NCBI RefSeq assembly: GCF_947492555.1
Contig: NZ_CANLNE010000002.1
Span: 921,501-985,500 of the forward strand
Length of the DNA: 64,000 bases
Source: an uncultured Roseobacter sp.
GTDB taxonomy: Bacteria > Pseudomonadota > Alphaproteobacteria > Rhodobacterales > Rhodobacteraceae
Reading direction: 5' to 3'
The notes beneath the pieces were generated by a model, which was not told the DNA's origin, did no database searches, and was given only the letters and a program-made list of their open reading frames with translations. Position numbers and translations under genes: made by a program. This document shows positions 1 to 64,000 of this stretch, piece after piece (position 1 is the first letter of the stretch; every line of letters starts with the position of its first letter).

Positions 1-656
1 GCGCGGGGCATGACGCTGTCTTCCTCGGCATGGGTCTGGGCGGCGTGAATGCATTGGAGGCCGAGGGGTCGGACAAGGAGGGCGTGCTGGACGCGGTCGA
101 CTTCATCGCCGACCTGCGGCAGGCGGATGATCTGGCACAGGTGCCTGTGGGCCGCGATGTGGTGGTGATCGGCGGTGGGATGACGGCCATTGATGCCGCC
201 GTTCAGGCCAGGCTGTTGGGTGCCTTGAATGTCACGCTGGTCTATCGCCGGGGCCGTGATCGGATGAATGCGAGCGTCTTTGAGCAGGATCTGGCCACAA
301 GCAAGGGCGTCAGGATCGTGACGCACGCCGTGCCGCGCGCGGTCATTGGCAACGGTGCTGTGCGTGAGATTGAATTCGACTATGTCGATGAGGCGATGGC
401 GCCGACCGGTCAGGCCTTGAGGCTGGCGGCGGATCAGGTGTTCCGCGCAATCGGTCAGTCGCTGGTGGGAGAGGGCCTGCCGGCGCTGGAAGGCCGCAAG
501 ATCAAGGTTGATGACGCGGGCCGGACATCGTTGCAAGGTGTCTGGGCCGGTGGTGATTGCGCCGCAGGGGGTGACGATCTCACGGTAACGGCCGTGGCCG
601 AAGGGCGCGACGCGGCAATGGATATTCACAAGGCACTGACAGGGGCTGCGGCGTAA
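1..656 (+). CDS. preT: NAD(P)-dependent dihydropyrimidine dehydrogenase subunit PreT (3' part)
   Basis: This is the C-terminal part of the flavin subunit that passes electrons from NAD(P)H to PreA for reduction of uracil and thymine. The reading frame is open from the window edge (first full codon at position 3), so the N-terminus lies upstream. Visible are a dinucleotide-binding glycine motif (VVVIGGGMTAIDAA) followed by YRRGRDRM, and a C-terminal FAD-contact segment (WAGGDCAAGG) with an alanine-rich helix, as in glutamate-synthase small-subunit-like oxidoreductases. preA starts 24 bases after the stop, so the two are co-transcribed. Assignment to PreT rather than another GltD-like protein rests mainly on that neighbour. 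Confidence 0.9.
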   Translation, partial: AGHDAVFLGMGLGGVNALEAEGSDKEGVLDAVDFIADLRQADDLAQVPVGRDVVVIGGGMTAIDAAVQARLLGALNVTLVYRRGRDRMNASVFEQDLATSKGVRIVTHAVPRAVIGNGAVREIEFDYVDEAMAPTGQALRLAADQVFRAIGQSLVGEGLPALEGRKIKVDDAGRTSLQGVWAGGDCAAGGDDLTVTAVAEGRDAAMDIHKALTGAAA

Positions 657-680
657 CGCCCGCCCGATGGAGGAACCGAT

Positions 681-1982
681 ATGGCTGATTTAACAAGTGA
701 CTTTGTAGGCATCAAAAGCCCGAACCCGTTCTGGCTGGCCTCTGCGCCGCCGACGGACAAGGAATACAACGTGCGCCGCGCCTTTGGCGCGGGCTGGGGC
801 GGTGTGGTTTGGAAAACACTGGGCCTTGATCCGCATGTGGTCAATGTGAACGGCCCGCGCTATGGCGCGATCTACGGCGCCGACCGACGGTTGTTGGGAT
901 TGAACAACATCGAGTTGATCACTGACCGGCCCCTGCAGACCAATCTGGATGAGATCAAGGTTGTAAAACGAGATTATCCGGATCGGGCGATGATCGTCTC
1001 GCTCATGGTGCCCTGCGAGGAAGAGCCGTGGAAGTTCATTTTGCCGCAGGTTGAGGAGACTGGTGCCGATGGGGTCGAGCTGAACTTCGGCTGCCCGCAC
1101 GGTATGTCAGAGCGGGGCATGGGCTCCGCTGTGGGGCAGGTGCCCGAATACATCGAGATGGTGACGCGCTGGGTCAAGGCCAACACGCGCATGCCGGTGA
1201 TCGTGAAGCTGACGCCGAACATCACGGATATCCGCAAGCCCGCCGAGGCCGCGATGAAAGGCGGGGCGGATGCGGTCTCGCTGATCAATACGATCAACTC
1301 GATCACCTCCGTGGATCTTGATCTCTTTGCGCCGGAGCCGACGATTGACGGCAAGGGGGCCCATGGCGGCTATTGCGGTCCTGCGGTCAAGCCGATTGCA
1401 TTGAATATGGTGGCAGAGATCGCGCGGGACCCGAGCCTGGGGCAGATCCCGATTTCCGGCATCGGCGGGATCACAACCTGGCGTGATGCGGCGGAATTCA
1501 TGGCATTGGGTGCTGGCAATGTGCAGGTCTGCACGGCGGCCATGACCTACGGGTTCAAGATCGTGCAGGAGATGATCAGTGGCCTGTCGGACTACATGGA
1601 CAGCAAAGGGCTGACCTCCGTGGATCAGATCGTGGGACGCGCGGTGCCGAATGTCACCGACTGGCAGCATCTGAACCTGAACTACGTGGCCAAGGCCAAG
1701 ATTGATCAGGATCTGTGTATCTCCTGCGGGCGCTGCTTTGCTGCCTGCGAGGACACGTCACATCAGGCGATTGCCATGTCTGCGGACCGCACCTTCACCG
1801 TGATCGATGAGGAATGCGTGGCCTGCAACCTCTGCGTCAACGTATGCCCGGTTGAGGACTGCATCACCATGGAGGCGATGGCGCCGGGGCTCGTTGACCC
1901 GCGCACGGGAAAAGTGGTCGAGCCGGACTATGCCAACTGGACCACCCATCCGAACAATCCGGCATCCAAGGCTGCAGAGTAG
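681..1982 (+). CDS. preA: NAD-dependent dihydropyrimidine dehydrogenase subunit PreA
   Basis: This is the catalytic subunit that reduces uracil and thymine to 5,6-dihydro forms in the cytoplasm. The 433-residue product has an N-terminal FMN-binding dihydroorotate-dehydrogenase-like barrel (ELNFGCPHG near residue 137, SLINTINSI near 200, ISGIGGI near 258) and a C-terminal 2x[4Fe-4S] ferredoxin domain with two cysteine clusters (CISCGRCFAAC and CVACNLCVNVC, about residues 343-390). Length and domain order match the bacterial PreA family. The start is preceded by GGAGG six bases upstream. It follows preT directly. Confidence 0.95.
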   Translation: MADLTSDFVGIKSPNPFWLASAPPTDKEYNVRRAFGAGWGGVVWKTLGLDPHVVNVNGPRYGAIYGADRRLLGLNNIELITDRPLQTNLDEIKVVKRDYPDRAMIVSLMVPCEEEPWKFILPQVEETGADGVELNFGCPHGMSERGMGSAVGQVPEYIEMVTRWVKANTRMPVIVKLTPNITDIRKPAEAAMKGGADAVSLINTINSITSVDLDLFAPEPTIDGKGAHGGYCGPAVKPIALNMVAEIARDPSLGQIPISGIGGITTWRDAAEFMALGAGNVQVCTAAMTYGFKIVQEMISGLSDYMDSKGLTSVDQIVGRAVPNVTDWQHLNLNYVAKAKIDQDLCISCGRCFAACEDTSHQAIAMSADRTFTVIDEECVACNLCVNVCPVEDCITMEAMAPGLVDPRTGKVVEPDYANWTTHPNNPASKAAE

Positions 1983-1996
1983 CAGTGGTGCCTTAG

Positions 1997-2470
1997 TTAG
2001 CCGTCACCGCGGTCGAGAATGGGTGCGGTCGGCAACGGGTTTGGGGGTTTGAATTCTGGTTTAGCGGCTTCCGCTGCTGCCTGCGCTGCAGCGGCGGCCT
2101 TGTCTGCGGCACGCGCCGCATCGCGCGCCTCCTGCAGAGCCTTCGACTCAGCGCGAAGCTTGGCCTGTTGCACCAGATATTCGTTTTCAGCAGGCTGGTC
2201 GGCTTGCGCGTCGATCACGGATTTCGGCGTCGCCTCAACCGGTAACATCGCCACCCGCCCCCGTTTCAGCAAGCTGGCCAGATGTGCACCGCCGGTTCCG
2301 GTTCCATTCCCGGCCCCTTGTCCGGAATGATCTGATGCCATGTTGGTGCCGTTGCCGGATGCGGATTTCGCGGGCGGCTGGCCCGCCTGAATGCCTGCAA
2401 CCTGTGCGTCGTTTTGTGCAGGGGCCACCGGCTGTGGCGCATATGGGGCATTAAAAGATATTGCACTCAT
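1997..2470 (-). CDS. Hypothetical Ala/Gln-rich coiled-coil protein
   Basis: I do not recognise this 157-residue protein. It has a low-complexity N-terminal half rich in Ala, Pro, Gly and Gln, then a charged, alanine-rich stretch (residues about 95-140, with repeated KAAAAAQAAAEAA-like heptads) that should form a coiled coil, and a Pro-rich tail. It has no signal peptide or membrane segment. I chose the ATG at 2470 because GGAG lies at good distance before it; an in-frame TTG at 2482 has no such site. It converges on preA with only 14 bases between the stops, so it is probably not part of the pyrimidine operon. Confidence 0.65.
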   Translation of the reverse strand: MSAISFNAPYAPQPVAPAQNDAQVAGIQAGQPPAKSASGNGTNMASDHSGQGAGNGTGTGGAHLASLLKRGRVAMLPVEATPKSVIDAQADQPAENEYLVQQAKLRAESKALQEARDAARAADKAAAAAQAAAEAAKPEFKPPNPLPTAPILDRGDG

Positions 2471-2586
2471 TTCTCGCTCCAATCTTGTTCACAGTCTGAA
2501 GCCGCCACCCACAAACCATTAAAGCAATATGAATACTAATCGGGTGTTAAAGGGCAGGTGTATTTTGCAAGAAGGTTACTGAAGCC

Positions 2587-3204
2587 TTAAGGTCTCAAGA
2601 GTTTGGTGAACATCGTTGCCAGATATTCGGCGGCCCCGCCGTGGCGGTCGGGATCGTCGCGGAGCAGCACCTGAACCTGAGCATCGAAATCAGCGTAGTG
2701 CTGTGTGGTCGCCCAGATCGAAAAGATCAGATGTCTTGGATCAACCGTCGCCAGGGCGCCTTTTTCCATCCAAGCCCTTATCACCGCGCATTTTTCATCA
2801 AAGAGCGGTTGCAAATCGGTGACCAGATGCGGCGCCATGCGTGGTGCCCCTTGTAAAATCTCACCTGCAAATAGACGGCTTTCGCGCGGCAGGTCCCGCG
2901 CCATGTCGAGTTTGCGCTGCACGTAGCCGAGGATTTCCTGCAGGGGGTCGCCGTCCGGATCAAGTGTTACCAAAGGGTCCAGCCACGTCTCCATCAACTG
3001 GTTCAGAAGGGTGACGTGGATCTCTTCCTTACCATCGAAATAGTAAAGAATGTTCGGCTTGCTGAGTCCGGCGGCCTCGGCAATCTGATCAAGGGTTGCG
3101 CCGCGGTAGCCGTGTTTGGAAAAAACATCAAGCGCGGCATCGAGGATAAGCCCACGGTTGCGTTGCTGAATGCGGCTGGGCTTTTTATCGGCGCCGTCGG
3201 GCAC
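2587..3204 (-). CDS. rutR: TetR-family repressor, RutR-like
   Basis: This is a probable pyrimidine-responsive TetR-family regulator of the divergent catabolic genes. The 205-residue product has an N-terminal helix-turn-helix (GYRGATLDQIAEAAGLSKP, about residues 32-50, then NILYYFDGKEEI) and a C-terminal domain resembling YcdC/RutR (ESRLFAGEILQGAP and FSIWATTQHYADF). E. coli RutR releases DNA on binding uracil or thymine. The GTG start at 3204 has GGAGGGAGA upstream. The gene is divergent from the carbamoylase gene, and the shared intergenic region holds a close match to the RutR operator (3324-3339), so it probably also autoregulates. It could respond to another pyrimidine derivative. Confidence 0.88.
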   Translation of the reverse strand: MPDGADKKPSRIQQRNRGLILDAALDVFSKHGYRGATLDQIAEAAGLSKPNILYYFDGKEEIHVTLLNQLMETWLDPLVTLDPDGDPLQEILGYVQRKLDMARDLPRESRLFAGEILQGAPRMAPHLVTDLQPLFDEKCAVIRAWMEKGALATVDPRHLIFSIWATTQHYADFDAQVQVLLRDDPDRHGGAAEYLATMFTKLLRP

Positions 3205-3291
3205 GGGCGTCTCCCTCCAAAGGGCTGCTGCAAAATCGGGCAGTGTAAAAGATGTTCACAGGCTCACATGAGAAAGGCGTAAAAGGAAGCC

Positions 3292-3319
3292 TTGACTTGG
3301 CTCACCCTAATCGCAATCG
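3292..3319 (+). promoter_or_regulatory. Candidate promoter of the carbamoylase-hydantoinase operon
   Basis: A good -35 hexamer TTGACT (3292-3297) is followed, at near-normal spacing, by a weak -10-like CAATCG (3314-3319). The RutR-like palindrome at 3324-3339 would then cover the transcription start, a classical repressing position. The -10 match is poor, so the assignment is tentative. Confidence 0.35.
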
Positions 3320-3323
3320 TGTC

Positions 3324-3339
3324 TTTACCAAATGGTAAA
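3324..3339. promoter_or_regulatory. RutR-like operator palindrome
   Basis: TTTACCA-AA-TGGTAAA is a perfect 7-bp inverted repeat with a 2-bp spacer. The E. coli RutR consensus TTGACCA-NN-TGGTCAA differs only at one symmetric position per half. It sits between rutR (-) and the carbamoylase gene (+), where an operator is expected. A further half-site-like TGGTCAA occurs at 3349-3355. Confidence 0.72.
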
Positions 3340-3386
3340 AATTGCCACTGGTCAAAAAATATGCACCGCCAGGAAGGACCCCAGCC

Positions 3387-4637
3387 ATGCCCGCGCCCGG
3401 ACAGAACCTGAAGATCAATCCAGACAGGCTCTGGGACAGCCTGATGGAGATGGCCAAGATCGGTCCCGGCGTGGCGGGCGGCAACAATCGCCAGACGCTG
3501 ACGGATGAAGACGGCGAAGGGCGCGCGCTTTTTCAAAAGTGGTGTGAGGCGGCGGGCTGTGAGATGGGGCTCGACCAGATGGGCAACATGTTCGCGCGCC
3601 GCGAGGGCACGGACCCCGATGCGCTGCCGGTCTATGTGGGCAGCCACCTCGATACGCAACCTACTGGCGGCAAATACGACGGTGTTCTCGGTGTGCTTGG
3701 GGGCCTCGAGATCATCCGGACGCTGAACGATCTGAATGTGCAGACCAAGCACCCGATTGTGGTGACGAACTTCACCAATGAAGAGGGCACGCGCTACGCA
3801 CCTGCGATGCTGTCGTCGGGTGTTTTTGCAGGCATTCATACACAGGATTGGGCTTATGCGCGGGTGGATGCCGAGGGCAAACAGTTCGGTGACGAATTGA
3901 AACGGATCGGTTGGCGCGGCGATGAAGAAGTTGGCGCCCGCAAGATGCACGCGTTTTTCGAACTGCACATCGAACAGGGACCCATTCTGGAAGCTGAAGC
4001 AAAAGACATCGGTGTCGTGACGCACGGGCAGGGGTTGAGCTGGACGGAAGTGACGATCATCGGCAAGGACAGTCACACCGGCTCGACCCCCATGCCGATG
4101 CGCAAGAACGCAGGCCTGGGCATGGCGCGGGTGCTGGAGAAGGTCGACGAGATTGCCTGGAGCCACAAACCCCATGCGGTGGGCGCTGCAGGGCATATCG
4201 ACGTCTATCCGAATTCACGCAACGTGATCCCGGGCAAGGTGGTTTTCACGGTGGATTTCCGCTCGCCCGATTTGAGCGTGATCGAGGATATGGAAGCGCG
4301 GCTGCGCGTCGAGGGCCAGAAGATCGCCGACGACATGGGGTTGGAAATTGCCTTTGAGAAGGTGGGCGGTTTTGATCCGGTGGCCTTTGACGAAGGCTGT
4401 GTGACAGCCGTGAGATCTGCTGCTGAACGGTTGGGGTATTCCCATATGAACCTGATTTCCGGCGCGGGACACGATGCCTGCTGGATCAACCGTGTGGCGC
4501 CGACGGCGATGGTGATGTGTCCCTGCGTCGACGGGTTGAGCCACAATGAGGCGGAAGAGATTTCCAAGGACTGGGCCATGGCGGGCACGGATGTATTGCT
4601 GCATGCTGTGGTGGAGACTGCGGAGATTGTTGGGTGA
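3387..4637 (+). CDS. Zn-dependent N-carbamoyl amino acid amidohydrolase (beta-ureidopropionase-type)
   Basis: This M20-family hydantoinase/carbamoylase removes the carbamoyl group from N-carbamoyl-beta-alanine or a related compound, the last step after dihydropyrimidinase. The 416-residue product shows the metal-site motifs GSHLDTQPTGGKYDGVLG (residues about 87-104), NFTNEEGTRY, ELHIEQGPILE and SGAGHDA near the C-terminus. Its length equals typical bacterial carbamoylases. The ATG at 3387 has AGGAAGG nine bases upstream; an in-frame TTG at 3342 would overlap the regulatory region and was not chosen. Beta-ureidopropionase activity is inferred from the neighbours; L-N-carbamoylase activity is possible. 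Confidence 0.9.
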   Translation: MPAPGQNLKINPDRLWDSLMEMAKIGPGVAGGNNRQTLTDEDGEGRALFQKWCEAAGCEMGLDQMGNMFARREGTDPDALPVYVGSHLDTQPTGGKYDGVLGVLGGLEIIRTLNDLNVQTKHPIVVTNFTNEEGTRYAPAMLSSGVFAGIHTQDWAYARVDAEGKQFGDELKRIGWRGDEEVGARKMHAFFELHIEQGPILEAEAKDIGVVTHGQGLSWTEVTIIGKDSHTGSTPMPMRKNAGLGMARVLEKVDEIAWSHKPHAVGAAGHIDVYPNSRNVIPGKVVFTVDFRSPDLSVIEDMEARLRVEGQKIADDMGLEIAFEKVGGFDPVAFDEGCVTAVRSAAERLGYSHMNLISGAGHDACWINRVAPTAMVMCPCVDGLSHNEAEEISKDWAMAGTDVLLHAVVETAEIVG

Positions 4638-4957
4638 TTTCGCCCGATCTGACGATAGCAGAACGTGTCTCGGCGTTGGTGGATGCGGAACTTGATGACG
4701 CTTTTGCAGGGGCCGATGTCATATTGCAAAAGACGGCAGAGGCGATGCGCGTGGCTTTGTGCGCGCCGCGCAAGGTGAGGGTGAATTTCTCTGGCGGACT
4801 GACACAGGAGTGTTGGAGTGTGACGCGGGGCGACGGCGACTACCGGGTGGTGTACATGCCGGTTGCGGGGTATTTCTCGCTCTGTGTGGAGAGCGATTTC
4901 GGGCCACTGGACATTGGCGTGCACGGGTCCGCGTTGGGGTGTTTCGGTTCGGTCTGA
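4634..4957 (+). CDS. Hypothetical protein in the pyrimidine catabolic operon
   Basis: This 107-residue protein of unknown family starts with a GTG that overlaps the carbamoylase stop (GTGA), so translation is coupled. It has an acidic, helical N-terminal half and a C-terminal half of predicted strands containing three scattered cysteines and a Gly-rich end. No signal peptide, membrane segment or known motif is visible. After its stop come two short hairpins and a motif (4994-5013), then the dihydropyrimidinase gene. Its place between two consecutive pathway enzymes suggests an accessory role, but nothing in the sequence says which. Confidence 0.7.
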   Translation: MISPDLTIAERVSALVDAELDDAFAGADVILQKTAEAMRVALCAPRKVRVNFSGGLTQECWSVTRGDGDYRVVYMPVAGYFSLCVESDFGPLDIGVHGSALGCFGSV

Positions 4958-4960
4958 AAA

Positions 4961-5013
4961 GGGCGCTGCCCTCGGCCTTTGGCCTCACCCGTGATATTTA
5001 AGGCCAGAAGAAA
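4961..5013 (+). repeat. Hairpin plus ATATTT...GAAGAAA intergenic motif
   Basis: Two short perfect stems (GGGC-GCT-GCCC at 4961-4971 and GGCC-TTT-GGCC at 4974-4984) precede the motif ATATTTAAGGCCAGAAGAAA (4994-5013), 28 bases before the dihydropyrimidinase start. The layout of a G+C-rich hairpin followed by ATATTT and an A-rich end resembles the elements at 7471-7547 and 54030-54089. From general knowledge, similar sequences occur between genes in Rhodobacteraceae; their function is unknown to me. Confidence 0.45.
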
Positions 5014-5040
5014 CATGGCCACTGAGATGGGAGACATGAC

Positions 5041-6501
5041 ATGAGCAAGGTGATCAAAGGCGGCATGGTTTGCACGGCGGACCGGACGTGGCAAGCAGAC
5101 GTGCTGATCGAGGGCGAAACGATCAGCCAGATCGGCGAAGACCTCACAGGCGATGAGTACATCGATGCAGAGGGAGCCTATGTGATCCCCGGCGGGATCG
5201 ACCCGCATACGCATCTCGAAATGCCGTTCATGGGAACAACGGCGGCGGAAACCTTCGAATCCGGCACTTGGGCCGCAGCGGCTGGCGGGACGACGATGGT
5301 GGTGGATTTCTGCCTGCCCGGCGAGGACGGGTCGATCAAGAATGCGATCAACGAGTGGCACCGAAAATCCGCCCCGCAGATCTGTTCGGACGTGGGCTAC
5401 CACATGGCGATCACGGGATGGGATGAGAGTGTCTTCAATGAAATGAAGGACGCCGTCGACATGGGAGTGAACTCCTTTAAGCACTTCATGGCCTACAAGG
5501 GGGCCTTGATGATCGAGGATGACGAAATGTTTGCCTCCTTCAAGCGCTGCGCTGAACTGGGTGCGCTGCCCATGGTGCACGCCGAGAACGGTGATCTGGT
5601 GGCCGAGATGCAGCAGAAGTATTTCGACCAGGGGATTACCGGACCAGAAGGGCACGCCTATTCGCGTCCGCCCGAGTTCGAAGGCGAGGCCGCCAATCGG
5701 GCGATCACAATCGCCGATGCGGCAGGCGTGCCATTGTACATCGTGCATGTGTCCTGTGAGCAGGCCCATGAGGCGATCCGGCGCGCCCGTCAGAAAGGTA
5801 TGCGGGTGTACGGGGAGCCGCTCATTCAATTCCTGACGCTGGATGAAAGCGTCTATTTCGATACGGATTGGGACTATGCGGCGCGGCGGGTAATGTCGCC
5901 GCCGTTCCGGTCGAAAGACCATCAGGACAGTCTGTGGGCCGGGTTGCAGGCCGGGTCTTTGCAGGTCGTGGCAACGGATCACGCAGCCTTTAACACCGAA
6001 CAGAAACGTGCGGGTCGCAATGATTTCCGGATCATACCCAACGGGTCGAACGGGCTGGAAGAACGTCTGGCCGTGCTCTGGACCGAAGGGGTGGAGACGG
6101 GCCGCCTGACACCGAATGAATTTGTCGCCGCAACCTCGACCAATGTGGCGAAAATCCTGAACATCTACCCACGGAAAGGTGCAATTGTCGAAGGAGCGGA
6201 TGCCGATATCGTGGTGTGGGATCCGAAGATCACCAAGACGATTTCCCCCAGCAATCATCATTCGGTGCTGGATTACAACGTCTTCGAGGGGTTCGAGGTG
6301 AAGGCACAGAGCCGATATACGCTGAACCGGGGCGAGGTCATCTGGGCTTGGGGGCAGAATTCACAGCCGAACCCCGGTCGCGGACGCTTCATCCCGCGGC
6401 CAGCATTTTCCTCTGCCTCCGAGGCGTTGAGCAAGTGGAAAGCTCTGACCGCCCCCAAGATGATCAAGCGCGATCCAATGAACATTCCAGCGGGGATCTA
6501 G
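5041..6501 (+). CDS. hydA: Dihydropyrimidinase (D-hydantoinase)
   Basis: This enzyme hydrolyses the ring of dihydrouracil or dihydrothymine (also 5-substituted hydantoins) to the N-carbamoyl-beta-amino acid. The 486-residue cyclic amidohydrolase shows the binuclear metal site: H56 and H58 in DPHTHLEMPF, the likely carbamylated lysine K147 in NSFKHFMAYK, H180 in MVHAENGD, H236 in YIVHVSCEQA and an Asp near 312 in ATDHAAF. Length is normal for the family. The RBS (GGGAG) lies upstream of the ATG. It stands between the 107-aa gene and the transporter ATPase in one operon. Confidence 0.95.
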   Translation: MSKVIKGGMVCTADRTWQADVLIEGETISQIGEDLTGDEYIDAEGAYVIPGGIDPHTHLEMPFMGTTAAETFESGTWAAAAGGTTMVVDFCLPGEDGSIKNAINEWHRKSAPQICSDVGYHMAITGWDESVFNEMKDAVDMGVNSFKHFMAYKGALMIEDDEMFASFKRCAELGALPMVHAENGDLVAEMQQKYFDQGITGPEGHAYSRPPEFEGEAANRAITIADAAGVPLYIVHVSCEQAHEAIRRARQKGMRVYGEPLIQFLTLDESVYFDTDWDYAARRVMSPPFRSKDHQDSLWAGLQAGSLQVVATDHAAFNTEQKRAGRNDFRIIPNGSNGLEERLAVLWTEGVETGRLTPNEFVAATSTNVAKILNIYPRKGAIVEGADADIVVWDPKITKTISPSNHHSVLDYNVFEGFEVKAQSRYTLNRGEVIWAWGQNSQPNPGRGRFIPRPAFSSASEALSKWKALTAPKMIKRDPMNIPAGI

Positions 6502-6507
6502 AGATTT

Positions 6508-7323
6508 ATGCAAGAGGCTGCGCTGCAAATGCCCGATACGGTGCCCGGGCAGAGAGTGATTTCCGCGCACCACCTGGATCTGACGTTTCAGACCAATGAT
6601 GGTCCGGTGCATGCGCTCAAGGACGTATCACTTGATGTTGCAAAAGGAGAGTTCGTCAGCTTTATCGGGCCGTCGGGCTGCGGTAAGACAACGTTCCTGC
6701 GCTGCATGGCCGATCTGGAGCACCCGACAGGCGGGGAGATCACGATCAACGGCGTGAGCCCGGAAGAGGCGCGCAGGTCCCGCGCCTACGGCTATGTCTT
6801 TCAGGCAGCAGGTCTCTATCCATGGCGGACCATTGGGGGCAACGTCCGCTTGCCGCTTGAGATCATGGGCTATTCAAAAGCTGAGCAGGTTGAGCGTGTG
6901 GCGCGCGTATTGGAATTGGTAGAGTTGACCGGGTTCGAGAACAAATTCCCCTGGCAACTCTCTGGCGGTATGCAGCAACGCGCGTCTATCGCCCGCGCCT
7001 TGGCGTTTGACGCAGACATTCTGCTGATGGACGAGCCCTTCGGCGCGTTGGATGAAATTGTCCGTGATCATCTGAACGAACAGCTGCTGAAGCTTTGGGC
7101 GCGGACGCAGAAAACAATTGCGTTCGTTACCCATTCCATCCCCGAGGCGGTTTACCTCAGCACAAAGATTGTGGTGATGTCACCCCGTCCCGGACGCATT
7201 ACGGATGTTATAGACAGCCCGTTGCCGCCGGATCGGCCTCTGGATATCCGCGATACGCCGGAATTCTTGGAAGTGGCACATAGAGTACGCGAAGGCCTGC
7301 GCGCGGGTCACAGCGATGAGTGA
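6508..7323 (+). CDS. ABC transporter ATP-binding protein (NitT/TauT type)
   Basis: This cytoplasmic ATPase powers an importer, probably for a pyrimidine or hydantoin. The 271-residue product has Walker A (GPSGCGKTT, about residue 53), the signature LSGGMQQR, Walker B with ILLMDEPFGALDE, and the H-loop histidine in FVTHSIPEA. The subfamily handles nitrate, taurine, thiamine precursors and pyrimidines. It starts six bases after the dihydropyrimidinase stop; an internal Met at 6529 is an alternative start. The permease genes follow only after a 237-base gap with hairpins, unusual inside one operon. Confidence 0.9.
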   Translation: MQEAALQMPDTVPGQRVISAHHLDLTFQTNDGPVHALKDVSLDVAKGEFVSFIGPSGCGKTTFLRCMADLEHPTGGEITINGVSPEEARRSRAYGYVFQAAGLYPWRTIGGNVRLPLEIMGYSKAEQVERVARVLELVELTGFENKFPWQLSGGMQQRASIARALAFDADILLMDEPFGALDEIVRDHLNEQLLKLWARTQKTIAFVTHSIPEAVYLSTKIVVMSPRPGRITDVIDSPLPPDRPLDIRDTPEFLEVAHRVREGLRAGHSDE

Positions 7324-7337
7324 TATCTTGAAAACGG

Positions 7338-7410
7338 CCCGGGCGCGTAATTCTTGTACCACCCGCCCGGGTCCGATCCGCTGTTTGTGTAGGGAGGCGG
7401 GCTCCCTTTT
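7338..7410 (+). terminator. Hairpins after the ATPase gene, one terminator-like
   Basis: CCCGGGCG (7338-7345) pairs with CGCCCGGG (7364-7371). It is followed by a small stem GGGAG/CTCCC (7392-7396 with 7402-7406) and TTTT (7407-7410). The second resembles a weak intrinsic terminator. With the inverted repeat further on, this would reduce read-through from the enzyme genes into the permease genes. Confidence 0.35.
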
Positions 7411-7470
7411 CATCGTTCACGGTCATCGGCATGCCTGCCTGTACCGTGTGGAGATCAGATCAGTTGTCTC

Positions 7471-7547
7471 TTTCATTGTTCTTAAAATATGCAGAAATTT
7501 TTGCCAGACTGCCGAAGTTGAATATGCATATTTACAGAACAATGAAG
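7471..7547. repeat. Imperfect 22-bp inverted repeat made of two opposed copies of a 23-nt motif
   Basis: The left arm at 7472-7493 and the right arm at 7525-7546 are reverse complements at 20 of 22 positions, with 31 bases between. The left copy (7471-7493) matches 54047-54069 at 21 of 23 positions, so each arm is a copy of a dispersed repeat. The right arm ends 14 bases before the first permease ATG and abuts its probable RBS (GAAGGGAAGG). As RNA it would form a long A+T-rich stem. Confidence 0.7.
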
Positions 7548-7560
7548 GGAAGGCTCTGTC

Positions 7561-8424
7561 ATGAGCCGAAATACACTACCTGTTCTGACTGTAGTTCTGG
7601 CGATTTTCCTGCTTTGGTACATAGCCGCAATCTTCCTGAATGCTGCGTGGGCGCACGACAAGGCGACCCGAAGCGGCGAGGTGCTGACCGCGCAGACTCT
7701 GGTTGCCGATACGTGGTCACAGGAGAAGCCGAAGCTACCGGCGCCGCATCAGGTGGGAACAGAGATTTGGAAGACCACTGTTGAAAAGAAAATTACCTCC
7801 AAAAGATCGCTGATTTATCATTCCTGGGTGACGTTGAGCGCGACATTACTTGGATTTGCGCTGGGGACGGGGCTCGGCATCGCCCTTGCCGTTGGGATTG
7901 TCTATAATCGCACCATGGATATGTCGGTGATGCCTTGGGTCATTGCCAGTCAGACCATCCCGATACTGGCGATCGCTCCCATGATCATTGTCGTGCTGAA
8001 CGCAGTGGGGATATCGGGGCTGCTGCCCAAGGCAATGATTTCGATGTACCTGTCCTTTTTCCCTGTGGTGGTCGGGATGGTCAAAGGTCTGCGCAGTCCG
8101 GATGCGATGCAATTGGATCAGATGCGCACGTGGAATGCGAGCGCTGCCCAGATGTTCTGGCGGCTTCGCTTGCCATCTTCGATGCCCTTCCTTTTTACGT
8201 CTCTGAAAATTGCCATGGCGGCATCGTTGGTCGGGGCCATTGTTGGTGAACTGCCGACGGGCGCGGTTGCGGGCCTGGGCGCACGGTTGTTGGCGGGCAG
8301 TTACTACGGCCAGACAATTCAGATCTGGTCGGCCCTCATCATGGCGGCGGCCTTGGCAGCGGCGTTGGTGGCACTGATCGGCTTCGTTCAGCGCATGACC
8401 CTGAAACGGATGGGCATGGCATGA
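7561..8424 (+). CDS. ABC transporter permease 1 (NitT/TauT type)
   Basis: This inner-membrane permease has 287 residues. A hydrophobic N-terminal segment (residues about 7-27) is followed by a periplasmic stretch (about 28-90) that is longer than usual for BPD_transp_1 permeases, then five or so membrane helices. The cytoplasmic EAA-like loop that contacts the ATPase is seen around residues 190-215 (MRTWNASAAQMFWRLRLP). The next gene overlaps its stop by ATGA, so the two permeases form a coupled pair. The extended periplasmic segment is the odd feature. Confidence 0.88.
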   Translation: MSRNTLPVLTVVLAIFLLWYIAAIFLNAAWAHDKATRSGEVLTAQTLVADTWSQEKPKLPAPHQVGTEIWKTTVEKKITSKRSLIYHSWVTLSATLLGFALGTGLGIALAVGIVYNRTMDMSVMPWVIASQTIPILAIAPMIIVVLNAVGISGLLPKAMISMYLSFFPVVVGMVKGLRSPDAMQLDQMRTWNASAAQMFWRLRLPSSMPFLFTSLKIAMAASLVGAIVGELPTGAVAGLGARLLAGSYYGQTIQIWSALIMAAALAAALVALIGFVQRMTLKRMGMA

Positions 8425-9263
8425 TGTGGCTGGTATTCGCCTTTGGCGCCTGGGTCCTGGGGTGGTGGGTGAATGCTCGACTGTCAGCTTTGCCGCGCAC
8501 ACGGGTTACCCGCCTGGTCGTCCCCTTGATTTTTGGCCTTACGTTGATCGCCATCTGGGAAGGTGTCGTGCGCGGGCTCGAGATCAGCGCTGTTTTATTG
8601 CCCGCCCCTTCCATGATTGCAGCGCGCTTTGCCGCGTCGACCGCGATTCTCTGGGAGGATTTCGTTCAAACCGTCATCAAGGGCGCGCTGACCGGCTATG
8701 TCTTGGGCTGTGGGGCAGCCTTTTTGGTCGCGATCCTTGTGGACAGGTTCGATTTTCTGCGCCGGGGGCTCCTGCCGGTGGGAAACTTTGTTGCTGCCCT
8801 GCCGGTCATCGGTATGGCGCCCATTCTGGTCATGTGGTTCGGCTTTGACTGGCAATCCAAGGCCGCCGTCGTTGTGGTGATGGTGTTCTTCCCCATGCTC
8901 GTCAACACGGTTCAAGGTCTGGCAGACAGCTCGGCAATGCAGCGCGATCTGATGCGCACCTACGCTGCAGGCTATTGGACGACGCTGTTAAAACTCCGTT
9001 TGCCTGCCGCGATGCCTTTTATCTTCAACGGCTTGAAAATCGCCAGTACACTGGCGCTTATCGGGGCCATTGTTGCCGAATTTTTTGGCTCCCCCATACG
9101 TGGAATGGGGTTTCGGATTTCCACATCGGTGGGACAGCTTGCGCTTGATCTGGTCTGGGCGGAGATTGTTGTCGCAGCGGTAGTGGGATCGGCGTTCTAC
9201 GGTATCGTTGCGCTGATCGAACGGACGGTGACCTTCTGGCATCCGTCCCAAAGACACTCATAA
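8421..9263 (+). CDS. ABC transporter permease 2 (NitT/TauT type)
   Basis: This is the second inner-membrane permease, 280 residues. It has several membrane helices and an EAA-like loop (MRTYAAGYWTTLLKLRLPAA, about residues 178-197) matching the equivalent loop in permease 1, so the two probably form a heterodimeric channel. It overlaps permease 1 by four bases and is followed 19 bases later by the substrate-binding protein, which completes an ATPase-permease-permease-binding-protein set. Confidence 0.88.
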   Translation: MMWLVFAFGAWVLGWWVNARLSALPRTRVTRLVVPLIFGLTLIAIWEGVVRGLEISAVLLPAPSMIAARFAASTAILWEDFVQTVIKGALTGYVLGCGAAFLVAILVDRFDFLRRGLLPVGNFVAALPVIGMAPILVMWFGFDWQSKAAVVVVMVFFPMLVNTVQGLADSSAMQRDLMRTYAAGYWTTLLKLRLPAAMPFIFNGLKIASTLALIGAIVAEFFGSPIRGMGFRISTSVGQLALDLVWAEIVVAAVVGSAFYGIVALIERTVTFWHPSQRHS

Positions 9264-9282
9264 AAGACCAAACAAGGAGAGT

Positions 9283-10275
9283 ATGATGAAAACGATAACA
9301 ACACTTGCAGCGGGGGCCGCACTTGGGGTGTGGGGGATGGCCGCGCAGGCTGCCGATGATGTGACACTGCAGTTGAAGTGGGTCACGCAGGCGCAGTTCG
9401 CAGGCTATTACGTCGCGCTCGACAAGGGCTTTTACGAAGAGGAAGACCTGGACGTCACGATAAAACCGGGCGGGCCGGACATTGCGCCGACCCAGGTGCT
9501 GGCAGGCGGCGGCGCTGATGTGACCGTGGAGTGGATGCCCGCAGCACTGGCCGCACGTGAAAAGGGTCTGGGCATGGTCAATATCGCTCAGCCCTTCAAA
9601 TCGTCGGGCATGATGCTGACCTGCCGGAAGGATGCCGGTGTTGCAAGTACAGATGACTTTGCTGGCAAGACGCTGGGCGTCTGGTTCTTTGGCAATGAAT
9701 TCCCTTTCCTCAGCTGGATGAGCAAGCTCGATATTCCGACCGACGGATCTGACAACGGCGTGACGGTTCTCAAGCAGGGTTTCAACGTCGATCCGCTGCT
9801 GCAAGGGCAGGCTGCTTGTGTGTCCACGATGACGTACAACGAGTATTGGCAGGTCATTGATGCGGGTCTGACCCCGGAGGATCTTACCGTCTTCAAATAC
9901 GAAGAACAGGGTGTCGCGACCCTTGAAGACGGGCTCTATGCGTTGGAAGAAAACCTTGCTGACCCGGCGTTTCAGGACAAGATGGTGCGCTTTGTGCGTG
10001 CGTCGATGAAAGGCTGGAAATACGCCGAGGCGAACCCGGACGAGGCGGCTGAAATCGTGCTCGACAACGACGCCAGCGGTGCGCAGACCGAGGAGCATCA
10101 AAAGCGTATGATGGGTGAGATTGCCAAGCTGACGGCGGGTAGCAATGGCGCGCTTGACCCGGCGGACTATGAACGGACCGTGGCGTCCCTGCTGTCGGGG
10201 GGATCGGACCCGGTCATCACCAAGGCGCCCGAAGGGGCCTGGACGCATATGATCACTGACAAAGCGCTCAACTAA
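9283..10275 (+). CDS. ABC transporter substrate-binding protein, NMT1/THI5-like
   Basis: This periplasmic binding protein has 330 residues with a Sec signal peptide (residues 1-23, ending AAQA before ADDV). The mature N-terminus LQLKWVTQAQFAGYYVALDKG is typical of the NMT1/THI5 family, which includes ThiY and pyrimidine-binding proteins. RBS AAGGAG precedes the ATG. Context points to a pyrimidine, dihydropyrimidine or hydantoin ligand; the fold alone would equally allow a thiamine precursor. An intrinsic terminator follows at 10299-10325. Confidence 0.9.
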   Translation: MMKTITTLAAGAALGVWGMAAQAADDVTLQLKWVTQAQFAGYYVALDKGFYEEEDLDVTIKPGGPDIAPTQVLAGGGADVTVEWMPAALAAREKGLGMVNIAQPFKSSGMMLTCRKDAGVASTDDFAGKTLGVWFFGNEFPFLSWMSKLDIPTDGSDNGVTVLKQGFNVDPLLQGQAACVSTMTYNEYWQVIDAGLTPEDLTVFKYEEQGVATLEDGLYALEENLADPAFQDKMVRFVRASMKGWKYAEANPDEAAEIVLDNDASGAQTEEHQKRMMGEIAKLTAGSNGALDPADYERTVASLLSGGSDPVITKAPEGAWTHMITDKALN

Positions 10276-10298
10276 GCGGTTTTGTGCAGATGTGCGGG

Positions 10299-10325
10299 AA
10301 GGCCGGTGTTCTGCCGGCCTTTTTT
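10299..10325 (+). terminator. Intrinsic terminator after the transporter operon
   Basis: AAGGCCGG (10299-10306) pairs perfectly with CCGGCCTT (10314-10321) around a 7-base loop and runs into a tract of Ts to 10325, 24 bases after the binding-protein stop. It closes the catabolic and transport operon. Confidence 0.9.
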
Positions 10326-10395
10326 GCATTTCCAGCACTGGACTTTGTGACCCGGAACGCCATTTGAAGCCCCAAGCCAGGGGAGTAGTTGGAAC

Positions 10396-10659
10396 GTGAG
10401 CAATATGGAAAGTCTCGAAAGCCAGTTGACGGAAAAAGAACGCCAAGCGCGCGTGAATGAAACGGCACTAGCGTCCATCAAGTCCGCCAAACTTAAACGC
10501 GAAGCCAGCGGCTACGCAGTCATGGCGAGCGCCCTCAGTTATGGAGAAGGGGCGACGGGAGACGGAGCCTTTGGTAAGATCAGCCATGCCGCAAAGCTGT
10601 TCTGCATCCTGTTCGCAATGCTGGTGCCAAGTCTGCTGATCTGGAGTGTCTTGCTCTGA
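10396..10659 (+). CDS. Small protein with a C-terminal membrane segment
   Basis: This is an 87-residue protein of no family I know. The N-terminal two thirds are polar and charged with heptad-like spacing (residues about 1-45), and the last 22 residues form one strong hydrophobic segment ending at the C-terminus, so it may be a tail-anchored inner-membrane protein. The GTG start at 10396 has a purine-rich AGGGGAG 11 bases upstream; an ATG at 10405 is an alternative. It stands alone between two terminators. Confidence 0.55.
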   Translation: MSNMESLESQLTEKERQARVNETALASIKSAKLKREASGYAVMASALSYGEGATGDGAFGKISHAAKLFCILFAMLVPSLLIWSVLL

Positions 10660-10750
10660 ACTTGCCGCGGTGGCTAGTGTGGGTCGGCGCGGGACCGAAG
10701 CACTTTCTGATCCCGAATTATTCACCGATCAAAATGCGACGTCGATCAAT

Positions 10751-10781
10751 AAAAAAACCGGCCTGAAGCAGGCCGGTTTTT
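10751..10781. terminator. Bidirectional intrinsic terminator
   Basis: The stem AAAAACCGGCCTG (10753-10765) pairs with CAGGCCGGTTTTT (10769-10781) around a 3-base loop, with A tracts to the left and Ts to the right. It can end transcription of the 87-aa gene from the left and of the cold-shock gene from the right. Confidence 0.92.
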
Positions 10782-10802
10782 CTTTTGCTTTGGTCGGCAA
10801 GA

Positions 10803-11009
10803 TTATGCCAGCGCGATGTTTGTCGCGCTTTCGCGGCCGTCGCGGCCTGCTTCGATGTCGAAAGTCACTTTCTGGTTGTCCGCCAGACCTGTGAGGCCTG
10901 CGCGCTCAACTGCAGAGATGTGTACGAACACGTCTTTGCTGCCGCCGTCGGGTGCGATGAAGCCGAAGCCTTTTGTGGTGTTGAACCATTTCACGGTGCC
11001 TGTGGCCAT
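10803..11009 (-). CDS. cspA: Cold-shock protein (CspA family)
   Basis: This 68-residue single-domain RNA chaperone melts structured mRNA. It shows the RNP1-like motif [11 protein letters not shown] and RNP2-like VFVHISAVE of the cold-shock domain, starting [10 protein letters not shown]. The start at 11009 was chosen because AAAGGAG lies at normal distance before it and because family members begin at this point; an upstream in-frame Met would add nine foreign residues. Its transcript ends in the strong hairpin at 10751-10781. Which of the several csp paralogues usual in these bacteria this is cannot be told. Confidence 0.95.
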
Positions 11010-11232
11010 ATCCGTGGTCTCCTTTAAAAGTGCCATCCGCGTGTGTGCGATGGCCTGGCGAGGTCGGTCTGGATCGAAGACTGACCGCCCGATTAGGAGA
11101 CAGCAGGTCGAAAAAGAATAACGTTTGCGATGCGGCGTATGACAGATAGGAGTCGGACTGGCAAGAGAAACCGGATACGCACGGCGCCGATAAGCTCCGG
11201 TTTACTCGAACGAAATTCCGCCGGAAACAGGG

Positions 11233-11487
11233 TCACCCACGCTGTTTGGTTAGTGGACTTCCTGCGGAGATGCGCGCAGAGTAAGGCACCATCGTCGGGC
11301 GTGGCGACGGCGATTTTACTATGGCTTGCCAAGTCACGCCTGCAATTATCAGAGTTGCGGTCAGCCCGAGGCCGACGAGAACGTAAACTCCCAAAGCTGT
11401 CAGGAAGCTCACCTTGAAAAACACCAAAGCGGATACGAAGGCGAGAAAACCGCAGACGCCTCCGATCAGGGTAGAAATGATTGCCAT
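11233..11487 (-). CDS. Small inner-membrane protein
   Basis: This 84-residue protein is unrecognised. The first 55 residues contain two hydrophobic segments (about 3-25 and 28-50) joined by a short turn, then a basic, Ser/Pro-rich tail of about 30 residues. The ATG has an excellent RBS (GAGGAGG) upstream, which is the main reason for calling it. It lies upstream of the cold-shock gene on the same strand, about 220 bases away, and is probably a separate unit. Confidence 0.6.
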   Translation of the reverse strand: MAIISTLIGGVCGFLAFVSALVFFKVSFLTALGVYVLVGLGLTATLIIAGVTWQAIVKSPSPRPTMVPYSARISAGSPLTKQRG

Positions 11488-11802
11488 TTCCTAATCCTCC
11501 TCAGCATTTGTACCAAACAGTAGGTTGATCAAATGTTAATGTGAGGGCGAATTTGAGGCATCAAAGGACATTTTCTGTGAACCGGTGACGGACCCTATCC
11601 AGGGATTACCGTGCTCCAGAGTCTCAAGCCTAGGTGCATATCTTGGTTTCGGGTAACCGCGATGCCGGATGTTGTGCGCCTCGCACGAGGTCGCGAATTC
11701 ACCGTTCACCTGGAGGTTTGAATTTGACTAAGCTCTTTGACAATCGGGGACCGCCCGTGGGTCTTTGAGACATCATCTGTAAAACAAATGCACAGGCCGA
11801 CT
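11488..11802. other. Gene-free stretch, nothing decisive
   Basis: This stretch carries the leader of the small membrane gene and the region downstream of the phosphatase-like gene. I see a short hairpin (CCTCG-CA-CGAGG near 11689) and a TGTGAACCGG sequence at 11576-11585, which repeats the left half of the CRP-like site at 12390 but lacks its right half. I see no coding frame with a plausible RBS. Confidence 0.4.
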
Positions 11803-12288
11803 TTACGGCGTCACTTCCAACCGTTTCACCTCACGTCTGCCCATGCTTTGCAGGGTGATAACACCTATTTCTCCATAGGCCTGCGGTGCCTCACCCGTGC
11901 CCCCCAGCTCTGCCCAGATCGCACGCAGATTACCCTTGTTGCCAATCCAGATCACAGTACCGTTTGGATGCGCGCGCGACATTTTGGCCCCCGCTCGTTC
12001 CTTTGCTATAATCGTGACCGGCAAATCCAGTGCCTCGGATAGCGGCTCGGCCGTTTGCACATTGCGGGCGATATCCGGACTATAAATGGCATCCAGTTCG
12101 TAACCCACCAACGCCTGGGGTAAATTGGCCGCGCGCGCCAGTCCTTGCATGCTGAGGATATCACCTGCCCTGTCCGCATGACGCACCAGGATGACGGTTG
12201 TCCGGGCTGAAGAAGGGATGGATTGCGGCGTGCAGGCTGTCAGAACAGCACAGGCAGCAAGGCCGGTGAGAAAAGCGCGGCGTATCAT
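11803..12288 (-). CDS. Histidine-phosphatase-like lipoprotein
   Basis: This 161-residue protein has a lipoprotein signal (lipobox LTAC, Cys about residue 19), so it is probably anchored to a membrane facing the periplasm. The mature part begins with the phosphoglycerate-mutase-like motif VILVRHADR (catalytic His near residue 37) and a second motif IYSPDIARNVQTAEPL. Later conserved parts of the family are short or absent; the usual second catalytic histidine is not obvious (WIGNKGN where GHxxN would be expected). The substrate is unknown, and it may be a degenerate or non-catalytic member. Confidence 0.75.
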   Translation of the reverse strand: MIRRAFLTGLAACAVLTACTPQSIPSSARTTVILVRHADRAGDILSMQGLARAANLPQALVGYELDAIYSPDIARNVQTAEPLSEALDLPVTIIAKERAGAKMSRAHPNGTVIWIGNKGNLRAIWAELGGTGEAPQAYGEIGVITLQSMGRREVKRLEVTP

Positions 12289-12389
12289 GACCGTAGTTTG
12301 CCACGAGGCGCCTGCGTTTCAACTGTTTTGATCCGTTCGATTGCTCGGAACCGTAAAAAGTTAAGAAATTCCGAAAAAGATACGACAAG

Positions 12390-12405
12390 TGTGAACCGGA
12401 TCACA
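12390..12405. promoter_or_regulatory. CRP-like palindrome TGTGA-N6-TCACA
   Basis: This is an exact match to the classical CRP consensus half-sites with six bases between (12390-12394 and 12401-12405). Its centre (12397.5) is about 41.5 bases upstream of the start predicted from the TAGATA -10 at 12428-12433, the class II activator position. It lies between the divergent phosphatase-like gene and the RNA candidate. Confidence 0.55.
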
Positions 12406-12427
12406 TACCTGGAGTAGAAAATACCGC

Positions 12428-12433
12428 TAGATA
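12428..12433 (+). promoter_or_regulatory. Candidate -10 box of the RNA unit
   Basis: TAGATA lies at 12428-12433. The -35 region at 17-base spacing (12405-12410, ATACCT) is poor, which fits an activator-dependent promoter served by the CRP-like site. The predicted start is near 12439. Confidence 0.35.
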
Positions 12434-12438
12434 GAGGT

Positions 12439-12723
12439 GTGAGCCGGGGTGATTTACCTCCTCGGAAGTGGAGTAACGATTGTGACCAGAGTACCTGATT
12501 TAGATGACGACCCCCGGGGCATTTCTCCGGATATCTCCCCGGTTCCGCGCACCTCTTCCTGGCGTGCAACGGGGCGCAGCCCAGTCAACCGTCGTCCCGG
12601 TCCGAAATGCCCCTCTACTTGGCGTTTCACCGACTGGGCTGCTCTCTAACCAAAGGAACGCAGCTTCTCCCCCTGCGCTTCCTCTTTCCCTGACGGGTCG
12701 GTGTTTCACCGGCCCGTTTTTTT
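12439..12723 (+). ncRNA. Candidate structured RNA with interleaved perfect stems
   Basis: I recognise no known RNA family here. Stem 1 pairs GGGGCATTTC (12516-12525) with GAAATGCCCC (12604-12613), 10 bp perfect. Stem 2 pairs GCAGCCCAGTC (12576-12586) with GACTGGGCTGC (12632-12642), 11 bp perfect. The order 1-2-1'-2' means either a pseudoknot or two mutually exclusive folds. A further hairpin (GGAACGCAG with CTGCGCTTCC, one bulge, 12655-12682) and an intrinsic terminator (12693-12723) follow. A 55-codon GTG frame (12482-12649) runs through it, so a leader peptide or small mRNA is an alternative. The unit has its own CRP-like site upstream. Confidence 0.45.
12693..12723 (+). terminator. Intrinsic terminator of the RNA unit
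   Basis: ACGGGTCGGTG (12693-12703) pairs with CACCGGCCCGT (12707-12717), 11 bp with one G-T pair, around a TTT loop and followed by Ts to 12723. No annotated gene on this strand ends before it, so it implies a transcript from the 12430-12690 region. Confidence 0.9.
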
Positions 12724-12806
12724 GTTCCCCCAAGATAATGTCGTCTGGTAAACGCCCCCCGGAGGTGCCAGACCTGCGGCAGAGTAGATAGGGGTAGGGC
12801 GCTGGT

Positions 12807-13283
12807 ATGACCGAAAGCATTTTGATGAGCGGCGTGGTGATGGGCGTGGTCGCGACGGTGGCCATGGATATCTGGGCGCAGCTCTTACACCGGCTCGCCG
12901 GGCTGCCGGCGCCCAATTGGGCCATGGTCGGGCGCTGGGTGGCGCATATGCCGCGCGGGCAGCTGGTGCACGATGGGATTGGTGCAGCGGACGCAGTGCC
13001 GGGAGAACTGGCGATTGGCTGGCTGTTTCACTATGCGGTGGGCATTGTCTACGGCGTGGCGCTGGCGGTGATCATGGGCGCGGGCTGGCTGGCCGCGCCG
13101 ACGTTCTGGCCTGCGTGGATCTTCGCGATGCTGACGATCGGCTTTGGCTGGTTCGTAATGCAGCCCGGGATGGGGCTGGGCTGGGCCGCGTCGAACACGC
13201 CCAATCCGTGGCGCGCGCGGGGGCTGGGGCTGGCCGCGCATACGGTCTTTGGGGTGGGCCTGTGGCTGGGCGCATTGCTCTGA
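12807..13283 (+). CDS. DUF2938 family membrane protein
   Basis: This 158-residue inner-membrane protein has four hydrophobic segments. Family features visible are an N-terminal helix with MDIWAQLLHR, the loop VGRWVAHMPRGQLVHDGI, and the C-terminal SNTPNPWRARG before the last helix. Members of DUF2938 have no established function. It begins about 80 bases after the terminator at 12693-12723 and is followed by the 62-bp repeat. Confidence 0.8.
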   Translation: MTESILMSGVVMGVVATVAMDIWAQLLHRLAGLPAPNWAMVGRWVAHMPRGQLVHDGIGAADAVPGELAIGWLFHYAVGIVYGVALAVIMGAGWLAAPTFWPAWIFAMLTIGFGWFVMQPGMGLGWAASNTPNPWRARGLGLAAHTVFGVGLWLGALL

Positions 13284-13285
13284 CC

Positions 13286-13347
13286 CAGTGCCCGGCATAG
13301 CCGGGCGCGTCGGCGGACAGTACATTGCGCAGCAATGAGCGAGAGGC
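13286..13347. repeat. 62-bp intergenic repeat, copy 1
   Basis: This matches 13761-13822 at 54 of 62 positions in the same orientation. It contains two perfect small hairpins, CCCGGC-ATA-GCCGGG-like and CATTGC-GCA-GCAATG. It lies between the DUF2938 gene and the end of cutA; the second copy lies just beyond the start of cutA, so the pair brackets that gene. Confidence 0.85.
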
Positions 13348-13356
13348 CCTCTCGTC

Positions 13357-13677
13357 TTACCCCGCGCGCGTGACGCTGTAGACCCAGTCGATATAGTCCT
13401 GGTTCGCGCCGTCGATGTTGAGGCGAATGATCGGCGGGACGTCATAGGGATGCAGGGCGCGGATGGCGTCTTCGGCCTGTTGGGCGAGTGCTGCGCGGGT
13501 TTTCAACAGCAGCGGGTGTTCTTCCTCGTGTTCGAGTTTGCCTTGCCAGCGGTAGCTGCTCTGGATCGCGGGGTAGCGGTTGGAGCAGGCGATGAGGCGT
13601 TGCTCGATGAGCGCCGCGCTGATGGCGTCGGCTGTTTGGGTGGAGGGGCAATTCACGAGGATGTCGATGATGGGCAT
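13357..13677 (-). CDS. cutA: Divalent-cation tolerance protein CutA
   Basis: This 106-residue CutA1-family protein is a small trimeric, PII-like cytoplasmic protein linked to copper and other divalent metal tolerance; its true role is unsettled. Family motifs are ALIEQRLIACSNRYPAIQS, SSYRWQGKLEHEEEH and LHPYDVPPIIRL. The length is typical. It is alone on its strand and bracketed by the two copies of the 62-bp repeat, which suggests this small segment was duplicated or mobilised as a block, although the gene itself looks native. Confidence 0.93.
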   Translation of the reverse strand: MPIIDILVNCPSTQTADAISAALIEQRLIACSNRYPAIQSSYRWQGKLEHEEEHPLLLKTRAALAQQAEDAIRALHPYDVPPIIRLNIDGANQDYIDWVYSVTRAG

Positions 13678-13760
13678 GGGCAGACGTTAACGCTTCGGTT
13701 CACCCTGCATCAACCTCTGAGCTGTTCACCGCGGAAACGCCCCGCGTTTTCGCCGCCCCT

Positions 13761-13822
13761 CAGTGCCCGGCGTAGCCGGGTGCGAAAGCCGACAGTGCAT
13801 TGCGCAGCAATGCGCGAGAGGC
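13761..13822. repeat. 62-bp intergenic repeat, copy 2
   Basis: This is a direct repeat of 13286-13347 with 8 substitutions and no gaps; the two hairpins stay paired, and in this copy the second stem gains a base pair. The GCCCGGC-AAA-GCCGGGC stem at 43081-43097 looks like a relative of the first hairpin. Confidence 0.85.
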
Positions 13823-13998
13823 TCGACCGCTATTCCAACGATTTTTTTGTATCCGCGCATAATCCCCGATTATGCGCCGCCCCCGACCGCCCCCCTGGGC
13901 GGGGGCGACTGTGTCACCCCCGGGGCTATCGCCCTCTCCGGCCTCAATCGCTCCACTGGAGCGATTGCGAGACGGCCTCCGACCCGCGGTCGGGGGTG
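13823..13998. repeat. Palindrome-rich stretch beside the DUF4145 gene
   Basis: This short gene-free stretch contains a perfect 10-bp stem with a 3-base loop (13945-13967, core AATCGCTCC/GGAGCGATT). A 10-bp long-range inverted repeat (CCCCCGACCG at 13880-13889 and CGGTCGGGGG at 13987-13996) encloses it. Runs of C and G add further pairings. It ends exactly at the stop of the DUF4145 gene. Confidence 0.6.
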
Positions 13999-14769
13999 CT
14001 ATTCTTCTTCGTTCGTAGGTGAAACTTGAGACCGTTTCTCTTCAAGCAATAACTTCTTACTTTCCGCCACATCTTTGATCTTCCGAAGTCTTTCGTCTCT
14101 TCGGTTTCTAGACACGTACCATTCTTCGAAAAGCGACTCGACCAGCTCGATCAGAAGTTGGGCTTCGTTAGGATCGACCGGAACAATATGGTTGATGTCT
14201 TTTTCCATGTGCGCGCCGATGTTGCCGACGCTGCGAACGTGATCTATCGCATCGACGCTATCAATTAGTACGCCGGAAGGTGCAGTGCCTGTTTCGACCT
14301 TTTTGCGAAGTTCAACAATCTCCTTAAAAAGAGATGTGCCCTTGATACCGCAAAAATCTCTGATCATACCCTGCAAGCAACGTCTGGCTAGTGTGGCGGA
14401 GGCTTTTGGGCTCAAATCGCGAATCTTGCATGCCTCATAGTAGTCTTCCAGGAGTGGCGCGGGAATGAAATCCGGTTGAGGCTTTGCGCTGCTGTCAGGA
14501 ATCATTCTTTGGTTTACGTAGGGCTCCCCCTTTGCCATATATCTTCTGCCATTTTGTGGATTGGTAAGTGCTTTTCCTATGGCAATATGCACCATCGGCA
14601 TCTTGCACCCCGGATTGGCGCAACAAGCTGCCATCCCTTCGACCCTTATGTGACCCAATGCCGATTCCGTCATGTAGAAATCCATGCTCTCAGTGGCAAA
14701 GTCTTCACTAGTAGCTGTTTGAAACTGCCCGCAGTGCGGGCAAGCCCAGTTTTTCGCAAATTTCTTCAT
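13999..14769 (-). CDS. DUF4145 protein with N-terminal zinc-ribbon-like cysteines
   Basis: This 256-residue protein carries CPHC near residue 10 and a CC-x4-C group near residue 49, which suggests a zinc ribbon. A DUF4145-like helical region follows (SPKASATLARRCLQGMIRDF about residues 131-150, NIGAHMEKDIN near 196), and the C-terminus is a charged helix. DUF4145 occurs alone or fused to restriction-type nucleases; its function is unproven, and no nuclease motif is visible here. The coding sequence is visibly richer in A+T than its neighbours, which hints at transfer. It lies just downstream of ettA on the same strand and ends at a palindrome-rich stretch. Confidence 0.75.
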   Translation of the reverse strand: MKKFAKNWACPHCGQFQTATSEDFATESMDFYMTESALGHIRVEGMAACCANPGCKMPMVHIAIGKALTNPQNGRRYMAKGEPYVNQRMIPDSSAKPQPDFIPAPLLEDYYEACKIRDLSPKASATLARRCLQGMIRDFCGIKGTSLFKEIVELRKKVETGTAPSGVLIDSVDAIDHVRSVGNIGAHMEKDINHIVPVDPNEAQLLIELVESLFEEWYVSRNRRDERLRKIKDVAESKKLLLEEKRSQVSPTNEEE

Positions 14770-14812
14770 TCCACCTCTCGTCTGTTTCAAAAAACAACGG
14801 AGTGCGCACGCA

Positions 14813-14867
14813 GGTGCTTCGCACCCGCTGCCGCGCCCTCGTTGAGTTCTACGTCGTAAAACTCAAC
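14813..14867 (-). terminator. Hairpins at the end of ettA
   Basis: GTTGAGTT (14841-14848) pairs with AACTCAAC (14860-14867), overlapping the ettA stop codon. A second small stem GGTGC-TTC-GCACC lies at 14813-14825. There is no strong T tract, so this is a weak terminator or an mRNA 3'-end stabiliser between ettA and the DUF4145 gene. Confidence 0.4.
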
Positions 14868-16518
14868 GGACAAACTTCTTGTGCTTCAACCGCTTTGGCT
14901 CAAGCGCGTCCGCGCCGAGTCTCCGCTTCTTGTCCTCTTCATAATCCTCGAAGTTGCCTTCGAACCACTCCACATGGGCTTCGCCTTCGAAGGCGAGGAT
15001 GTGGGTGCAAATCCTATCCAAGAAGAAGCGGTCGTGGCTGATGACCACGGCGCAACCCGCGAAATCGACGAGGGCGTCTTCCAAAGCGCGCAGGGTTTCG
15101 ACGTCCAGATCGTTGGTGGGTTCGTCCAACAACAAAACGTTGCCGCCGGATTTCAGCAGGCGCGCCATGTGCACGCGGTTGCGTTCGCCGCCTGAGAGCA
15201 GGCCCACTTTCTTCTGCTGATCGCCGCCCTTGAAGTTGAACGAGGAGCAGTACGCCCGGGAGTTGACCTCGGCGTCGCCCAGCTGGATCAGTTCGGCCCC
15301 GCCGCTGATCGCTTCCCAGACGTTGTCATTCGCGTTGAGGTCGTCGCGGGACTGGTCGACATACGACAGATCGACCGTGTCGCCGTATTCGATGCTGCCC
15401 GCATCCGGTTCCAGCTGCCCGGTGAGCATCTTGAAGAGCGTAGATTTACCCGCCCCGTTGGGGCCGATCACGCCGACGATGCCGCCGGGGGGCAGGGAGA
15501 AGTCGAGCCCTTCGACCAGCTGCTTGTCGCCCATGTGTTTGGCAAGGCCGGTGACCTCGATGACCTTGTCGCCCAGGCGCGGGCCGTTAGGGATGACGAT
15601 CTGGGCGCGGGAGAGTTTTTCACGCTCAGAGGTTTCGGCCATTTCGTTATAGGCGTTGATGCGGGCCTTGGATTTGGCCTGCCGCGCCTTGGCGCCCTGG
15701 CGCATCCAGTCCAGCTCGCGCTCGAGGGTCTTCTGGCGGGACTTGTCCTCGCGGGCTTCCTGGGCGAGGCGCTTGGCTTTCTGTTCGAGCCAGGCGGAGT
15801 AGTTGCCCTCGTAGGGAATGCCCTTGCCGCGGTCGAGTTCAAGAATCCAGCCGGTGATGTCATCGAGGAAATAGCGGTCGTGGGTGACGATCAGGATCGT
15901 GCCCTTGTAGTCAATGAGGTGCTGCTGCAGCCAGGCGATGGTTTCGGCGTCGAGGTGGTTTGTGGGCTCGTCGAGGAGCAGCATGTCGGGCGCTTCGAGC
16001 AGCAGTTTGCACAAGGCCACGCGCCGGGCTTCCCCGCCCGAGAGGGTCTTGATGTCGGCATCGTCGGGCGGGCAGCGCAGCGCTTCCATCGATACGTCGA
16101 TTTGGGAATCCAGATCCCAGAGGTTGTCCGCGTCGATCTGATCCTGCAGCTGCGCCATCTCGTCGGCCGTCTCATCTGAATAGTTCATCGCTAGCTCGTT
16201 GTAGCGGTCGAGGATCGCTTTTTTGTCGGCTACGGCGAGCATGACATTTTCGCGCACGGTGAGGCTCTCGTCCAGCTTGGGCTCCTGCGGCAGGTAGCCA
16301 ACGGTCGCGCCCTCGGCATGCCAGGCCTCGCCCTGAAATTCCGTGTCGAGCCCAGCCATGATCTTCATCAACGTGGACTTACCCGCGCCGTTCACGCCGA
16401 CGACGCCGATCTTCACGCCGGGCAGGAAATTCAGGTGGATGTTCTCGAAACACTTCTTGCCGCCGGGGTAGGTCTTGGAGACGCCGGACATGTGATAGAC
16501 GTATTGGTAGGCGGCCAT
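14863..16518 (-). CDS. ettA: Energy-dependent translational throttle protein EttA (ABC-F)
   Basis: This cytoplasmic ABC-F ATPase binds the ribosomal E site and tunes translation to the ATP/ADP state. The 551 residues hold two ABC domains: Walker A GVNGAGKST (about residue 40) and GPNGAGKST (about 356), signatures LSGGEARRVAL and LSGGERNRVHMA, and Walker B motifs ending LLLDEPTNHLD and LLLDEPTNDLD. The linker between them is charged, as in the ribosome-contacting ABC-F linker. The start at 16518 (MAAYQYVYHM) has AGGAG eight bases before it, while the frame extends 51 codons upstream without a better site. Confidence 0.95.
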   Translation of the reverse strand: MAAYQYVYHMSGVSKTYPGGKKCFENIHLNFLPGVKIGVVGVNGAGKSTLMKIMAGLDTEFQGEAWHAEGATVGYLPQEPKLDESLTVRENVMLAVADKKAILDRYNELAMNYSDETADEMAQLQDQIDADNLWDLDSQIDVSMEALRCPPDDADIKTLSGGEARRVALCKLLLEAPDMLLLDEPTNHLDAETIAWLQQHLIDYKGTILIVTHDRYFLDDITGWILELDRGKGIPYEGNYSAWLEQKAKRLAQEAREDKSRQKTLERELDWMRQGAKARQAKSKARINAYNEMAETSEREKLSRAQIVIPNGPRLGDKVIEVTGLAKHMGDKQLVEGLDFSLPPGGIVGVIGPNGAGKSTLFKMLTGQLEPDAGSIEYGDTVDLSYVDQSRDDLNANDNVWEAISGGAELIQLGDAEVNSRAYCSSFNFKGGDQQKKVGLLSGGERNRVHMARLLKSGGNVLLLDEPTNDLDVETLRALEDALVDFAGCAVVISHDRFFLDRICTHILAFEGEAHVEWFEGNFEDYEEDKKRRLGADALEPKRLKHKKFVR

Positions 16519-16736
16519 GGAAGTGCTCCTGTTGCGTTTGGTTTGCCTCTGATACCGGGGCGCGCGCGGGGGAGCAATGCGCGATGCGTTTGCGCAGCGA
16601 TATGTGCTGGGCGAACCCCGCTCGTCAGAGGTTGCATGCTGAGTAAATAGCGCCTTTGGCGCTGTGCCCAACCGCTTTCCCTTGAGGTTGCGGGCAATCT
16701 GCGTAGATGATCGCGAGAGAAACTTGGGGGCCGACG

Positions 16737-17192
16737 ATGATACTAAGGGACGCTACTGTCGATGATGTGGAGCAGATGAGTGCATTTCTTCGGCAATTAA
16801 CAAAGTCAGGCAAGAGGGTGAGCCCCGACGATGAAGACTTTGTACGGACGTATTACATTGAGGACCCGCATAAAGTCCGTTGCACACTGGCTGAGGAGGA
16901 TGGCGTCGTGCTTGGATTTCAGTCGCTACAGCGTGCGCAGGCCGGCAACAAATGGGGTGTCGCGCCAGGATGGGGTATCATTGGCACGCACATAAGACCA
17001 GCCGCCGCCCGCCGGGGCGTGGGCCGCGCGCTTTTTGCAAACACGCGGGCAGCCGCGCGCGACGCCGGTTTATCTTACATCGATGCATCCATTGCGGCCA
17101 CGAACCCAGAGGCGCTGGCGTATTATGAGGCGATGGGCTTTCGCACTTATCGCAGACCGAAAGACTTGATCTGCAAGCGCTTCGATGTCTGA
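16737..17192 (+). CDS. GNAT-family N-acetyltransferase
   Basis: This 151-residue acetyltransferase of unknown substrate carries the acetyl-CoA loop RRGVGRALFANTRAAARD (about residues 91-108) and the C-terminal NPEALAYYEAMGFRTYRR typical of the fold. The start at 16737 (MILRDATVDDVEQM) matches the usual GNAT beginning; the frame could start ten codons earlier at 16707. It is monocistronic, divergent from ettA. The 218 bases before it hold nothing I can name. Confidence 0.85.
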   Translation: MILRDATVDDVEQMSAFLRQLTKSGKRVSPDDEDFVRTYYIEDPHKVRCTLAEEDGVVLGFQSLQRAQAGNKWGVAPGWGIIGTHIRPAAARRGVGRALFANTRAAARDAGLSYIDASIAATNPEALAYYEAMGFRTYRRPKDLICKRFDV

Positions 17193-17399
17193 TCGGGTCC
17201 ACCGATACCGAGCGTGTGATATCTAACGCGCCACAGGTTGCGATCCGGGATGAACCCTGAATACCAGCCGTCAGGTGTCAAGGGCGTGGCGCATTTGCGA
17301 TAGTCGGGCACTATTCGCCTGTCTCACAAGCTGTGATTTGATTTTTCCCGAACCCGTGTTAGCGCTGAAAGGGATCGGAACATCAGCGGGGCACGCAAG

Positions 17400-18689
17400 G
17401 TGCGGATTATCACGGGTTTGGCGGTGCTGACGATGCTGTTGGTGGGGTGCGCGGTCCGCGAGGTGGTGCTGGCGCCGCCGCCGAACCTTTATCTGGAAGG
17501 CAACAACTATCCCGACGATCGGGTGCCCTTGGTGTTGCGCAACGTTGATCCGCGCATGTTTTACGTAACAGACCGTGCGGTGGCCGAGAATGGCAACGGC
17601 GTGCTGATCTATAACACGGACAGGTCCAACTCCATGGCATTGGGTGCCGTGCGCGTGCGCTTCGGCGCCGAAGACTGGGCTGATCTTGTGCAGCGTACGT
17701 CCACCGATGGTGGTCGGCGGATTTCCCAGCTTAACGTTGAAGAACCTTCGGAGCTTGTGCGGTTTGTCGATGTACCCTTACCCACGCAACGCACGGATGG
17801 TGGATTGATTTTCGACCCCGACGCACTGGCCAAGTATGACTCGGGAGCGGCAGCTTTCAAAGAAGCCCTGAGGGACGAAATCATACGTACTGGCAATGGC
17901 CGCGTTCTCATTTTTACACACGGCGTCCGGAATGATTTTGACCGGGCCATCGCGACACTGGCCAACCTGTGGCACTACGAAGGGCGCGATAGCATTCCCA
18001 TTGCCTTTACCTGGCCGGCTGGCAATCGCGGACTGCTCTCCTATTTCCGGGACCGCGAGGCAGGAGATTTCAGTGTCTATCATGCCAAGGAGTTCCTGCG
18101 CTTGCTGGCAGAAATCCCGGAGGTTGAGGACATTGATATCGTCGCTCATTCGCGGGGAACGGATGTGATGTCGGCGGCCCTGCGTGAGTTGGTGATCTAT
18201 CATCGCGGGCGGGGCGTGCACCCCAAGACGGCGATGAAGACCGGCACCTTGATCATGGCGGCGGCAGATCTGGACACCGGTGTGGTGGAACAGCGGCTCC
18301 AGGCCGAGCGGGTGTCGGAGGCTTTCGAGCAGATCAACATCTATGTCAATCCAAGCGACGGCGCCTTGCGCCTGTCCTCGATCCTGACCAACGCGCCGCG
18401 TTTGGGCTCCGCGACGTCCGATGCGTTGATGGTCGATGAGATCGAGCGGTTGAAGAAGTCCGAACTGGTACATTTCATTCGAGTCGAGAGCGTGAGGGGG
18501 AGGGGGCATTCGTACTTCCGTGACAACCCCGCGGTTCTGTCGGACATCGTGCTGGCACTGCGAACGCGTGCCTTCCCTGGGGGAACGCTACGCCCTCTGG
18601 AATTGAGCGAAGATGGGTTCTGGCAACTGCACCCGAACTATCCGCTCGGGCGCTTGCCCGACTTGCGGATCGAAGGCAGCGACCGCTGA
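17400..18689 (+). CDS. Alpha/beta-hydrolase lipoprotein (DUF900)
   Basis: This 429-residue exported protein has a lipobox (LVGC, Cys17). Its DUF900 alpha/beta-hydrolase domain shows VLIFTHGVRNDFD (oxyanion strand, about residues 169-181), the nucleophile elbow AHSRGTD (Ser about residue 252, a variant of GxSxG), and a late histidine in GRGHSYF. The substrate is unknown; esterase or lipase activity is plausible. The start is GTG and the RBS is weak. The MOSC gene follows eight bases later, so the two are probably co-transcribed. Confidence 0.82.
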   Translation: MRIITGLAVLTMLLVGCAVREVVLAPPPNLYLEGNNYPDDRVPLVLRNVDPRMFYVTDRAVAENGNGVLIYNTDRSNSMALGAVRVRFGAEDWADLVQRTSTDGGRRISQLNVEEPSELVRFVDVPLPTQRTDGGLIFDPDALAKYDSGAAAFKEALRDEIIRTGNGRVLIFTHGVRNDFDRAIATLANLWHYEGRDSIPIAFTWPAGNRGLLSYFRDREAGDFSVYHAKEFLRLLAEIPEVEDIDIVAHSRGTDVMSAALRELVIYHRGRGVHPKTAMKTGTLIMAAADLDTGVVEQRLQAERVSEAFEQINIYVNPSDGALRLSSILTNAPRLGSATSDALMVDEIERLKKSELVHFIRVESVRGRGHSYFRDNPAVLSDIVLALRTRAFPGGTLRPLELSEDGFWQLHPNYPLGRLPDLRIEGSDR

Positions 18690-18697
18690 GGCGTGCA

Positions 18698-19162
18698 ATG
18701 CAGAGCCTGAAAGAGCTGATCGACAGATACGCAAAGCCCGGGCGAGTGGACTGGATTGGGTTGCGCCCGGCACGGAGGGCAGAGATGGTGCCGGTGCAAC
18801 AGGTGTCGCTGGGTCCGAGCGGGTTAGAGGGCGATCACGGGACATCCGAAAAACGCGCGGTGACGATGATCCAGGCGGAGCATCTACCGGTCATCGGCGC
18901 AATGCTGGAGCGTGGCGTGGAGGCGGCCCTCTTGCGGCGCAATCTGGTGGTTTCCGGTCTGAACCTCGCGGCTCTGAAAGGGCGTCAGGTTCTGATCGGC
19001 GAAGCCGTGCTGGAAATCACTGGCATCTGTGCTCCTTGTAGCCGAATGGAGGAAGCGTTGGGGCATGGTGGATACTCCGCCGTGCGGGGCCACGGTGGAT
19101 GGTGCGCCCGGGTGGTCACAGGCGGCGTCGTCACCTTGCAGGACGCCGTGGCACCGCTCTGA
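18698..19162 (+). CDS. MOSC-domain protein
   Basis: This 154-residue protein consists of one MOSC domain, a fold that handles sulfur or molybdenum-cofactor chemistry in molybdenum-cofactor sulfurases and amidoxime reductases. The conserved cysteine region (GICAPCSRMEEALG, about residues 110-123), LEGDHG and NLVVSGLNL are visible. No partner reductase is adjacent, so the substrate cannot be inferred. It follows the DUF900 gene closely and precedes nadD by 79 bases. Confidence 0.85.
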   Translation: MQSLKELIDRYAKPGRVDWIGLRPARRAEMVPVQQVSLGPSGLEGDHGTSEKRAVTMIQAEHLPVIGAMLERGVEAALLRRNLVVSGLNLAALKGRQVLIGEAVLEITGICAPCSRMEEALGHGGYSAVRGHGGWCARVVTGGVVTLQDAVAPL

Positions 19163-19241
19163 CCCTTCGTTTGGCTGGCATTGACAACCGGCGACGGCGG
19201 CTTTTCAAGGGTGCGATGAAGAAGCGGGAGGCGAGACAGCA

Positions 19242-19838
19242 GTGAGACAGGGCTTTCCCCTCGCGCGTTCGGGAGAGGTGATTGGATTGCTGGGTGGGTC
19301 CTTTGACCCGGCGCACGCAGGACATGTGCATATCACCCGCGAGGCGCTCAAGCGTTTTGGCCTGATGCGGGTGTGGTGGCTGGTCAGCCCCGGCAACCCG
19401 ATCAAAGCCCGAGGTCCCGCCCCATTGGAAACCCGCATGGCCCGCGCGCGGGCGGTTATGCAGCACCCGCGCGTTGAGATCACCGATATCGAGGCGCATC
19501 TGGGCACGCGCTATACCGCCGAGACGCTGACCCGCCTGCGCGCCTGTTATCCCGGTGTCCGGTTTATTTGGCTGATGGGTGCAGACAATCTGGCACAGCT
19601 GCACCACTGGCAGGACTGGCGGGGCATCATGCAGTCGGTCCCGGTGGGGGTTTTGGCCCGCCCGGGCGACCGGATTTCGGCCCGAATGAGCCCGGCGGCG
19701 CGGCTTTTCGCACCGGCACGGATCGCAGGTCGCGCCTCTGCCCTACTGGGACGCGCGGATGCCCCGGCGTGGTGTTTCGTGAACGTGCCGATGGTGTCAC
19801 AATCCTCCAGCGCAATCCGCGCGGCTGGCGGCTGGTAA
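19242..19838 (+). CDS. nadD: Nicotinate-nucleotide adenylyltransferase
   Basis: NadD adenylates nicotinate mononucleotide to deamido-NAD, an essential step of NAD synthesis. The 198-residue product shows the nucleotidyl-transferase motif [13 protein letters not shown] (residues about 18-30), [15 protein letters not shown] and [10 protein letters not shown]. The GTG start at 19242 lies 17 bases after a GGGAGG sequence; family members usually have a short N-terminal extension like this one. In many bacteria nadD sits with rsfS and proA, which are not here. Confidence 0.93.
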
Positions 19839-19927
19839 CGCTGAACTGAGCAACATCACGCAATTTTAAGGCGTAGGGTGTATCGAAGCTGTTGTTTCCG
19901 TAACAGCGCTGGGGTTTAGTTGCCTTT

Positions 19928-21466
19928 ATGAAAAATGCCTCTGTCCATCAGGTTTCACGACGCGGGTTTATGGCCGGTCTTCTGGCCAGTGCGGCAAGTC
20001 CCGCATTTGCCGATGTTCCCGCCGTTTCGCTGCGCCCACGCATACGCGGCGCAAAACCTGTTGAGCCCAGCGGCTTTGAAAGCCTGTTGCGCGAGGCGCG
20101 GGTTTCCGGTGACGTCGTCTTTGCGGTGGCGGATGCCGAAACCGGCGATGTTCTGGAAGGGCACAATGTAGCGACCGGTCTTGCCCCCGCCAGCGTGACG
20201 AAGTCGATCACGGCGCTTTATGCGCTTGATGTCCTGGGTCCGGGGCATCGTTTCGCCACCACGGTTGTTGCTGCCGGTCCCGTGACGGACGGTGTGCTGG
20301 ACGGTGATCTGGTGCTTGTGGGGGGATGCGATCCGACACTGGACACCCGCGGGCTGGCCGATCTGGCCTCCCAGTTGAAAGACGCTGGCCTGCGCGAGGT
20401 GCGGGGCCGGTTCCTCGTCTTTGAAAACGCGTTGCACCCTTTGCGCTCCATCGATCCGGAACAACCTGATCACCTGGGTTACAGTCCGGCCGTGTCGGGC
20501 ATCGCTCTCAACTACAACCGCGTGCATTTCGAGTGGAAGCGGGAGGCGGCGAAATACAGGATCACGATGGACGCCCGCACCGCGGGATTCCGCCCCGAGG
20601 TGCGTATGGCGCGCATGCAGATCGTGGACCGGTCGGTGCCGGTTTACACCTATGAAAACGAGGGCGCGTACGACCGGTGGACGGTGGCCAAGCGGGCATT
20701 GGGTAAGGAGGGCGCGCGCTGGCTGCCAGTGCGTCACCCGGGGCTTTACGCGGGCGATGTCTTTTCCACGCTGGCCCGGTCAAACGGCATCGTGCTGAAC
20801 TCTGCGGAGCTGATCGAAGAGATGCCGGACGGCGCGGTGCAGGCCACGGTGCACAGCCCGCCGCTGCGCGAAATCCTGCAGGGCATGCTGAAGTATTCAA
20901 ACAACCTGACGGCGGAAATGGTTGGGCAGGCGGCCACCCGTGTCCGCGCGGGACGCGCCCGTACGCTGGCCGCCTCTGCCCGGCAAATGAATCTCTGGGC
21001 CATCGAGACGCTGGGTATGGAGAACCCGGCATTCGTGGACCATTCCGGGTTGGGTGGCCTGAGCCGGGTAAGCCCGCAGGATATGGTGCGCGGGCTGTCC
21101 GCAGTACACCGCGATGCGGTGCTGCGCCCGATCCTGAAGCCGGTGACCCTGCGCGACAAGAGAGGTCGCCCGGTCAAGGATCACCCGGTGAAGGTGGACG
21201 CCAAGACCGGCACGCTGAATTTCGTCTCGGGTCTTGCAGGCTACATCACGGCGCCAGACGGGCGTGAGATGGTGTTTGCGATTTTCTGCGCTGATGAGGA
21301 CATTCGCGCCACCATTCCCCGCGCCCACCGTGAGCGCCCAGAGGGTGCGCGACCCTGGGCGTCGCGTGCACGGCGGCTGCAAAGTCAGCTCCTGATGCGC
21401 TGGGGCAAGGTGTTCAACGGCGCGGCGCCGATCCGCGATGCACGCGTGGCACCAGAACAACTCTGA
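19928..21466 (+). CDS. dacB: D-alanyl-D-alanine carboxypeptidase/endopeptidase (PBP4, S13 family)
   Basis: This periplasmic enzyme trims or opens peptidoglycan cross-links. The 512-residue product has a Tat-like signal (SRRGFMAGLLASAASPAFA, residues about 10-28) and the three penicillin-binding motifs: SVTK (Ser89), SNN in YSNNLTAEM (about residue 322) and KTG in DAKTGTLNFVSG (about 428). The long insert between the first two motifs is typical of the S13/DacB family. A twin-arginine signal is unusual for this enzyme in enterobacteria but not surprising in this group. Confidence 0.92.
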   Translation: MKNASVHQVSRRGFMAGLLASAASPAFADVPAVSLRPRIRGAKPVEPSGFESLLREARVSGDVVFAVADAETGDVLEGHNVATGLAPASVTKSITALYALDVLGPGHRFATTVVAAGPVTDGVLDGDLVLVGGCDPTLDTRGLADLASQLKDAGLREVRGRFLVFENALHPLRSIDPEQPDHLGYSPAVSGIALNYNRVHFEWKREAAKYRITMDARTAGFRPEVRMARMQIVDRSVPVYTYENEGAYDRWTVAKRALGKEGARWLPVRHPGLYAGDVFSTLARSNGIVLNSAELIEEMPDGAVQATVHSPPLREILQGMLKYSNNLTAEMVGQAATRVRAGRARTLAASARQMNLWAIETLGMENPAFVDHSGLGGLSRVSPQDMVRGLSAVHRDAVLRPILKPVTLRDKRGRPVKDHPVKVDAKTGTLNFVSGLAGYITAPDGREMVFAIFCADEDIRATIPRAHRERPEGARPWASRARRLQSQLLMRWGKVFNGAAPIRDARVAPEQL

Positions 21467-21538
21467 CTTCGAGTAGACAAAAAGCACGCGAAGGCGGCGC
21501 TGATCGCGCCGCCCCTGTTGCGCGTCCGAGGCCGCAGG

Positions 21539-22450
21539 TTACCGGCGTCGGCGCATCGCACCCAAACCGCCGACGCCTGCGATCAGCAGCCACATGCTTG
21601 CGGGCAGTGGCACAACGTCGAGATCCGGGGTGTCGCCGCCATCGGTGTCGCCGCCGGCAGATTTGCTGGTCACAATGGTGACGCCGCAGCCTGCGCCACT
21701 GCCACTGCCCGCGAGGTTGATGGCGGTATAGCCATCCACATCACCAAAACAGGCGTGCGATGACGTGCCCCAGTTGGACAGACCGGCATCTGTCAGGCCT
21801 TCGTTGATGGGAAAGCCGTTTTGACCGGGGCCAATGTCTACGTCTTCCTTGTTGAGATAGAACGGCGATGAGCCAAGCTCATCCTTGAGGAAGCTGCCAT
21901 CTGCGGTCCACCAGCCAAAGTCGTTGCTGATGCGGTCGGTCATCGAAACGATACCCAACCCGGTGCCGGAGGCCGCCCAATTGACCGCGTTGATGATGAA
22001 CCCCTTGGGGCCGTCGTCGACCACGGGGCCGGGAGAGCCGTCATAGAGGTAATGGTAGTCGGCGTCCTGTCCAGACAGGAAGGTCCGGTTGCCCCGGGCT
22101 GCGGCGATTTCTGAGCCGTAGCTGATCACGCCATCGGCGCTGACACCGTTGCCGTAAAAGCCGCTGCCGGCGCAGTTGCCACCGATTGAGTAGTTGCAGG
22201 TCGAGCTGATGACGAAGACATCGTATGCGTCAAAACCCGGATCGGAGGTGCCGTCCCAGAAGGTCAAGTTCCAGTCGAGTGATCCGTTGCTGCCCGGATC
22301 GAAGCTGCCAGCACCGCTGGCAAGCGTGGTGATCCCGTCGTTGTGAGAAGTACTGCCCGATGTCCAGAGCACGTCGATTGTCACCGCGGTTGCCTGTACT
22401 GGGATAAGGGAAAGCGCGGAAATGATGCCGCCATAAAGAATTGGTTTCAT
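21539..22450 (-). CDS. Exported VPLPA-CTERM protein
   Basis: This 303-residue protein has an N-terminal signal peptide (about residues 1-22) and a C-terminal sorting signal: VPLPASMWLLIAGVGGLGAM followed by RRRR, i.e. the VPLPA motif, one hydrophobic helix and an arginine cluster. Such tails are processed by exosortase-type enzymes in Rhodobacterales; no exosortase gene is in this window. The central region is rich in Gly, Ser and Asp with several Cys and has no recognised catalytic motif. The start at 22450 has AGGAG upstream. Confidence 0.85.
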   Translation of the reverse strand: MKPILYGGIISALSLIPVQATAVTIDVLWTSGSTSHNDGITTLASGAGSFDPGSNGSLDWNLTFWDGTSDPGFDAYDVFVISSTCNYSIGGNCAGSGFYGNGVSADGVISYGSEIAAARGNRTFLSGQDADYHYLYDGSPGPVVDDGPKGFIINAVNWAASGTGLGIVSMTDRISNDFGWWTADGSFLKDELGSSPFYLNKEDVDIGPGQNGFPINEGLTDAGLSNWGTSSHACFGDVDGYTAINLAGSGSGAGCGVTIVTSKSAGGDTDGGDTPDLDVVPLPASMWLLIAGVGGLGAMRRRR

Positions 22451-22530
22451 GAATAACTCCTGGTTAAAATACATGCTCCGTGAAAAATTGACGCGAGGCC
22501 CCGGGCACGGAGCTATCTTACTCTATTTGC

Positions 22531-22544
22531 TCACATTTTTGTGA
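22531..22544. promoter_or_regulatory. Palindrome TCACA-N4-TGTGA upstream of the VPLPA-CTERM gene
   Basis: This is a perfect 5-bp inverted repeat with a T4 spacer about 80 bases upstream of the exported-protein start. It could be an operator, but the opposite half-site order and the shorter spacer make it not a CRP site. Confidence 0.25.
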
Positions 22545-22713
22545 AAATTCTACTTTAACGCTAACATTATTCTACTATAGCGATTGTTTTGAGGGGGTTT
22601 TTGGTACCACTGTGGAACTGGGCCCGCACGGATGCACGTCAGATTCCGAGTGATTTTACCCGGGAATGCGAGCGCGCACTCCCCGTGAAAGCCACTAAAA
22701 AAAGCGATTCGGA

Positions 22714-23136
22714 TCAGGTGAGATGCCGGGCGCGCGCACCCCGTTCGATGGCGGCGGCGTGCAGCCGGTCGAGATTCAACTCGTAGCGGATTTCTTCCAA
22801 CAGGCGCAATTCGGCCTCGTCCAGCGTGCCGTCGGCAGCGGCCACATCGCACGCCAGCGCGTAGCCAGTTTCGAACAGCCGCTCGGGCAGCCCTTCGCGG
22901 ATCAGACCAAAGAGGGCGTCAAGCCCGTCTTCCTGTTCAAAGAGGTCAAAAACGGTCTGGCTGATGACGGTCAGCCGATCCTCGTCGTAACCTGCAAAAA
23001 TCGGCAACATCTGCACGGCGGATTGAATCTTGACCAGCTCCGCGGTGCGGATGTCCTCATCCGAGGCGGAAACGGCGATCATCAGCGCCACAAGACTGTC
23101 TTGGGCGCTGAACGCGTGGGGGGCATCATCTTGCAC
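22714..23136 (-). CDS. TerB-family (tellurite-resistance-like) protein
   Basis: This is a 140-residue all-helical, acidic protein with the TerB-like arrangement: SLVALMIAVSASDEDIRTAEL (residues about 14-34) and a second half-repeat ALACDVAAADGTLDEAELRLLEEI (about 93-116), each with acidic positions that could bind metal. The function of stand-alone TerB proteins is not established, and there is no ter operon nearby. It is divergent from lysK with 119 bases between. Confidence 0.75.
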   Translation of the reverse strand: MQDDAPHAFSAQDSLVALMIAVSASDEDIRTAELVKIQSAVQMLPIFAGYDEDRLTVISQTVFDLFEQEDGLDALFGLIREGLPERLFETGYALACDVAAADGTLDEAELRLLEEIRYELNLDRLHAAAIERGARARHLT

Positions 23137-23255
23137 AGGCAGGGTTCTTTCAATGAGGTGTTTCGGGGCAGATTATTGACGCCAATGCTGCAACGCAATA
23201 GGGACGGGCGAAACCCGGCGCATGGGGTGCCGGTATTCAGCCTGCCAGGTGAGAT

Positions 23256-24839
23256 ATGTCCCAGATCCGCGACGCCGCAATGACCAGCAAAGCATGGCCT
23301 TTCGAAGAGGCGCGCCGGGTGCTCAAACGCTATGAGAAGGCGCCGCCCGAGAAGGGGTATGTGCTGTTCCAGACCGGGTATGGTCCCAGTGGGCTGCCCC
23401 ATATCGGGACCTTTGGCGAGGTGGCGCGCACGACGATGGTGATGCGCGCGTTTCAGCAGATCTCGGATATCCCGACGCGGCTGGTCTGCTTTTCCGACGA
23501 CCTTGACGGGATGCGCAAGGTGCCGGGCAATGTGCCGAATTCCGAGAGCCTGCATGAGCATCTGCAACGCCCGCTGACCTCCGTGCCGGACCCTTTTGGT
23601 ACGCATGACAGCTTTGGCGCGCATAACAACGCGATGCTGCGGCGCTTTCTGGATACCTTCGGGTTCGAGTATGAGTTCATCTCGGCGACCGAGTTTTACA
23701 AAACCGGTAAGTTCGATGAGGTGCTGCTGCGCGCCGCCGAGAAATACGATGAGATCATGGCGGTCATGTTAAAATCGCTGCGCGAGGAGCGCCAGCAGAC
23801 CTATTCAATCTTTCTGCCGATCCATCCCGAAACCGGACGGGTCATGTATGTGCCGATGAAAGAGGTGAACGCCAAGGCCGGCACGATCACCTTCGATGAC
23901 GAAAACGGCAAAGAGATGACGCTGCCGGTCACCGGCGGCAATGTGAAGCTGCAGTGGAAACCGGATTTCGGGGCCCGCTGGGCGGCACTCGGCGTCGATT
24001 TCGAAATGTACGGCAAGGACCATTCCACCAACACGCCGATCTACGACAAAATCTGTCGTATCCTCGGCCATCGGCCGCCGGAGCATTTCGTTTTCGAACT
24101 CTTTCTCGACGAGAACGGCCAGAAAATTTCCAAGTCCTCCGGTAACGGCGTCAGTATCGACGAATGGCTGACCTATGCGAGCACGGAGAGCCTGTCGTAC
24201 TTCATGTACCAAAAGCCCAAAACAGCGAAGCGGATGCATTTCGATGTGATCCCAAAGGCGGTGGATGAATACCACCAGCAGCTACGCGCTTACGAGACAC
24301 AGGATATAGTTCAACGATTGAACAATCCTGTCTGGCACATTCATTCCGGCGATGTACCGACGTCGAACATGCTGGTCCCGTTCTCCATGTTGCTTAATCT
24401 TGCGAGCGTGTCGGCGGCGGAGGACAAATCCCAGCTCTGGGGGTTCATCCAACGCTATGCCCCTGATACATCAGCGGAAAATAATCCAGACATGGATGCG
24501 GCGGCAGGCTTTGCCGTGCGGTATTACAACGATTTCGTGAAGCCGAAGAAGACTTACCGCCTGCCCAACGAGCTGGAGCGGGAGGCGCTGACCGATCTGC
24601 GCGATCAGCTCAAGGCCTACGATGGACCGGTCGAGGACGAGGCGCTGCAATCCATCGTCTATGCCTGTGGGCGTGAGCGGTTCGAACCGCTGCGCGCGTG
24701 GTTCACAGCGCTTTACGAGGTGTTGCTCGGCGCCAGCCAGGGACCGCGTTTTGGCGGGTTCATTGCGCTTTACGGCATCCAGGAAACCATCGCGCTGATC
24801 GATCAGGCGCTGGCGGGCGAGTTGGTGTCTGACGCCTGA
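23256..24839 (+). CDS. lysK: Lysyl-tRNA synthetase, class I
   Basis: This enzyme charges tRNA-Lys. The 527-residue product is the class I (archaeal-type) enzyme: a HIGH-like LPHIGTFGE near residue 48, a KMSKS-like [10 protein letters not shown] near 290, and a C-terminal all-helical domain. Class I LysRS is found in archaea and a few bacterial groups, including many alphaproteobacteria, in place of the usual class II enzyme. The ATG at 23256 has AGGTGAG very close upstream; an internal Met at 23280 is an alternative start. Confidence 0.95.
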
Positions 24840-24899
24840 CCCCCTTGCCGGGCGGACCATCCGCCTTACCCTTTGCCCAGAGCAAAAGGGGGTATTGTC

Positions 24900-25301
24900 A
24901 TGCGCAGCGCGGTTTTTGGGCTTTTGATCTGGCTGGGGTTCAGTACGGCGCTGCCCGCGCAGGAGGCGGATATTCAGGCCACCATAGACAACCAGCTGCA
25001 GGCCTTCCAGGTCGATGACTTCGGCGCGGCCTTTGAATTCGCCAGCCCGAACCTGCAACGCCTTTTCCAGACGCCGGAGAATTTCCAGCGCATGGTCACG
25101 CAAGGCTACCCGATGGTCTGGCGCCCGGGCGAGGTGCGCTATCTGGAGCTGCGTGAGCAGGGCGACACCCATTGGCAACGCGTGATGATCACCGACCAGA
25201 GTGGGCGCGTGCATATTCTTGACTACCGGATGCTGGAAACCGGCGACGGCTGGCGCATCAACGGGGTTCAGATCCTCGACAGTTCCGATTTCAGCGCGTG
25301 A
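24900..25301 (+). CDS. Exported DUF4864 protein
   Basis: This 133-residue protein has a Sec signal peptide (about residues 1-20, ending LPAQ) and one DUF4864 domain (DIQATIDNQLQAFQVDDFGAAFEFAS and a C-terminal WRINGVQIL), which resembles NTF2-like folds. Its role is unknown; it probably acts in the periplasm. The start at 24900 has AAGGGGG at good distance. It is 61 bases after lysK and could be read from the same transcript. Confidence 0.82.
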   Translation: MRSAVFGLLIWLGFSTALPAQEADIQATIDNQLQAFQVDDFGAAFEFASPNLQRLFQTPENFQRMVTQGYPMVWRPGEVRYLELREQGDTHWQRVMITDQSGRVHILDYRMLETGDGWRINGVQILDSSDFSA

Positions 25302-25387
25302 CCTGACCGTCACGGTGGTGTGAGCCGCCCTTAATCCTTTGCCGATAGGCCTGATCTTCTGTCAGCCCCTGCGAAAAAGGATACCCG

Positions 25388-27112
25388 ATGAACAAGGCGA
25401 TCACCGATGGCGCGCACCTGATGCCGCCGCCCTTTGCGCGGGCGCTGAGTGCTTATTCAAGCGGTGACGGCACGCCGGGATCCGAGGGCATTGAAGGTTC
25501 CGGACGGCTCGTCACCGGGGATGGAAATTTCGGCACCTGCCTTGAGATCACCAAGACGGCAGGGACGCAACGCCTGCGCTACACGGGCGAAACGCCACTT
25601 TTGCCGGGCTGCTATTTGCGCATCTCCGCACGCGTCAAGGCGGTCAGCGGCCCGTTGCCATCAGTCCGGATCGCCGGGTTTGCGGGCGGGCCGGAAGGTC
25701 AGCCGGCACCGGGTGCGCAGACCACTGGCCCTTCACTACGCCTGCCCGCGCTGGGTGCGGTTGTGGAGGTGTCTGCGATCGTGGGTGCCGGTCTGCGCAT
25801 CGGCGTCGATATGATCTGGGGTGGTGCCGCGCTTTACGGGCATTTCGGACTGGATGTGACGGGACCCAAAGGATCGGTAGTGCGGATCGAAAGTCTCGAA
25901 ATCGAGGATGTGACGTCGGCCTTTCTGCGCGATTTGGTCGCTATGGTGGATGTGCGCGATTTCGGTGCCCTGGGCGATGGGGAGAGTGATGATGCGGCAG
26001 CGTTCGTGGCCGCGGATGCGGCGGCGTTTGGCCGCACGATATTGGTGCCGCGTGGTCAGTTCTATCTTGGGCAGGACGTGACGCTTAACGCCCCGGTTTG
26101 CTTTCAGGGACGCGTGCTCATGCCGGGTAACGCGACCCTGCATCTGCGTCGTAACTTCGATTTACCGAGTTACAGCGCGGCTTTTGGTGATGATGCCGTG
26201 GGTTTGCGCAAGGGGTTTCAAGCATTGATGCAGGCCGATAGTCACCACAGCTTCGATCTTGGCGGATGCGAAATCGAACTGCACGAGCCTCTAATGCTGA
26301 AAATGGCGCAGCCCAACGAGGACAGCTGCAGCCGCAAGAGGGTGCACAACGGGCAGCTGGCGGCCATTGATGGACCCGGCTGGGAAGCCGATACCATCAC
26401 AACCAAGGGGCAGTGGACTGCCGAACACCCCACCGTGCTGACAGCTGTCGCGAATGTGGAAAAGGTTGCCGTTGGCGCAGCTGTTTCAGGCCCGGATGTG
26501 CGCCGCGAAACCTATGTCCACGCGACAGATACAGCGGCTGGGACCGTGACGTTGAGTAGGCCTCTTGCGAATGGTTCAGCCCAGCGGACACTGACCTTTA
26601 CCCGGTACGCATATCTTCTCGATTTCAGCGAGATTGCGGAATTGAACAATTTCACTCTGTCCAACGTGCATTTGCGGGGTAATGGGGTGGCCAGCGGTGT
26701 GATGCTTGCGCCGCAGGGCGCAGGCATGCGGTTGCAGAATTGCATGATACAAGGGGCGAGGAACCGGGCGCTCACGTCCACCGGTGCAGGCTGCGCCAAT
26801 CTGGTGCTTGATCGGTGTGACATCATTAGCAACAGGATCGAGGACAATGACCCGGTTGCGATCAACTTGAATGCTGATGGAGTACGGTTGCTGAACTGCC
26901 ATGTGCGCGGGCCACACCCCTTTGCGCATATCATCGGCAACGGGGTATTGATCACTGGTCTCCACCTGCAAGGGACAGCAGAGGACACGCCCGGTCTGAT
27001 CCTGACGCAGGGCGGGACCGCTTGTGTCATCGGCAATCGTTTTCAGAACTGTACCCTTATCGTTGGGGATGAAACGACGCCAATCGAGCCACCGGGCAAC
27101 CTGTTTTCCTGA
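25388..27112 (+). CDS. Right-handed beta-helix protein (pectate-lyase-3-like)
   Basis: This 574-residue protein has an N-terminal jelly-roll-like region (about residues 40-180), then VRDFGALGDGESDDAAAF (about 190-207), the hallmark opening of the Pectate_lyase_3/GH28-related beta-helix family, followed by long beta-helix repeats to the C-terminus. No signal peptide is visible at the chosen ATG, which has AAAGGA upstream. Related proteins act on polysaccharides or serve as phage-type depolymerases. Substrate and location are unknown. Confidence 0.75.
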   Translation: MNKAITDGAHLMPPPFARALSAYSSGDGTPGSEGIEGSGRLVTGDGNFGTCLEITKTAGTQRLRYTGETPLLPGCYLRISARVKAVSGPLPSVRIAGFAGGPEGQPAPGAQTTGPSLRLPALGAVVEVSAIVGAGLRIGVDMIWGGAALYGHFGLDVTGPKGSVVRIESLEIEDVTSAFLRDLVAMVDVRDFGALGDGESDDAAAFVAADAAAFGRTILVPRGQFYLGQDVTLNAPVCFQGRVLMPGNATLHLRRNFDLPSYSAAFGDDAVGLRKGFQALMQADSHHSFDLGGCEIELHEPLMLKMAQPNEDSCSRKRVHNGQLAAIDGPGWEADTITTKGQWTAEHPTVLTAVANVEKVAVGAAVSGPDVRRETYVHATDTAAGTVTLSRPLANGSAQRTLTFTRYAYLLDFSEIAELNNFTLSNVHLRGNGVASGVMLAPQGAGMRLQNCMIQGARNRALTSTGAGCANLVLDRCDIISNRIEDNDPVAINLNADGVRLLNCHVRGPHPFAHIIGNGVLITGLHLQGTAEDTPGLILTQGGTACVIGNRFQNCTLIVGDETTPIEPPGNLFS

Positions 27113-27133
27113 GCGGAACCTTTGCGGCACAGG

Positions 27134-27805
27134 TCAGAAATCCCGCCAGAGCCCCAGTTTGAATTCCGTGTCCCCCTCCCCCTGGATGGGAATTTCCAGA
27201 CCGATCTGAATGGTGTAGCTGCTCTTGCCCGGCACCAACAGCATGGAGGGGGCGAATTTGGCAAAGATCTCGCCGCCCTGATGGGTCATGAAGACCTGCG
27301 CCATACCCTTGACGTGATCGGTGAAGCCAAGCCCGATTGTGCCATCGAGCTTGATCCGGGTTTCGAGGTCCGAGCCGGGGATGTTCAGGCTGCTGTCGAT
27401 CACCGCCCAGCCGTAGCGCTCGCCGATCTTGATGCCACGCCCCCAGGAGAGCCCGGCCTCGACCGCCGGGGTGATGACGGTGTTCTGCGACCGCGCGCCG
27501 ATCCCCACATGCCAGGCCCATTTGTGCGTGGCGTCCGGTTCGCTGATCGGAAACCGCAGGAAGACGATGCCAGAGCCGGACTGTTGCAGCGTCCGGTCGA
27601 TGCCATAGAAGAGGTCCGCGCCCACCGTGATGGTCTCGCGCAGACCATATTCGAAATAGGCCGAGCCGGAGGTGTCCTTTTCCTGCGTGATATTGCCGGA
27701 GATCGCGGCAAACCCCTTGCCCTTTTCGCGCAGCCACGGCCCTGCGGGCGCGGCCTGCGCGCTTGCCAGAACAACACTTATGGCCAGCGCAATGAACCGC
27801 ATCAT
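27134..27805 (-). CDS. Exported protein, probably an outer-membrane beta-barrel
   Basis: This 223-residue product has a signal peptide (MMRFIALAISVVLASAQAAPA). The mature part is a series of alternating hydrophobic strands with aromatic ends (AYFEYGLRETITVGADLFYG, WHVGIGARSQ, GLSWGRGIKIG) and a C-terminal phenylalanine, as expected for a small outer-membrane barrel. I do not recognise the family. The start at 27805 has GGGAGAA upstream; the frame is open 122 codons further but without a sensible start. Confidence 0.7.
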   Translation of the reverse strand: MMRFIALAISVVLASAQAAPAGPWLREKGKGFAAISGNITQEKDTSGSAYFEYGLRETITVGADLFYGIDRTLQQSGSGIVFLRFPISEPDATHKWAWHVGIGARSQNTVITPAVEAGLSWGRGIKIGERYGWAVIDSSLNIPGSDLETRIKLDGTIGLGFTDHVKGMAQVFMTHQGGEIFAKFAPSMLLVPGKSSYTIQIGLEIPIQGEGDTEFKLGLWRDF

Positions 27806-27912
27806 ACCATTCTCCCGTCGAAGATCATGGTTAACGGAAGTTAACAATTGGTTACGCGGCGGTTTGAGCCGGTTTACAGGTGCCGATCCGCAACAGCCCC
27901 GGATCTGCCGGA

Positions 27913-28341
27913 TCAAGCCCCGGCAGCCACCTCGCAACGGCGGAACCGCTCCACCGGCTCGGCCGCACCGGCCAGCGGGATTGACACAGCCTTGTCGCCC
28001 AGCCGCCCGGTTGCGACGCTGTTGAACTGCAAGCCGTTCAGGACATTGCCAAACCCGCGGTCCGTGACGGTCAGCGTCGTGCCGTCGGGGCTGATCTGAT
28101 GGCGATCCGTGGAAATCGTGAGCGGGGCCGATCCGGTGAACTGCAGCGAAAAGACGGCCCCGTCGGGCCACGGCGCCGCTTGCTTCAGCGTAATCGTGTA
28201 AAGCGGTTGCGTCGGATCATAGGTCAGTTCCACCTGCACCTCCGCCGTCTCGTGGGTCAGGCGACAGGGCAGGCCGGGGGTGAACTCCCAGGCGGGTGCG
28301 GCGGTGGCGGCGCAGATCAGGGCGGGCAGAACGGTCTTCAT
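27913..28341 (-). CDS. Small exported protein of unknown function
   Basis: This 142-residue protein has a short signal peptide (MKTVLPALICAATAAPAW). The mature part is rich in beta strands with two cysteines (about residues 26 and 135) that could form a disulfide bridge in the periplasm. No motif is recognised. It is 107 bases upstream of the beta-barrel gene on the same strand, so they may be co-transcribed. Confidence 0.7.
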   Translation of the reverse strand: MKTVLPALICAATAAPAWEFTPGLPCRLTHETAEVQVELTYDPTQPLYTITLKQAAPWPDGAVFSLQFTGSAPLTISTDRHQISPDGTTLTVTDRGFGNVLNGLQFNSVATGRLGDKAVSIPLAGAAEPVERFRRCEVAAGA

Positions 28342-28465
28342 GGCGCAAAGCTAGGCCGTTACGCCCCGTTGACCAACCCCGCCGGTTTCTGCGGCGCACC
28401 GGATGAAAACCGCCGCCCGCGCCCCTATATGCAGGGGAACGCAACGTAACTCAGGAGACCACCCT

Positions 28466-28705
28466 ATGAAATGCCCCGTGGATGGAACAACGCTGGTGAT
28501 CACCGATCGCAGCGGGGTCGAGATCGACTATTGCCCGGAATGCCGCGGGGTCTGGCTCGACCGGGGCGAGCTTGACAAGATCATTGACCGCAGCGCGTCA
28601 GCACCCCCGCCGCCGCAACAGCGCGGCTACGACGACCGGGGCGACCGCGGCGGGTATCGCAAGAAGAAGCGCGGGGGGTTCCTCGAAGATATCTTCGACT
28701 TCTAA
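28466..28705 (+). CDS. zf-TFIIB domain protein
   Basis: This 79-residue protein is built on a TFIIB-like zinc ribbon: MKCPVDGTTL (Cys3) and YCPECRGVWLDRGEL (Cys pair about residues 23 and 26, with Asp/Glu after it). The C-terminal half is Arg/Lys/Gly-rich and ends FLEDIFDF. Such proteins are common and uncharacterised. The start at 28466 is set by AGGAG eight bases upstream and by alignment of CPxD to the N-terminus. Confidence 0.85.
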   Translation: MKCPVDGTTLVITDRSGVEIDYCPECRGVWLDRGELDKIIDRSASAPPPPQQRGYDDRGDRGGYRKKKRGGFLEDIFDF

Positions 28706-28722
28706 GAGACGGGGCTGACGGT

Positions 28723-29061
28723 TCAGGCCAGCCGGCTCATCAGCACCATCGACAGCAGCGCGCAGCCGAGCCCTGCGTATTCCCGCGCGTGCAGGGCCTC
28801 GCCGAACCATACGGCACCGATGAGGGCGAGTGCGACGAGCGTCAACATGGAATAAGCCACACCCGCCTGCGCCAGCGTGACGTGCTGCATGGCGTAGAAC
28901 CAGAAGAGCGCGGAGACGCCGTAGAGAACCACGCCGATGGCGACATAGGTCGAGGTGATCGTGTGGCCCGCGTCGGCGGCGGTTTTGATGGCGAAATCGC
29001 CGATAATGACGATGAGCGCGGTGAAAAGGGCGAAGGCATAGCCAAAGGCAAACTGGGTCAT
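28723..29061 (-). CDS. Small four-helix membrane transporter (EmrE/EamA-like)
   Basis: This 112-residue inner-membrane protein has four hydrophobic helices, with SALFWFYAMQHVTLAQAGVAYSML in helices 2-3, close to the small multidrug-resistance and EamA half-unit pattern. A membrane glutamate that SMR pumps use for coupling is not evident in helix 1 (FALFTALIVIIGDF has an Asp instead), so drug efflux is uncertain; transport of a polyprenyl-linked or small polar metabolite is possible. The start at 29061 is the first Met before the first helix. Confidence 0.75.
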   Translation of the reverse strand: MTQFAFGYAFALFTALIVIIGDFAIKTAADAGHTITSTYVAIGVVLYGVSALFWFYAMQHVTLAQAGVAYSMLTLVALALIGAVWFGEALHAREYAGLGCALLSMVLMSRLA

Positions 29062-29172
29062 AAATACTCGCGATTTAAAAAGGGTTTGGTTTGAAATGCG
29101 GGCAGTGTAGCACAAAACCCGGTCGGGCGCATCTTTGGCTGCATTTGCGAGAGCGGTCCGCCATCCAACCCA

Positions 29173-29246
29173 GCCGTGCTTTGCACGGCAGCGCCCGACC
29201 CTCCCCCCAGGGAGGGCGCTTCACGCCCACCCTAGGGTCGGGCGCT
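29173..29246. repeat. Palindrome cluster downstream of the nuclease-like gene
   Basis: GCCGTGC-TTT-GCACGGC (29173-29189) is a perfect 7-bp stem. It is followed at once by a 13-bp perfect inverted repeat, AGCGCCCGACCCT (29190-29202) with AGGGTCGGGCGCT (29234-29246), which encloses a further GGAGGG-type stem. It lies 32 bases beyond the stop of the PD-(D/E)XK-like gene. Confidence 0.7.
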
Positions 29247-29278
29247 GTAAGCCGACTTAACTCCACGTCGTGGTGGGT

Positions 29279-30028
29279 CTATGGTCTATATCGCAGGTTG
29301 GGACGAGCACTTTTGCTCTTTTCGTCAATTTGATTAGCGATTTCTACATCTGGCTCCTGACCAAGCTCTAAGGCTTCGAAATCAATCCAGCTTTCTAACA
29401 GTGGTTCTACGAAATCTCCTAAATGAGTTTTCCCTTCGCGATAGACAGGCATTAGATAGTGCTGTGGCAGGCTTCCTTCAGCCGAGTAAGCGACGCCCGG
29501 CGTGATCAGAACGATTGCGTCGATCGCAAGGCTCCTTCGCTCCAAGGCATGTTTTGCGAAGTTCTTGAGCAATTCTACTGGTCCGAACATTGTCTCCGTC
29601 AAATTTGCAATCATGAGGATTCCCTCATGTGGTTCTGACAGCAACTGCTGTGTCGACCTTATCTGGCCGTTTGAACCACGGACTGCGCCCTTTATTGAAT
29701 TCTGTACCTTTCGATCAACGTATCTTGCGACCTGTCTGGGCAAAGGAGCCTTTCCCGAGAGCCATTGGCCTAGGCAAGTCTTTGGGAACTTGTACTTATC
29801 CAGGCCATCGGCCACATGTCGGGTGACCGAAGCGCGGTCGCCATGATCTTTGACTAGCGTTTTGAGTTCGACGATTATCCGCTGCTCGGGGAATACATAG
29901 TCTGCGTGTTTCTGTCCTTCCGGAACTCCTTCCTCTAGAAAGTCTTCCAGCCGGAACCCGGCCATTCTCGTTTGCACAAATCTATTGAAAGTACTTTCGA
30001 AGGTTTGTGCGATTTTCGGATTGGTCAC
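29279..30028 (-). CDS. PD-(D/E)XK nuclease-like protein coupled to uvrB
   Basis: This 249-residue protein's N-terminal part contains HADYVFPEQRIIVELKTLVK (residues about 41-60): an acidic residue, a strand, then ExK, the pattern of the PD-(D/E)XK nuclease core. The rest is mixed helix and strand (ILMIANLTETMFGP) without a second known domain. The GTG start follows the uvrB TGA with no gap (TGAGTG), so translation is coupled to uvrB. The gene is visibly more A+T-rich than uvrB and ends beside a palindrome cluster. It is a candidate nuclease in repair or defence; no methylase is adjacent. The nuclease assignment rests on a short motif. Confidence 0.7.
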   Translation of the reverse strand: MTNPKIAQTFESTFNRFVQTRMAGFRLEDFLEEGVPEGQKHADYVFPEQRIIVELKTLVKDHGDRASVTRHVADGLDKYKFPKTCLGQWLSGKAPLPRQVARYVDRKVQNSIKGAVRGSNGQIRSTQQLLSEPHEGILMIANLTETMFGPVELLKNFAKHALERRSLAIDAIVLITPGVAYSAEGSLPQHYLMPVYREGKTHLGDFVEPLLESWIDFEALELGQEPDVEIANQIDEKSKSARPNLRYRP

Positions 30029-32236
30029 TCACCGCCCCTTCCGCTTCCGCCGTGTGCCACCCCGCATCCCGCCGCGGCCCATGGTGCTGCGTCCTGAGGC
30101 TTTCTTGGCGTCGTCAACGGCTTTCTCGACAGCGTATTGCCGGGCCATGGGGTCGTCGGCGATGGCCAGATCGACCGCTTCGAGGCGTTTGACCTCGTCG
30201 CGCAAACGGGCCGCCTCTTCGAATTCCAGGTTCTCCGCCGCCTTGCGCATGTCGGCGCGCAACCCGTCGAGCACGGCTTGCAGGTTGCCGCCCGCCATCT
30301 GGGTGTCGATCTTCGCGGTCACGCGGTTCTGGTCGGTATCGCCTTTGTAGAGCCCGGCGAGGACGTCCTCGACGTTCTTTTTCACCGTCGCGGGCGTGAT
30401 CCCGTGCTCTTCGTTATAGGCGATCTGCTTGGCGCGGCGGCGGTCGGTCTCGGCCAGCGCGCGCTCCATCGAGCCGGTGATGCGGTCGGCGTACATGATC
30501 ACGCGGCCATCGGCGTTGCGCGCCGCCCGCCCGATGGTCTGGATCAGCGAGGTTTCGGAGCGAAGGAAGCCTTCTTTATCCGCGTCGAGGATCGCCACCA
30601 GCCCGCATTCGGGGATGTCCAGACCTTCGCGCAACAGGTTGATCCCGATGAGCACGTCGAAGGCACCGAGCCGCAGGTCGCGCAGGATCTCAATGCGCTC
30701 AATCGTGTCGATATCGGAGTGCATGTAGCGCACGCGTATGCCTTGTTCGTGCATATACTCGGTGAGGTCTTCGGCCATGCGTTTGGTCAGCGTGGTGCAG
30801 AGCGTGCGGTAGCCGTCGGCGGCGACCTTACGCACCTCGTCGAGAAGGTCGTCCACCTGCATCTCGACCGGGCGGATCTCCACCTGCGGGTCCAACAGGC
30901 CGGTGGGACGGATCACCTGTTCGGTGAAAACGCCACCCGTCTGTTCGATCTCCCAACTCGCCGGCGTGGCCGAGACGAAGACAGATTGCGGGCGCATCGC
31001 GTCCCATTCCTCGAACTTGAGGGGCCGGTTGTCCATGCAGGAGGGCAGGCGAAAGCCGTGTTCGGCGAGCGTGAACTTGCGGCGGTAGTCGCCCTTGTAC
31101 ATGCCGCCGATCTGCGGGACGGAGACGTGGGATTCGTCGGCGAAGACGATGGCGTGATCGGGGATGAACTCGAAGAGCGTGGGCGGCGGCTCGCCCGGCG
31201 CGCGGCCCGTGAGATAACGCGAGTAGTTCTCGATGCCGTTGCAGACGCCCGTGGCCTCCAGCATCTCCAGATCGAAGTTGGTGCGCTGCTCCAGCCGCTG
31301 CGCTTCGAGTAATTTTCCTTCAGAAACAAGCTGATCCAGCCTGATCTTCAGCTCTTTCTTGATACCGATGATCGCCTGCTGCATCGTCGGCTTCGGTGTC
31401 ACGTAGTGGCTGTTAGCATAGACGCGAATCTGGTCGAAATTGTCGGTTTTTTCACCGGTCAGCGGGTCAAACTCGGTGATAGATTCCAGTTCTTCGCCGA
31501 AAAAAGACAACTTCCAGGCGCGGTCTTCGAGGTGGGCGGGGAAGATCTCCAGACTGTCGCCGCGCACGCGGAAGCTGCCGCGCTGGAAGGCTTGATCGTT
31601 GCGGCGGTACTGCTGCGCCACCAGATCGGCCATGACCTGCCTTTGGTCGTAACTCGACCCCACTTTCAAGTCCTGCGTCATCGCCCCATAGGTTTCGACC
31701 GAGCCAATGCCGTAGATGCAGGAGACAGAGGCCACGATGATCACATCGTCGCGTTCCAGCAGCGCCCGGGTGGCGGAGTGGCGCATCCGGTCGATCTGTT
31801 CGTTGATCTGGGATTCCTTCTCAATGTAGGTATCAGAGCGCGCCACATAGGCCTCGGGCTGGTAATAGTCGTAGTAGCTGACAAAATACTCCACCGCGTT
31901 ATCCGGAAAGAACCCTTTGAACTCCCCGTAAAGCTGGGCGGCGAGAGTTTTGTTGGGGGCAAGGATGATCGCGGGACGCTGGGTTTCCTCGATCACCTTG
32001 GCCATGGTGAAAGTCTTGCCGGTGCCGGTGGCGCCCAGCAGTACCTGATCGCGCTCGCCATCGCGGACCCCGGTGCTGAGCTCTTCGATTGCGGTCGGTT
32101 GGTCGCCTGCGGGCTCGAATTCCGTGGCCATGACGAACTGTCTACCGCCCTCGAGCTTGGGACGGCTGCGCACGTCTGGGGCCGGGTTGGCCATGATCAC
32201 GGGGGCTTCGGACGAATCGGTCTGGGCGTAGGGCAT
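30029..32236 (-). CDS. uvrB: UvrABC system protein B
   Basis: UvrB is the central damage-recognition helicase of nucleotide excision repair; it is loaded by UvrA and recruits UvrC. The 735 residues include Walker A ([11 protein letters not shown] about residue 58), the beta-hairpin region [11 protein letters not shown], helicase motifs [12 protein letters not shown] and QTIGRAARN, and a C-terminal UVR motif ([21 protein letters not shown]). A basic Arg/Lys-rich tail follows. The first 35 residues are a variable extension and the exact start may be further in. The nuclease-like gene follows directly. Confidence 0.97.
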
Positions 32237-32317
32237 CGGTGCTCCTTGGAGTTACCTCCAAAGTGTCATGAAACGTCGGGGGTTCAAGGGGCCAGCCTCG
32301 CCTGATGACAGAAATTG

Positions 32318-33046
32318 TCAGGTGGGCAGGTGGTTCCGGTCGATGGTCCGCAGCCCGATCAGTTGACAGCCCAGCGTGCGGGTCAGCGCTTCTGTCAACT
32401 CATCGAGCGTCTCCGCGGAGGCATAGGTGCCACCGGTGCGATCGGCAAGGCAGCGCGCGACGGCTACGCGCCGTTCGTAACCTTCATCCTGCGGGTTGTC
32501 CCAACCGAAATGATCGTCGCGCACCTTAAATCCGATCACATGCACCGTGAGGTCATGAGCATCTGCGGCCAGGGTGGCCGCGAGGACACAGGGCTGGCCG
32601 TTGCAGGTTTCCTTGCCATCGGTCAACAAGACAATGACACCCGGACGGGCGCGGTAGTCGAGCACTTCGGCAGCCTGCGCCACCGCATCCGTCAGAGGGG
32701 TTTCGCCTGCGGGCTGCAGACCGTCGACGGCATCAATAATTGGGCGTGCGGCCTCAGCACGCGGGCCAAAGCGCAGATCGATATTGCCGCAGGTCGCTGT
32801 CAGGCCGGGACCGTAGATCACAAGGCCAAGGCGCCGCACGGCCGCAATCTGCGGGATGCTGTCATGGATTGCCCGGCGCGCCTCGAAAATGCGCGGCTCA
32901 TCCAGCAGGTTGAACCCCATCTCCGACATGGACCCGGACCCGTCGAAGACGATCATCGCATCTTCGGTGCAGCTTTGCGAGGCGGGCAGCGTCGCCGGCA
33001 GCAGCGTTGCTGCAAGGGTCGATAAGATACGCAAGGGCAGCCGCAT
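32318..33046 (-). CDS. Exported VWA-domain protein
   Basis: This 242-residue product has a signal peptide (residues about 1-23, ending LPAS) and one von Willebrand factor A domain with an intact MIDAS: VFDGSGSMSE (DxSxS about residue 33), a threonine in GETPLTDAV and an aspartate in LLTDGKETC. Several cysteines suggest disulfides in the periplasm. It is probably a metal-dependent adhesion or scaffold protein; its partner is unknown. It lies upstream of uvrB on the same strand, 81 bases away. Confidence 0.88.
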   Translation of the reverse strand: MRLPLRILSTLAATLLPATLPASQSCTEDAMIVFDGSGSMSEMGFNLLDEPRIFEARRAIHDSIPQIAAVRRLGLVIYGPGLTATCGNIDLRFGPRAEAARPIIDAVDGLQPAGETPLTDAVAQAAEVLDYRARPGVIVLLTDGKETCNGQPCVLAATLAADAHDLTVHVIGFKVRDDHFGWDNPQDEGYERRVAVARCLADRTGGTYASAETLDELTEALTRTLGCQLIGLRTIDRNHLPT

Positions 33047-33141
33047 GGATCACGCCTTTCCTGTTCCGGGTGACCCATCCTCACCGGGCTGACGCCATTC
33101 TGTCAACGTTCAGGCGCTTGCGGCGGAGTATGGTCCCGCGT

Positions 33142-33957
33142 TCAGAGCAGCCCTAACGTTCGGAAAGACGTCTCTTCCGTCTTGCCGATGATGACATGGT
33201 CATGCACTCGCAGATCGATTGCCTGACAGGCCATGACGATCTGTTCCGTCATGGCGATGTCCGCCTGGCTGGGAGACGGATCGCCCGATGGATGGTTGTG
33301 CACGAGGATAAGCGCCGAGGCGTTCAGTTCCAATGCGCGCTTTACCACCTCGCGCGGGTAGACCGGAACGTGATTGACCGTGCCCCGCGCCTGTTCTTCA
33401 TCCGCAATGACAACGTTTTTGTTGTCCAGAAACAGAATGCGGAATTGTTCGGTGTCCCGATGCGCCATGGTCGTGCGACAATAGGTAATCAGCTCTTCCC
33501 AACACGACAGGGCACAGCGTTTCAGCACCTTTGCCTGTGCCATACGGTGGGCAAAAGCCTCGACCAGACGAAGTTGCAGATAGACTTTCTTGGTGGTGCC
33601 CCGGACCTGCAACAGGCGGTGCTCTGAGGCGGCTACCACGCCGTTTAGATCACCGAAGGTTTCCAGCAGCTTTTTGGCCAGCGGTTTCACGTCGATGCGT
33701 TCAATCGCGTTGAACAGCAACAGCTCCAGGAGTTCGTATTCCGGCATCGGGGCGTGACCCCCTGTCAGAAAACGGGTGCGCAGTCGCGCGCGGTGCCCCA
33801 TGTAATGCGGTGACGGCCCGCCGCCATGCCCGGCAAATTCGCCAGGGTTCAACGGCCTGGTTTCGACACCGCTTGGAATGCGACGCTCCAACTCCTCCAA
33901 CCCGCGCAGCGCAGCTTCAGAAAACCCATGTCTCATATCGGCACACATCAATCCCAT
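33142..33957 (-). CDS. radC: RadC family JAB-domain protein
   Basis: This 271-residue RadC-like protein has an N-terminal helix-hairpin-helix-like region (YELLELLLFNAIERIDVKPLAKKLLETFGDL) and a C-terminal JAMM/MPN metal-binding motif (HNHPSGDPSPSQAD, about residues 221-234), preceded by the conserved LDNKNVVIADE. Despite the name, a role in recombination is unproven. The start is uncertain: the frame opens at 34038; I chose 33957, and ATGs at 33948 or 33936 are also possible. Confidence 0.88.
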   Translation of the reverse strand: MGLMCADMRHGFSEAALRGLEELERRIPSGVETRPLNPGEFAGHGGGPSPHYMGHRARLRTRFLTGGHAPMPEYELLELLLFNAIERIDVKPLAKKLLETFGDLNGVVAASEHRLLQVRGTTKKVYLQLRLVEAFAHRMAQAKVLKRCALSCWEELITYCRTTMAHRDTEQFRILFLDNKNVVIADEEQARGTVNHVPVYPREVVKRALELNASALILVHNHPSGDPSPSQADIAMTEQIVMACQAIDLRVHDHVIIGKTEETSFRTLGLL

Positions 33958-34133
33958 CTCGTCCACGTGAGTCGGATGTTGGGAAATCAAGGTTAGCGAA
34001 ATCTTAATCGCAACGATTTTTGAGAAGATTGTTTGCAACTGGTGCTCAATCTGACGGCAGGGGCGGAAATGGTATCTTGCTCCAGAGGGTTAAATCTCCG
34101 ATATACAAGGCAAGACCTATGAGGAGCCAGGCC

Positions 34134-34445
34134 ATGCGCGCACGCATCTACCAGCCCGCCAAAACGGCGATGCAATCCGGGACCGCCAAGACCCATGGAT
34201 GGGTGCTGGAATTCGCCCCGGCCTCGGCGCGTGAAGTTGATCCGTTGATGGGGTGGACCTCTTCGGATGACACGCAAAGCCAGGTGCGCCTGCGGTTCAA
34301 GACCAAGACAGCCGCAGTCGAATATGCGCAGGAAAATGGTATCGACGCGGATGTACAGGAACCCAAGAAGCGGCGTCCGAACATTCGTCCCGGTGGCTAT
34401 GGTGAGAATTTCGCAACCGGACGACGGGGCGCATGGACACACTGA
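34134..34445 (+). CDS. Respiratory complex I accessory subunit, NDUFS4-like
   Basis: This 103-residue protein belongs to the ETC complex I subunit family (mitochondrial NDUFS4, 18 kDa), which helps assemble or stabilise the NADH-binding arm. Motifs are [14 protein letters not shown], the conserved W in WVLEF and [16 protein letters not shown], and the tail [13 protein letters not shown]. Only alphaproteobacteria and mitochondria carry it. GAGGAG precedes the ATG at 34134. The GNAT gene overlaps its 3' end by 13 bases. Confidence 0.9.
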
Positions 34446-34903
34446 CGGGATTCGATATCGCCCGCGCGCAGGTGTCGGAGGGCGATGTCGCCACACTACT
34501 GGACCGACACTTTGAGCTGATGCGCTCCCAGTCTCCTGCCGAGAGCTGTCACGTCTTGCCGTCTGAAGACCTCGCCGCTGATGATATCTCGCTTTTCGCC
34601 TTGAGGGATCATGGTCAGATTCTTGCTATTGGTGCTCTCCGCAGTTTTGGTGACTGGGGTGAATTGAAATCCATGCATACCGCGCAAGAAGCACGGGGTC
34701 GCGGCGCGGGGCGGGCGATGGTGGCGGCTCTGATGCAAGAGGCCCGTGCACTTGGGTTGAAACACCTCAACCTTGAGACCGGATCCGGAGATGAGCACCT
34801 GGCCGCTCGAAAGCTCTATGAGAAAGCCGGTTTTTCAGAATGCCCGCCATTTGGCGACTACGTTGACGATCCGCTGAGTGTTTTCATGACGCGCGCGCTC
34901 TAA
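34433..34903 (+). CDS. GNAT-family N-acetyltransferase
   Basis: This 156-residue acetyltransferase has the acetyl-CoA loop [20 protein letters not shown] (about residues 84-103) and C-terminal [20 protein letters not shown], which resembles the YafP/ElaA-like group acting on small amines or peptides. The start overlaps the complex I accessory gene by 13 bases, so the two are translationally linked. The substrate is unknown. Confidence 0.88.
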
Positions 34904-34906
34904 GAC

Positions 34907-34935
34907 TTGCACGATGCGGCGCGCTGCGGCATGTA
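34907..34935 (+). promoter_or_regulatory. Candidate tRNA-Arg promoter
   Basis: TTGCAC (34907-34912) and CATGTA (34930-34935) lie 17 bases apart, about ten bases before the tRNA start. Both boxes are moderate matches. Confidence 0.35.
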
Positions 34936-34945
34936 CGGCAACAGC

Positions 34946-35022
34946 GGTCCCTTAGCTCAACTGGATAGAGCAGCTGACTTCTAATCAGCAGGTTGAGGGT
35001 TCGAGTCCTTCAGGGATCGCCA
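34946..35022 (+). tRNA. tRNA-Arg (anticodon TCT)
   Basis: A full cloverleaf can be drawn: acceptor stem GGTCCCT/AGGGATC (one G-T pair), D arm GCTC/GAGC, anticodon stem GCTGA/TCAGC with loop CTTCTAA (anticodon TCT), 5-base variable loop, T stem GAGGG/CCTTC with TTCGAGT loop, discriminator G and an encoded CCA (35020-35022). It reads AGA codons. The next gene is on the opposite strand; there is no sign of an integrated element at its 3' end. Confidence 0.96.
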
Positions 35023-35082
35023 CTCAACCGGGTATCCAGTCATGACGCGCGGGTGTAATCAGGGTAGGCAGCAGGTGCACAC

Positions 35083-35340
35083 CTATTTTCGCTCGAAATT
35101 CAGGATGGCTGTAATCAGGCCGATCAAGGCGGCAATCAGCGAAACAACCGCTGTCACGAAAGCAATTGTCAAAACGACGGTATTGGCATCGCCCGCGCTG
35201 TCCTCGTGAAAGGCGCGCTCCATAAATCCAGAATCCTTCAGAGTTTCCCAAAAGACCAAGCAGGAGACGGCAAAAAGGACCATCAGAACAAATAGAACAG
35301 TTGGTTTCGCCAGATTTCGCACCGTCGCGCTTTCGCTCAC
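35083..35340 (-). CDS. Small membrane protein
   Basis: This 85-residue protein is unrecognised. It has two hydrophobic segments (about residues 13-32 and 55-80) separated by an acidic loop. The GTG start has no clear RBS, so the call is weak; the well-formed pair of membrane segments with a charged loop and positive ends is the main support. It lies between tRNA-Arg and the AEC transporter. Confidence 0.45.
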   Translation of the reverse strand: MSESATVRNLAKPTVLFVLMVLFAVSCLVFWETLKDSGFMERAFHEDSAGDANTVVLTIAFVTAVVSLIAALIGLITAILNFERK

Positions 35341-35415
35341 TTATCTACATCAAACTGGGGTCTGTGGTTCAGGCGGTCAAGCCGGATGATGCAGCTCGAT
35401 TTCAACTCAGGCAAC

Positions 35416-36297
35416 TCACAAAACGATGCTCAGTAACACGGGCAGCGTCAGGATCGACAGCAATGTTGATACGACAACAAGACCTGCAACCGCTTGCGCG
35501 TCAGCGCCATATTTCTCGGCGATCAGATAGCTGGTGACGGCGGCAGGGGCCGCAAGCTGGAGAACCAAGATGCCAAAGGCAACGTCGGGCAGTTCGAACC
35601 AGACACCGATGGTCCAAGCGATGACGACGCAGAGGCTGGTTTTTGTAAGGGCAATCAGGAACGAACGGCCAAGGTTGTTGGGCGTCAGCCGGGCTACCGC
35701 TACGCCCAAGGTGACAAGCATCAGCGGGATCGCCATCTGACCCACAAGCGAAATGGTGTTGGTGACAAAAACCGGCGTTTGCCAGCCCTGCCACAGAAAC
35801 AATGCGCCCAGTAACGTTGCGGCGACCATGGGTTCCTTGAACATGGCAAGGGGTGAACTCGCCTTCGAGACAATCCAGACGCCAAAGGTAAAGGCGTAGA
35901 TTGCGGACACTGCAAAAACGACGACAGCATATCCCAAACCTTCATCTCCGTAAGCAAAGAAGGCCAGAGGTAGTCCAATATTGCCGGTGTTTCCCATGAC
36001 GATCGGCGCCAGATAGGTCCGTATTTCCAGGTTGGCCAGCCGCACGATCGCCCAAGCGGCGATTGTGGCGATCACGTACCCAGCTATCGCCGCGAGACTG
36101 ATGCGTGACAGCGCATCCGTTGGAATTTCCGTTTCCATGAGGGCAACAAAAATGAGTGCGGGGACTGCCAGCGTCATTGATAGCCGTGTGACGAATTGAA
36201 CCCGGTACTCAAACCCGAGTTTCACCCAGACAAAGCCAATTGCGGCGAGAAGGAAAACCGGCGCGGTAATTTCGACAACTTTCAGAAACAAGTCCAC
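35416..36297 (-). CDS. AEC family transporter
   Basis: This 293-residue inner-membrane protein of the auxin-efflux-carrier family has ten predicted helices. Family motifs are the N-terminal PVFLLAAIGFVWVKLG, the conserved GNTGNIGLPLAFFAYG (about residues 102-117) and the late LQLAAPAAVTSYLIAEKYG. Bacterial members carry organic acids such as malate or malonate, or unknown metabolites. It is apparently monocistronic. The 225 bases upstream hold nothing I can identify. Confidence 0.9.
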   Translation of the reverse strand: MDLFLKVVEITAPVFLLAAIGFVWVKLGFEYRVQFVTRLSMTLAVPALIFVALMETEIPTDALSRISLAAIAGYVIATIAAWAIVRLANLEIRTYLAPIVMGNTGNIGLPLAFFAYGDEGLGYAVVVFAVSAIYAFTFGVWIVSKASSPLAMFKEPMVAATLLGALFLWQGWQTPVFVTNTISLVGQMAIPLMLVTLGVAVARLTPNNLGRSFLIALTKTSLCVVIAWTIGVWFELPDVAFGILVLQLAAPAAVTSYLIAEKYGADAQAVAGLVVVSTLLSILTLPVLLSIVL

Positions 36298-36522
36298 GAC
36301 GCCGTTTTTCCCAGTATTGGTCTACCTGCCTGACAGACCTAGTTTGGTTCGTTTGCAAATGGCAACCGGTATTGGACGTTAATGCGGTGAAATGGATGCC
36401 GCAGGCAGTGTAGAGTCTTTTGCCAAAGCCATCGTTGCCCATTGGCCTATTATCCTGCACCACGATCAACGTGGCACCAATGCTTTGGGCTGGGCTGCGT
36501 TCCCGGCGGGAAACGGGCCGGG

Positions 36523-37491
36523 CTATTTATCAGCCGTGACCGCGATGACTGCTTTCATGGGGAAGTGATCCGATCCTATGTGTTCCAGCCGGTCGAAGGT
36601 GGCAAGATCCAAGCCTTCTGTCAGATAGAGCTGATCGATCGGAAACCGCATCAGCCATGAGTTCGCGTCAAAGCTGGAAAGCATCCCGCGACCAACCCTC
36701 GGATCTCTGAAATTGCCATATTCCTTGAACCGTTCTGCCGTCCAGGACCAGGCAACATCGTTGAAATCTCCCATGGCCACCACGGGCAGGTAGGTACGAT
36801 CCGCAAGCAGTGCTGCACGCTTGATCTGGGCATCCCGCGCCTCGGTGTCGTTGCCCGGAACCGGGGGCCTGGGGTGCAGCCCAACAAAGAAAAAGCCACC
36901 GGTCGGTGTTTCGAGCTCGGCCAGTATTGTGGGGGTTTCATCGTCGCTCAAAAAGACGGTTTCAGCCCGGCGCGCGGGCAGGCGCGTGGCGAAAATCAAA
37001 CCGTAGTGGTTCACCAGGGGATGCAGAACAACCGTTTCGTAACGGGCAAGCTGTTCTTCGAGTGCGCTTGCCCAGACCGCGTCCGTCTCCATCAGGAAAA
37101 GCACATCCGGGTCTTCACGATCAATCAACTGGCGGAGCTTGTAGTGCTCGGTGTTTTCCATCAGCACGTTGATGGACAGCAACGAAACGCGATCTTCCTC
37201 CGGTATGCCGGATGTCAGAGCGATCTCGGTTTTGGCAAGCGGACTGTAGGGGTAAATGCGCACTGCTTGATAGATTGCGCAACCGACCAGGACGATTGCC
37301 GCAATCTGTGTCCACGTATTGAAAAGCAACAGGCCGATAACCGCAGCGACAACCGCCGCACAGGCAATATGCAGTCGCGGAAAATCCCAGCCCCGCACCC
37401 ACCACTGCGCGCCGTTCGTCAGCGGTGCAAGGGTAGTGAACACCACCGCAACAGCGAGCAACCAGAAAAGGAAGACAAAGATCAGTTGCAT
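36523..37491 (-). CDS. Membrane-anchored endonuclease/exonuclease/phosphatase-family protein
   Basis: This 322-residue protein has three hydrophobic segments in its first 80 residues, then an EEP domain: LLSINVLMEN (Asn, about residue 107), DPDVLFLMETD (Glu, about 135), GLHPRP, MGDFNDVAWSW (about 244-254) and the closing HIGSDHFPM (about 305). Catalytic residues are intact. The domain probably faces the periplasm; it could be a lipid-phosphate or nucleotide phosphodiesterase rather than a DNase. It follows the gtr cassette on the same strand after about 110 bases. Confidence 0.88.
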   Translation of the reverse strand: MQLIFVFLFWLLAVAVVFTTLAPLTNGAQWWVRGWDFPRLHIACAAVVAAVIGLLLFNTWTQIAAIVLVGCAIYQAVRIYPYSPLAKTEIALTSGIPEEDRVSLLSINVLMENTEHYKLRQLIDREDPDVLFLMETDAVWASALEEQLARYETVVLHPLVNHYGLIFATRLPARRAETVFLSDDETPTILAELETPTGGFFFVGLHPRPPVPGNDTEARDAQIKRAALLADRTYLPVVAMGDFNDVAWSWTAERFKEYGNFRDPRVGRGMLSSFDANSWLMRFPIDQLYLTEGLDLATFDRLEHIGSDHFPMKAVIAVTADK

Positions 37492-37601
37492 CCGGGGCGT
37501 ACTCTGTTTGCGGCAAGACAGGCAAGCACGGCGCGCCTCCCTGTGTTTTCAACGGCGGTTTACGCTATTGGTTCCCTGAGAGCAGCATAAATGTAAAGGG
37601 A

Positions 37602-39080
37602 TCAACCGTTCGGCGTCCATGCACCTGTGGTCGCACCGTTCAGACCGACCTCGCCCGGGTCGTCGACCTCACGGATCACGAGGACGGTTTTGCCGTCGAT
37701 CTGACCTACGTGCCAGTCGGACGTGGCTTGTGCCAGAGCAGCCGCCCTGTCGAGGTTTGAGCAATCCACACCCTCGCTGTCGCACAGCAGCGGCTCCTGA
37801 CCGGTTAGCTGCGTGATCCGGAAAAACAGGGCAAAGTTCGACTGGATCGAGGCGCTCATCCCTGCCTCGCTGTGTACGGCCCTGCCGAGGACGTAGTAGG
37901 GGGCGGGAAGGGCGGCGAGATCCTCGGCGCTCTGCCGGGTTTGCCCCTGCCACTCATGATAGAGGGTGTAGCGCTTGTGCGCCTGCGCACCGTAGCTGAA
38001 CAGGACCACCACAATCGCAGCGACACCCAGTCGGGCTGCTGAAGCTCCCCGGTCGTTCAATACCTGGATGCCGCGTACGACGATCACTGCGTAAAAGATC
38101 CAGAAGAAGATCAGTGCACGTGCTGGCACGACGATCCCCAGCTTGACGGCCTGTAGGGTGATGAGCGCAATACCGGTGAGCAGCCCGGCATAGAGATACA
38201 GGACCTCAAGCGGCGCGCGCTGTGCGAGCACGACGGTTGCCAGAACAAGGGCGATGACATGGGCAAAGAACACGCTGTTGGATGCAAAGCTTGATTTGCC
38301 GAAGAAGAGGATGAACGTCTCTTGCGCGGCGCCCAGGTTCCCCCACATCTCAGAGAAGCTGCCCGCAGGGACGGCTTGTCGCCACTCGGCCAAGGGAATG
38401 CCGAAGATACCGTGGAAGTACCAGTTGAGGGCGTAGGTGATCAGGATCGCTCCGACGAAACTGGCGCCGAACAGCACCATCAGCCAGAACAGATCCCGGA
38501 CCGAACGGTTGCGCGTGCGCATCAGGCACAGGGCCAGAAGCAGGAGCGGGTAGGTGGTATAGGCCATCAGCGCAGGCACGGTGAAGACCGGCAGCAGCAT
38601 GCGCGATGTCCGTTCCGAGCATTTGCAGACAATCACGGCATAGATCGCGATGATGGCGATGCCCAATTGCAGCGTGTTGAACCATAGCGAAATCAGGGTG
38701 GCCGGCGGGGTCAGCAGCACCAGCGCCGCCAACAATACGCTCATCAGGGTGATGCGCTGTCCGGGCGCAGCCAATACCGCGATGCTGGCTGCGAAGATGG
38801 CCCAGCAGATCTGGTAGACGGCGAAGTTCAACCACGAGGGTGTGATGATCTCGCGCAGATGCCAGATGTAGTTGATCCAGCGCCCCTCATGGAGTGTTTT
38901 GTGATAAAAGGCGTCACCGTATCCCAGCAAAGCGGGGAAGTCATCGTGACGGATCATCGGATCAATCAGATTGGGCAGAGAGATCACAAAGATAAACGCC
39001 AGCGAGATCCATAAGACGGGCCCGATGCTGAACCGCTCTGGCGCACCGGTCTGTGCCATATCCGTACCCCCCATCGTCAT
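37602..39080 (-). CDS. GtrII-like polytopic glucosyltransferase
   Basis: This 492-residue inner-membrane protein has about ten helices. Its first periplasmic loop carries MIRHDDFPALLGYG and HEGRWINYIWHLRE, matching the acidic pair and GRW motif of the Glucos_trans_II (GtrII) family, which transfers a sugar from undecaprenyl-phosphate to the O-antigen. A C-terminal periplasmic domain follows. Its ATG overlaps the methyltransferase stop by ATGA; 43 upstream codons of the open frame lie inside the methyltransferase gene and were excluded. As the type-specific member of the cassette, its acceptor sugar cannot be told. Confidence 0.82.
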   Translation of the reverse strand: MTMGGTDMAQTGAPERFSIGPVLWISLAFIFVISLPNLIDPMIRHDDFPALLGYGDAFYHKTLHEGRWINYIWHLREIITPSWLNFAVYQICWAIFAASIAVLAAPGQRITLMSVLLAALVLLTPPATLISLWFNTLQLGIAIIAIYAVIVCKCSERTSRMLLPVFTVPALMAYTTYPLLLLALCLMRTRNRSVRDLFWLMVLFGASFVGAILITYALNWYFHGIFGIPLAEWRQAVPAGSFSEMWGNLGAAQETFILFFGKSSFASNSVFFAHVIALVLATVVLAQRAPLEVLYLYAGLLTGIALITLQAVKLGIVVPARALIFFWIFYAVIVVRGIQVLNDRGASAARLGVAAIVVVLFSYGAQAHKRYTLYHEWQGQTRQSAEDLAALPAPYYVLGRAVHSEAGMSASIQSNFALFFRITQLTGQEPLLCDSEGVDCSNLDRAAALAQATSDWHVGQIDGKTVLVIREVDDPGEVGLNGATTGAWTPNG

Positions 39081-39853
39081 CAGGCTGACGCGCGTTCGGA
39101 ACGACCGCCGAACCGTGCACGGGCTGCGAGCACTGCCGCGCGCAGCTTTGCGATCTGGGTCACGGTGTTGCGCGGCAAATGCGACACGATTGCACAGCGC
39201 AACCGCCACATCGTGTCGCCCCCGTTTTCAACGCGCTGTCCTTGTGGCAGTTCGTGGCGCAAGATTTCCTGCGGCAAGCCTGCGCGTCCGGCGTCGTTCA
39301 CGTAGAGAATGGCGTTGTAGCGATACCATGGTGCCACGTCGCGATTGTCCTGAAGATGGGGTCGCACGCAGTCATAGGCGCGGTAGCCGCGGGCGGCAAA
39401 AAGCGCCTGCCAGTACGACAATGGCTGTTCGTTGATGTGAAATTCACCCCCCTGCCCAACAACGGCAGCGGAAAACAGCACACGATCCGAAGCGGCGGTC
39501 AGACTGTCCACCAGCGTCTCGGAAGCAGACTCGGGCAGGTGTTCACCCACTTCGAGGCTCTGGGCCAGATCAAACCGGCGGTCGGTTTTCAACGGCGCAG
39601 TCAGATCGGTGGGCAGAAAGGCGTCCTTTGCAATGTCGAGATTTTCAGGATCGACGTAGTCGCCGTCTGCGCCCAGTACATCCGTCGCGCCCGCGCGCTG
39701 CCATTCGTTGAGCCAAACGCCTCGGCCACAGCCAAGATCAATAACGCTTTCGGGGCGTAACAGCGGGTACAGAAGCTTGGTGAAGCTTTGTGCGGAGGCG
39801 CGTGCGCTTTGATTGATGTAGTCGAAAAACGTGTCGTTGTAGACATGGGTCAT
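39080..39853 (-). CDS. SAM-dependent methyltransferase in the gtr cassette
   Basis: This 257-residue class I methyltransferase has SAM motif I at VIDLGCGRGVWLNEW (about residues 34-48), an acidic GADGDYVDPE in motif II position, and LAQSLEVGEHL as motif IV. The C-terminal 50 residues are basic. The start ATG overlaps the gtrA stop and its stop overlaps the gtrII start, so all are one operon. A soluble methyltransferase inside a gtr cassette suggests methylation of the sugar or its nucleotide precursor. Phage-type gtrABC cassettes lack this gene. Confidence 0.85.
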   Translation of the reverse strand: MTHVYNDTFFDYINQSARASAQSFTKLLYPLLRPESVIDLGCGRGVWLNEWQRAGATDVLGADGDYVDPENLDIAKDAFLPTDLTAPLKTDRRFDLAQSLEVGEHLPESASETLVDSLTAASDRVLFSAAVVGQGGEFHINEQPLSYWQALFAARGYRAYDCVRPHLQDNRDVAPWYRYNAILYVNDAGRAGLPQEILRHELPQGQRVENGGDTMWRLRCAIVSHLPRNTVTQIAKLRAAVLAARARFGGRSERASA

Positions 39854-40239
39854 GACAGGTTTCCTTTGGTGTGCTGTTGTTTTGCAAAGACCCAGATGGT
39901 CATGAGAATGTAGTTTTGGACGGGCAGAACGACCGTGACAGTCGCAGCTGCCACCCAATCGGCGATCCCAAGGGCGGGGCCAATCACACCGGTGATCAGG
40001 CCGGAGGCAACAAAGCCGAGGCCAACCATCACCACGAAGCGTAGCACCTGTTGCGGATCATCCAGCCGTTTGCCGAATGTGAATCCAGCCTGCCCAACAT
40101 ATTGCAGGCAAATTGCCAGCAGGAAGGCCAGACCGTTGGCAAATCCGCGCGCCATCCCCAGCTGCAGGAACCCGAGGTACAGCAGGAAGTAAACAAGGGC
40201 GACGAGTCCGCCGATCAGGGCAAAACGAAGGACGTGCAT
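39850..40239 (-). CDS. gtrA: GtrA-family membrane protein (putative lipid-linked sugar flippase)
   Basis: This 129-residue GtrA family protein has four helices (residues about 6-26, 32-50, 68-90 and 97-118) with FALIGGLVALVYFLLY at the N-terminus and a typical basic C-terminus. GtrA is thought to flip undecaprenyl-phosphate-glucose to the periplasmic face. It overlaps gtrB by one base (TAATG), and the following methyltransferase by four bases. Confidence 0.9.
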   Translation of the reverse strand: MHVLRFALIGGLVALVYFLLYLGFLQLGMARGFANGLAFLLAICLQYVGQAGFTFGKRLDDPQQVLRFVVMVGLGFVASGLITGVIGPALGIADWVAAATVTVVLPVQNYILMTIWVFAKQQHTKGNLS

Positions 40240-41189
40240 TACGCAGACTTTCGCATGGTGACTGGAGTGGCATCGCGCAGCTCTTCGCTGACAAAGTACA
40301 GCGGGCGGTTCTTGGCTTCCACGTAGAGCCGCCCAATGTATTCGCCCATAATGCCCAGCGTCAGCAGTTGCACACCCGAGAAGAAGCTGATCGCCAGCAC
40401 CACCGAAGCCCAGCCGGGGGCGGTCTGGTAGAGGATCAGCGAATAGGCGACATAGATTGCCATCAGCGCGGTAATGCCCAGGCTGGCGAACGAGAGGCGC
40501 GTGGCAAGCTTAAGTGGCTTGGTCGAGAAGGATGTCATCGCGTCGATGGCAAAGCGCATCATCGCGCGGAAGGGGTATTTTGTCTCACCGATGGTACGCG
40601 GCGCGCGGGTGTATTCGATTCCGATCTGCCGGAACCCGGCCCAGGCGAACATACCGCGGATAAAGCGCGACCGTTCCGGCATTGCCAGCACCGCGTCCAG
40701 CGTCTTGCGGCTCACCAGACGGAAGTCGCCGGTGTCGCGCGGGATCGGCACATCGGACATGGTATTCAGGAGGCGGTAGAACAGATAGGCGGTTGCGCGT
40801 TTGAAGATGGTCTCTCCCTGACGTTCGATCCGGCGTCCGTAGACCACGTCATACCCTCGATCCATCATCAGCATCATGTCAGAAAGCAATTCCGGGGGAT
40901 CCTGCAGGTCGGCGTCCAGCATCATGATCCGCTCGCCCTTCGCTGCTTCCAAGCCAGCGGTCAGCGCGATCTGGTGGCCGCGGTTTGCCGAAAGCCTGAC
41001 GCCGACGAGGTTTGCGCAATGCAGACAGGCATCCTGGATGGCTTCCCACGTTCCGTCGCTGGACCCATCGTCAACCAATATGATCTCGGCATCTTTTTTC
41101 CACGGCTCAATGGCGGCAGCCAGACGTTCAACCAGTGCCGGGATGACGTCCTGCTCGTTCATGCATGGAACGACGATGGAAAGGTGCAT
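40239..41189 (-). CDS. gtrB: Bactoprenol glucosyltransferase GtrB
   Basis: This is a 316-residue membrane-associated GT2 enzyme. The catalytic domain shows LSIVVPCMNEQDVIPALV, VDDGSSDGTWE, MLDADLQDPPE (about residues 90-100) and an arginine-rich R-D-TGDFRL segment. Two C-terminal helices (about residues 230-285) anchor it. It makes undecaprenyl-phosphate-glucose from UDP-glucose. The start at 41189 has GAGG upstream; a GTG at 41216 lacks an RBS. It is the first gene of the four-gene cassette. Confidence 0.92.
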   Translation of the reverse strand: MHLSIVVPCMNEQDVIPALVERLAAAIEPWKKDAEIILVDDGSSDGTWEAIQDACLHCANLVGVRLSANRGHQIALTAGLEAAKGERIMMLDADLQDPPELLSDMMLMMDRGYDVVYGRRIERQGETIFKRATAYLFYRLLNTMSDVPIPRDTGDFRLVSRKTLDAVLAMPERSRFIRGMFAWAGFRQIGIEYTRAPRTIGETKYPFRAMMRFAIDAMTSFSTKPLKLATRLSFASLGITALMAIYVAYSLILYQTAPGWASVVLAISFFSGVQLLTLGIMGEYIGRLYVEAKNRPLYFVSEELRDATPVTMRKSA

Positions 41190-41347
41190 TTGTGCCTCGC
41201 GTATTGCGCTGTTCACCAGAAACTACAAACGCAATGCGGTCGGAATATGGCAATTTTTGCTCGAAACTACGAAGATCAGGGGGCTTTATTGTCGCGTGAT
41301 TGCGAACAGACTGTTATCCAATCCATACTCATACAGGTAAAAAACCC

Positions 41348-41647
41348 TTAAATATCAAGCTCACCTACCAAAGCTGCCCAGGACGCGCCGTGCATGTCGC
41401 GGTCACCGATCGCGCCTTGCACTGTGGGGCGGGGTAAAGAAAACTTAACCACGTTCAGGTTGGGCATATCGAAGCGCTTTATGGTTTGACTATCGGCATG
41501 AAAGACGTCGGCAATTTGCGTTGTCTTGAGGTCGCGGACAACCCGGGAATAGACCTCCGCGTTGCCACAGAAGATGTCAACGGTCAGCCAGAAGGGGCCA
41601 GCGTTCTTGCTGCGGACCTTGGTGACGAGAGTGCCTAGCTCAGCCAA
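41348..41647 (-). CDS. DUF4387 protein, AtuA/DUF1446 partner
   Basis: This 99-residue DUF4387-family protein has FWLTVDIFCG (about residues 19-28) and the C-terminal SLPRPTVQGAIGDRDMHGASW. It starts with TTG overlapping the end of the DUF1446 gene by eight bases; the longer open frame upstream is the shadow of that gene. These two families occur together, as neighbours or fused, and are tied to acyclic terpene or other carboxylate catabolism. No chemistry is established. Confidence 0.85.
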   Translation of the reverse strand: MAELGTLVTKVRSKNAGPFWLTVDIFCGNAEVYSRVVRDLKTTQIADVFHADSQTIKRFDMPNLNVVKFSLPRPTVQGAIGDRDMHGASWAALVGELDI

Positions 41648-42995
41648 TGTCGATGACCTCCAGTCGGAACGCGTCCATCGGATTCTCAAGGTGCAACACG
41701 TGATGCAGTGTGAATTCGTAGACGATGCCCTGGTGCATTTCAGGCGGGGAAAAGAGGAAGGCAAATGTAGGCTGTTCCTCCTCCTGCGTCAGCGGGTGAT
41801 GAAGCAGGTAGGGGTTCAGCAGTTTGCCGATCTCAGCAGCCTGAGCCTCGGACGGCGCGGTGATGATGCCGATGACGCCGATCTCGACAGGATCGCCGGT
41901 ACGGGTCTCTAATGCGCCGAAACTGGCAGACTGGCCCATCAGCCGTATCTCAAGTCTGAAGTCTTCGGCGCAGATGTTCATTCGGTCCAGCACTTTGGCG
42001 GTGCATTTCGTTACGATGTCATCTGCCCAAGCAGCGGCATTTGCGACGTATCGTGGGTCTCGAAGAAGCGCCATGACAACAGTGCGTGCGCCTGCGGGCC
42101 GGGCGCCTTCGAGCTTGACGGTGTAGCGGTCCGAGGGCACCCACTTGGAACCTTCGACCCGCACGGAAGTGTCATTGAGGGCGGTGTAGCTGGCCGCAGT
42201 TACGTCCAGATGCCCGCCCGGTTCATGCAGGATGAATGGGTCGGAATTCTCGTAGAGCATGTGCGCCGAGACGGTGTGTGGGCTGGCATGCGCGCCGTCC
42301 GCAAGGGGCGTGACGGTGAAGCCGGTGGTGTCGAAGTCGATCAGAATGACGCCGGACTGCGGGTTCGTGGCGCAGAGCGCGCCGCATTCGCCGATCTTGG
42401 CGCCGTGCCAGGCTCCGCCCGCGTGACACCCCTGCATCAGCGGTAAGGCGGCTATGATCGCAGTGTCGGTGGTGCGCCCGGCGATGATGATATCCGCACC
42501 GGTTTCGATAGCGGCGGCGATCTGCTCGATGCCTGCAAGGGCCACAATGTTGGCGCAGGCGCGGATGTCTGTCGTGCTGACCTCCGGGGCGCCCGGCAGA
42601 GGTGTTATTTCTCCGGCCTCGAAGCTCTGCGCGATGCGGTCTGGGTCTTGGGAAGAGCGCAGGACCGCCACTTTCAGAGTTGTGCCATGCTCTGACGCAA
42701 TCTCGCGAGTGATGTCGAGCATCCAGTCCACTGCGCTGTCGGTGCCGCAGGTGCCTGCGGTTCCAATGACCAGAGGTACGCCCGCCTTGGCACGGGCAGC
42801 CATCAACCCGGCCCACTCCAGTTTGGTTGAGGCGCGAGCGTATTTCGATACGCCGCGTCCCAGGTAGGAAGGCCCGCTGTCGGTTGATCCACCGTCGATG
42901 GCGATGATATCCGGCTTGGCGGCAAGGCCACGGGCCAGTGCCTCGGGGTCATAGTTGAGACCGAGCGCGCCAGAAGGGATCAAAACCCTGGTCAT
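41640..42995 (-). CDS. AtuA family protein (DUF1446)
   Basis: This 451-residue AtuA/DUF1446 protein belongs to a family named after the Pseudomonas citronellol/geraniol catabolic cluster but widespread outside it; the reaction is unknown. Features are IAIDGGSTDSGPSYLG (about residues 33-48), VIGTAGTCGTDSAV, IIAGRTTDTAI and a C-terminal WADD motif region. The start at 42995 has GGGTGG upstream. It sits between tctA (121 bases, three hairpins) and the DUF4387 gene; a link to the substrate imported by TctCBA is an inference. Confidence 0.85.
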   Translation of the reverse strand: MTRVLIPSGALGLNYDPEALARGLAAKPDIIAIDGGSTDSGPSYLGRGVSKYARASTKLEWAGLMAARAKAGVPLVIGTAGTCGTDSAVDWMLDITREIASEHGTTLKVAVLRSSQDPDRIAQSFEAGEITPLPGAPEVSTTDIRACANIVALAGIEQIAAAIETGADIIIAGRTTDTAIIAALPLMQGCHAGGAWHGAKIGECGALCATNPQSGVILIDFDTTGFTVTPLADGAHASPHTVSAHMLYENSDPFILHEPGGHLDVTAASYTALNDTSVRVEGSKWVPSDRYTVKLEGARPAGARTVVMALLRDPRYVANAAAWADDIVTKCTAKVLDRMNICAEDFRLEIRLMGQSASFGALETRTGDPVEIGVIGIITAPSEAQAAEIGKLLNPYLLHHPLTQEEEQPTFAFLFSPPEMHQGIVYEFTLHHVLHLENPMDAFRLEVIDIG

Positions 42996-43026
42996 AGCAG
43001 CCACCCGGTGGAGGTGGGGCGGTGGG

Positions 43027-43115
43027 CCAGGGCGCAAGCGCGGGCGGGCCTTGGCCCGCCCGCGCTTGCGCCCTGGCGATGCCCGGCAAAGCCGGGCAGG
43101 ACGGCTGCGCCGTCC
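43027..43115. repeat. Three consecutive perfect hairpins between tctA and the AtuA gene
   Basis: A 24-bp perfect inverted repeat (43027-43050 with 43053-43076, 2-base centre) is followed by GCCCGGC-AAA-GCCGGGC (43081-43097) and GGACGGC-TGC-GCCGTCC (43099-43115). The last ends one base before the tctA stop triplet. There are no T tracts. Inside one operon, such stems can stabilise the upstream tctCBA message or lower expression of the distal genes. Confidence 0.85.
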
Positions 43116-43116
43116 A

Positions 43117-44622
43117 TCAGTCTGTTACCGCCGGTGGTTTTTTCAGCACGCCGCGCAGGAACATCGGGGCCACAAACCCTGCAATCGCCGCCACCCACAG
43201 CCCGATCGCGATGGGGCTGGAGAAGAGGTAGATGGGGTCTCCGTCAGACAGGGTCATGGCGCGGCGCAAGGCGTCTTCCATCTTGCCACCGAGAAGGATG
43301 CCGAGGATCACGGGCACCGTGGGCACATCGAGCTTGCGCAAAATATAACCCAGTACACCGAAGCCAACCATCAGCAGCAGATCGAAGTAACTGCCCGACA
43401 GCGAGTAGATGCCCACAAAGGAGATCATCGTGACGCCCGGCAACAACACCCAGGCGGGCACCGAGAGGATCTTCACGAAGATCTTGACCATGGGCACGTT
43501 CATCAGCAACAGCACCACATTGGCGATCAGCAAAGACGCGATCAGGCCCCAGACCACATCGGCCTTTTCCGTAAAGAGCGTGGGCCCGGGCGTGATATTC
43601 AGGGTCATCAGCAGCGCAAGCAATACCGCCGTTGTTCCCGACCCTGGCACGCCCAACGTCAGCATGGGCACCAATGCACCGCCCGCTGCCGAGTTATTGC
43701 CTGCCTCGGGGGCCGCCACGCCTTTGGGCACACCCGTGCCAAAGCCGCCCTTTTCACCCGCGATCGACTTTTCCGTCATGTATGCGAGAAAGGATCCCAG
43801 CGACGCGCCCGCGCCCGGCAGAATACCCGCGATGAAGCCCACACCGGAGGCGCGCAGCATGGTCCACTTGGTCGCCATGATGTCTTTCCAGGGGATGCGT
43901 ACCTTGTCGAGCTTCACACCGATGGAGGAGCCCTTGCCGTGGCTTTCTATGAAGAAAAACACTTCTGCGATGGCGAAGAGCCCCACAATGGCGACAAGGA
44001 AATCGATCCCGTCAAAGAGGTGCAGGTTGCCGCCGGTCAGGCGCGGCAGACCAGAGGATGAATCCACCCCGATCATCGCGATGCCAAGGCCCATACAGGC
44101 CGCCAGCGCCGCCTTGGCCTGGTTGTTCGAGGCCATGCCGCCCAGCGTGCAGAAAGCCAGCAGATAAAGCGCGAAATACTCGGCAGGGCCGAAGAAGAAG
44201 GCCACGCGTGCCAGCGTGGGGGCGAGCAACATCAGCCCCACCGTAGCCAGCAGCGCGCCCACGAAAGACGCAACACCCGAAAGCACCAGGGCATCGCCCG
44301 CGCGGCCTTGTTTCGCCATGGGGTAGCCGTCGAGCGTGGTCATAAGCGCAGGCTCGTCCCCGGGGATGTTCAGCAGGATCGAGGAGATCCGCCCGCCATA
44401 CATGGCGCCGTAGTAAACTGAGGTCATCAGCACCAGCGCGGAGGTCGCGTCCAAACCCAGCGTGAAGGTGATCGGGATCAGGATCGCCACGCCATTGGAG
44501 GGGCCCAAACCGGGAAGCGCGCCGATGATGGTGCCCAGAAAACAGCCGCAGACCGCCAGGAACAGGGTGAACGGCGACAGCGCCACGGAAAACCCGAGCG
44601 CCAGGTTGGCAAGGATATCCAT
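43117..44622 (-). CDS. tctA: Tripartite tricarboxylate transporter, large permease TctA
   Basis: This 501-residue inner-membrane protein of about twelve helices shows TctA family motifs: VCGCFLGTIIGALPGLGPSN (about residues 22-41), YYGAMYGGRISSILLNIPGDEPA, GAGASLGSFLAYMTEK and ALVPMLTLGVPGSGTTAVLL, two glycine/proline-rich repeats thought to shape the substrate site. The start at 44622 lies one base after the tctB stop. It forms the main channel for a di- or tricarboxylate delivered by TctC. Confidence 0.95.
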   Translation of the reverse strand: MDILANLALGFSVALSPFTLFLAVCGCFLGTIIGALPGLGPSNGVAILIPITFTLGLDATSALVLMTSVYYGAMYGGRISSILLNIPGDEPALMTTLDGYPMAKQGRAGDALVLSGVASFVGALLATVGLMLLAPTLARVAFFFGPAEYFALYLLAFCTLGGMASNNQAKAALAACMGLGIAMIGVDSSSGLPRLTGGNLHLFDGIDFLVAIVGLFAIAEVFFFIESHGKGSSIGVKLDKVRIPWKDIMATKWTMLRASGVGFIAGILPGAGASLGSFLAYMTEKSIAGEKGGFGTGVPKGVAAPEAGNNSAAGGALVPMLTLGVPGSGTTAVLLALLMTLNITPGPTLFTEKADVVWGLIASLLIANVVLLLMNVPMVKIFVKILSVPAWVLLPGVTMISFVGIYSLSGSYFDLLLMVGFGVLGYILRKLDVPTVPVILGILLGGKMEDALRRAMTLSDGDPIYLFSSPIAIGLWVAAIAGFVAPMFLRGVLKKPPAVTD

Positions 44623-44623
44623 G

Positions 44624-45112
44624 TCAGTGCCCCACGAATGGAATGAGAATTGAGATCGCGTCCCAGAGCTTGGCTGCCGTCGGCACCTTGTAGGCGACGA
44701 TATTACCCAAGCCCAAAGCGAATTTGAACAGAACGAACAGCCCCAGTGACAACCCGATGCCCGCTGCAATCGCAGGCTTCACGTTCGGCGAAATCTGGTA
44801 GCTCAGGATGCCCGCTGCAATCGCCGTGGGCAGGATGAAGCCCAGCGGCGTGATCATCACTGCATAGATGCAGAGCACCAGAACGGCCACACCCATCGCC
44901 GCCCATGTGCGGCCTATCGGCCAATCAGGGTCCGGGTCAGGCTTGAACATGATAGTCAGCGAGCAGAGCGCCGCCACACCACCGATCAGAAGCGGAAAGA
45001 GCTTGGGCAGAAACTCACCCGAGAAGAGGTTCGTCTGGATCTGGGTGGCGGCCGCGATATACGCGACCGCCGTGATCAGACAGACCAGACCAAAAATCCG
45101 GTCCGAGGCCAT
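44624..45112 (-). CDS. tctB: Tripartite tricarboxylate transporter, small subunit TctB
   Basis: This 162-residue inner-membrane protein has four helices (about residues 5-25, 38-55, 75-98 and 117-140), the layout of TctB, which pairs with TctA. Its sequence is poorly conserved as is normal for the family; the call relies on topology and on its place between tctC and tctA. Its ATG overlaps the tctC stop by one base. Confidence 0.9.
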   Translation of the reverse strand: MASDRIFGLVCLITAVAYIAAATQIQTNLFSGEFLPKLFPLLIGGVAALCSLTIMFKPDPDPDWPIGRTWAAMGVAVLVLCIYAVMITPLGFILPTAIAAGILSYQISPNVKPAIAAGIGLSLGLFVLFKFALGLGNIVAYKVPTAAKLWDAISILIPFVGH

Positions 45113-46080
45113 TACTGAAGGACCCCAAGCTCTTTGGACATGGCGTTGATCTCGGCCACAAGTCCATCAACATACGCCTGGAAATCGCCGCCCACCTTGG
45201 TGAAGGGCGCCAGACCATTGTCGGCCATCGCCTGGGCCCATTCGTCGCTGTCTGCGACCTGCTGCAGCTTCCCGGCCCATTCATCGAACTTGGCGTCCGA
45301 GATGTCCTTGGGCACGTAGAGGCCACGCCAGTTCACCGCGACCACGTCAAAGCCCTGCTCCTTGGCGGTGGGGATGTCGTCAAAGCCCGGTACGCGCTCT
45401 TCGGTCAGCACCGCGATCACGCGGATATCGCCATTGGCGAGGAACGACACGATCTCGGACATGTCGCCGGTCATGGCTTGGGTGAACCCACCCACGGTCT
45501 GGGTGATGGCATCCGCGCCACCGTCAACACCGATGTATTTCACCGATGTGATATCGGTGAAGCCCGCTTCTTTCAGGATCATCAGCGGCTTGAGGTGGTC
45601 AAACCCGCCCACGGCAGAGCCACCGGCAAAGGCAACAGAGCCCGGATCGGCCTTGATTGCCTCGACCAGATCGCCCAGCGACTGGTAATCGCTGTCTGCG
45701 GCCACGGCTATCACGCCCGGATCAGCGCCGATGGCACCCACGAAGCGCACCTGATCGGCGGTCATGCCCGCATAGGCGTTTTGGGCCAGACGTGTGGTGG
45801 TGGCCGAAGACGCGGCGATGACGACATCGCTGTCATCCGCACGCTCACTGACCACGTGGTTGTAGGCCAGACCGCCACCCGCACCGGGCATGTTGGTGAC
45901 CTGCACGGGCTGGTCGACCGCGCCGATGTCATACATGATCTTGCCGATCTGGCGGCAGGTGAAATCCCAGCCGCCGCCGGGGTTCGCGGGCGCGATGCAT
46001 TCCGCGGCATACGCGCCGCCGGCCAGCCCTGCGGACAAGACGGCACTCGTCATGAGCGCCTTGAAAAAGCGTTGTGTCAT
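45112..46080 (-). CDS. tctC: Tripartite tricarboxylate transporter substrate-binding protein TctC
   Basis: This 322-residue periplasmic binding protein has a signal peptide (about residues 1-26, ending AYA). The mature start ECIAPANPGGGWDFTCRQIG is the conserved TctC N-terminus, followed by NMPGAGGGLAYNHV and GVDGGADAI. The ligand is probably a carboxylate such as citrate, tartrate or an unknown acid. The start at 46080 has GGGAGGA. It leads the operon tctCBA-AtuA-DUF4387 and is divergent from tctDE. Confidence 0.94.
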   Translation of the reverse strand: MTQRFFKALMTSAVLSAGLAGGAYAAECIAPANPGGGWDFTCRQIGKIMYDIGAVDQPVQVTNMPGAGGGLAYNHVVSERADDSDVVIAASSATTTRLAQNAYAGMTADQVRFVGAIGADPGVIAVAADSDYQSLGDLVEAIKADPGSVAFAGGSAVGGFDHLKPLMILKEAGFTDITSVKYIGVDGGADAITQTVGGFTQAMTGDMSEIVSFLANGDIRVIAVLTEERVPGFDDIPTAKEQGFDVVAVNWRGLYVPKDISDAKFDEWAGKLQQVADSDEWAQAMADNGLAPFTKVGGDFQAYVDGLVAEINAMSKELGVLQ

Positions 46081-46141
46081 TGGTTCCTCCCATTTGACTT
46101 GACGGGTTTCCACCCGTTTCATGTGGTCAAAAGACTGTAGG

Positions 46142-46161
46142 AACCTGACACCAACCTGTCA
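46142..46161. promoter_or_regulatory. Tandem direct repeats, candidate response-regulator site
   Basis: AACCTGACA (46142-46150) and AACCTGTCA (46153-46161) repeat with an 11-base period, one helical turn, the arrangement OmpR-family regulators bind. They lie 62 bases upstream of the tctC start and 24 bases before the regulator gene in the divergent intergenic region. Confidence 0.45.
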
Positions 46162-46184
46162 CGCAGGAAGAACACCGCCCCGAG

Positions 46185-46853
46185 ATGAGATTTTTGCTAG
46201 TTGAAGACAACGTCGATCTGGCCCGCGCGCTGACGGGACGCTTTGCGGTGGATGGTCATGTGGTGGATCATGCGGGCAATCTGGCGGATGCGGAACTGGC
46301 CACGCGCACGGTGGCTTACGATTTGATTTTGCTTGATATTATGCTTCCGGATGGTGATGGGCGCGAGTTTCTGCGCCGTCACCGGGCGCAGGATAACCCC
46401 ACGCCTGTGATTGTTTTGACCGCGCGCTCGGAGGTGTCAGACCGGGTCGGGTTGCTTGACTTGGGGGCAGATGACTATATCACCAAACCCTTCGATTTCG
46501 CCGAGCTGGAGGCCCGTGCGCGCGCCGTCATGCGGCGCCTCGGCGGCGCCGCAGACAATAAAAAGGAATTCGCGGGGCTCATATTCGATTCGAATGCGGG
46601 CACGATTACGACGGGGGAACGCTCCGAGCAGCTGCGCAATCGCGAGATGCGCCTGTTGGAGGTGTTTTTTGCGGCACCCGGACAGATTTTCTCCAAGTCG
46701 CACCTGATGGACCGATTGTTTTCCTTCGCCGATGATGTCTCCGAAAACGCGATTGAGGTCTATGTAGGGCGTCTGCGGCGCAAGCTCAGCGAGACCCAGG
46801 CGACCATCGAAACCGTACGTGGTCTGGGGTACCGGATGGTACGACGGGAATGA
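46185..46853 (+). CDS. tctD: OmpR-family response regulator, TctD-like
   Basis: This 222-residue protein has a receiver domain (acidic pocket VEDN, phospho-acceptor Asp51 in LLDIMLPDGDG, Lys in TKPFDF about residue 102) and a C-terminal winged-helix DNA-binding domain (VSENAIEVYVGRLRRKL, RGLGYRM). It probably activates tctCBA and perhaps the AtuA pair in response to the carboxylate. It overlaps the kinase gene by four bases. The tandem repeats at 46142-46161 are its likely target. Confidence 0.92.
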   Translation: MRFLLVEDNVDLARALTGRFAVDGHVVDHAGNLADAELATRTVAYDLILLDIMLPDGDGREFLRRHRAQDNPTPVIVLTARSEVSDRVGLLDLGADDYITKPFDFAELEARARAVMRRLGGAADNKKEFAGLIFDSNAGTITTGERSEQLRNREMRLLEVFFAAPGQIFSKSHLMDRLFSFADDVSENAIEVYVGRLRRKLSETQATIETVRGLGYRMVRRE

Positions 46854-48226
46854 CTCGCACGCCCAGTTCCATTCGCCGCCGTCTGGTCGTGCAACTGGCG
46901 CTGGTCGCAGCGCTTTTGTCGGTGGCGTTCTTTTTTGCGCTGCGAGTGGTGGCCGAGCGCGCGACGGAGGCGACGCAGGATAACATCCTTGCCGCCTCCG
47001 CCACCTCCATCGCCGATGCAGTTTATACTGATGCAGGCGTGGTGCGCGTCGAAATCCCCTATTCGGCGCTGTCCATGTTGGGGACAGTGAGCGAAGATCG
47101 GGTGTTCTATCACGTGATCCTCGATGGGCAGACACTGACAGGCTACGACGACTTACCGGTACCGGAGGTGCGCGGGGCGGGACGTGATCCGCGCTTTGGC
47201 ACTTATCTCTACCGTGACGACACAGTGCGTGCGGTCGTGGTGCGGCGGGCGTTGAATGCCGCAGACCGCATCCACCGGGTGGAGGTTGTGGTGGCGCAGA
47301 CCCGGCTGGGGCTGGCGGCGATCTCCTCGCGCATCACCACCACGGCGACGGCCATTGGTGTCGTGTTCTTCCTGACAGCCACGGCGCTCAGCAGTTTCGC
47401 CGCACAAAACGCCCTTGCCCCGCTTAGCCGCCTGGCAGAAGCGGTGCGGCGGCGGGGTCCGCGCGATCTGCGACCAGTGACGGCGGAAACACCCACCGAA
47501 TTGGCCCCGCTGGTAGGGGGGCTCAACGGGTTCATCGCGCGGCTGCGGTCCGCGTTGACGCGCTCTGAGGATCTGATCGTCGAGGCCGCGCACCGCGTAC
47601 GCACGCCGTTGGCCACCGTGCGTACGCAGGCAGAGATGGTACATCTGCAGATGGAGAAACCCGAAAACCGCACCGCCCTGCGCCAGATGATCCGCGCCGT
47701 GGACGAAAGCTCGCGGTCCGCGGGACAGCTTCTGGATCACGCGATGGTCACCCTGCGCTCGGACCAGTTGGAGACCGAAGAGATCGACCCCGCCGAGTTG
47801 CTGCGCGACGCGGTGGACCGGCTCTCGCCCACTGCAGATCTGAAGGATATCACGATAACACGCGATCTGCCGGACAGTGCTCTGCGCGTACAAGGTGACG
47901 CGATTTTGCTGCAAAACGCAGTGCGCAACATCCTCGACAACGCAATCAAGTACTCGCCTGCCGACACCGAGATCGCGGTGCGGCTCATCCCGGGTCCCTC
48001 CTGCCGTCTGGAGATTTGCGATCAAGGCCGGGGATTCGTGGCTGAAGATGTAGCGCAAATGCCCGAGCGTTTCTCGCGTGGCTCCAATGTGGAAGATGTG
48101 GTGGGCTCCGGCCTCGGCCTCACCATTGTACGCGACGTGGCCGAGGCCCACTGCGGCGCGCTGGAGATCGCGCCCAATGAGAGAGGACCCGGCGCATGCG
48201 TCACGCTTGTCTTGCCCTGCTCCTGA
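46850..48226 (+). CDS. tctE: Sensor histidine kinase, TctE-like
   Basis: This 458-residue inner-membrane kinase has TM1 (about residues 14-32), a periplasmic sensor of about 130 residues, TM2 (about 163-185), a HAMP-like linker, the H box with His248 (EAAHRVRTPLATVRTQ), N box NILDNAIKYS, and G boxes DQGRGF and GSGLGLTIV. It starts at ATGA overlapping the regulator, and its end overlaps the binding-protein gene by 31 bases, so all three proteins are made together. Confidence 0.92.
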   Translation: MTRTPSSIRRRLVVQLALVAALLSVAFFFALRVVAERATEATQDNILAASATSIADAVYTDAGVVRVEIPYSALSMLGTVSEDRVFYHVILDGQTLTGYDDLPVPEVRGAGRDPRFGTYLYRDDTVRAVVVRRALNAADRIHRVEVVVAQTRLGLAAISSRITTTATAIGVVFFLTATALSSFAAQNALAPLSRLAEAVRRRGPRDLRPVTAETPTELAPLVGGLNGFIARLRSALTRSEDLIVEAAHRVRTPLATVRTQAEMVHLQMEKPENRTALRQMIRAVDESSRSAGQLLDHAMVTLRSDQLETEEIDPAELLRDAVDRLSPTADLKDITITRDLPDSALRVQGDAILLQNAVRNILDNAIKYSPADTEIAVRLIPGPSCRLEICDQGRGFVAEDVAQMPERFSRGSNVEDVVGSGLGLTIVRDVAEAHCGALEIAPNERGPGACVTLVLPCS

Positions 48227-49218
48227 GCCTTGTCACGGGCGTGGTTCAGGCCTTCGAGATAGAGGAAAGCCGTAGATATCCGGCGCCAGGTGGCACCGAA
48301 TTGCGCATCCTTTCGACCGCAGATGCCGATGTGTTCGAGCCGATCATCGCGGCTTTTCAGGCTCTCCATCCCATTCCGATCACCTATGACGTGGCCAGTT
48401 CCGCGCAGGTGATGACAGCGCTCTACGACGAAAATGCGACCTATGATCTGGCGATCTCCTCGGCGATGGATTTGCAGACCAAACTGGCCAACGATGGGCT
48501 GGCACAGCGTTACAGCTCGGATGCCACCGCCGCCTTGCCGCCCTGGGCGAAATGGCGTGACCGGGTCTTTGCATTTACTCAGGAACCGGCAGTGCTGGTA
48601 CTGAACGCACAAGCCTTCGAGGCGCTCGACATCCCGAAGAACCGCGAGGGGCTGATTGCCCTACTACGCGACCATCCGCAGGTTTTCGACGGGCGCGTCG
48701 GCACCTATGACGTGCGCGTCTCGGGGCTGGGGTATCTTTTTGCGACACAGGATTCACGCAATACCGAAAGCTTCTGGCGGCTGACGGAAGTGATGGGGCG
48801 GCTCAATACGCGGCTCTACTGTTGTTCCGGGGAAATGATCAATGCGGTGGCTCACGGCGAGTTAGCACTGGCCTACAACGTGCTTGGCTCTTATGCGCAA
48901 GCCCGGCTTCAGGATACGCCCGGCATTGTAATTGTCGAGATGGATGATTTCGTCTCGGTGATGCTGCGAACGGCAGTGATTCCGCAGACGGCAGAGGCGC
49001 CCCAGGCGGCTGGACTGATGATCGATTTTCTTGCTGCAATGCGGCTACGCCCGGATCTGGCGACGGCAACGGGCCTTCCCCCAGTGGTCAGCGGGGCCGG
49101 GGAGGATGAAAATGTGATCCGGCCAATCCGTCTGGGCCCCGGACTGCTTGTTTTCCTCGACCGGCTCAGGCGCGACACCTTCCTGCGGAGCTGGGTCAGT
49201 TCGATTGAACAGGAATAG
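48196..49218 (+). CDS. Periplasmic binding protein linked to the TctDE sensor
   Basis: This 340-residue protein has a signal peptide (about residues 1-19, ending VQA) and resembles ferric-iron-type/spermidine-type extracellular solute-binding proteins (LRILSTADADVFEPIIAAFQ, DLAISSAMDLQTKLANDG). No permease or ATPase gene goes with it; its gene overlaps the kinase gene by 31 bases. I infer that it presents the ligand to the kinase as a third sensor component. A role as an orphan transport protein is the alternative. Confidence 0.82.
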   Translation: MRHACLALLLSLVTGVVQAFEIEESRRYPAPGGTELRILSTADADVFEPIIAAFQALHPIPITYDVASSAQVMTALYDENATYDLAISSAMDLQTKLANDGLAQRYSSDATAALPPWAKWRDRVFAFTQEPAVLVLNAQAFEALDIPKNREGLIALLRDHPQVFDGRVGTYDVRVSGLGYLFATQDSRNTESFWRLTEVMGRLNTRLYCCSGEMINAVAHGELALAYNVLGSYAQARLQDTPGIVIVEMDDFVSVMLRTAVIPQTAEAPQAAGLMIDFLAAMRLRPDLATATGLPPVVSGAGEDENVIRPIRLGPGLLVFLDRLRRDTFLRSWVSSIEQE

Positions 49219-49613
49219 ACCGGTGACCGCGGTGAGCCCAAAGTACAGTATGTCGGGAGGCATCCGGACGTCTGCCTAAGTGATGGGTCCGGAAGTCACT
49301 CATGGTGGGGTCTGTACTTGGTTTTGCAACCGCCAAGTCAACGCACAGCCCTATGGGTGCTTGCCGCATGCGTGCTCCTGAGCTTCCCGCCATTGCTCGG
49401 CGCTTCGCGAGTGCTCTTTGCATGCAGTGACCCAAATGGGCCTTGCGCTGTCGACCGGACTGATCGGCTCGGACACGTTGAGGATGAGATAAATCCGCGA
49501 AGGCACACGTGTTTTGAGGGGTTCCGGTGCGCTGCCTTGCGTAGGCATCGCCTTGCGACCGGCGAAGGGTTCCAGGCCTAGGAAACAAAGTGTCCAACCT
49601 AGGCTATTTCCTC
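49219..49613. other. 395-base stretch without a recognisable gene
   Basis: Several overlapping frames are open here on both strands, but none has an RBS, a known motif or a composition like neighbouring genes. Some inverted repeats are visible: AAGTACAG near 49243 with CTGTACTT near 49312, and GCCTAGG (49576-49582) with CCTAGGC (49598-49604). It may be decayed coding sequence or a structured noncoding transcript. Confidence 0.4.
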
Positions 49614-50237
49614 TCAGGACCGGGGGGGACGACTTTTATAGACGGGTAGGCGCCAGCCAAATGCGAGCGACCCTGCGCGCAGTGCCCATGTGACGGCTGC
49701 GCAGGACACCAAAGGCACCAGCGCGTCAGGGAAATAGGGCTGGGTGAAAGCGGCGACGGTGGCGCCAGCAAAGGCTGCTGTCACGTAGAGTTCGCCCTGT
49801 TTCAGTACCAGCGGGACATCGTCCAGCACCACATCCCGCAGGAGCCCGCCCATGCACCCCGTGATCGTACCCATCAGCACCACCACCAGAAGCGGCTGCC
49901 CCAGCGCCAGTGCCACGCCCGTGCCCGCAGGCACCGCAACGGCCAAGGCAAAACTGTCGAGCCAGATCAGCGTTTTCAGACGACTTTCAAAGAGATGCGC
50001 CGTCAGAAAGACCAGCAGGGCAGCGGCACAGGCCACACCAATGTAGGTAGGTTGGGCGATCCAGAAAATCGGGTTACGGTCCAGCAGCACGTCCCGCACC
50101 GTGCCGCCACCCACCGCCGTGAGGCAGGCGACAAAGGCAAAGCCGACGATATCCAGTTGCTGGCGCGAGGCCACCAGCGCGCCGGTAAGCGCAAAGATGA
50201 AGACGGCAGCGTAGTCCAGAAAGCTGATCAGGGTCAT
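49614..50237 (-). CDS. TRIC-family cation channel (UPF0126, YicG-like)
   Basis: This 207-residue inner-membrane protein has seven helices built from two inverted repeats, each with a glycine-rich bend: [20 protein letters not shown] (about residues 35-54) and [20 protein letters not shown] (about 123-142). Bacterial TRIC homologues form trimeric potassium/sodium-permeable channels. Its start overlaps the rnhA stop by four bases. Confidence 0.92.
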
Positions 50238-50689
50238 TTGGGTTTGAAGGGGGCCATGCCCGCCCGCGCCAATTCATCCGCCCGTTCATTCTCGGGGTGG
50301 CCTGCGTGCCCCTTCACCCACTCCCACGTCACGTCGTGGCGGGCGTTTGCCGCATCCAGCCGTTGCCAGAGTTCGGCATTGGCCACGGGCTTTTTGGCGG
50401 CGTTTTTCCAGCCGTTTTTCTTCCAGCCGAAAATCCACGAGGTGATACCGTTTTTGACGTAATTGCTGTCCGTGACGATGGTGATGGTGCTGCGCCGCGA
50501 CAGGCTCTCCAGCGCGTTGATCGCGGCCAGCAGTTCCATGCGGTTGTTCGTGGTCTCCGGCTCGCCGCCCTTCAACTCACGCTCTTTCACAACCTTGTCA
50601 CCGTCCATCGCGCGCAGCAGCGCGCCCCAGCCGCCGGGACCCGGATTGCCGGAACAGGCACCGTCTGTATATGCAAAAAGCTCAGCCAT
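50234..50689 (-). CDS. rnhA: Ribonuclease HI
   Basis: This enzyme cuts RNA in RNA-DNA hybrids. The 151-residue product carries the catalytic acidic set: Asp9 in [18 protein letters not shown], Glu in [15 protein letters not shown], Asp in [12 protein letters not shown], and a late Asp in ENERADELA, plus the basic protrusion [16 protein letters not shown]. The start at 50689 overlaps the methyltransferase stop by eight bases. Confidence 0.96.
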
Positions 50690-51275
50690 GAGCGGCGAGG
50701 CATATCCAGTCTGCCGGAACCCCGTCAAGGCCCTTCTCCCGGCCCGTGGTGCGTTCCGTGACGGTCAGGCCTGCGTCTTCCAGAAGCCCGCTCAGCTCGG
50801 CATCGGTGTAATAGGTGTAGAGCCGCCCGATCGGGTCTCTTTTCGACCCTGTCCCAGTTTTCATGCCGATGTGAAACCGCCCGCCGGGTTTGAGCGCCTG
50901 CGCCAGCGCGGCCAGATGGCGGGGCATGGCTGCGCGCGGTGCATGCAGCAGGCAGAAATTGGCCCAGATGCCGTCATAGAGATCGGTCCCCGCGATGTCA
51001 TCGAAACTGGCGACCTGCGCCGTGACGCCCGCATGCGCCGCGGCCAGTTCAATCATCTCCGGCACCGGGTCGAGCGCCGTCACCCGCAGCCCGGCATCTG
51101 CCATGGCCGCCGCCGCATGGCCCGGCCCGCAGCCCAGATCGAGCGCATGGCCGCCTGTGGGCAGCGCCGAGATGAACGCCATCAGGTGGGCATTCTGCTT
51201 GCTATCGTCGCTAAAGCGCTTGGCATAGTCCTGTGCCCGGTTCGCATAGACTTTCAGGGTTTCATCATCGCTCAC
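50682..51275 (-). CDS. Class I SAM-dependent methyltransferase
   Basis: This 197-residue methyltransferase has motif [18 protein letters not shown] (about residues 43-59), acidic [12 protein letters not shown] and a [13 protein letters not shown] motif IV region. The likely substrate is a small molecule. It begins with GTG overlapping the DUF3429 stop (GTGA) and ends inside the rnhA start, so it belongs to one tight operon. The longer upstream frame is shadow sequence. Confidence 0.88.
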
Positions 51276-51724
51276 AGAAATACTCCTACGCTGAGGCACA
51301 GCACCACGACGGCTGTCAGCAGGATGCGCAGCGACATCCACCAGCGCGGCGCGAGCCCCCACTGCCAGAAGGCGAAATCAAGCATTAGCAACCCCAGAAA
51401 GCCGAAGATGAGATTCAACCCGGCCGTGGTCGGCCCGCCGCCGGTCATAAAGAAAGCCCAGAGGGCCGGGATGACGGACAGCGCGTAGCCGGTCGCCGCC
51501 CGTCCGCCTGTCGTCTTGGTGGCGAAACCCCACAGCACGCCCGACATGAAGCTGAGGATCACCGAGCCATAGAAAAGCTGAATGTAGGGACCGATGAACC
51601 GCGGCCCCAGCGCATCAGCGCCCCAGCTTGCCAGGGCACCATTCAGCGTCGTGGCCGCGCCCCAGACAAAGGGGATAAGCCCGGCGAGACCAAGGATCAG
51701 GGGAGCTGTGGGGATACGGGTCAT
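51272..51724 (-). CDS. DUF3429 membrane protein
   Basis: This 150-residue inner-membrane protein has five hydrophobic segments. Family features are APLILGLAGLIPFVWGA, the conserved YGSVILSFMSGVLWGFA and DFAFWQWGLAPRWWMSLR. The function is unknown, although members are widespread in alpha- and gammaproteobacteria. It is first in the DUF3429-methyltransferase-rnhA-TRIC operon. Confidence 0.88.
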   Translation of the reverse strand: MTRIPTAPLILGLAGLIPFVWGAATTLNGALASWGADALGPRFIGPYIQLFYGSVILSFMSGVLWGFATKTTGGRAATGYALSVIPALWAFFMTGGGPTTAGLNLIFGFLGLLMLDFAFWQWGLAPRWWMSLRILLTAVVVLCLSVGVFL

Positions 51725-51755
51725 AGACTGCTTTTTGACATGTGGGCGGGCAAGG

Positions 51756-52412
51756 TCAAGGCTGAGGGTGCGTCACGTCAAAGCCCGCATCGGTTTGGTG
51801 CATACTGGAGCGGGTGGACCACTTGGACCACCATTTCGAAAGGGCAGGGCGTCGGGCCAGCGCTGCGCGACCCTCGGGCGCGGCGGCGCAGGCTGCGATC
51901 ATCGGAGCCAGATGGCAATCGGCAAGTGTTGGGGTGTCCCCGGTGATCACGTACCCTTCGAGCGCAACGGTCTCTAGCGCGTCCAGCACGCCCTCAGCCG
52001 CCGCAAGACCCGCTGCGAATTCGGTCTTGTCGGTCTCAAGCCCATCTGCGGGCCGAAAGACGCCTTGGCTGAACACCTGCCGGACCAGCGGCCAGTAGCC
52101 ATAGGCATCGACGATGGAGATGACCTGCGCCATCCGCGCCAGGGCGCGCGGGGCGTCAGGGGTCAGCGACGGTGTCGGAAAAGCCGCGTCGAGGTAGCAC
52201 GAGATCGCAACCGTTTCGTAGATCTTGAAGCTACCATGCTCAAGTAGGGGGACACGGGCGAAAGGATGTGGCGTGCGCTGCTCGTCTTTGGCGTCAGGAT
52301 CAAAGGGATTTACTTCGCGATAGTCATACGCCAGCCCTTTTTCGGCCAAGACCAGCCGGGTCACGCGGGTGTAGACGGAGGGCCGATGGCCGTAGAGCGT
52401 CAGATCATTCAC
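51756..52412 (-). CDS. Glutathione S-transferase family protein
   Basis: This 218-residue protein has an N-terminal thioredoxin-like domain (LTLYGHRPSVYTRVTRLVLAEK, with FKIYETVAISCYLD forming the glutathione-binding ES/ET motif, about residues 62-75) and an all-helical C-terminal domain with TPTLADCHLAPM. The catalytic N-terminal Ser/Tyr/Cys is probably Ser or Tyr in PSVYTR. The substrate is unknown. The LysE gene overlaps its start by four bases. Confidence 0.9.
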   Translation of the reverse strand: MNDLTLYGHRPSVYTRVTRLVLAEKGLAYDYREVNPFDPDAKDEQRTPHPFARVPLLEHGSFKIYETVAISCYLDAAFPTPSLTPDAPRALARMAQVISIVDAYGYWPLVRQVFSQGVFRPADGLETDKTEFAAGLAAAEGVLDALETVALEGYVITGDTPTLADCHLAPMIAACAAAPEGRAALARRPALSKWWSKWSTRSSMHQTDAGFDVTHPQP

Positions 52413-53023
52413 GCCCTTTCGAGCGCGAGGCGGCCGGCAAGGGCGGTAAAAATCGCCGCGAAGGAGCGGTTGAGCCAGCGCATCACCGCCTCAGAGCCCA
52501 GCAGCCATGCGCGCGCCTGCGCGGCAAAAAGACCGTAGAGCAGGAACACGATGAAGGTGAGCGCCATGAAGACGCCGCCCAACACGGTCATCTCCAGCGT
52601 GGCGGTCGCCGGATTGCCCGACAGGAAGGGCGGCAGCAGGGCAAGAAAGAAGATCGAGAGCTTCGGGTTCAGGATATTGATCAGTGCAGCCCGCCGGGAG
52701 ATCTGCCAGCCGTTTTCCGCCTTGCGGTCGGCAGAGATCGCCAGAGCGCCGCCGGAGCGCAGCGATTGCCAGGCGAGATAGAGCAGATAGGCGACGCCCG
52801 CGAACTTCACGATGGTAAAGAGCACCGCGGAGGTGTGCAGTACCGCGGCCAGACCCAGCGTCGCCGCCAACATGTGCGGTACGATCCCGAAGGTGCAGCC
52901 CACGGAGGCCCAAAAGGCTGCCGTGCGCCCCTGGCCCAGACCCAGAGCCAGTGTATAGATGACGCCGGTGCCCGGCGCGAGTACAACGACGATGGTGGTC
53001 AGAAGAAATTGCAGCGAAATCAT
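52409..53023 (-). CDS. LysE-family exporter
   Basis: This 204-residue inner-membrane exporter of the LysE/RhtB family has six helices. The conserved N-terminus [29 protein letters not shown] contains the PGP-like bend (APGTG here), followed by [14 protein letters not shown] and [18 protein letters not shown]. It exports amino acids or similar. Its start overlaps the ispH stop by four bases; the open frame upstream is shadow of ispH. Confidence 0.9.
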
Positions 53024-53973
53024 GCGGGTACCCTCAATACTCGGGGAACTTTGAATTCGACGTTCTCCACCGCAGTTTCGACCACCTCCCGCGTTACATC
53101 GTAGTGTTCGGAAAACGCGTCCATCACCTCGTTGATCAGCACCTCCGGTGCCGAGGCGCCAGCGGTAATGCCAATGCTGCGGATGCCTTCCAGCGCGCGC
53201 CAGTCGATATCCGACGCGCGCTGTACCAGCTGGGCATATTGGCAGCCCGCCCGCGCACCAACCTCGACCAGCCGCTTGGAGTTCGAGGAGTTCGGCGCGC
53301 CCACCACCAGCATGGCGTCGCATTTCGGGGCCATCGCCTTCACCGCCTCCTGCCGGTTAGTGGTGGCATAGCAGATGTCTTCCTTATGCGGCCCAACAAT
53401 GGCGGGGAACCGCGCCTGCAGGGCGGCAACGACATCTGCCGTGTCATCCACACTCAAAGTCGTTTGTGTCACATAGGCCAGCCGTTCGGGGTCGCGCACC
53501 GCGACATGCGCCACATCCTCTACCGTCTCCACCAGCAGCACCTCACCCTCGGGCAACTGGCCCATGGTGCCCACGGTCTCTGGATGGCCCGCATGACCGA
53601 TCATGATCATCTGCAGGCCGTTGTCTGAATGCCGCTGTGCTTCGATATGCACCTTGCTGACCAGCGGGCAGGTGGCATCGACATAGATCATCTCGCGCGC
53701 GGCGGCAGCGGCGGGGACCGCCTTGGGCACGCCGTGGGCGGAAAAGATCACTGGCCGGTCGCCGGGGCACTCTTCAAGCTCTTCGACAAACACCGCGCCC
53801 TTGTCGCGCAAACCGTCGACGACAAATTTGTTGTGCACGATTTCGTGACGCACGTAGACCGGCGCGCCCCATTTCTCCAACGCCATCTCGACAATCTTGA
53901 TGGCACGGTCCACGCCCGCGCAGAACCCGCGCGGCGCGGCCAGGTAAAGGGTCAGCGGCGGCTTCGTCATCAC
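53020..53973 (-). CDS. ispH: 4-hydroxy-3-methylbut-2-enyl diphosphate reductase
   Basis: This is the last enzyme of the MEP isoprenoid pathway, giving IPP and DMAPP. The 317-residue product has the three iron-sulfur cluster cysteines Cys18 (PRGFCAGV), Cys102 (DATCPLV) and Cys201 (ICYATTNRQ), and conserved histidines in [10 protein letters not shown] and IGHAGHPET. Length is typical. It leads an operon with the LysE exporter and GST genes. Confidence 0.96.
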
Positions 53974-54029
53974 AAGGCTCCCGTCAGCTCGAAACCTGAG
54001 TACCGCCTCACACAGCCAGCGTCCAGAGA

Positions 54030-54089
54030 GGCGGGCCCGCCCGGGCTTTCATTGTTCCAAAAATATGCAAATTCGGGCGGGTGCCGCCC
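54030..54089. repeat. Intergenic element with the 23-nt motif between the NYN gene and ispH
   Basis: GGCGGGCCCGCC (54030-54041, self-complementary) and the stem GGGCGG-GTG-CCGCCC (54075-54089) flank the motif TTTCATTGTTCCAAAAATATGCA-like at 54047-54069, which matches 7471-7493 at 21 of 23 positions. On the transcribed (minus) strand the order is hairpin, ATATTTTTGGAACAATGAAA, palindrome, then ispH. Confidence 0.7.
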
Positions 54090-54100
54090 TAGGGCCGGTC

Positions 54101-54655
54101 TCAGCCGTTGGCAGCATCCGGCATGTCGCGCGGTGGTCGTCCGATCACGTCCTTCAACTCATCAAGTTCGATGAAGTTGTCGGCCTGACGGCGCAGATCG
54201 TCCGAAATCATTGGTGGCTGGCTGCGGATGGTCGATACTACCGATACGCGAACACCCTGGCGTTGCAGGCTCTCCACCAGTGGTCGAAAATCGCCGTCAC
54301 CGGAAAAAAGAACGATGTGATCAACCCGTGGCGCCAGCTCCATGGCATCCACCGCGAGCTCGATGTCCATATTTCCTTTGACCTTACGGCGGCCCATGCT
54401 GTCGGTGTATTCTTTCGCTGGCTTCGTGACCATAGTGAAGCCGTTGTAGTTCAGCCAATCAACCAGAGGGCGAATGGGTGAATACTCGTCATTCTCCAGA
54501 AGGGCCGTGTAGTAGAACGCACGCAGCAGCTTGCCCCGACGCATGAATTCCTGACGCAGCAGTTTATAGTCGATGTCAAAACCCAGAGACTTGGCCGCCG
54601 CGTAGAGATTCGATCCGTCGATGAACAGCGCAAGCCGTTCGTCCTTGTAAAACAT
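54101..54655 (-). CDS. NYN-domain protein (LabA/DUF88-like)
   Basis: This 184-residue protein carries a PIN-like NYN domain, often an RNase: ALFIDGSNLYAAAKSLGF (first Asp near residue 10), NMDIELAVDAME and VLFSGDGDFRPLVESLQ (about residues 109-125) supply the acidic metal-binding residues. This is the LabA-like group widespread in alphaproteobacteria. The start at 54655 has GGAAGGA; a 15-codon upstream extension lacks an RBS. It is divergent from folK. Confidence 0.9.
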   Translation of the reverse strand: MFYKDERLALFIDGSNLYAAAKSLGFDIDYKLLRQEFMRRGKLLRAFYYTALLENDEYSPIRPLVDWLNYNGFTMVTKPAKEYTDSMGRRKVKGNMDIELAVDAMELAPRVDHIVLFSGDGDFRPLVESLQRQGVRVSVVSTIRSQPPMISDDLRRQADNFIELDELKDVIGRPPRDMPDAANG

Positions 54656-54752
54656 TTTTGGTCCTTCCGATGGGGCCGGCCGCTGGTGCTCACGAAACAA
54701 TATGATTAATTATTTGGCGAACCGATCAGTTCAAAAATAAGGTTTTTTTATC

Positions 54753-55361
54753 TTGCCGCAAGAGACACTCTTACCTGAATCCGGCGAAAAACTGCCACAA
54801 AACCGGACAATTGTGCTGGTTGCCCTTGGGTCAAACCGCTCGTCGGAAGAAGGAACCCCCGCAGAGGTTGTGGAAAAGGGGATTGCTGCACTTGCGAAAT
54901 GCTTCGAAGTGATTCGCTCCCGGAGCCCGCTTTACCAGACGCCAGCCTTCCCGCCGGGCAGCGGGGCTGACTATATCAACGCTGCCGTTTGCATCGAAAC
55001 CGATCATTCGCCGCAAGCGGTGATCAAGCTGCTGCACGACATCGAGGCTCAGATGGGGCGCACCCGCAAGACGCGGTGGGGGGATCGTACGCTGGATCTC
55101 GATCTGATCGGCGTCGGCGATATAGTGCTGCCGGATGCCGAAACGCACGCAATTTGGCGCGCATTGCCGCTCAACGAACAGATGACCCGCGCGCCCGATC
55201 TGCTGATTCTCCCCCATCCGCGGGTACAGGAGCGCGCCTTTGTGTTGGTACCCTTGGCGGATGTGGCGCCCGATTGGGAGCATCCGGCGCTTGGACTGAG
55301 CGTGACAGATATGCTCGCGGCCTTGCCGGAGGCCTTAAAACAGGAGGTTGTTGCGCTCTGA
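54753..55361 (+). CDS. folK: 2-amino-4-hydroxy-6-hydroxymethyldihydropteridine pyrophosphokinase
   Basis: FolK transfers pyrophosphate to the pterin in folate synthesis. The 202-residue product has LVALGSNRSSEEG (about residues 22-34), SPLYQTPAFPPGSG, and the signature RWGDRTLDLDLI (about 108-119) with HPRVQERAFVLVPL. The TTG start has only AAGG at some distance; the first 20 residues are variable, and the true start could lie a little further in. It is separate from other fol genes here. Confidence 0.93.
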   Translation: MPQETLLPESGEKLPQNRTIVLVALGSNRSSEEGTPAEVVEKGIAALAKCFEVIRSRSPLYQTPAFPPGSGADYINAAVCIETDHSPQAVIKLLHDIEAQMGRTRKTRWGDRTLDLDLIGVGDIVLPDAETHAIWRALPLNEQMTRAPDLLILPHPRVQERAFVLVPLADVAPDWEHPALGLSVTDMLAALPEALKQEVVAL

Positions 55362-55391
55362 CGGACAGGGCCAGAGAGCGGCAATAGGCGC

Positions 55392-55420
55392 TTGTAAATC
55401 CGCTGAAAGGGGCCTAGATA
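55392..55420 (+). promoter_or_regulatory. Promoter of rpoZ
   Basis: TTGTAA (55392-55397) and TAGATA (55415-55420) are separated by the ideal 17 bases, 40 bases before the rpoZ start. Confidence 0.6.
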
Positions 55421-55459
55421 AGGCACTTCTGACTTACCCCCCGATTTATGGAGTGTTCC

Positions 55460-55813
55460 ATGGCCCGCGTCACCGTTGAAGATTGCGTCGATAAAGTTCC
55501 CAACCGGTTCGAACTGGTGATGCTTGCCGCGCATCGCGCGCGTGAGATTTCCTCCGGTGCTGCAATCACTGTGAACCGCGACAATGACAAGAACCCGGTC
55601 GTGTCGCTGCGCGAGATCGCCGATGAAACGCAAAGCGCCGACGAGCTGCGCGAGCGCCTGATCGAGAGCAACCAGAACCAGATCGAGGTGGATGAGCCCG
55701 AAGAGGACGCCATGGCGCTTCTCATGGGGGCCGAGCAGGACAAGCCAGAGGAAGACAGCATGTCCGAAGAGATGCTGTTGCGGCAGCTGATGGCAGCGCA
55801 GGGGCAGAGCTGA
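55460..55813 (+). CDS. rpoZ: RNA polymerase omega subunit
   Basis: This 117-residue omega subunit, an assembly factor for RNA polymerase, starts [30 protein letters not shown], the nearly invariant family N-terminus, followed by an acidic, variable C-terminus. The start at 55460 was chosen on this basis; an upstream in-frame codon at 55448 would add four residues. The RelA/SpoT gene follows, the usual pairing in proteobacteria. Confidence 0.96.
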
Positions 55814-55845
55814 CATCAGCCTGACCCCAGCCCAGAGGCTGACGG

Positions 55846-58005
55846 ATGATCACGACGAACGACCAGATGGACATCACAGCCGACGATCTGGTCAGCCTTG
55901 TCAGCAAATACAATCCAAAGACCAACGAAGCACTGATCCGCGCGGCCTATGACTATGGCCGCGAGATGCACGAGGGCCAGACCCGCTATTCCGGCGAGCC
56001 CTACTTCACGCACCCGGTGGCCGTGGCCGCGATCCTGACCGAACAGCAGTTGGATGATGCGACGATCATCACCGCGCTGCTGCATGATACCATCGAAGAC
56101 ACCCAGGCCTCGTATCTGGAGGTCACCCGACGGTTCGGCGCCGAAGTCGCCGGGCTTGTGGATGGCGTGACCAAGCTGACCAATCTGCAGCTCAATTCGA
56201 CGGAAACCAAGCAGGCGGAGAACTTTCGCAAGCTTTTCATGGCCATGTCCAAGGACCTGCGGGTCATTCTGGTCAAGCTGTCGGACCGGCTGCACAACAT
56301 GCGCACGATCAAGGCGATGCGTCCCGAGAAACAGGCGCAAAAGGCGCGTGAGACGATGGATATCTTTGCGCCGCTTGCCGGGCGCATGGGCATGCAGTGG
56401 ATGCGGGAGGAACTCGAAGACCTTGCCTTTCGTGTTCTGAACCCGGAAGGCCGCGCCAGCATCATCCGCCGTTTCATCAACCTGCAGCGCGAAACCGGCG
56501 ATGTGATCCAGCGGATCACAGGTGACATGCGGCTGGAGCTGGATAAGGCGGGCGTGGAGGCGGAGGTTTTCGGTCGCGCCAAGAAACCCTACTCCATCTG
56601 GCGCAAGATGCAGGAGAAGGAGCAGACGTTTTCCCGCCTCTCCGACATCTACGGGTTTCGCATCATTACCGAGAGCGAAGAGGACTGTTACCGCGCCCTG
56701 GGGGCGATCCACCAGCGATGGCGTGCGGTGCCGGGCCGGTTCAAGGATTACATCAGCCAGCCAAAATCGAACGGCTATCGCTCGATCCACACCACTGTGT
56801 CTGGGCGCGACGGCAAGCGGGTGGAAGTGCAGATTAGAACGGGCCAGATGCATGACGTCGCCGAAACCGGCGTGGCGGCGCACTGGTCCTACCGCGATGG
56901 GGTGCGGTCGAAAAACCCCTTTGCCGTGGACCCGGCCAAGTGGATCACCACGCTGACCGAACAGTTCGATGCCGAGGAAGACCACGAGGATTTCCTCGAG
57001 GCGGTCAAGCTCGAGATGTATTCCGATCAGGTGTTCTGTTTCACCCCAAAGGGGGAGGTCGTGAAACTGCCGCGCGGCGCCACGCCCATTGATTTCGCCT
57101 TTGCCATCCACACCCGCATCGGTACTGCCTGCGTGGGCGCCAAGGTCGACCATATGCGCGTGCCGCTCTGGACCCGTTTGAAAAACGGGCAAAGCGTGGA
57201 GGTGATCACCGCCGAGGGTCAAAGCCCGCAGGCCACCTGGCTCGATATTGCCACGACCGGCAAGGCGCGCTCCGCCATCCGCCGTGCGCTGCGCGATGAG
57301 GACCGCGCGCGCTTCGTGAAACTGGGCCGCGAACTGGCGCGCTCCGCCTTTGAACACGTGGGTCGCAAGGCCACGGACAAGGCCTTGTCGACGGCGGCAC
57401 GGCACATGCGTTTTGACGGGCGCGACGATCTGCTGGCCCGCCTCGGCAGCGCCGAGATTACCGGGCGTGAAGTGGTGCAGGCGGTCTACCCTGACCTGAC
57501 ACCGAAAACCGGCGACAAGGTCGATGCGCGCCGGGCTGTTGTGGGGCTGGCGCGCGGCCAGTCGTTTGAGCGCGCGTTTTGCTGCCAGCCGCTGCCGGGG
57601 GAGCGTATCGTCGGCATCACCTTCAAGGGGCGCGGAGTGGTTGTGCACGCGATTGATTGCGACCGGCTGAGCGCCTATGAAGATCAATTGGATCGCTGGA
57701 TCGACCTGCGCTGGCATGAAGGGCCGCATTCTGCGATATATGGTGCGACGCTTGACGTAACGCTCAACAATGATGCGGGCACGCTCGGGCGCATCTGCAC
57801 CTTGATCGGAGAGACCCGGGCGAATATTTCAGATTTGCAATTTATCGATAGGAAACCTGACTTTTACCGTCTTCTGATTTATGTGGAGCTCAGAGACGTG
57901 TCACATTTGCATTCGTTGATGCTGACACTGGAAGCTGAAGGCGACGTGGCTGAGATTTCGCGTCTGCGCAACATGGCACAAGGGGCAGCAGAAACACCTG
58001 CCTGA
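55846..58005 (+). CDS. Bifunctional (p)ppGpp synthetase/hydrolase, RelA/SpoT family
   Basis: This is the stringent-response enzyme. The 719 residues run HD hydrolase domain (YFTHPVAVAAIL, ALLHDTIEDT about residues 75-84, intact HDxxED), synthetase domain (YGFRIITESEEDCYRALGAIH, PKSNGYRSIHTTV about 305-317), TGS (VFCFTPKGEVVKLPRGATPIDFA), a conserved-cysteine segment (FCCQPLPGERIVG) and a C-terminal ACT domain. With both catalytic sites intact it is probably the single long Rsh enzyme of the cell. Confidence 0.95.
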   Translation: MITTNDQMDITADDLVSLVSKYNPKTNEALIRAAYDYGREMHEGQTRYSGEPYFTHPVAVAAILTEQQLDDATIITALLHDTIEDTQASYLEVTRRFGAEVAGLVDGVTKLTNLQLNSTETKQAENFRKLFMAMSKDLRVILVKLSDRLHNMRTIKAMRPEKQAQKARETMDIFAPLAGRMGMQWMREELEDLAFRVLNPEGRASIIRRFINLQRETGDVIQRITGDMRLELDKAGVEAEVFGRAKKPYSIWRKMQEKEQTFSRLSDIYGFRIITESEEDCYRALGAIHQRWRAVPGRFKDYISQPKSNGYRSIHTTVSGRDGKRVEVQIRTGQMHDVAETGVAAHWSYRDGVRSKNPFAVDPAKWITTLTEQFDAEEDHEDFLEAVKLEMYSDQVFCFTPKGEVVKLPRGATPIDFAFAIHTRIGTACVGAKVDHMRVPLWTRLKNGQSVEVITAEGQSPQATWLDIATTGKARSAIRRALRDEDRARFVKLGRELARSAFEHVGRKATDKALSTAARHMRFDGRDDLLARLGSAEITGREVVQAVYPDLTPKTGDKVDARRAVVGLARGQSFERAFCCQPLPGERIVGITFKGRGVVVHAIDCDRLSAYEDQLDRWIDLRWHEGPHSAIYGATLDVTLNNDAGTLGRICTLIGETRANISDLQFIDRKPDFYRLLIYVELRDVSHLHSLMLTLEAEGDVAEISRLRNMAQGAAETPA

Positions 58006-58093
58006 TGCCGCGACCCGGCCATTTGTAGGTCACAATTTCGGGGTGTCATGCGCGGGCAGACGCCCGGGACAAACTGGAAAAGGACCCCATCCG

Positions 58094-58765
58094 TTGGTTT
58101 TCAAACGCCGCGACCCCAAAAGCTGGCCCCGGGCCCTGGTCGAGTTGCTGTGGCCGCGTGGCGGCTGGGCGCGTGCGTTTCACTACGTCAAACACCGGAT
58201 GCGTCGTCTGCCCGACAGCCCCGAGCGCATTGCGCGCGGTATCTGGGCTGGTGTCTTTGCCGCCTTCACGCCGTTTTATGGCTTCCATTTCTTCATCGCG
58301 GCGGGCCTCGCCTTTGTCATGCGCGGCAATGTGCTGGCCTCACTGATGGGTACGTTTTTTGGCAATCCCCTGACTTATGTGCCGATCGGTGTGACGGCGC
58401 TCTCGACGGGTCACTGGCTGCTGGGCGATCATATGGATGAACGTATTCATCGCTCTTTCGTGGGCAAGTTTGCGGATGCCGCAGCGGATCTCAAAGATAA
58501 TTTTCTTGCCATCTTTACCGATGCCCGTGCCGATTGGACGCGTCTGTCGGTTTTCTATGACGAGATTTTCTTTCCCTATCTGGTCGGCGGGGTGCTGCCC
58601 GGCATTTTCTTCGCTTCCCTGTGCTACTATCTCTCCGTGCCGCTTATTCGGGTTTACCAGAAGCGCCGCAAAGGTATGATCAAAAACAAGTTCGATGCCC
58701 TCAAGGCCAAAGCTGCTGCAAAAGCAGACGTCAAACGCAAAGCGGAACATCCAACCGGGGACTAA
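58094..58765 (+). CDS. DUF2062 membrane protein
   Basis: This 223-residue protein has three or four hydrophobic segments, with the DUF2062 hallmark GIWAGVFAAFTPFYGFHF (about residues 50-67) and NPLTYVPIG. The C-terminus is strongly basic and alanine/lysine-rich. The TTG at 58094 gives the usual family start VFKRRDPKSW and has AAAGGA upstream, so I prefer it to the frame opening at 58043. The function is unknown. It stands between the Rsh gene and pdxJ. Confidence 0.85.
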   Translation: MVFKRRDPKSWPRALVELLWPRGGWARAFHYVKHRMRRLPDSPERIARGIWAGVFAAFTPFYGFHFFIAAGLAFVMRGNVLASLMGTFFGNPLTYVPIGVTALSTGHWLLGDHMDERIHRSFVGKFADAAADLKDNFLAIFTDARADWTRLSVFYDEIFFPYLVGGVLPGIFFASLCYYLSVPLIRVYQKRRKGMIKNKFDALKAKAAAKADVKRKAEHPTGD

Positions 58766-58779
58766 ATGGGGGCTGTCTG

Positions 58780-59529
58780 ATGGCCAATACCGAAAAACTG
58801 CGCCTCGGCGTAAACATTGATCACGTGGCAACAGTGCGCAATGCACGCGGCGGGGCCTATCCCGATCCGCTGCGGGCGGCGCGCATTGCCGAAGAGGCGG
58901 GGGCGGACGGGATCACGGCGCATCTGCGCGAAGACCGCCGCCATATTTCCGACACTGATATCGAAGGGTTGATGGAGGTGCTGCATGTGCCTTTGAACTT
59001 CGAAATGGCTGCAACGGATGAGATGCAAAAAATCGCCCTGCGTCACAAGCCGCACGCGGTCTGCATCGTGCCGGAAAAGCGCGAGGAGCGCACCACCGAA
59101 GGTGGTCTTGACGTCGCGCGCGACGAAAACCGGCTGGCGCATTTCATCGCACCCCTGCGGGATGCCGGGTGCCGCGTGTCGATTTTCATCGCCGCCGACC
59201 GCCGCCAGATCGAAGCGGCCCACCGCATCGGGGCGGAGGTCATCGAGTTACATACGGGTGCATATTGCGACGCCTATGCGGATGGGGAACTCGACACTCA
59301 TCATGACGAGCTTGAGGCGCTGCGCGAGATGGCCACATTTGGCCATTCGCTAGGCCTGGAGGTGCACGCAGGCCACGGCCTCACCTACGATACCGTGATG
59401 CCCGTCGCCGCTTTCCCGGAAGTGCGCGAGCTCAACATCGGCCACTTCCTCATCGGTGAGAGCATCTTTCTGGGACTGGAACCGGCGATCAAGGAAATGC
59501 GGCGCCTGATGGATGAGGCACGCGCATGA
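58780..59529 (+). CDS. pdxJ: Pyridoxine 5'-phosphate synthase
   Basis: PdxJ condenses deoxyxylulose 5-phosphate with 3-amino-2-oxopropyl phosphate to form pyridoxine 5'-phosphate. The 249-residue product starts with [18 protein letters not shown] (family signature) and shows [25 protein letters not shown] and [10 protein letters not shown]. The start at 58780 lies 14 bases after the DUF2062 stop. It leads pdxJ-(lysE)-acpS-lepB-rnc-era-recO. Confidence 0.96.
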
Positions 59530-60149
59530 TCACCGTGCAGTTCGCCGCGATCTGGGTCGCCTGGCTGCTCGCGGGCGGCTCACCCGGGCCAGCGACCATG
59601 GGTATCGCTGGGACGGCCATGTCCGCCGGGCGCACGTCAGCGCTGGCCTTCGCGCTGGGCATCCTTGCAGGTTCCGCCAGTTGGGGCATTGCAGCGGCGC
59701 TGGGGCTTTCGGCGATCATGCTCGCCAACGCGTGGATTTTCGAGATGATCCGCTATGCGGGTGCACTCTACCTCGGTTGGCTTGCCTTCAAGGCACTGCG
59801 ACGGGCAGCCTCTCCGCAAGGTGCCGCGATGGGCACGCCTTTCTCGGGCAGCGGACGCACGCTCTTCATGAAAGGTGCGGCCATCCACATCACCAACCCC
59901 AAGGCCATTCTCAGCTGGGGCTCGATCTACGCAATCGTCGCCCCCCCGGATGCCACACCGGCGATGCTCTTTGGCTACTTCGCTTTGCTTTACGCCGGCT
60001 CCATCCTGATTTTCATCGGTTATGCTTTGCTGTTTTCCTCTGCCAAGGTCGTCCGCGCCTATGCCCGTGCGCAGCGCTGGTTCGACCTCGCCTTTGCCGG
60101 GTTTTTCGGCTTTGCCAGCTTCAAGATCCTGACAGCGCGCTTGCAATGA
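59526..60149 (+). CDS. LysE-family exporter inserted between pdxJ and acpS
   Basis: This 207-residue inner-membrane exporter has six helices; [32 protein letters not shown] contains the PGP motif, followed by [15 protein letters not shown] and [15 protein letters not shown]. It overlaps pdxJ at its start and acpS at its end by four bases each. In many bacteria pdxJ and acpS are adjacent, so this gene is an insertion into a conserved pair. The substrate is unknown. Confidence 0.9.
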
Positions 60150-60553
60150 TCCTCGGCATCGGCACAGATCTCGCAAATATTGAGCGTATTCAGGGCACGC
60201 TGGACCGGTTTGGTGATCGCTTCCGCAATCGCGTCTTCACCGAGACAGAGCAGCGCAAGGCGGAGCGGCGCAAGGATACCGCAGGCACCTACGCCAAACG
60301 TTGGGCCGCCAAGGAAGCGTGCTCCAAGGCACTTGGCACCGGGCTGGCCATGGGGATTTCGTGGAAAGACATGTCGGTCAGCAACCTGCGCAGCGGCCAG
60401 CCGATCATGCATGTGACCGGCTGGGCCAAGGAAAAGCTCGCCGCAATGACACCCGAAGGGCATGAGGCGGTGATCCACGTCACCCTCACCGACGACCACC
60501 CCTGGGCACAGGCCTTCGTGGTTATCGAAGCTCTGCCGATCCCTGGAAAATGA
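60146..60553 (+). CDS. acpS: Holo-[acyl-carrier-protein] synthase
   Basis: AcpS attaches phosphopantetheine to acyl carrier protein. The 135-residue product begins [14 protein letters not shown] (Asp8 for magnesium) and has the second signature [12 protein letters not shown]...[18 protein letters not shown] (Glu about residue 57), with a normal C-terminus. The start at 60146 overlaps the exporter stop. The open frame from 59513 is shadow. Confidence 0.95.
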
Positions 60554-60615
60554 CCTCAGATACCCGTTTTCCGATAACTCCAGCAGAGGCTCACCGAACG
60601 TTGCGTGCGCTCGGG

Positions 60616-60644
60616 TTGACTTGCCCCCGTCGCACCCGCATTTA
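60616..60644 (+). promoter_or_regulatory. Promoter of lepB-rnc-era
   Basis: TTGACT (60616-60621) and CATTTA (60639-60644) are 17 bases apart, about 28 bases before the lepB start. Confidence 0.5.
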
Positions 60645-60672
60645 GGCGCAAACCAATGAGTGGGAGCGCCCG

Positions 60673-61512
60673 ATGGCCGCCAAAGAAGAAAAGAAGCAGA
60701 ACGCCTTTGTCGAGACGATCAAGACGATTGTCTACGCGCTGCTGATTGCCGGTGTCTTCCGCACCCTGTTTTTCCAACCATTCTGGATTCCGTCCGGCTC
60801 CATGAAGGAAACCTTGCTGGTTGGTGACTTCCTCTTCGTGAACAAGATGGCTTATGGCTATTCCTACGCGTCCTGCCCCAGTCTGATCATGCCGCGCTTT
60901 GGTGTGAACATTGATGCGAGGGACATCTGCGGGGTGTTCGACGGGGACAACAAAAGGCTGTTCGGTGGCGAGCCTGAGCGTGGTGACGTTGTCGTCTTTC
61001 GCCACCCAGTATCCGGGCGTGACTACATTAAACGGCTGATCGGCATGCCCGGTGACAGCATCCAGATGCGTGATAGTGTCGTCTACATCAATGGAACGGC
61101 CGCGCCGCAGGAGCCTGCCGGCATCTTCGAAGAAATCATGGAACCGCAGGGACCGGAAGGCCGCCGTCCCAGATGCTCGAACGGTCCTGTGGGAGATGGC
61201 GGTGTTTGCCAGAAAGCGCGGGCGATAGAGACGCTGCCGGGCGGAACACAGCATCTCGTTCTGGACATCGGGTTGCAAAGCTCTGATCGCACGGGCGTAT
61301 ACCGTGTTCCGGAAAAGCATTACTTTTTCATGGGTGATAATCGCGACAACTCTGCCGACAGCCGTCTGGCGCAACAGGTGCAGGGTGTCGGTTTCGTACC
61401 CTTTGAAAACCTGATCGGACGGGCGGATCGCATCATGTTTTCCTCCGGCGGGCGGTCCATGCTGTTCTTCTGGACGTGGCGCGGTGATCGTTTCTTCAAG
61501 GCGGTCGAGTGA
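60673..61512 (+). CDS. lepB: Signal peptidase I
   Basis: This inner-membrane serine protease removes Sec/Tat signal peptides. The 279-residue product has one N-terminal helix (about residues 14-32) and the Ser/Lys dyad: Ser43 in [21 protein letters not shown] and Lys120 in [14 protein letters not shown], then the box E motif [13 protein letters not shown] long insert between boxes D and E is rich in charged residues. rnc overlaps the stop by four bases. Confidence 0.96.
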
Positions 61513-62195
61513 AACTCTCGGCTGAGCTTAGGTCTTTCCAGGACCGTCTGGGCCATAAGTTTTCACGGCCTGAACTGTTGGCGCAGGCTGTTACACACGC
61601 CTCGATGTCCTCGGCCAACCGGGATGACAATCAACGCTTGGAATTCCTCGGCGACAGGGTGCTTGGGCTTGTGATGTCCGAGGCGCTTCTTGCTCTGGAT
61701 AAAAGGGCAACCGAAGGCCAACTTGCCCCCCGCTTCAACGCGCTTGTTCGAAAAGAGACCTGTGCGGATGTGGCACGCCAGATCGATCTTGGTGCCGTCT
61801 TGCGCCTTGGTCGATCAGAAATGCTGTCGGGCGGACGGCGCAAACAAGCGCTGCTGGGTGATGGGATCGAAGCGGTGATTGCAGCGGTCTATCTTGATGC
61901 AGGCTTCGACGTGGCCAAGGCCTTGATCCTGACGCTTTGGGGGGACCGGGTGCATGATGTCGAGGACGATGCGCGCGACGCCAAGACCGCGCTTCAGGAA
62001 TGGGCGCAGGCGCGCGGCTTGCCGCCACCTTCCTATACTGAAGTGAGCCGTTCGGGGCCGGATCACGCCCCGGTCTTCACCATCGCCGCCGCGTTAGAAA
62101 CCGGCGAGAACGAGAAGGCGACCGCTGGATCGAAACGGCAGGCGGAACAGGCGGCGGCTGGTAACCTGCTTGCAAAACTGGAGAAGGTCCAATGA
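61509..62195 (+). CDS. rnc: Ribonuclease III
   Basis: This double-strand-specific RNase processes rRNA and regulatory RNAs. The 228-residue product has the signature [15 protein letters not shown] with Glu45 and Asp49, the second acidic pair in [20 protein letters not shown], and a C-terminal dsRNA-binding domain ([36 protein letters not shown]). era overlaps by four bases, as in many proteobacteria. Confidence 0.96.
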
Positions 62196-63100
62196 GCACC
62201 CGTGCAGGTTTCGTGGCGCTGATCGGCGAGCCCAACGCGGGCAAATCCACCCTGCTCAACCGTATGGTTGGGGCCAAGGTGTCGATCGTGACCCACAAGG
62301 TTCAGACCACCCGCGCCCGTATCCGAGGCGTGGCGATGGAAGGGGACGCGCAGATCGTTTTTGTCGACACGCCGGGGCTTTTCCAACCGCGTCGCCGGCT
62401 GGACCGGGCCATGGTGGCGGCGGCCTGGGGTGGTGCGGCGGATGCCGATGTCGTGGTGCTGCTGGTCGAGGCGCAGCGCGGCGTGACGGAGGGGGTGGAA
62501 CGTATTCTGGACGGCCTCGCCGATATCGGGCAGGGGCGCAAGGTCGCGCTGGCCATCAACAAGATTGATCGGGTGCAGGCCGAAGTGTTGCTTGGCCTCT
62601 CCAAGGATCTGAACGACCGCTACCCCTTTGTCGATACCTTCATGATTTCTGCGGAACGGGGACATGGCGTGGATACGCTGCGGCAATGGCTGGCAACCGA
62701 AGTGCCGGAAGGCCCGTGGCTCTACCCAGAAGACCAGATCGCCGACCTGCCAATGCGCATGATCGCAGCAGAGATGACACGCGAGAAACTGACCCTGCGC
62801 CTGCATCAGGAATTGCCCTATCAGCTCACGGTGGAGACCGAAAGCTGGGAAGAGCGTAAAGATGGATCGGCCAGGATCGATCAGTTGATTTACGTTGTGC
62901 GCGACGGGCACAAGGGGATCGTCCTGGGCAACAAGGGCGAGACGATCAAGGCCGTGTCAAAGGCCGCCCGGGAAGAGCTGGAAGAGTTCCTGGGCCGTAG
63001 AGTGCATCTCTTCTTGCAGGTCAAGGTGCGGCCAAACTGGCTGGACGAGGCGGAAAGATATTCGGAAATGGGGCTTGAGTTTAAAGATGGCAACAGCTGA
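62192..63100 (+). CDS. era: GTPase Era
   Basis: Era is an essential GTPase for 16S rRNA maturation and 30S assembly. The 302-residue product has G1 [13 protein letters not shown]3 DTPG, G4 NKID and a C-terminal KH domain ([29 protein letters not shown]) binding the 3' end of 16S rRNA. It starts four bases inside rnc. Confidence 0.97.
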
Positions 63101-63163
63101 CCCGGTTGCTCTGGTCTGCTCCGGCGAACCAACCTTGAGCTATTCCCCAAGGGCTGCAGTGTC

Positions 63164-63493
63164 ATGGCCCGGCTGACCGCGCGCTTCTGGATCGACGCCT
63201 ATCTGACCCGTCTGCGCGGGCAGGACATCCCGGCTTTCATCGTGAGCCATGGCGATGATACGGCGGGCAGCATCCTGGTGAAACTGAACCGGCTCGACGG
63301 GCAGGCCACGGTCTACCAGCGCAGCTACAATCTGATGGACGACACGCGCACCTGGGCCATTCTGGAGCAGGGGACGGAGGCGGATGTGGATGCCAGTATC
63401 ACGCGGCAACAGGGGTACGACCCGGACGTCTGGGTGATTGAAGTGGAGGACCGGCGGGGGCGTCACATGCTCGACCAGCCGGGGTTGGACTGA
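63164..63493 (+). CDS. DUF1491 family protein
   Basis: This 109-residue cytoplasmic protein starts [32 protein letters not shown], the DUF1491 pattern, common in alphaproteobacteria between era and recO. The function is unknown. recO begins in its stop codon (TGATG), so the two are coupled. Confidence 0.9.
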
Positions 63494-64000
63494 TGGAGTG
63501 GCGTGACGAAGGGATATTGCTCAGCACCCGACGTCACGGCGAAACCTCCGCGATCATTGAAGTTTTCACGCCTGAGCATGGGCGGCACGCCGGCGTCGTG
63601 CGGGGCGGAACAAGCCGCAAGATCGCGCCCATCCTGCAGCCGGGTGCGCAGCTGGATGTAACCTGGCGCGCGCGGCTTGAAGATCACATCGGCAGTTTTC
63701 AGGTGGAGCCGGTACGCAGTCGGGCCGCCGCGGCGCTAGGGGATCGTCTGGCCTTGGCGGGCCTGAATGCGGTGACGGCCCTGCTGGCGTTTTGCCTGCC
63801 AGAGCGGGAGCCGCATAAACGACTTTACCTGCAGTCCGAACAGTTACTGGACTTGCTTGACGCGACCGATGTCTGGCCGCTGGCCTATTTGCGGTGGGAG
63901 GTCAGCCTGCTGGAGGAAATGGGCTATGCATTGGAGCTGGAGGCCTGTGCCGTCACCGGAGAGACCGACGATCTGGCGTATGTATCGCCCAAATCTGGAC
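63493..64000 (+). CDS. recO: DNA repair protein RecO (5' part)
   Basis: RecO works with RecR to load RecA on SSB-coated DNA. The visible 169 codons begin [20 protein letters not shown], the RecO OB-fold N-terminus, followed by [20 protein letters not shown] and the start of the helical and zinc-binding region (cysteine in LEACAVTGE). The gene runs off the window. Its ATG overlaps the DUF1491 stop. Confidence 0.95.

Follow-up and report, generated by a model that had tools for sequence, protein, structure and literature searches.

The locus described here lies in the window, the stretch of 64,000 nucleotides that was analysed (G000:C2:921501-985500, G000 being its genome), and comprises a predicted CRP-type operator, a 55-codon ORF, a hairpin and an intrinsic terminator (Table 1). 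At the DNA level, a search through 59 genomes recovered the locus in 12 of the 19 genomes of the genus Roseobacter, its own included, and in none of the other 40. The surroundings of these loci, examined over about 3.3 kb each, are variable: the divergent phosphatase gene was found at 8 of the 12, and DUF2938 was matched at 8 and not at the other 4. As the neighbours vary between loci, the operator, the ORF and the terminator would form one transcription unit. Its 285-nt stretch at 12440-12724 folds with z = -4.43 (0/200 shuffles as low).

Table 1. Features of the locus, in positions of the window.
Feature	Coordinates	Strand	Basis or remark
Operator TGTGA-N6-TCACA, predicted CRP-type activator site	12390..12405, with TCACATAC to 12408	.	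Invariance and spacing
Predicted -10 element TAGATA	12428..12433	+	Consensus guess; hexamer weakly conserved, distance conserved
Shine-Dalgarno sequence GGAAGTGGAG	12464..12473	+	8 bases before the start codon; invariant in 12/12
55-codon ORF, GTG start, TAA stop, protein MTRVPDLDDDPRGISPDISPVPRTSSWRATGRSPVNRRPGPKCPSTWRFTDWAAL	12482..12649	+	Coding signature
Stem 1, within the ORF	12516-12525 with 12604-12613	+	10 bp, perfect here; weakly conserved
Stem 2, within the ORF	12576-12586 with 12632-12642	+	11 bp, perfect
3'UTR hairpin	12654..12683; arms 12654-12663 and 12673-12683, loop CTTCTCCCC 12664-12672	+	Fold, covariation
Intrinsic terminator	12692..12723; stem 12692-12718, T run to 12723	+	Pattern and fold

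The original prediction read TGTGAACCGGATCACA at 12390-12405 as an exact TGTGA-N6-TCACA, and so it is. In the strand-corrected alignment of the 12 Roseobacter loci (own included), TGTGA and TCACATAC show no variation, the stretch from 12390 to 12447 is free of gaps, and mean identity is 86% over 12389-12409 vs 42% over 12410-12427. Transcription is predicted, and only predicted, to start near 12439-12440, such that the centre of the site (12397.5) would lie about 42 bases upstream; TGTGA-N6-TCACA at this fixed distance near -41.5, a figure that hangs on the predicted start, points to a promoter of the class II type. At the locus the operator is exact in 18/19 Roseobacter genomes and has one mismatch in the remaining one, G017. 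Genome-wide, G000 has five exact sites vs 2.3 expected from base composition, an excess so small that an exact site alone proves nothing and conservation carries the case. The five are the operator itself, two just downstream of a CRP-type gene, one inside a flavin reductase gene and one before rplJ (the last two names given by eye), so that G000 has no second copy of the locus with an exact site; these are counts of exact sites, and degenerate ones would enlarge the regulon. The stricter TGTGA-N6-TCACATA was matched in 17/19 Roseobacter genomes and amounts, with palindromic doubles counted once, to 32 sites: 12 at the 12390 locus, 16 at a second putative RNA named Y, 1 at the RNA without ORF of G018, described below, and 3 others (G006:C10, G000 before rplJ and G010:C29). 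Hence 29 of the 32 lie at the locus in either of its forms or at RNA Y beside the CRP-type gene. The site before the gene read as rplJ (L099 ~1501; G000:C2:1015088) appears in the genus-wide list for G000 only and is perhaps due to chance.

In all 12 loci a GGAG stands 8 bases 5' of the start codon and the ORF has 55 codons, with no indels; the Shine-Dalgarno sequence can pair with CTCC at 12458-12461. Start codons (GTG in 8, ATG in 4) and stop codons (TAA in 5, TGA in 5, TAG in 2) are exchanged among the loci. Synonymous exceeds non-synonymous divergence (dS > dN) in 61 of 66 pairs; the two are equal in one pair, of identical sequences, and dN > dS is found in four (L001, L002 and L003, each with L004, and L006 with L009). 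Judged by this evolutionary signature, 12 of the 19 Roseobacter genomes carry a genuine coding sequence at 12482-12649. The conserved portion of the protein is its C-terminal half. In searches of Pfam and NCBIfam (two members run in each library), no family matched at E <= 10. The AlphaFold2 model is of low confidence (mean pLDDT 63.0, pTM 0.19); it predicts a mostly disordered protein whose one helix is short and spans residues 49-54.

A profile built on the C-terminal 20 residues matched the same number of Roseobacter genomes (12/19) and, in a set of 295 genomes of the family with one genome per genus, 30 at E <= 0.01; the exact DNA pattern for WRFTDWA occurs in 3/295. Of the 25 profile rows that were read (L075, L077, L081 and L083 were left out), 20 end in [WYFH]-[RKQT]-[FY]-[TRN]-D-[WF]-A-x-[ILF] directly at the stop codon; in L078 the motif lies just before the printed frame, L064 is doubtful, and L073, L076 and L082 are apparently false. 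With the row of the window's own genome the motif totals 22, and it appears to recur at the C-terminus in about 20 of the 295 family genomes. The 24 homologues outside the genus are of 25-49 aa, with start codons chosen by us, and 21 of them have a GGAG within 18 bases 5' of the start. TGTGA-N6-TCACA with at most one mismatch was found within 250 bases of 0/24, the best having two mismatches. Around 15 of the 24 a cspA-like or DUF2938-like gene lies within the 3-6 kb examined; csp genes are often multi-copy, so these shared neighbours hint at a single ancestral location without proving it. A search of plasmids returned a single weak match (Salipiger, E 3e-2). Before the homologous ORFs of L022, L023, L024, L061 and L063, from other genera, we noticed a shared 5' element (GGTNNGGAATNCC, GTCCGGAATNCCNGAC and variants) that by eye resembles one or two short hairpins. 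In L022 and L024, from two of these genera, a long inverted repeat lies 3' of the homologous ORF (CAGGGTGGGC...GCCCACCCTG); its loop is C-rich, and no T run is obvious.

After the stop codon, the hairpin and then the terminator fold in 11/11 distinct sequences, all with the loop core UCUCCCC (DNA TCTCCCC), and UUCUCCCC is kept in 9/11. The intrinsic terminator proposed for the end of the locus was recovered (stem 12692-12718) and itself folds in 11/11 distinct relatives; by pattern alone terminators are unsurprising here (2 in the region vs 2.3 expected). From these 11 distinct ORF-bearing 3' modules only, we built the covariance model R1, which was run over the 59 genomes and gave some match at E <= 0.1 in 39. 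The known loci fill its ranks 1-12, and the seven remaining Roseobacter genomes, and no others, fill ranks 13-19, with E-values, rough as such values are, from 8.6e-13 (G011) to 1.8e-7 (G018). Among the lower-ranking matches, which come from the family and from beyond it, are DUF1127 genes that have a C-rich hairpin at their stop codon; in nine other R1 loci examined, the 330 bases preceding the match contain no exact operator. As R1 also matches unrelated ends made of a C-rich loop and a terminator, the 3' module may be no more than the general context of a terminator. In L181, L182 and L183 (L179 and L180 look alike) the stop codon of a DUF1127-type gene lies in a hairpin with a C-rich loop, followed by a terminator; the Pfam match to DUF1127 is shown for L182 only, and L181-L183 resemble CcaF1-CcsR loci.

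The seven genomes of ranks 13-19 have the RNA without the ORF, in the same gene neighbourhood and with the same kind of site. An exact TGTGA-N6-TCACA precedes the R1 match by 103-115 bases in six of them, with one mismatch in the seventh, G017; neither the operator nor the neighbouring genes played any part in the R1 search. In the stretch examined, a cspA gene lies near the match in 6/7, and in G017 the window's neighbours h87 and CutA are present; in G001 and G009 the order is cspA, h84, RNA, DUF2938 and phosphatase. None of the seven loci has a frame resembling the 55-aa protein, nor did we see a frame common to all seven that closes before the terminator. In a tree of the CRP-type gene from 17 genomes (G010 and G011 missing), the six ORF-less genomes included form one group with support 0.993. 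These comparisons show, at the level of sequence, the ORF-less form as an orthologous RNA gene in a sister clade, where the promoter site and a comparable 3' module hold the corresponding position. The small transcription unit with a CRP-like class-II-type site and its own terminator, as originally proposed, is supported by these comparisons, site and 3' module being found in all 19 Roseobacter genomes.

We assessed the covariation of the 3' hairpin on 18 sequences, 11 with ORF and 7 without. Over the nine-pair stem, six pairs have two-sided changes vs 3.4 in shuffles (2/500 reach as many), the two-sided cells number 21 vs 8.3 +/- 2.7 (0/500), and 83% of the stem cells are paired vs 40-54% when the arms are slid. 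Further pair types gave no excess over shuffles (290/500), and after a slide of -1 the covariation score is still fairly high (0.280 vs 0.336 in register). By these counts the hairpin covaries over the 18 sequences, with the caveat that relatedness among sequences can produce an excess over such shuffles even where there is no structure. The loop differs by clade, UCUCCCC in the ORF-bearing genomes vs UCUUCC in the ORF-less ones.

The CRP-type gene (L100:4545-5219, minus strand; G000:C2 ~698.5 kb) encodes a protein with a cNMP-binding domain and a Crp-type HTH (HTH_Crp_2). It was recovered beside Y in 17/19 genomes, being absent from the pieces examined of G010 and G011, and the helix TREAVSK is found in 17/17 of the recovered proteins. 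Presumably a recognition helix of the TREAVSK type suits TGTGA, judging by E. coli CRP (RE..GR), with whose helix we take it not to be identical. Four matches to class III cyclases in the genome make cAMP a possible ligand of this regulator; the carbon part of the regulation first suggested follows from the regulator's family only. RNA Y (L100 ~4092-3862, minus strand; G000:C2 ~698091-697861) is preceded by one of the two exact sites beside the CRP-type gene, a site that is exact in 19/19 Roseobacter genomes, and ends in a terminator. Its last ~85 bases are conserved, with CUCUCCCCAGGGUCUGU changed at few places, and this 3' end, convergent with a cytochrome c1-like gene, carries CUCUCCCC and the terminator. 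Y gave nothing in Rfam at the gathering score. At the DNA level it was matched in 5 of 80 sampled family genomes, own included, the other four over ~35 bases of terminator only. Between the CRP-type gene and Y (L100 ~4400-4090, minus strand) we also noticed two short frames of 49 and 53 aa, which follow another TGTGA-N6-TCACA just after the stop codon of the CRP-type gene; the 49-aa frame has no Pfam match.

We propose, with a probability of roughly 60%, that the locus is a CRP-type-activated dual-function RNA gene working like VcdRP of V. cholerae. The proposal builds on what the alignments show, namely the conserved operator and spacing, the coding signature, the covarying 3' hairpin and the ORF-less orthologues; what we infer is transcription, which regulator acts and with what sign, base-pairing and protein function. 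An activator of the CRP family would bind TGTGA-N6-TCACA in the class II position and drive an RNA of ~285 nt; the likeliest candidate is the CRP-type protein with a cyclic-nucleotide-binding domain encoded at G000:C2 ~698.5 kb. The first two thirds of this RNA would be translated into the 55-aa protein, which is mostly disordered and probably contacts a partner through its conserved tail WRFTDWAAL. An sRNA module would make up the final ~75 nt, a hairpin presenting UCUCCCC and the terminator, and the loop could pair with purine-rich ribosome-binding sites or translation starts of other mRNAs. In the sister clade, which lacks the ORF, the corresponding place is taken by the promoter site and a counterpart of the 3' module.

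Other explanations have to be weighed against this one. The two perfect interleaving stems of 10 and 11 bp, from which a pseudoknot or a switch had been predicted, are indeed present: two or more Watson-Crick stems of at least 10 bp in 12440-12690 arose in 0/1000 dinucleotide shuffles, and at least one in 27/1000. As a pseudoknot, a two-state riboregulator or a leader peptide, the element would act in cis on the downstream gene, and it would suit this that stem 2 has 11/11 pairs in 12/12 loci, with one two-sided change, and that stem 1 keeps at least 8/10 pairs in 12/12, one of its pairs having a compensating change in 2/12. However, stem 1 is perfect in 3/12 only, with 8-9 of 10 pairs in 9/12 and that one pair mismatched in 7/12; conserved codons coincide with part of the stem 1 arms, and the covariation score of both stems counted together is reached by 19/500 shuffles, a slight excess. 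The terminator follows the ORF in 12/12 loci and DUF2938 was found near 8 of the 12 only; the 55-codon GTG frame is supported as a coding sequence and not as a leader peptide. Both stems lie within the ORF that seven genomes lack and are therefore not the conserved core. With stem 2 conserved inside the ORF, stem 1 so rarely perfect and seven genomes without both, no pseudoknot or switch is needed; we regard a cis-acting element as highly improbable, and a local role of the stems in translation or decay as possible.

We give just as little credence to a non-coding sRNA whose 55-codon frame is only apparent and conserved through RNA structure. It would accord with the strong structure of stem 2 and of the whole stretch, with the existence of ORF-less orthologues and with synonymous variation in only 11 of 22 amino-acid-invariant codons, but the 12/12 loci without indels, the swapped start and stop codons and the ribosome-binding site argue against it, and other genera encode the same peptide tail with other codons. 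An ordinary small-protein gene under a CRP-type regulator, with a hairpin and terminator that only end and protect the mRNA and a sister clade that lost the ORF and keeps a decaying or neutral transcript, is unlikely, yet deserves to be taken seriously. No other single signal is as strong as the coding signature, and the counterparts of the ORF in other genera are small-protein genes that lack the operator (0/24 with at most one mismatch); against this, the operator, the pyrimidine-loop hairpin and the terminator persist without the ORF in 7/19 genomes, and the covarying stem and fixed loop core exceed what a terminator needs.

Our preferred reading, the dual-function RNA gene, has a wider form, to which we give slightly less than even odds: one genus would hold the same CRP-controlled RNA gene with and without a coding segment, by gain or loss of coding, together with a CRP-type regulator that mainly serves two targets, this RNA and another sRNA encoded beside its own gene. 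If true, the Rhodobacteraceae have a small-protein family unlisted in Pfam and NCBIfam, marine roseobacters have two candidate CRP-controlled small RNAs, and the 12 coding and 7 apparently non-coding orthologues offer a natural comparison for the gain or loss of ORFs in dual-function RNAs. Should the regulator answer to cAMP, this second messenger would be tied to post-transcriptional control in common marine bacteria.

Among known families, Rfam 15 at the gathering threshold returned only a tRNA elsewhere in the window and nothing at the 12390 locus, where the best sub-threshold match had 18 bits vs a gathering score of 65; that the RNA could not be matched to a known family, as first stated, agrees with the searches at both gathering and permissive thresholds. 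The weak permissive matches to mmgR/suhB (RF00519) and SorY (RF02651), which share a pyrimidine-rich stretch before the terminator with the 3' end of the locus, reached 17.5 and 12.7 bits vs gathering scores of 41 and 111, and the locus is not a member of either. A literature search on the peptide motifs gave only two unrelated matches, and no title or abstract start among the matches listed for roseobacters with small RNA, small protein or CRP describes the locus; 'cold shock' and 'Crp' are absent from the main text of a paper on Ruegeria pomeroyi sRNAs, within the portion used here (PMC4809877).

The comparisons that follow draw on portions of the cited papers. CcaF1-CcsR1-4 and other 3'UTR-derived sRNAs of Rhodobacter sphaeroides, e.g., UdsC, share with the locus a small-protein gene followed by a 3'UTR sRNA and a terminator (PMC10253847, PMC8625941, PMC9779115). 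CcaF1-CcsR has a DUF1127 protein and an RpoHI/HII promoter, whereas our locus has a CRP-type site and one hairpin, and the 55-aa protein, having no Pfam match, is not the DUF1127 protein that marks loci of that type. Pos19, from the same bacterial family (R. sphaeroides), is a 219-nt small coding RNA with a 150-nt ORF translated in vivo and RNA-mediated regulation; likened to the locus by description and not by sequence, it is similar in plan, not by homology, and has an RpoE promoter where the locus has a CRP-type site (PMC5036791). In VcdRP, an RNA controlled by CRP, a short ORF lies upstream of a conserved C run and then a terminator; CRP represses it, citrate synthase is the binding partner of its 29-aa peptide, and its pairing with translation starts is through four cytosines (PMC8672173). 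The locus differs in its predicted activation, its 55-aa protein and a base-pairing that is putative. Its protein is presumably unrelated to the VcdRP peptide. In plan, and not by homology, the two are alike: CRP-type control (predicted for the locus), an ORF, a C-rich stretch and a terminator.
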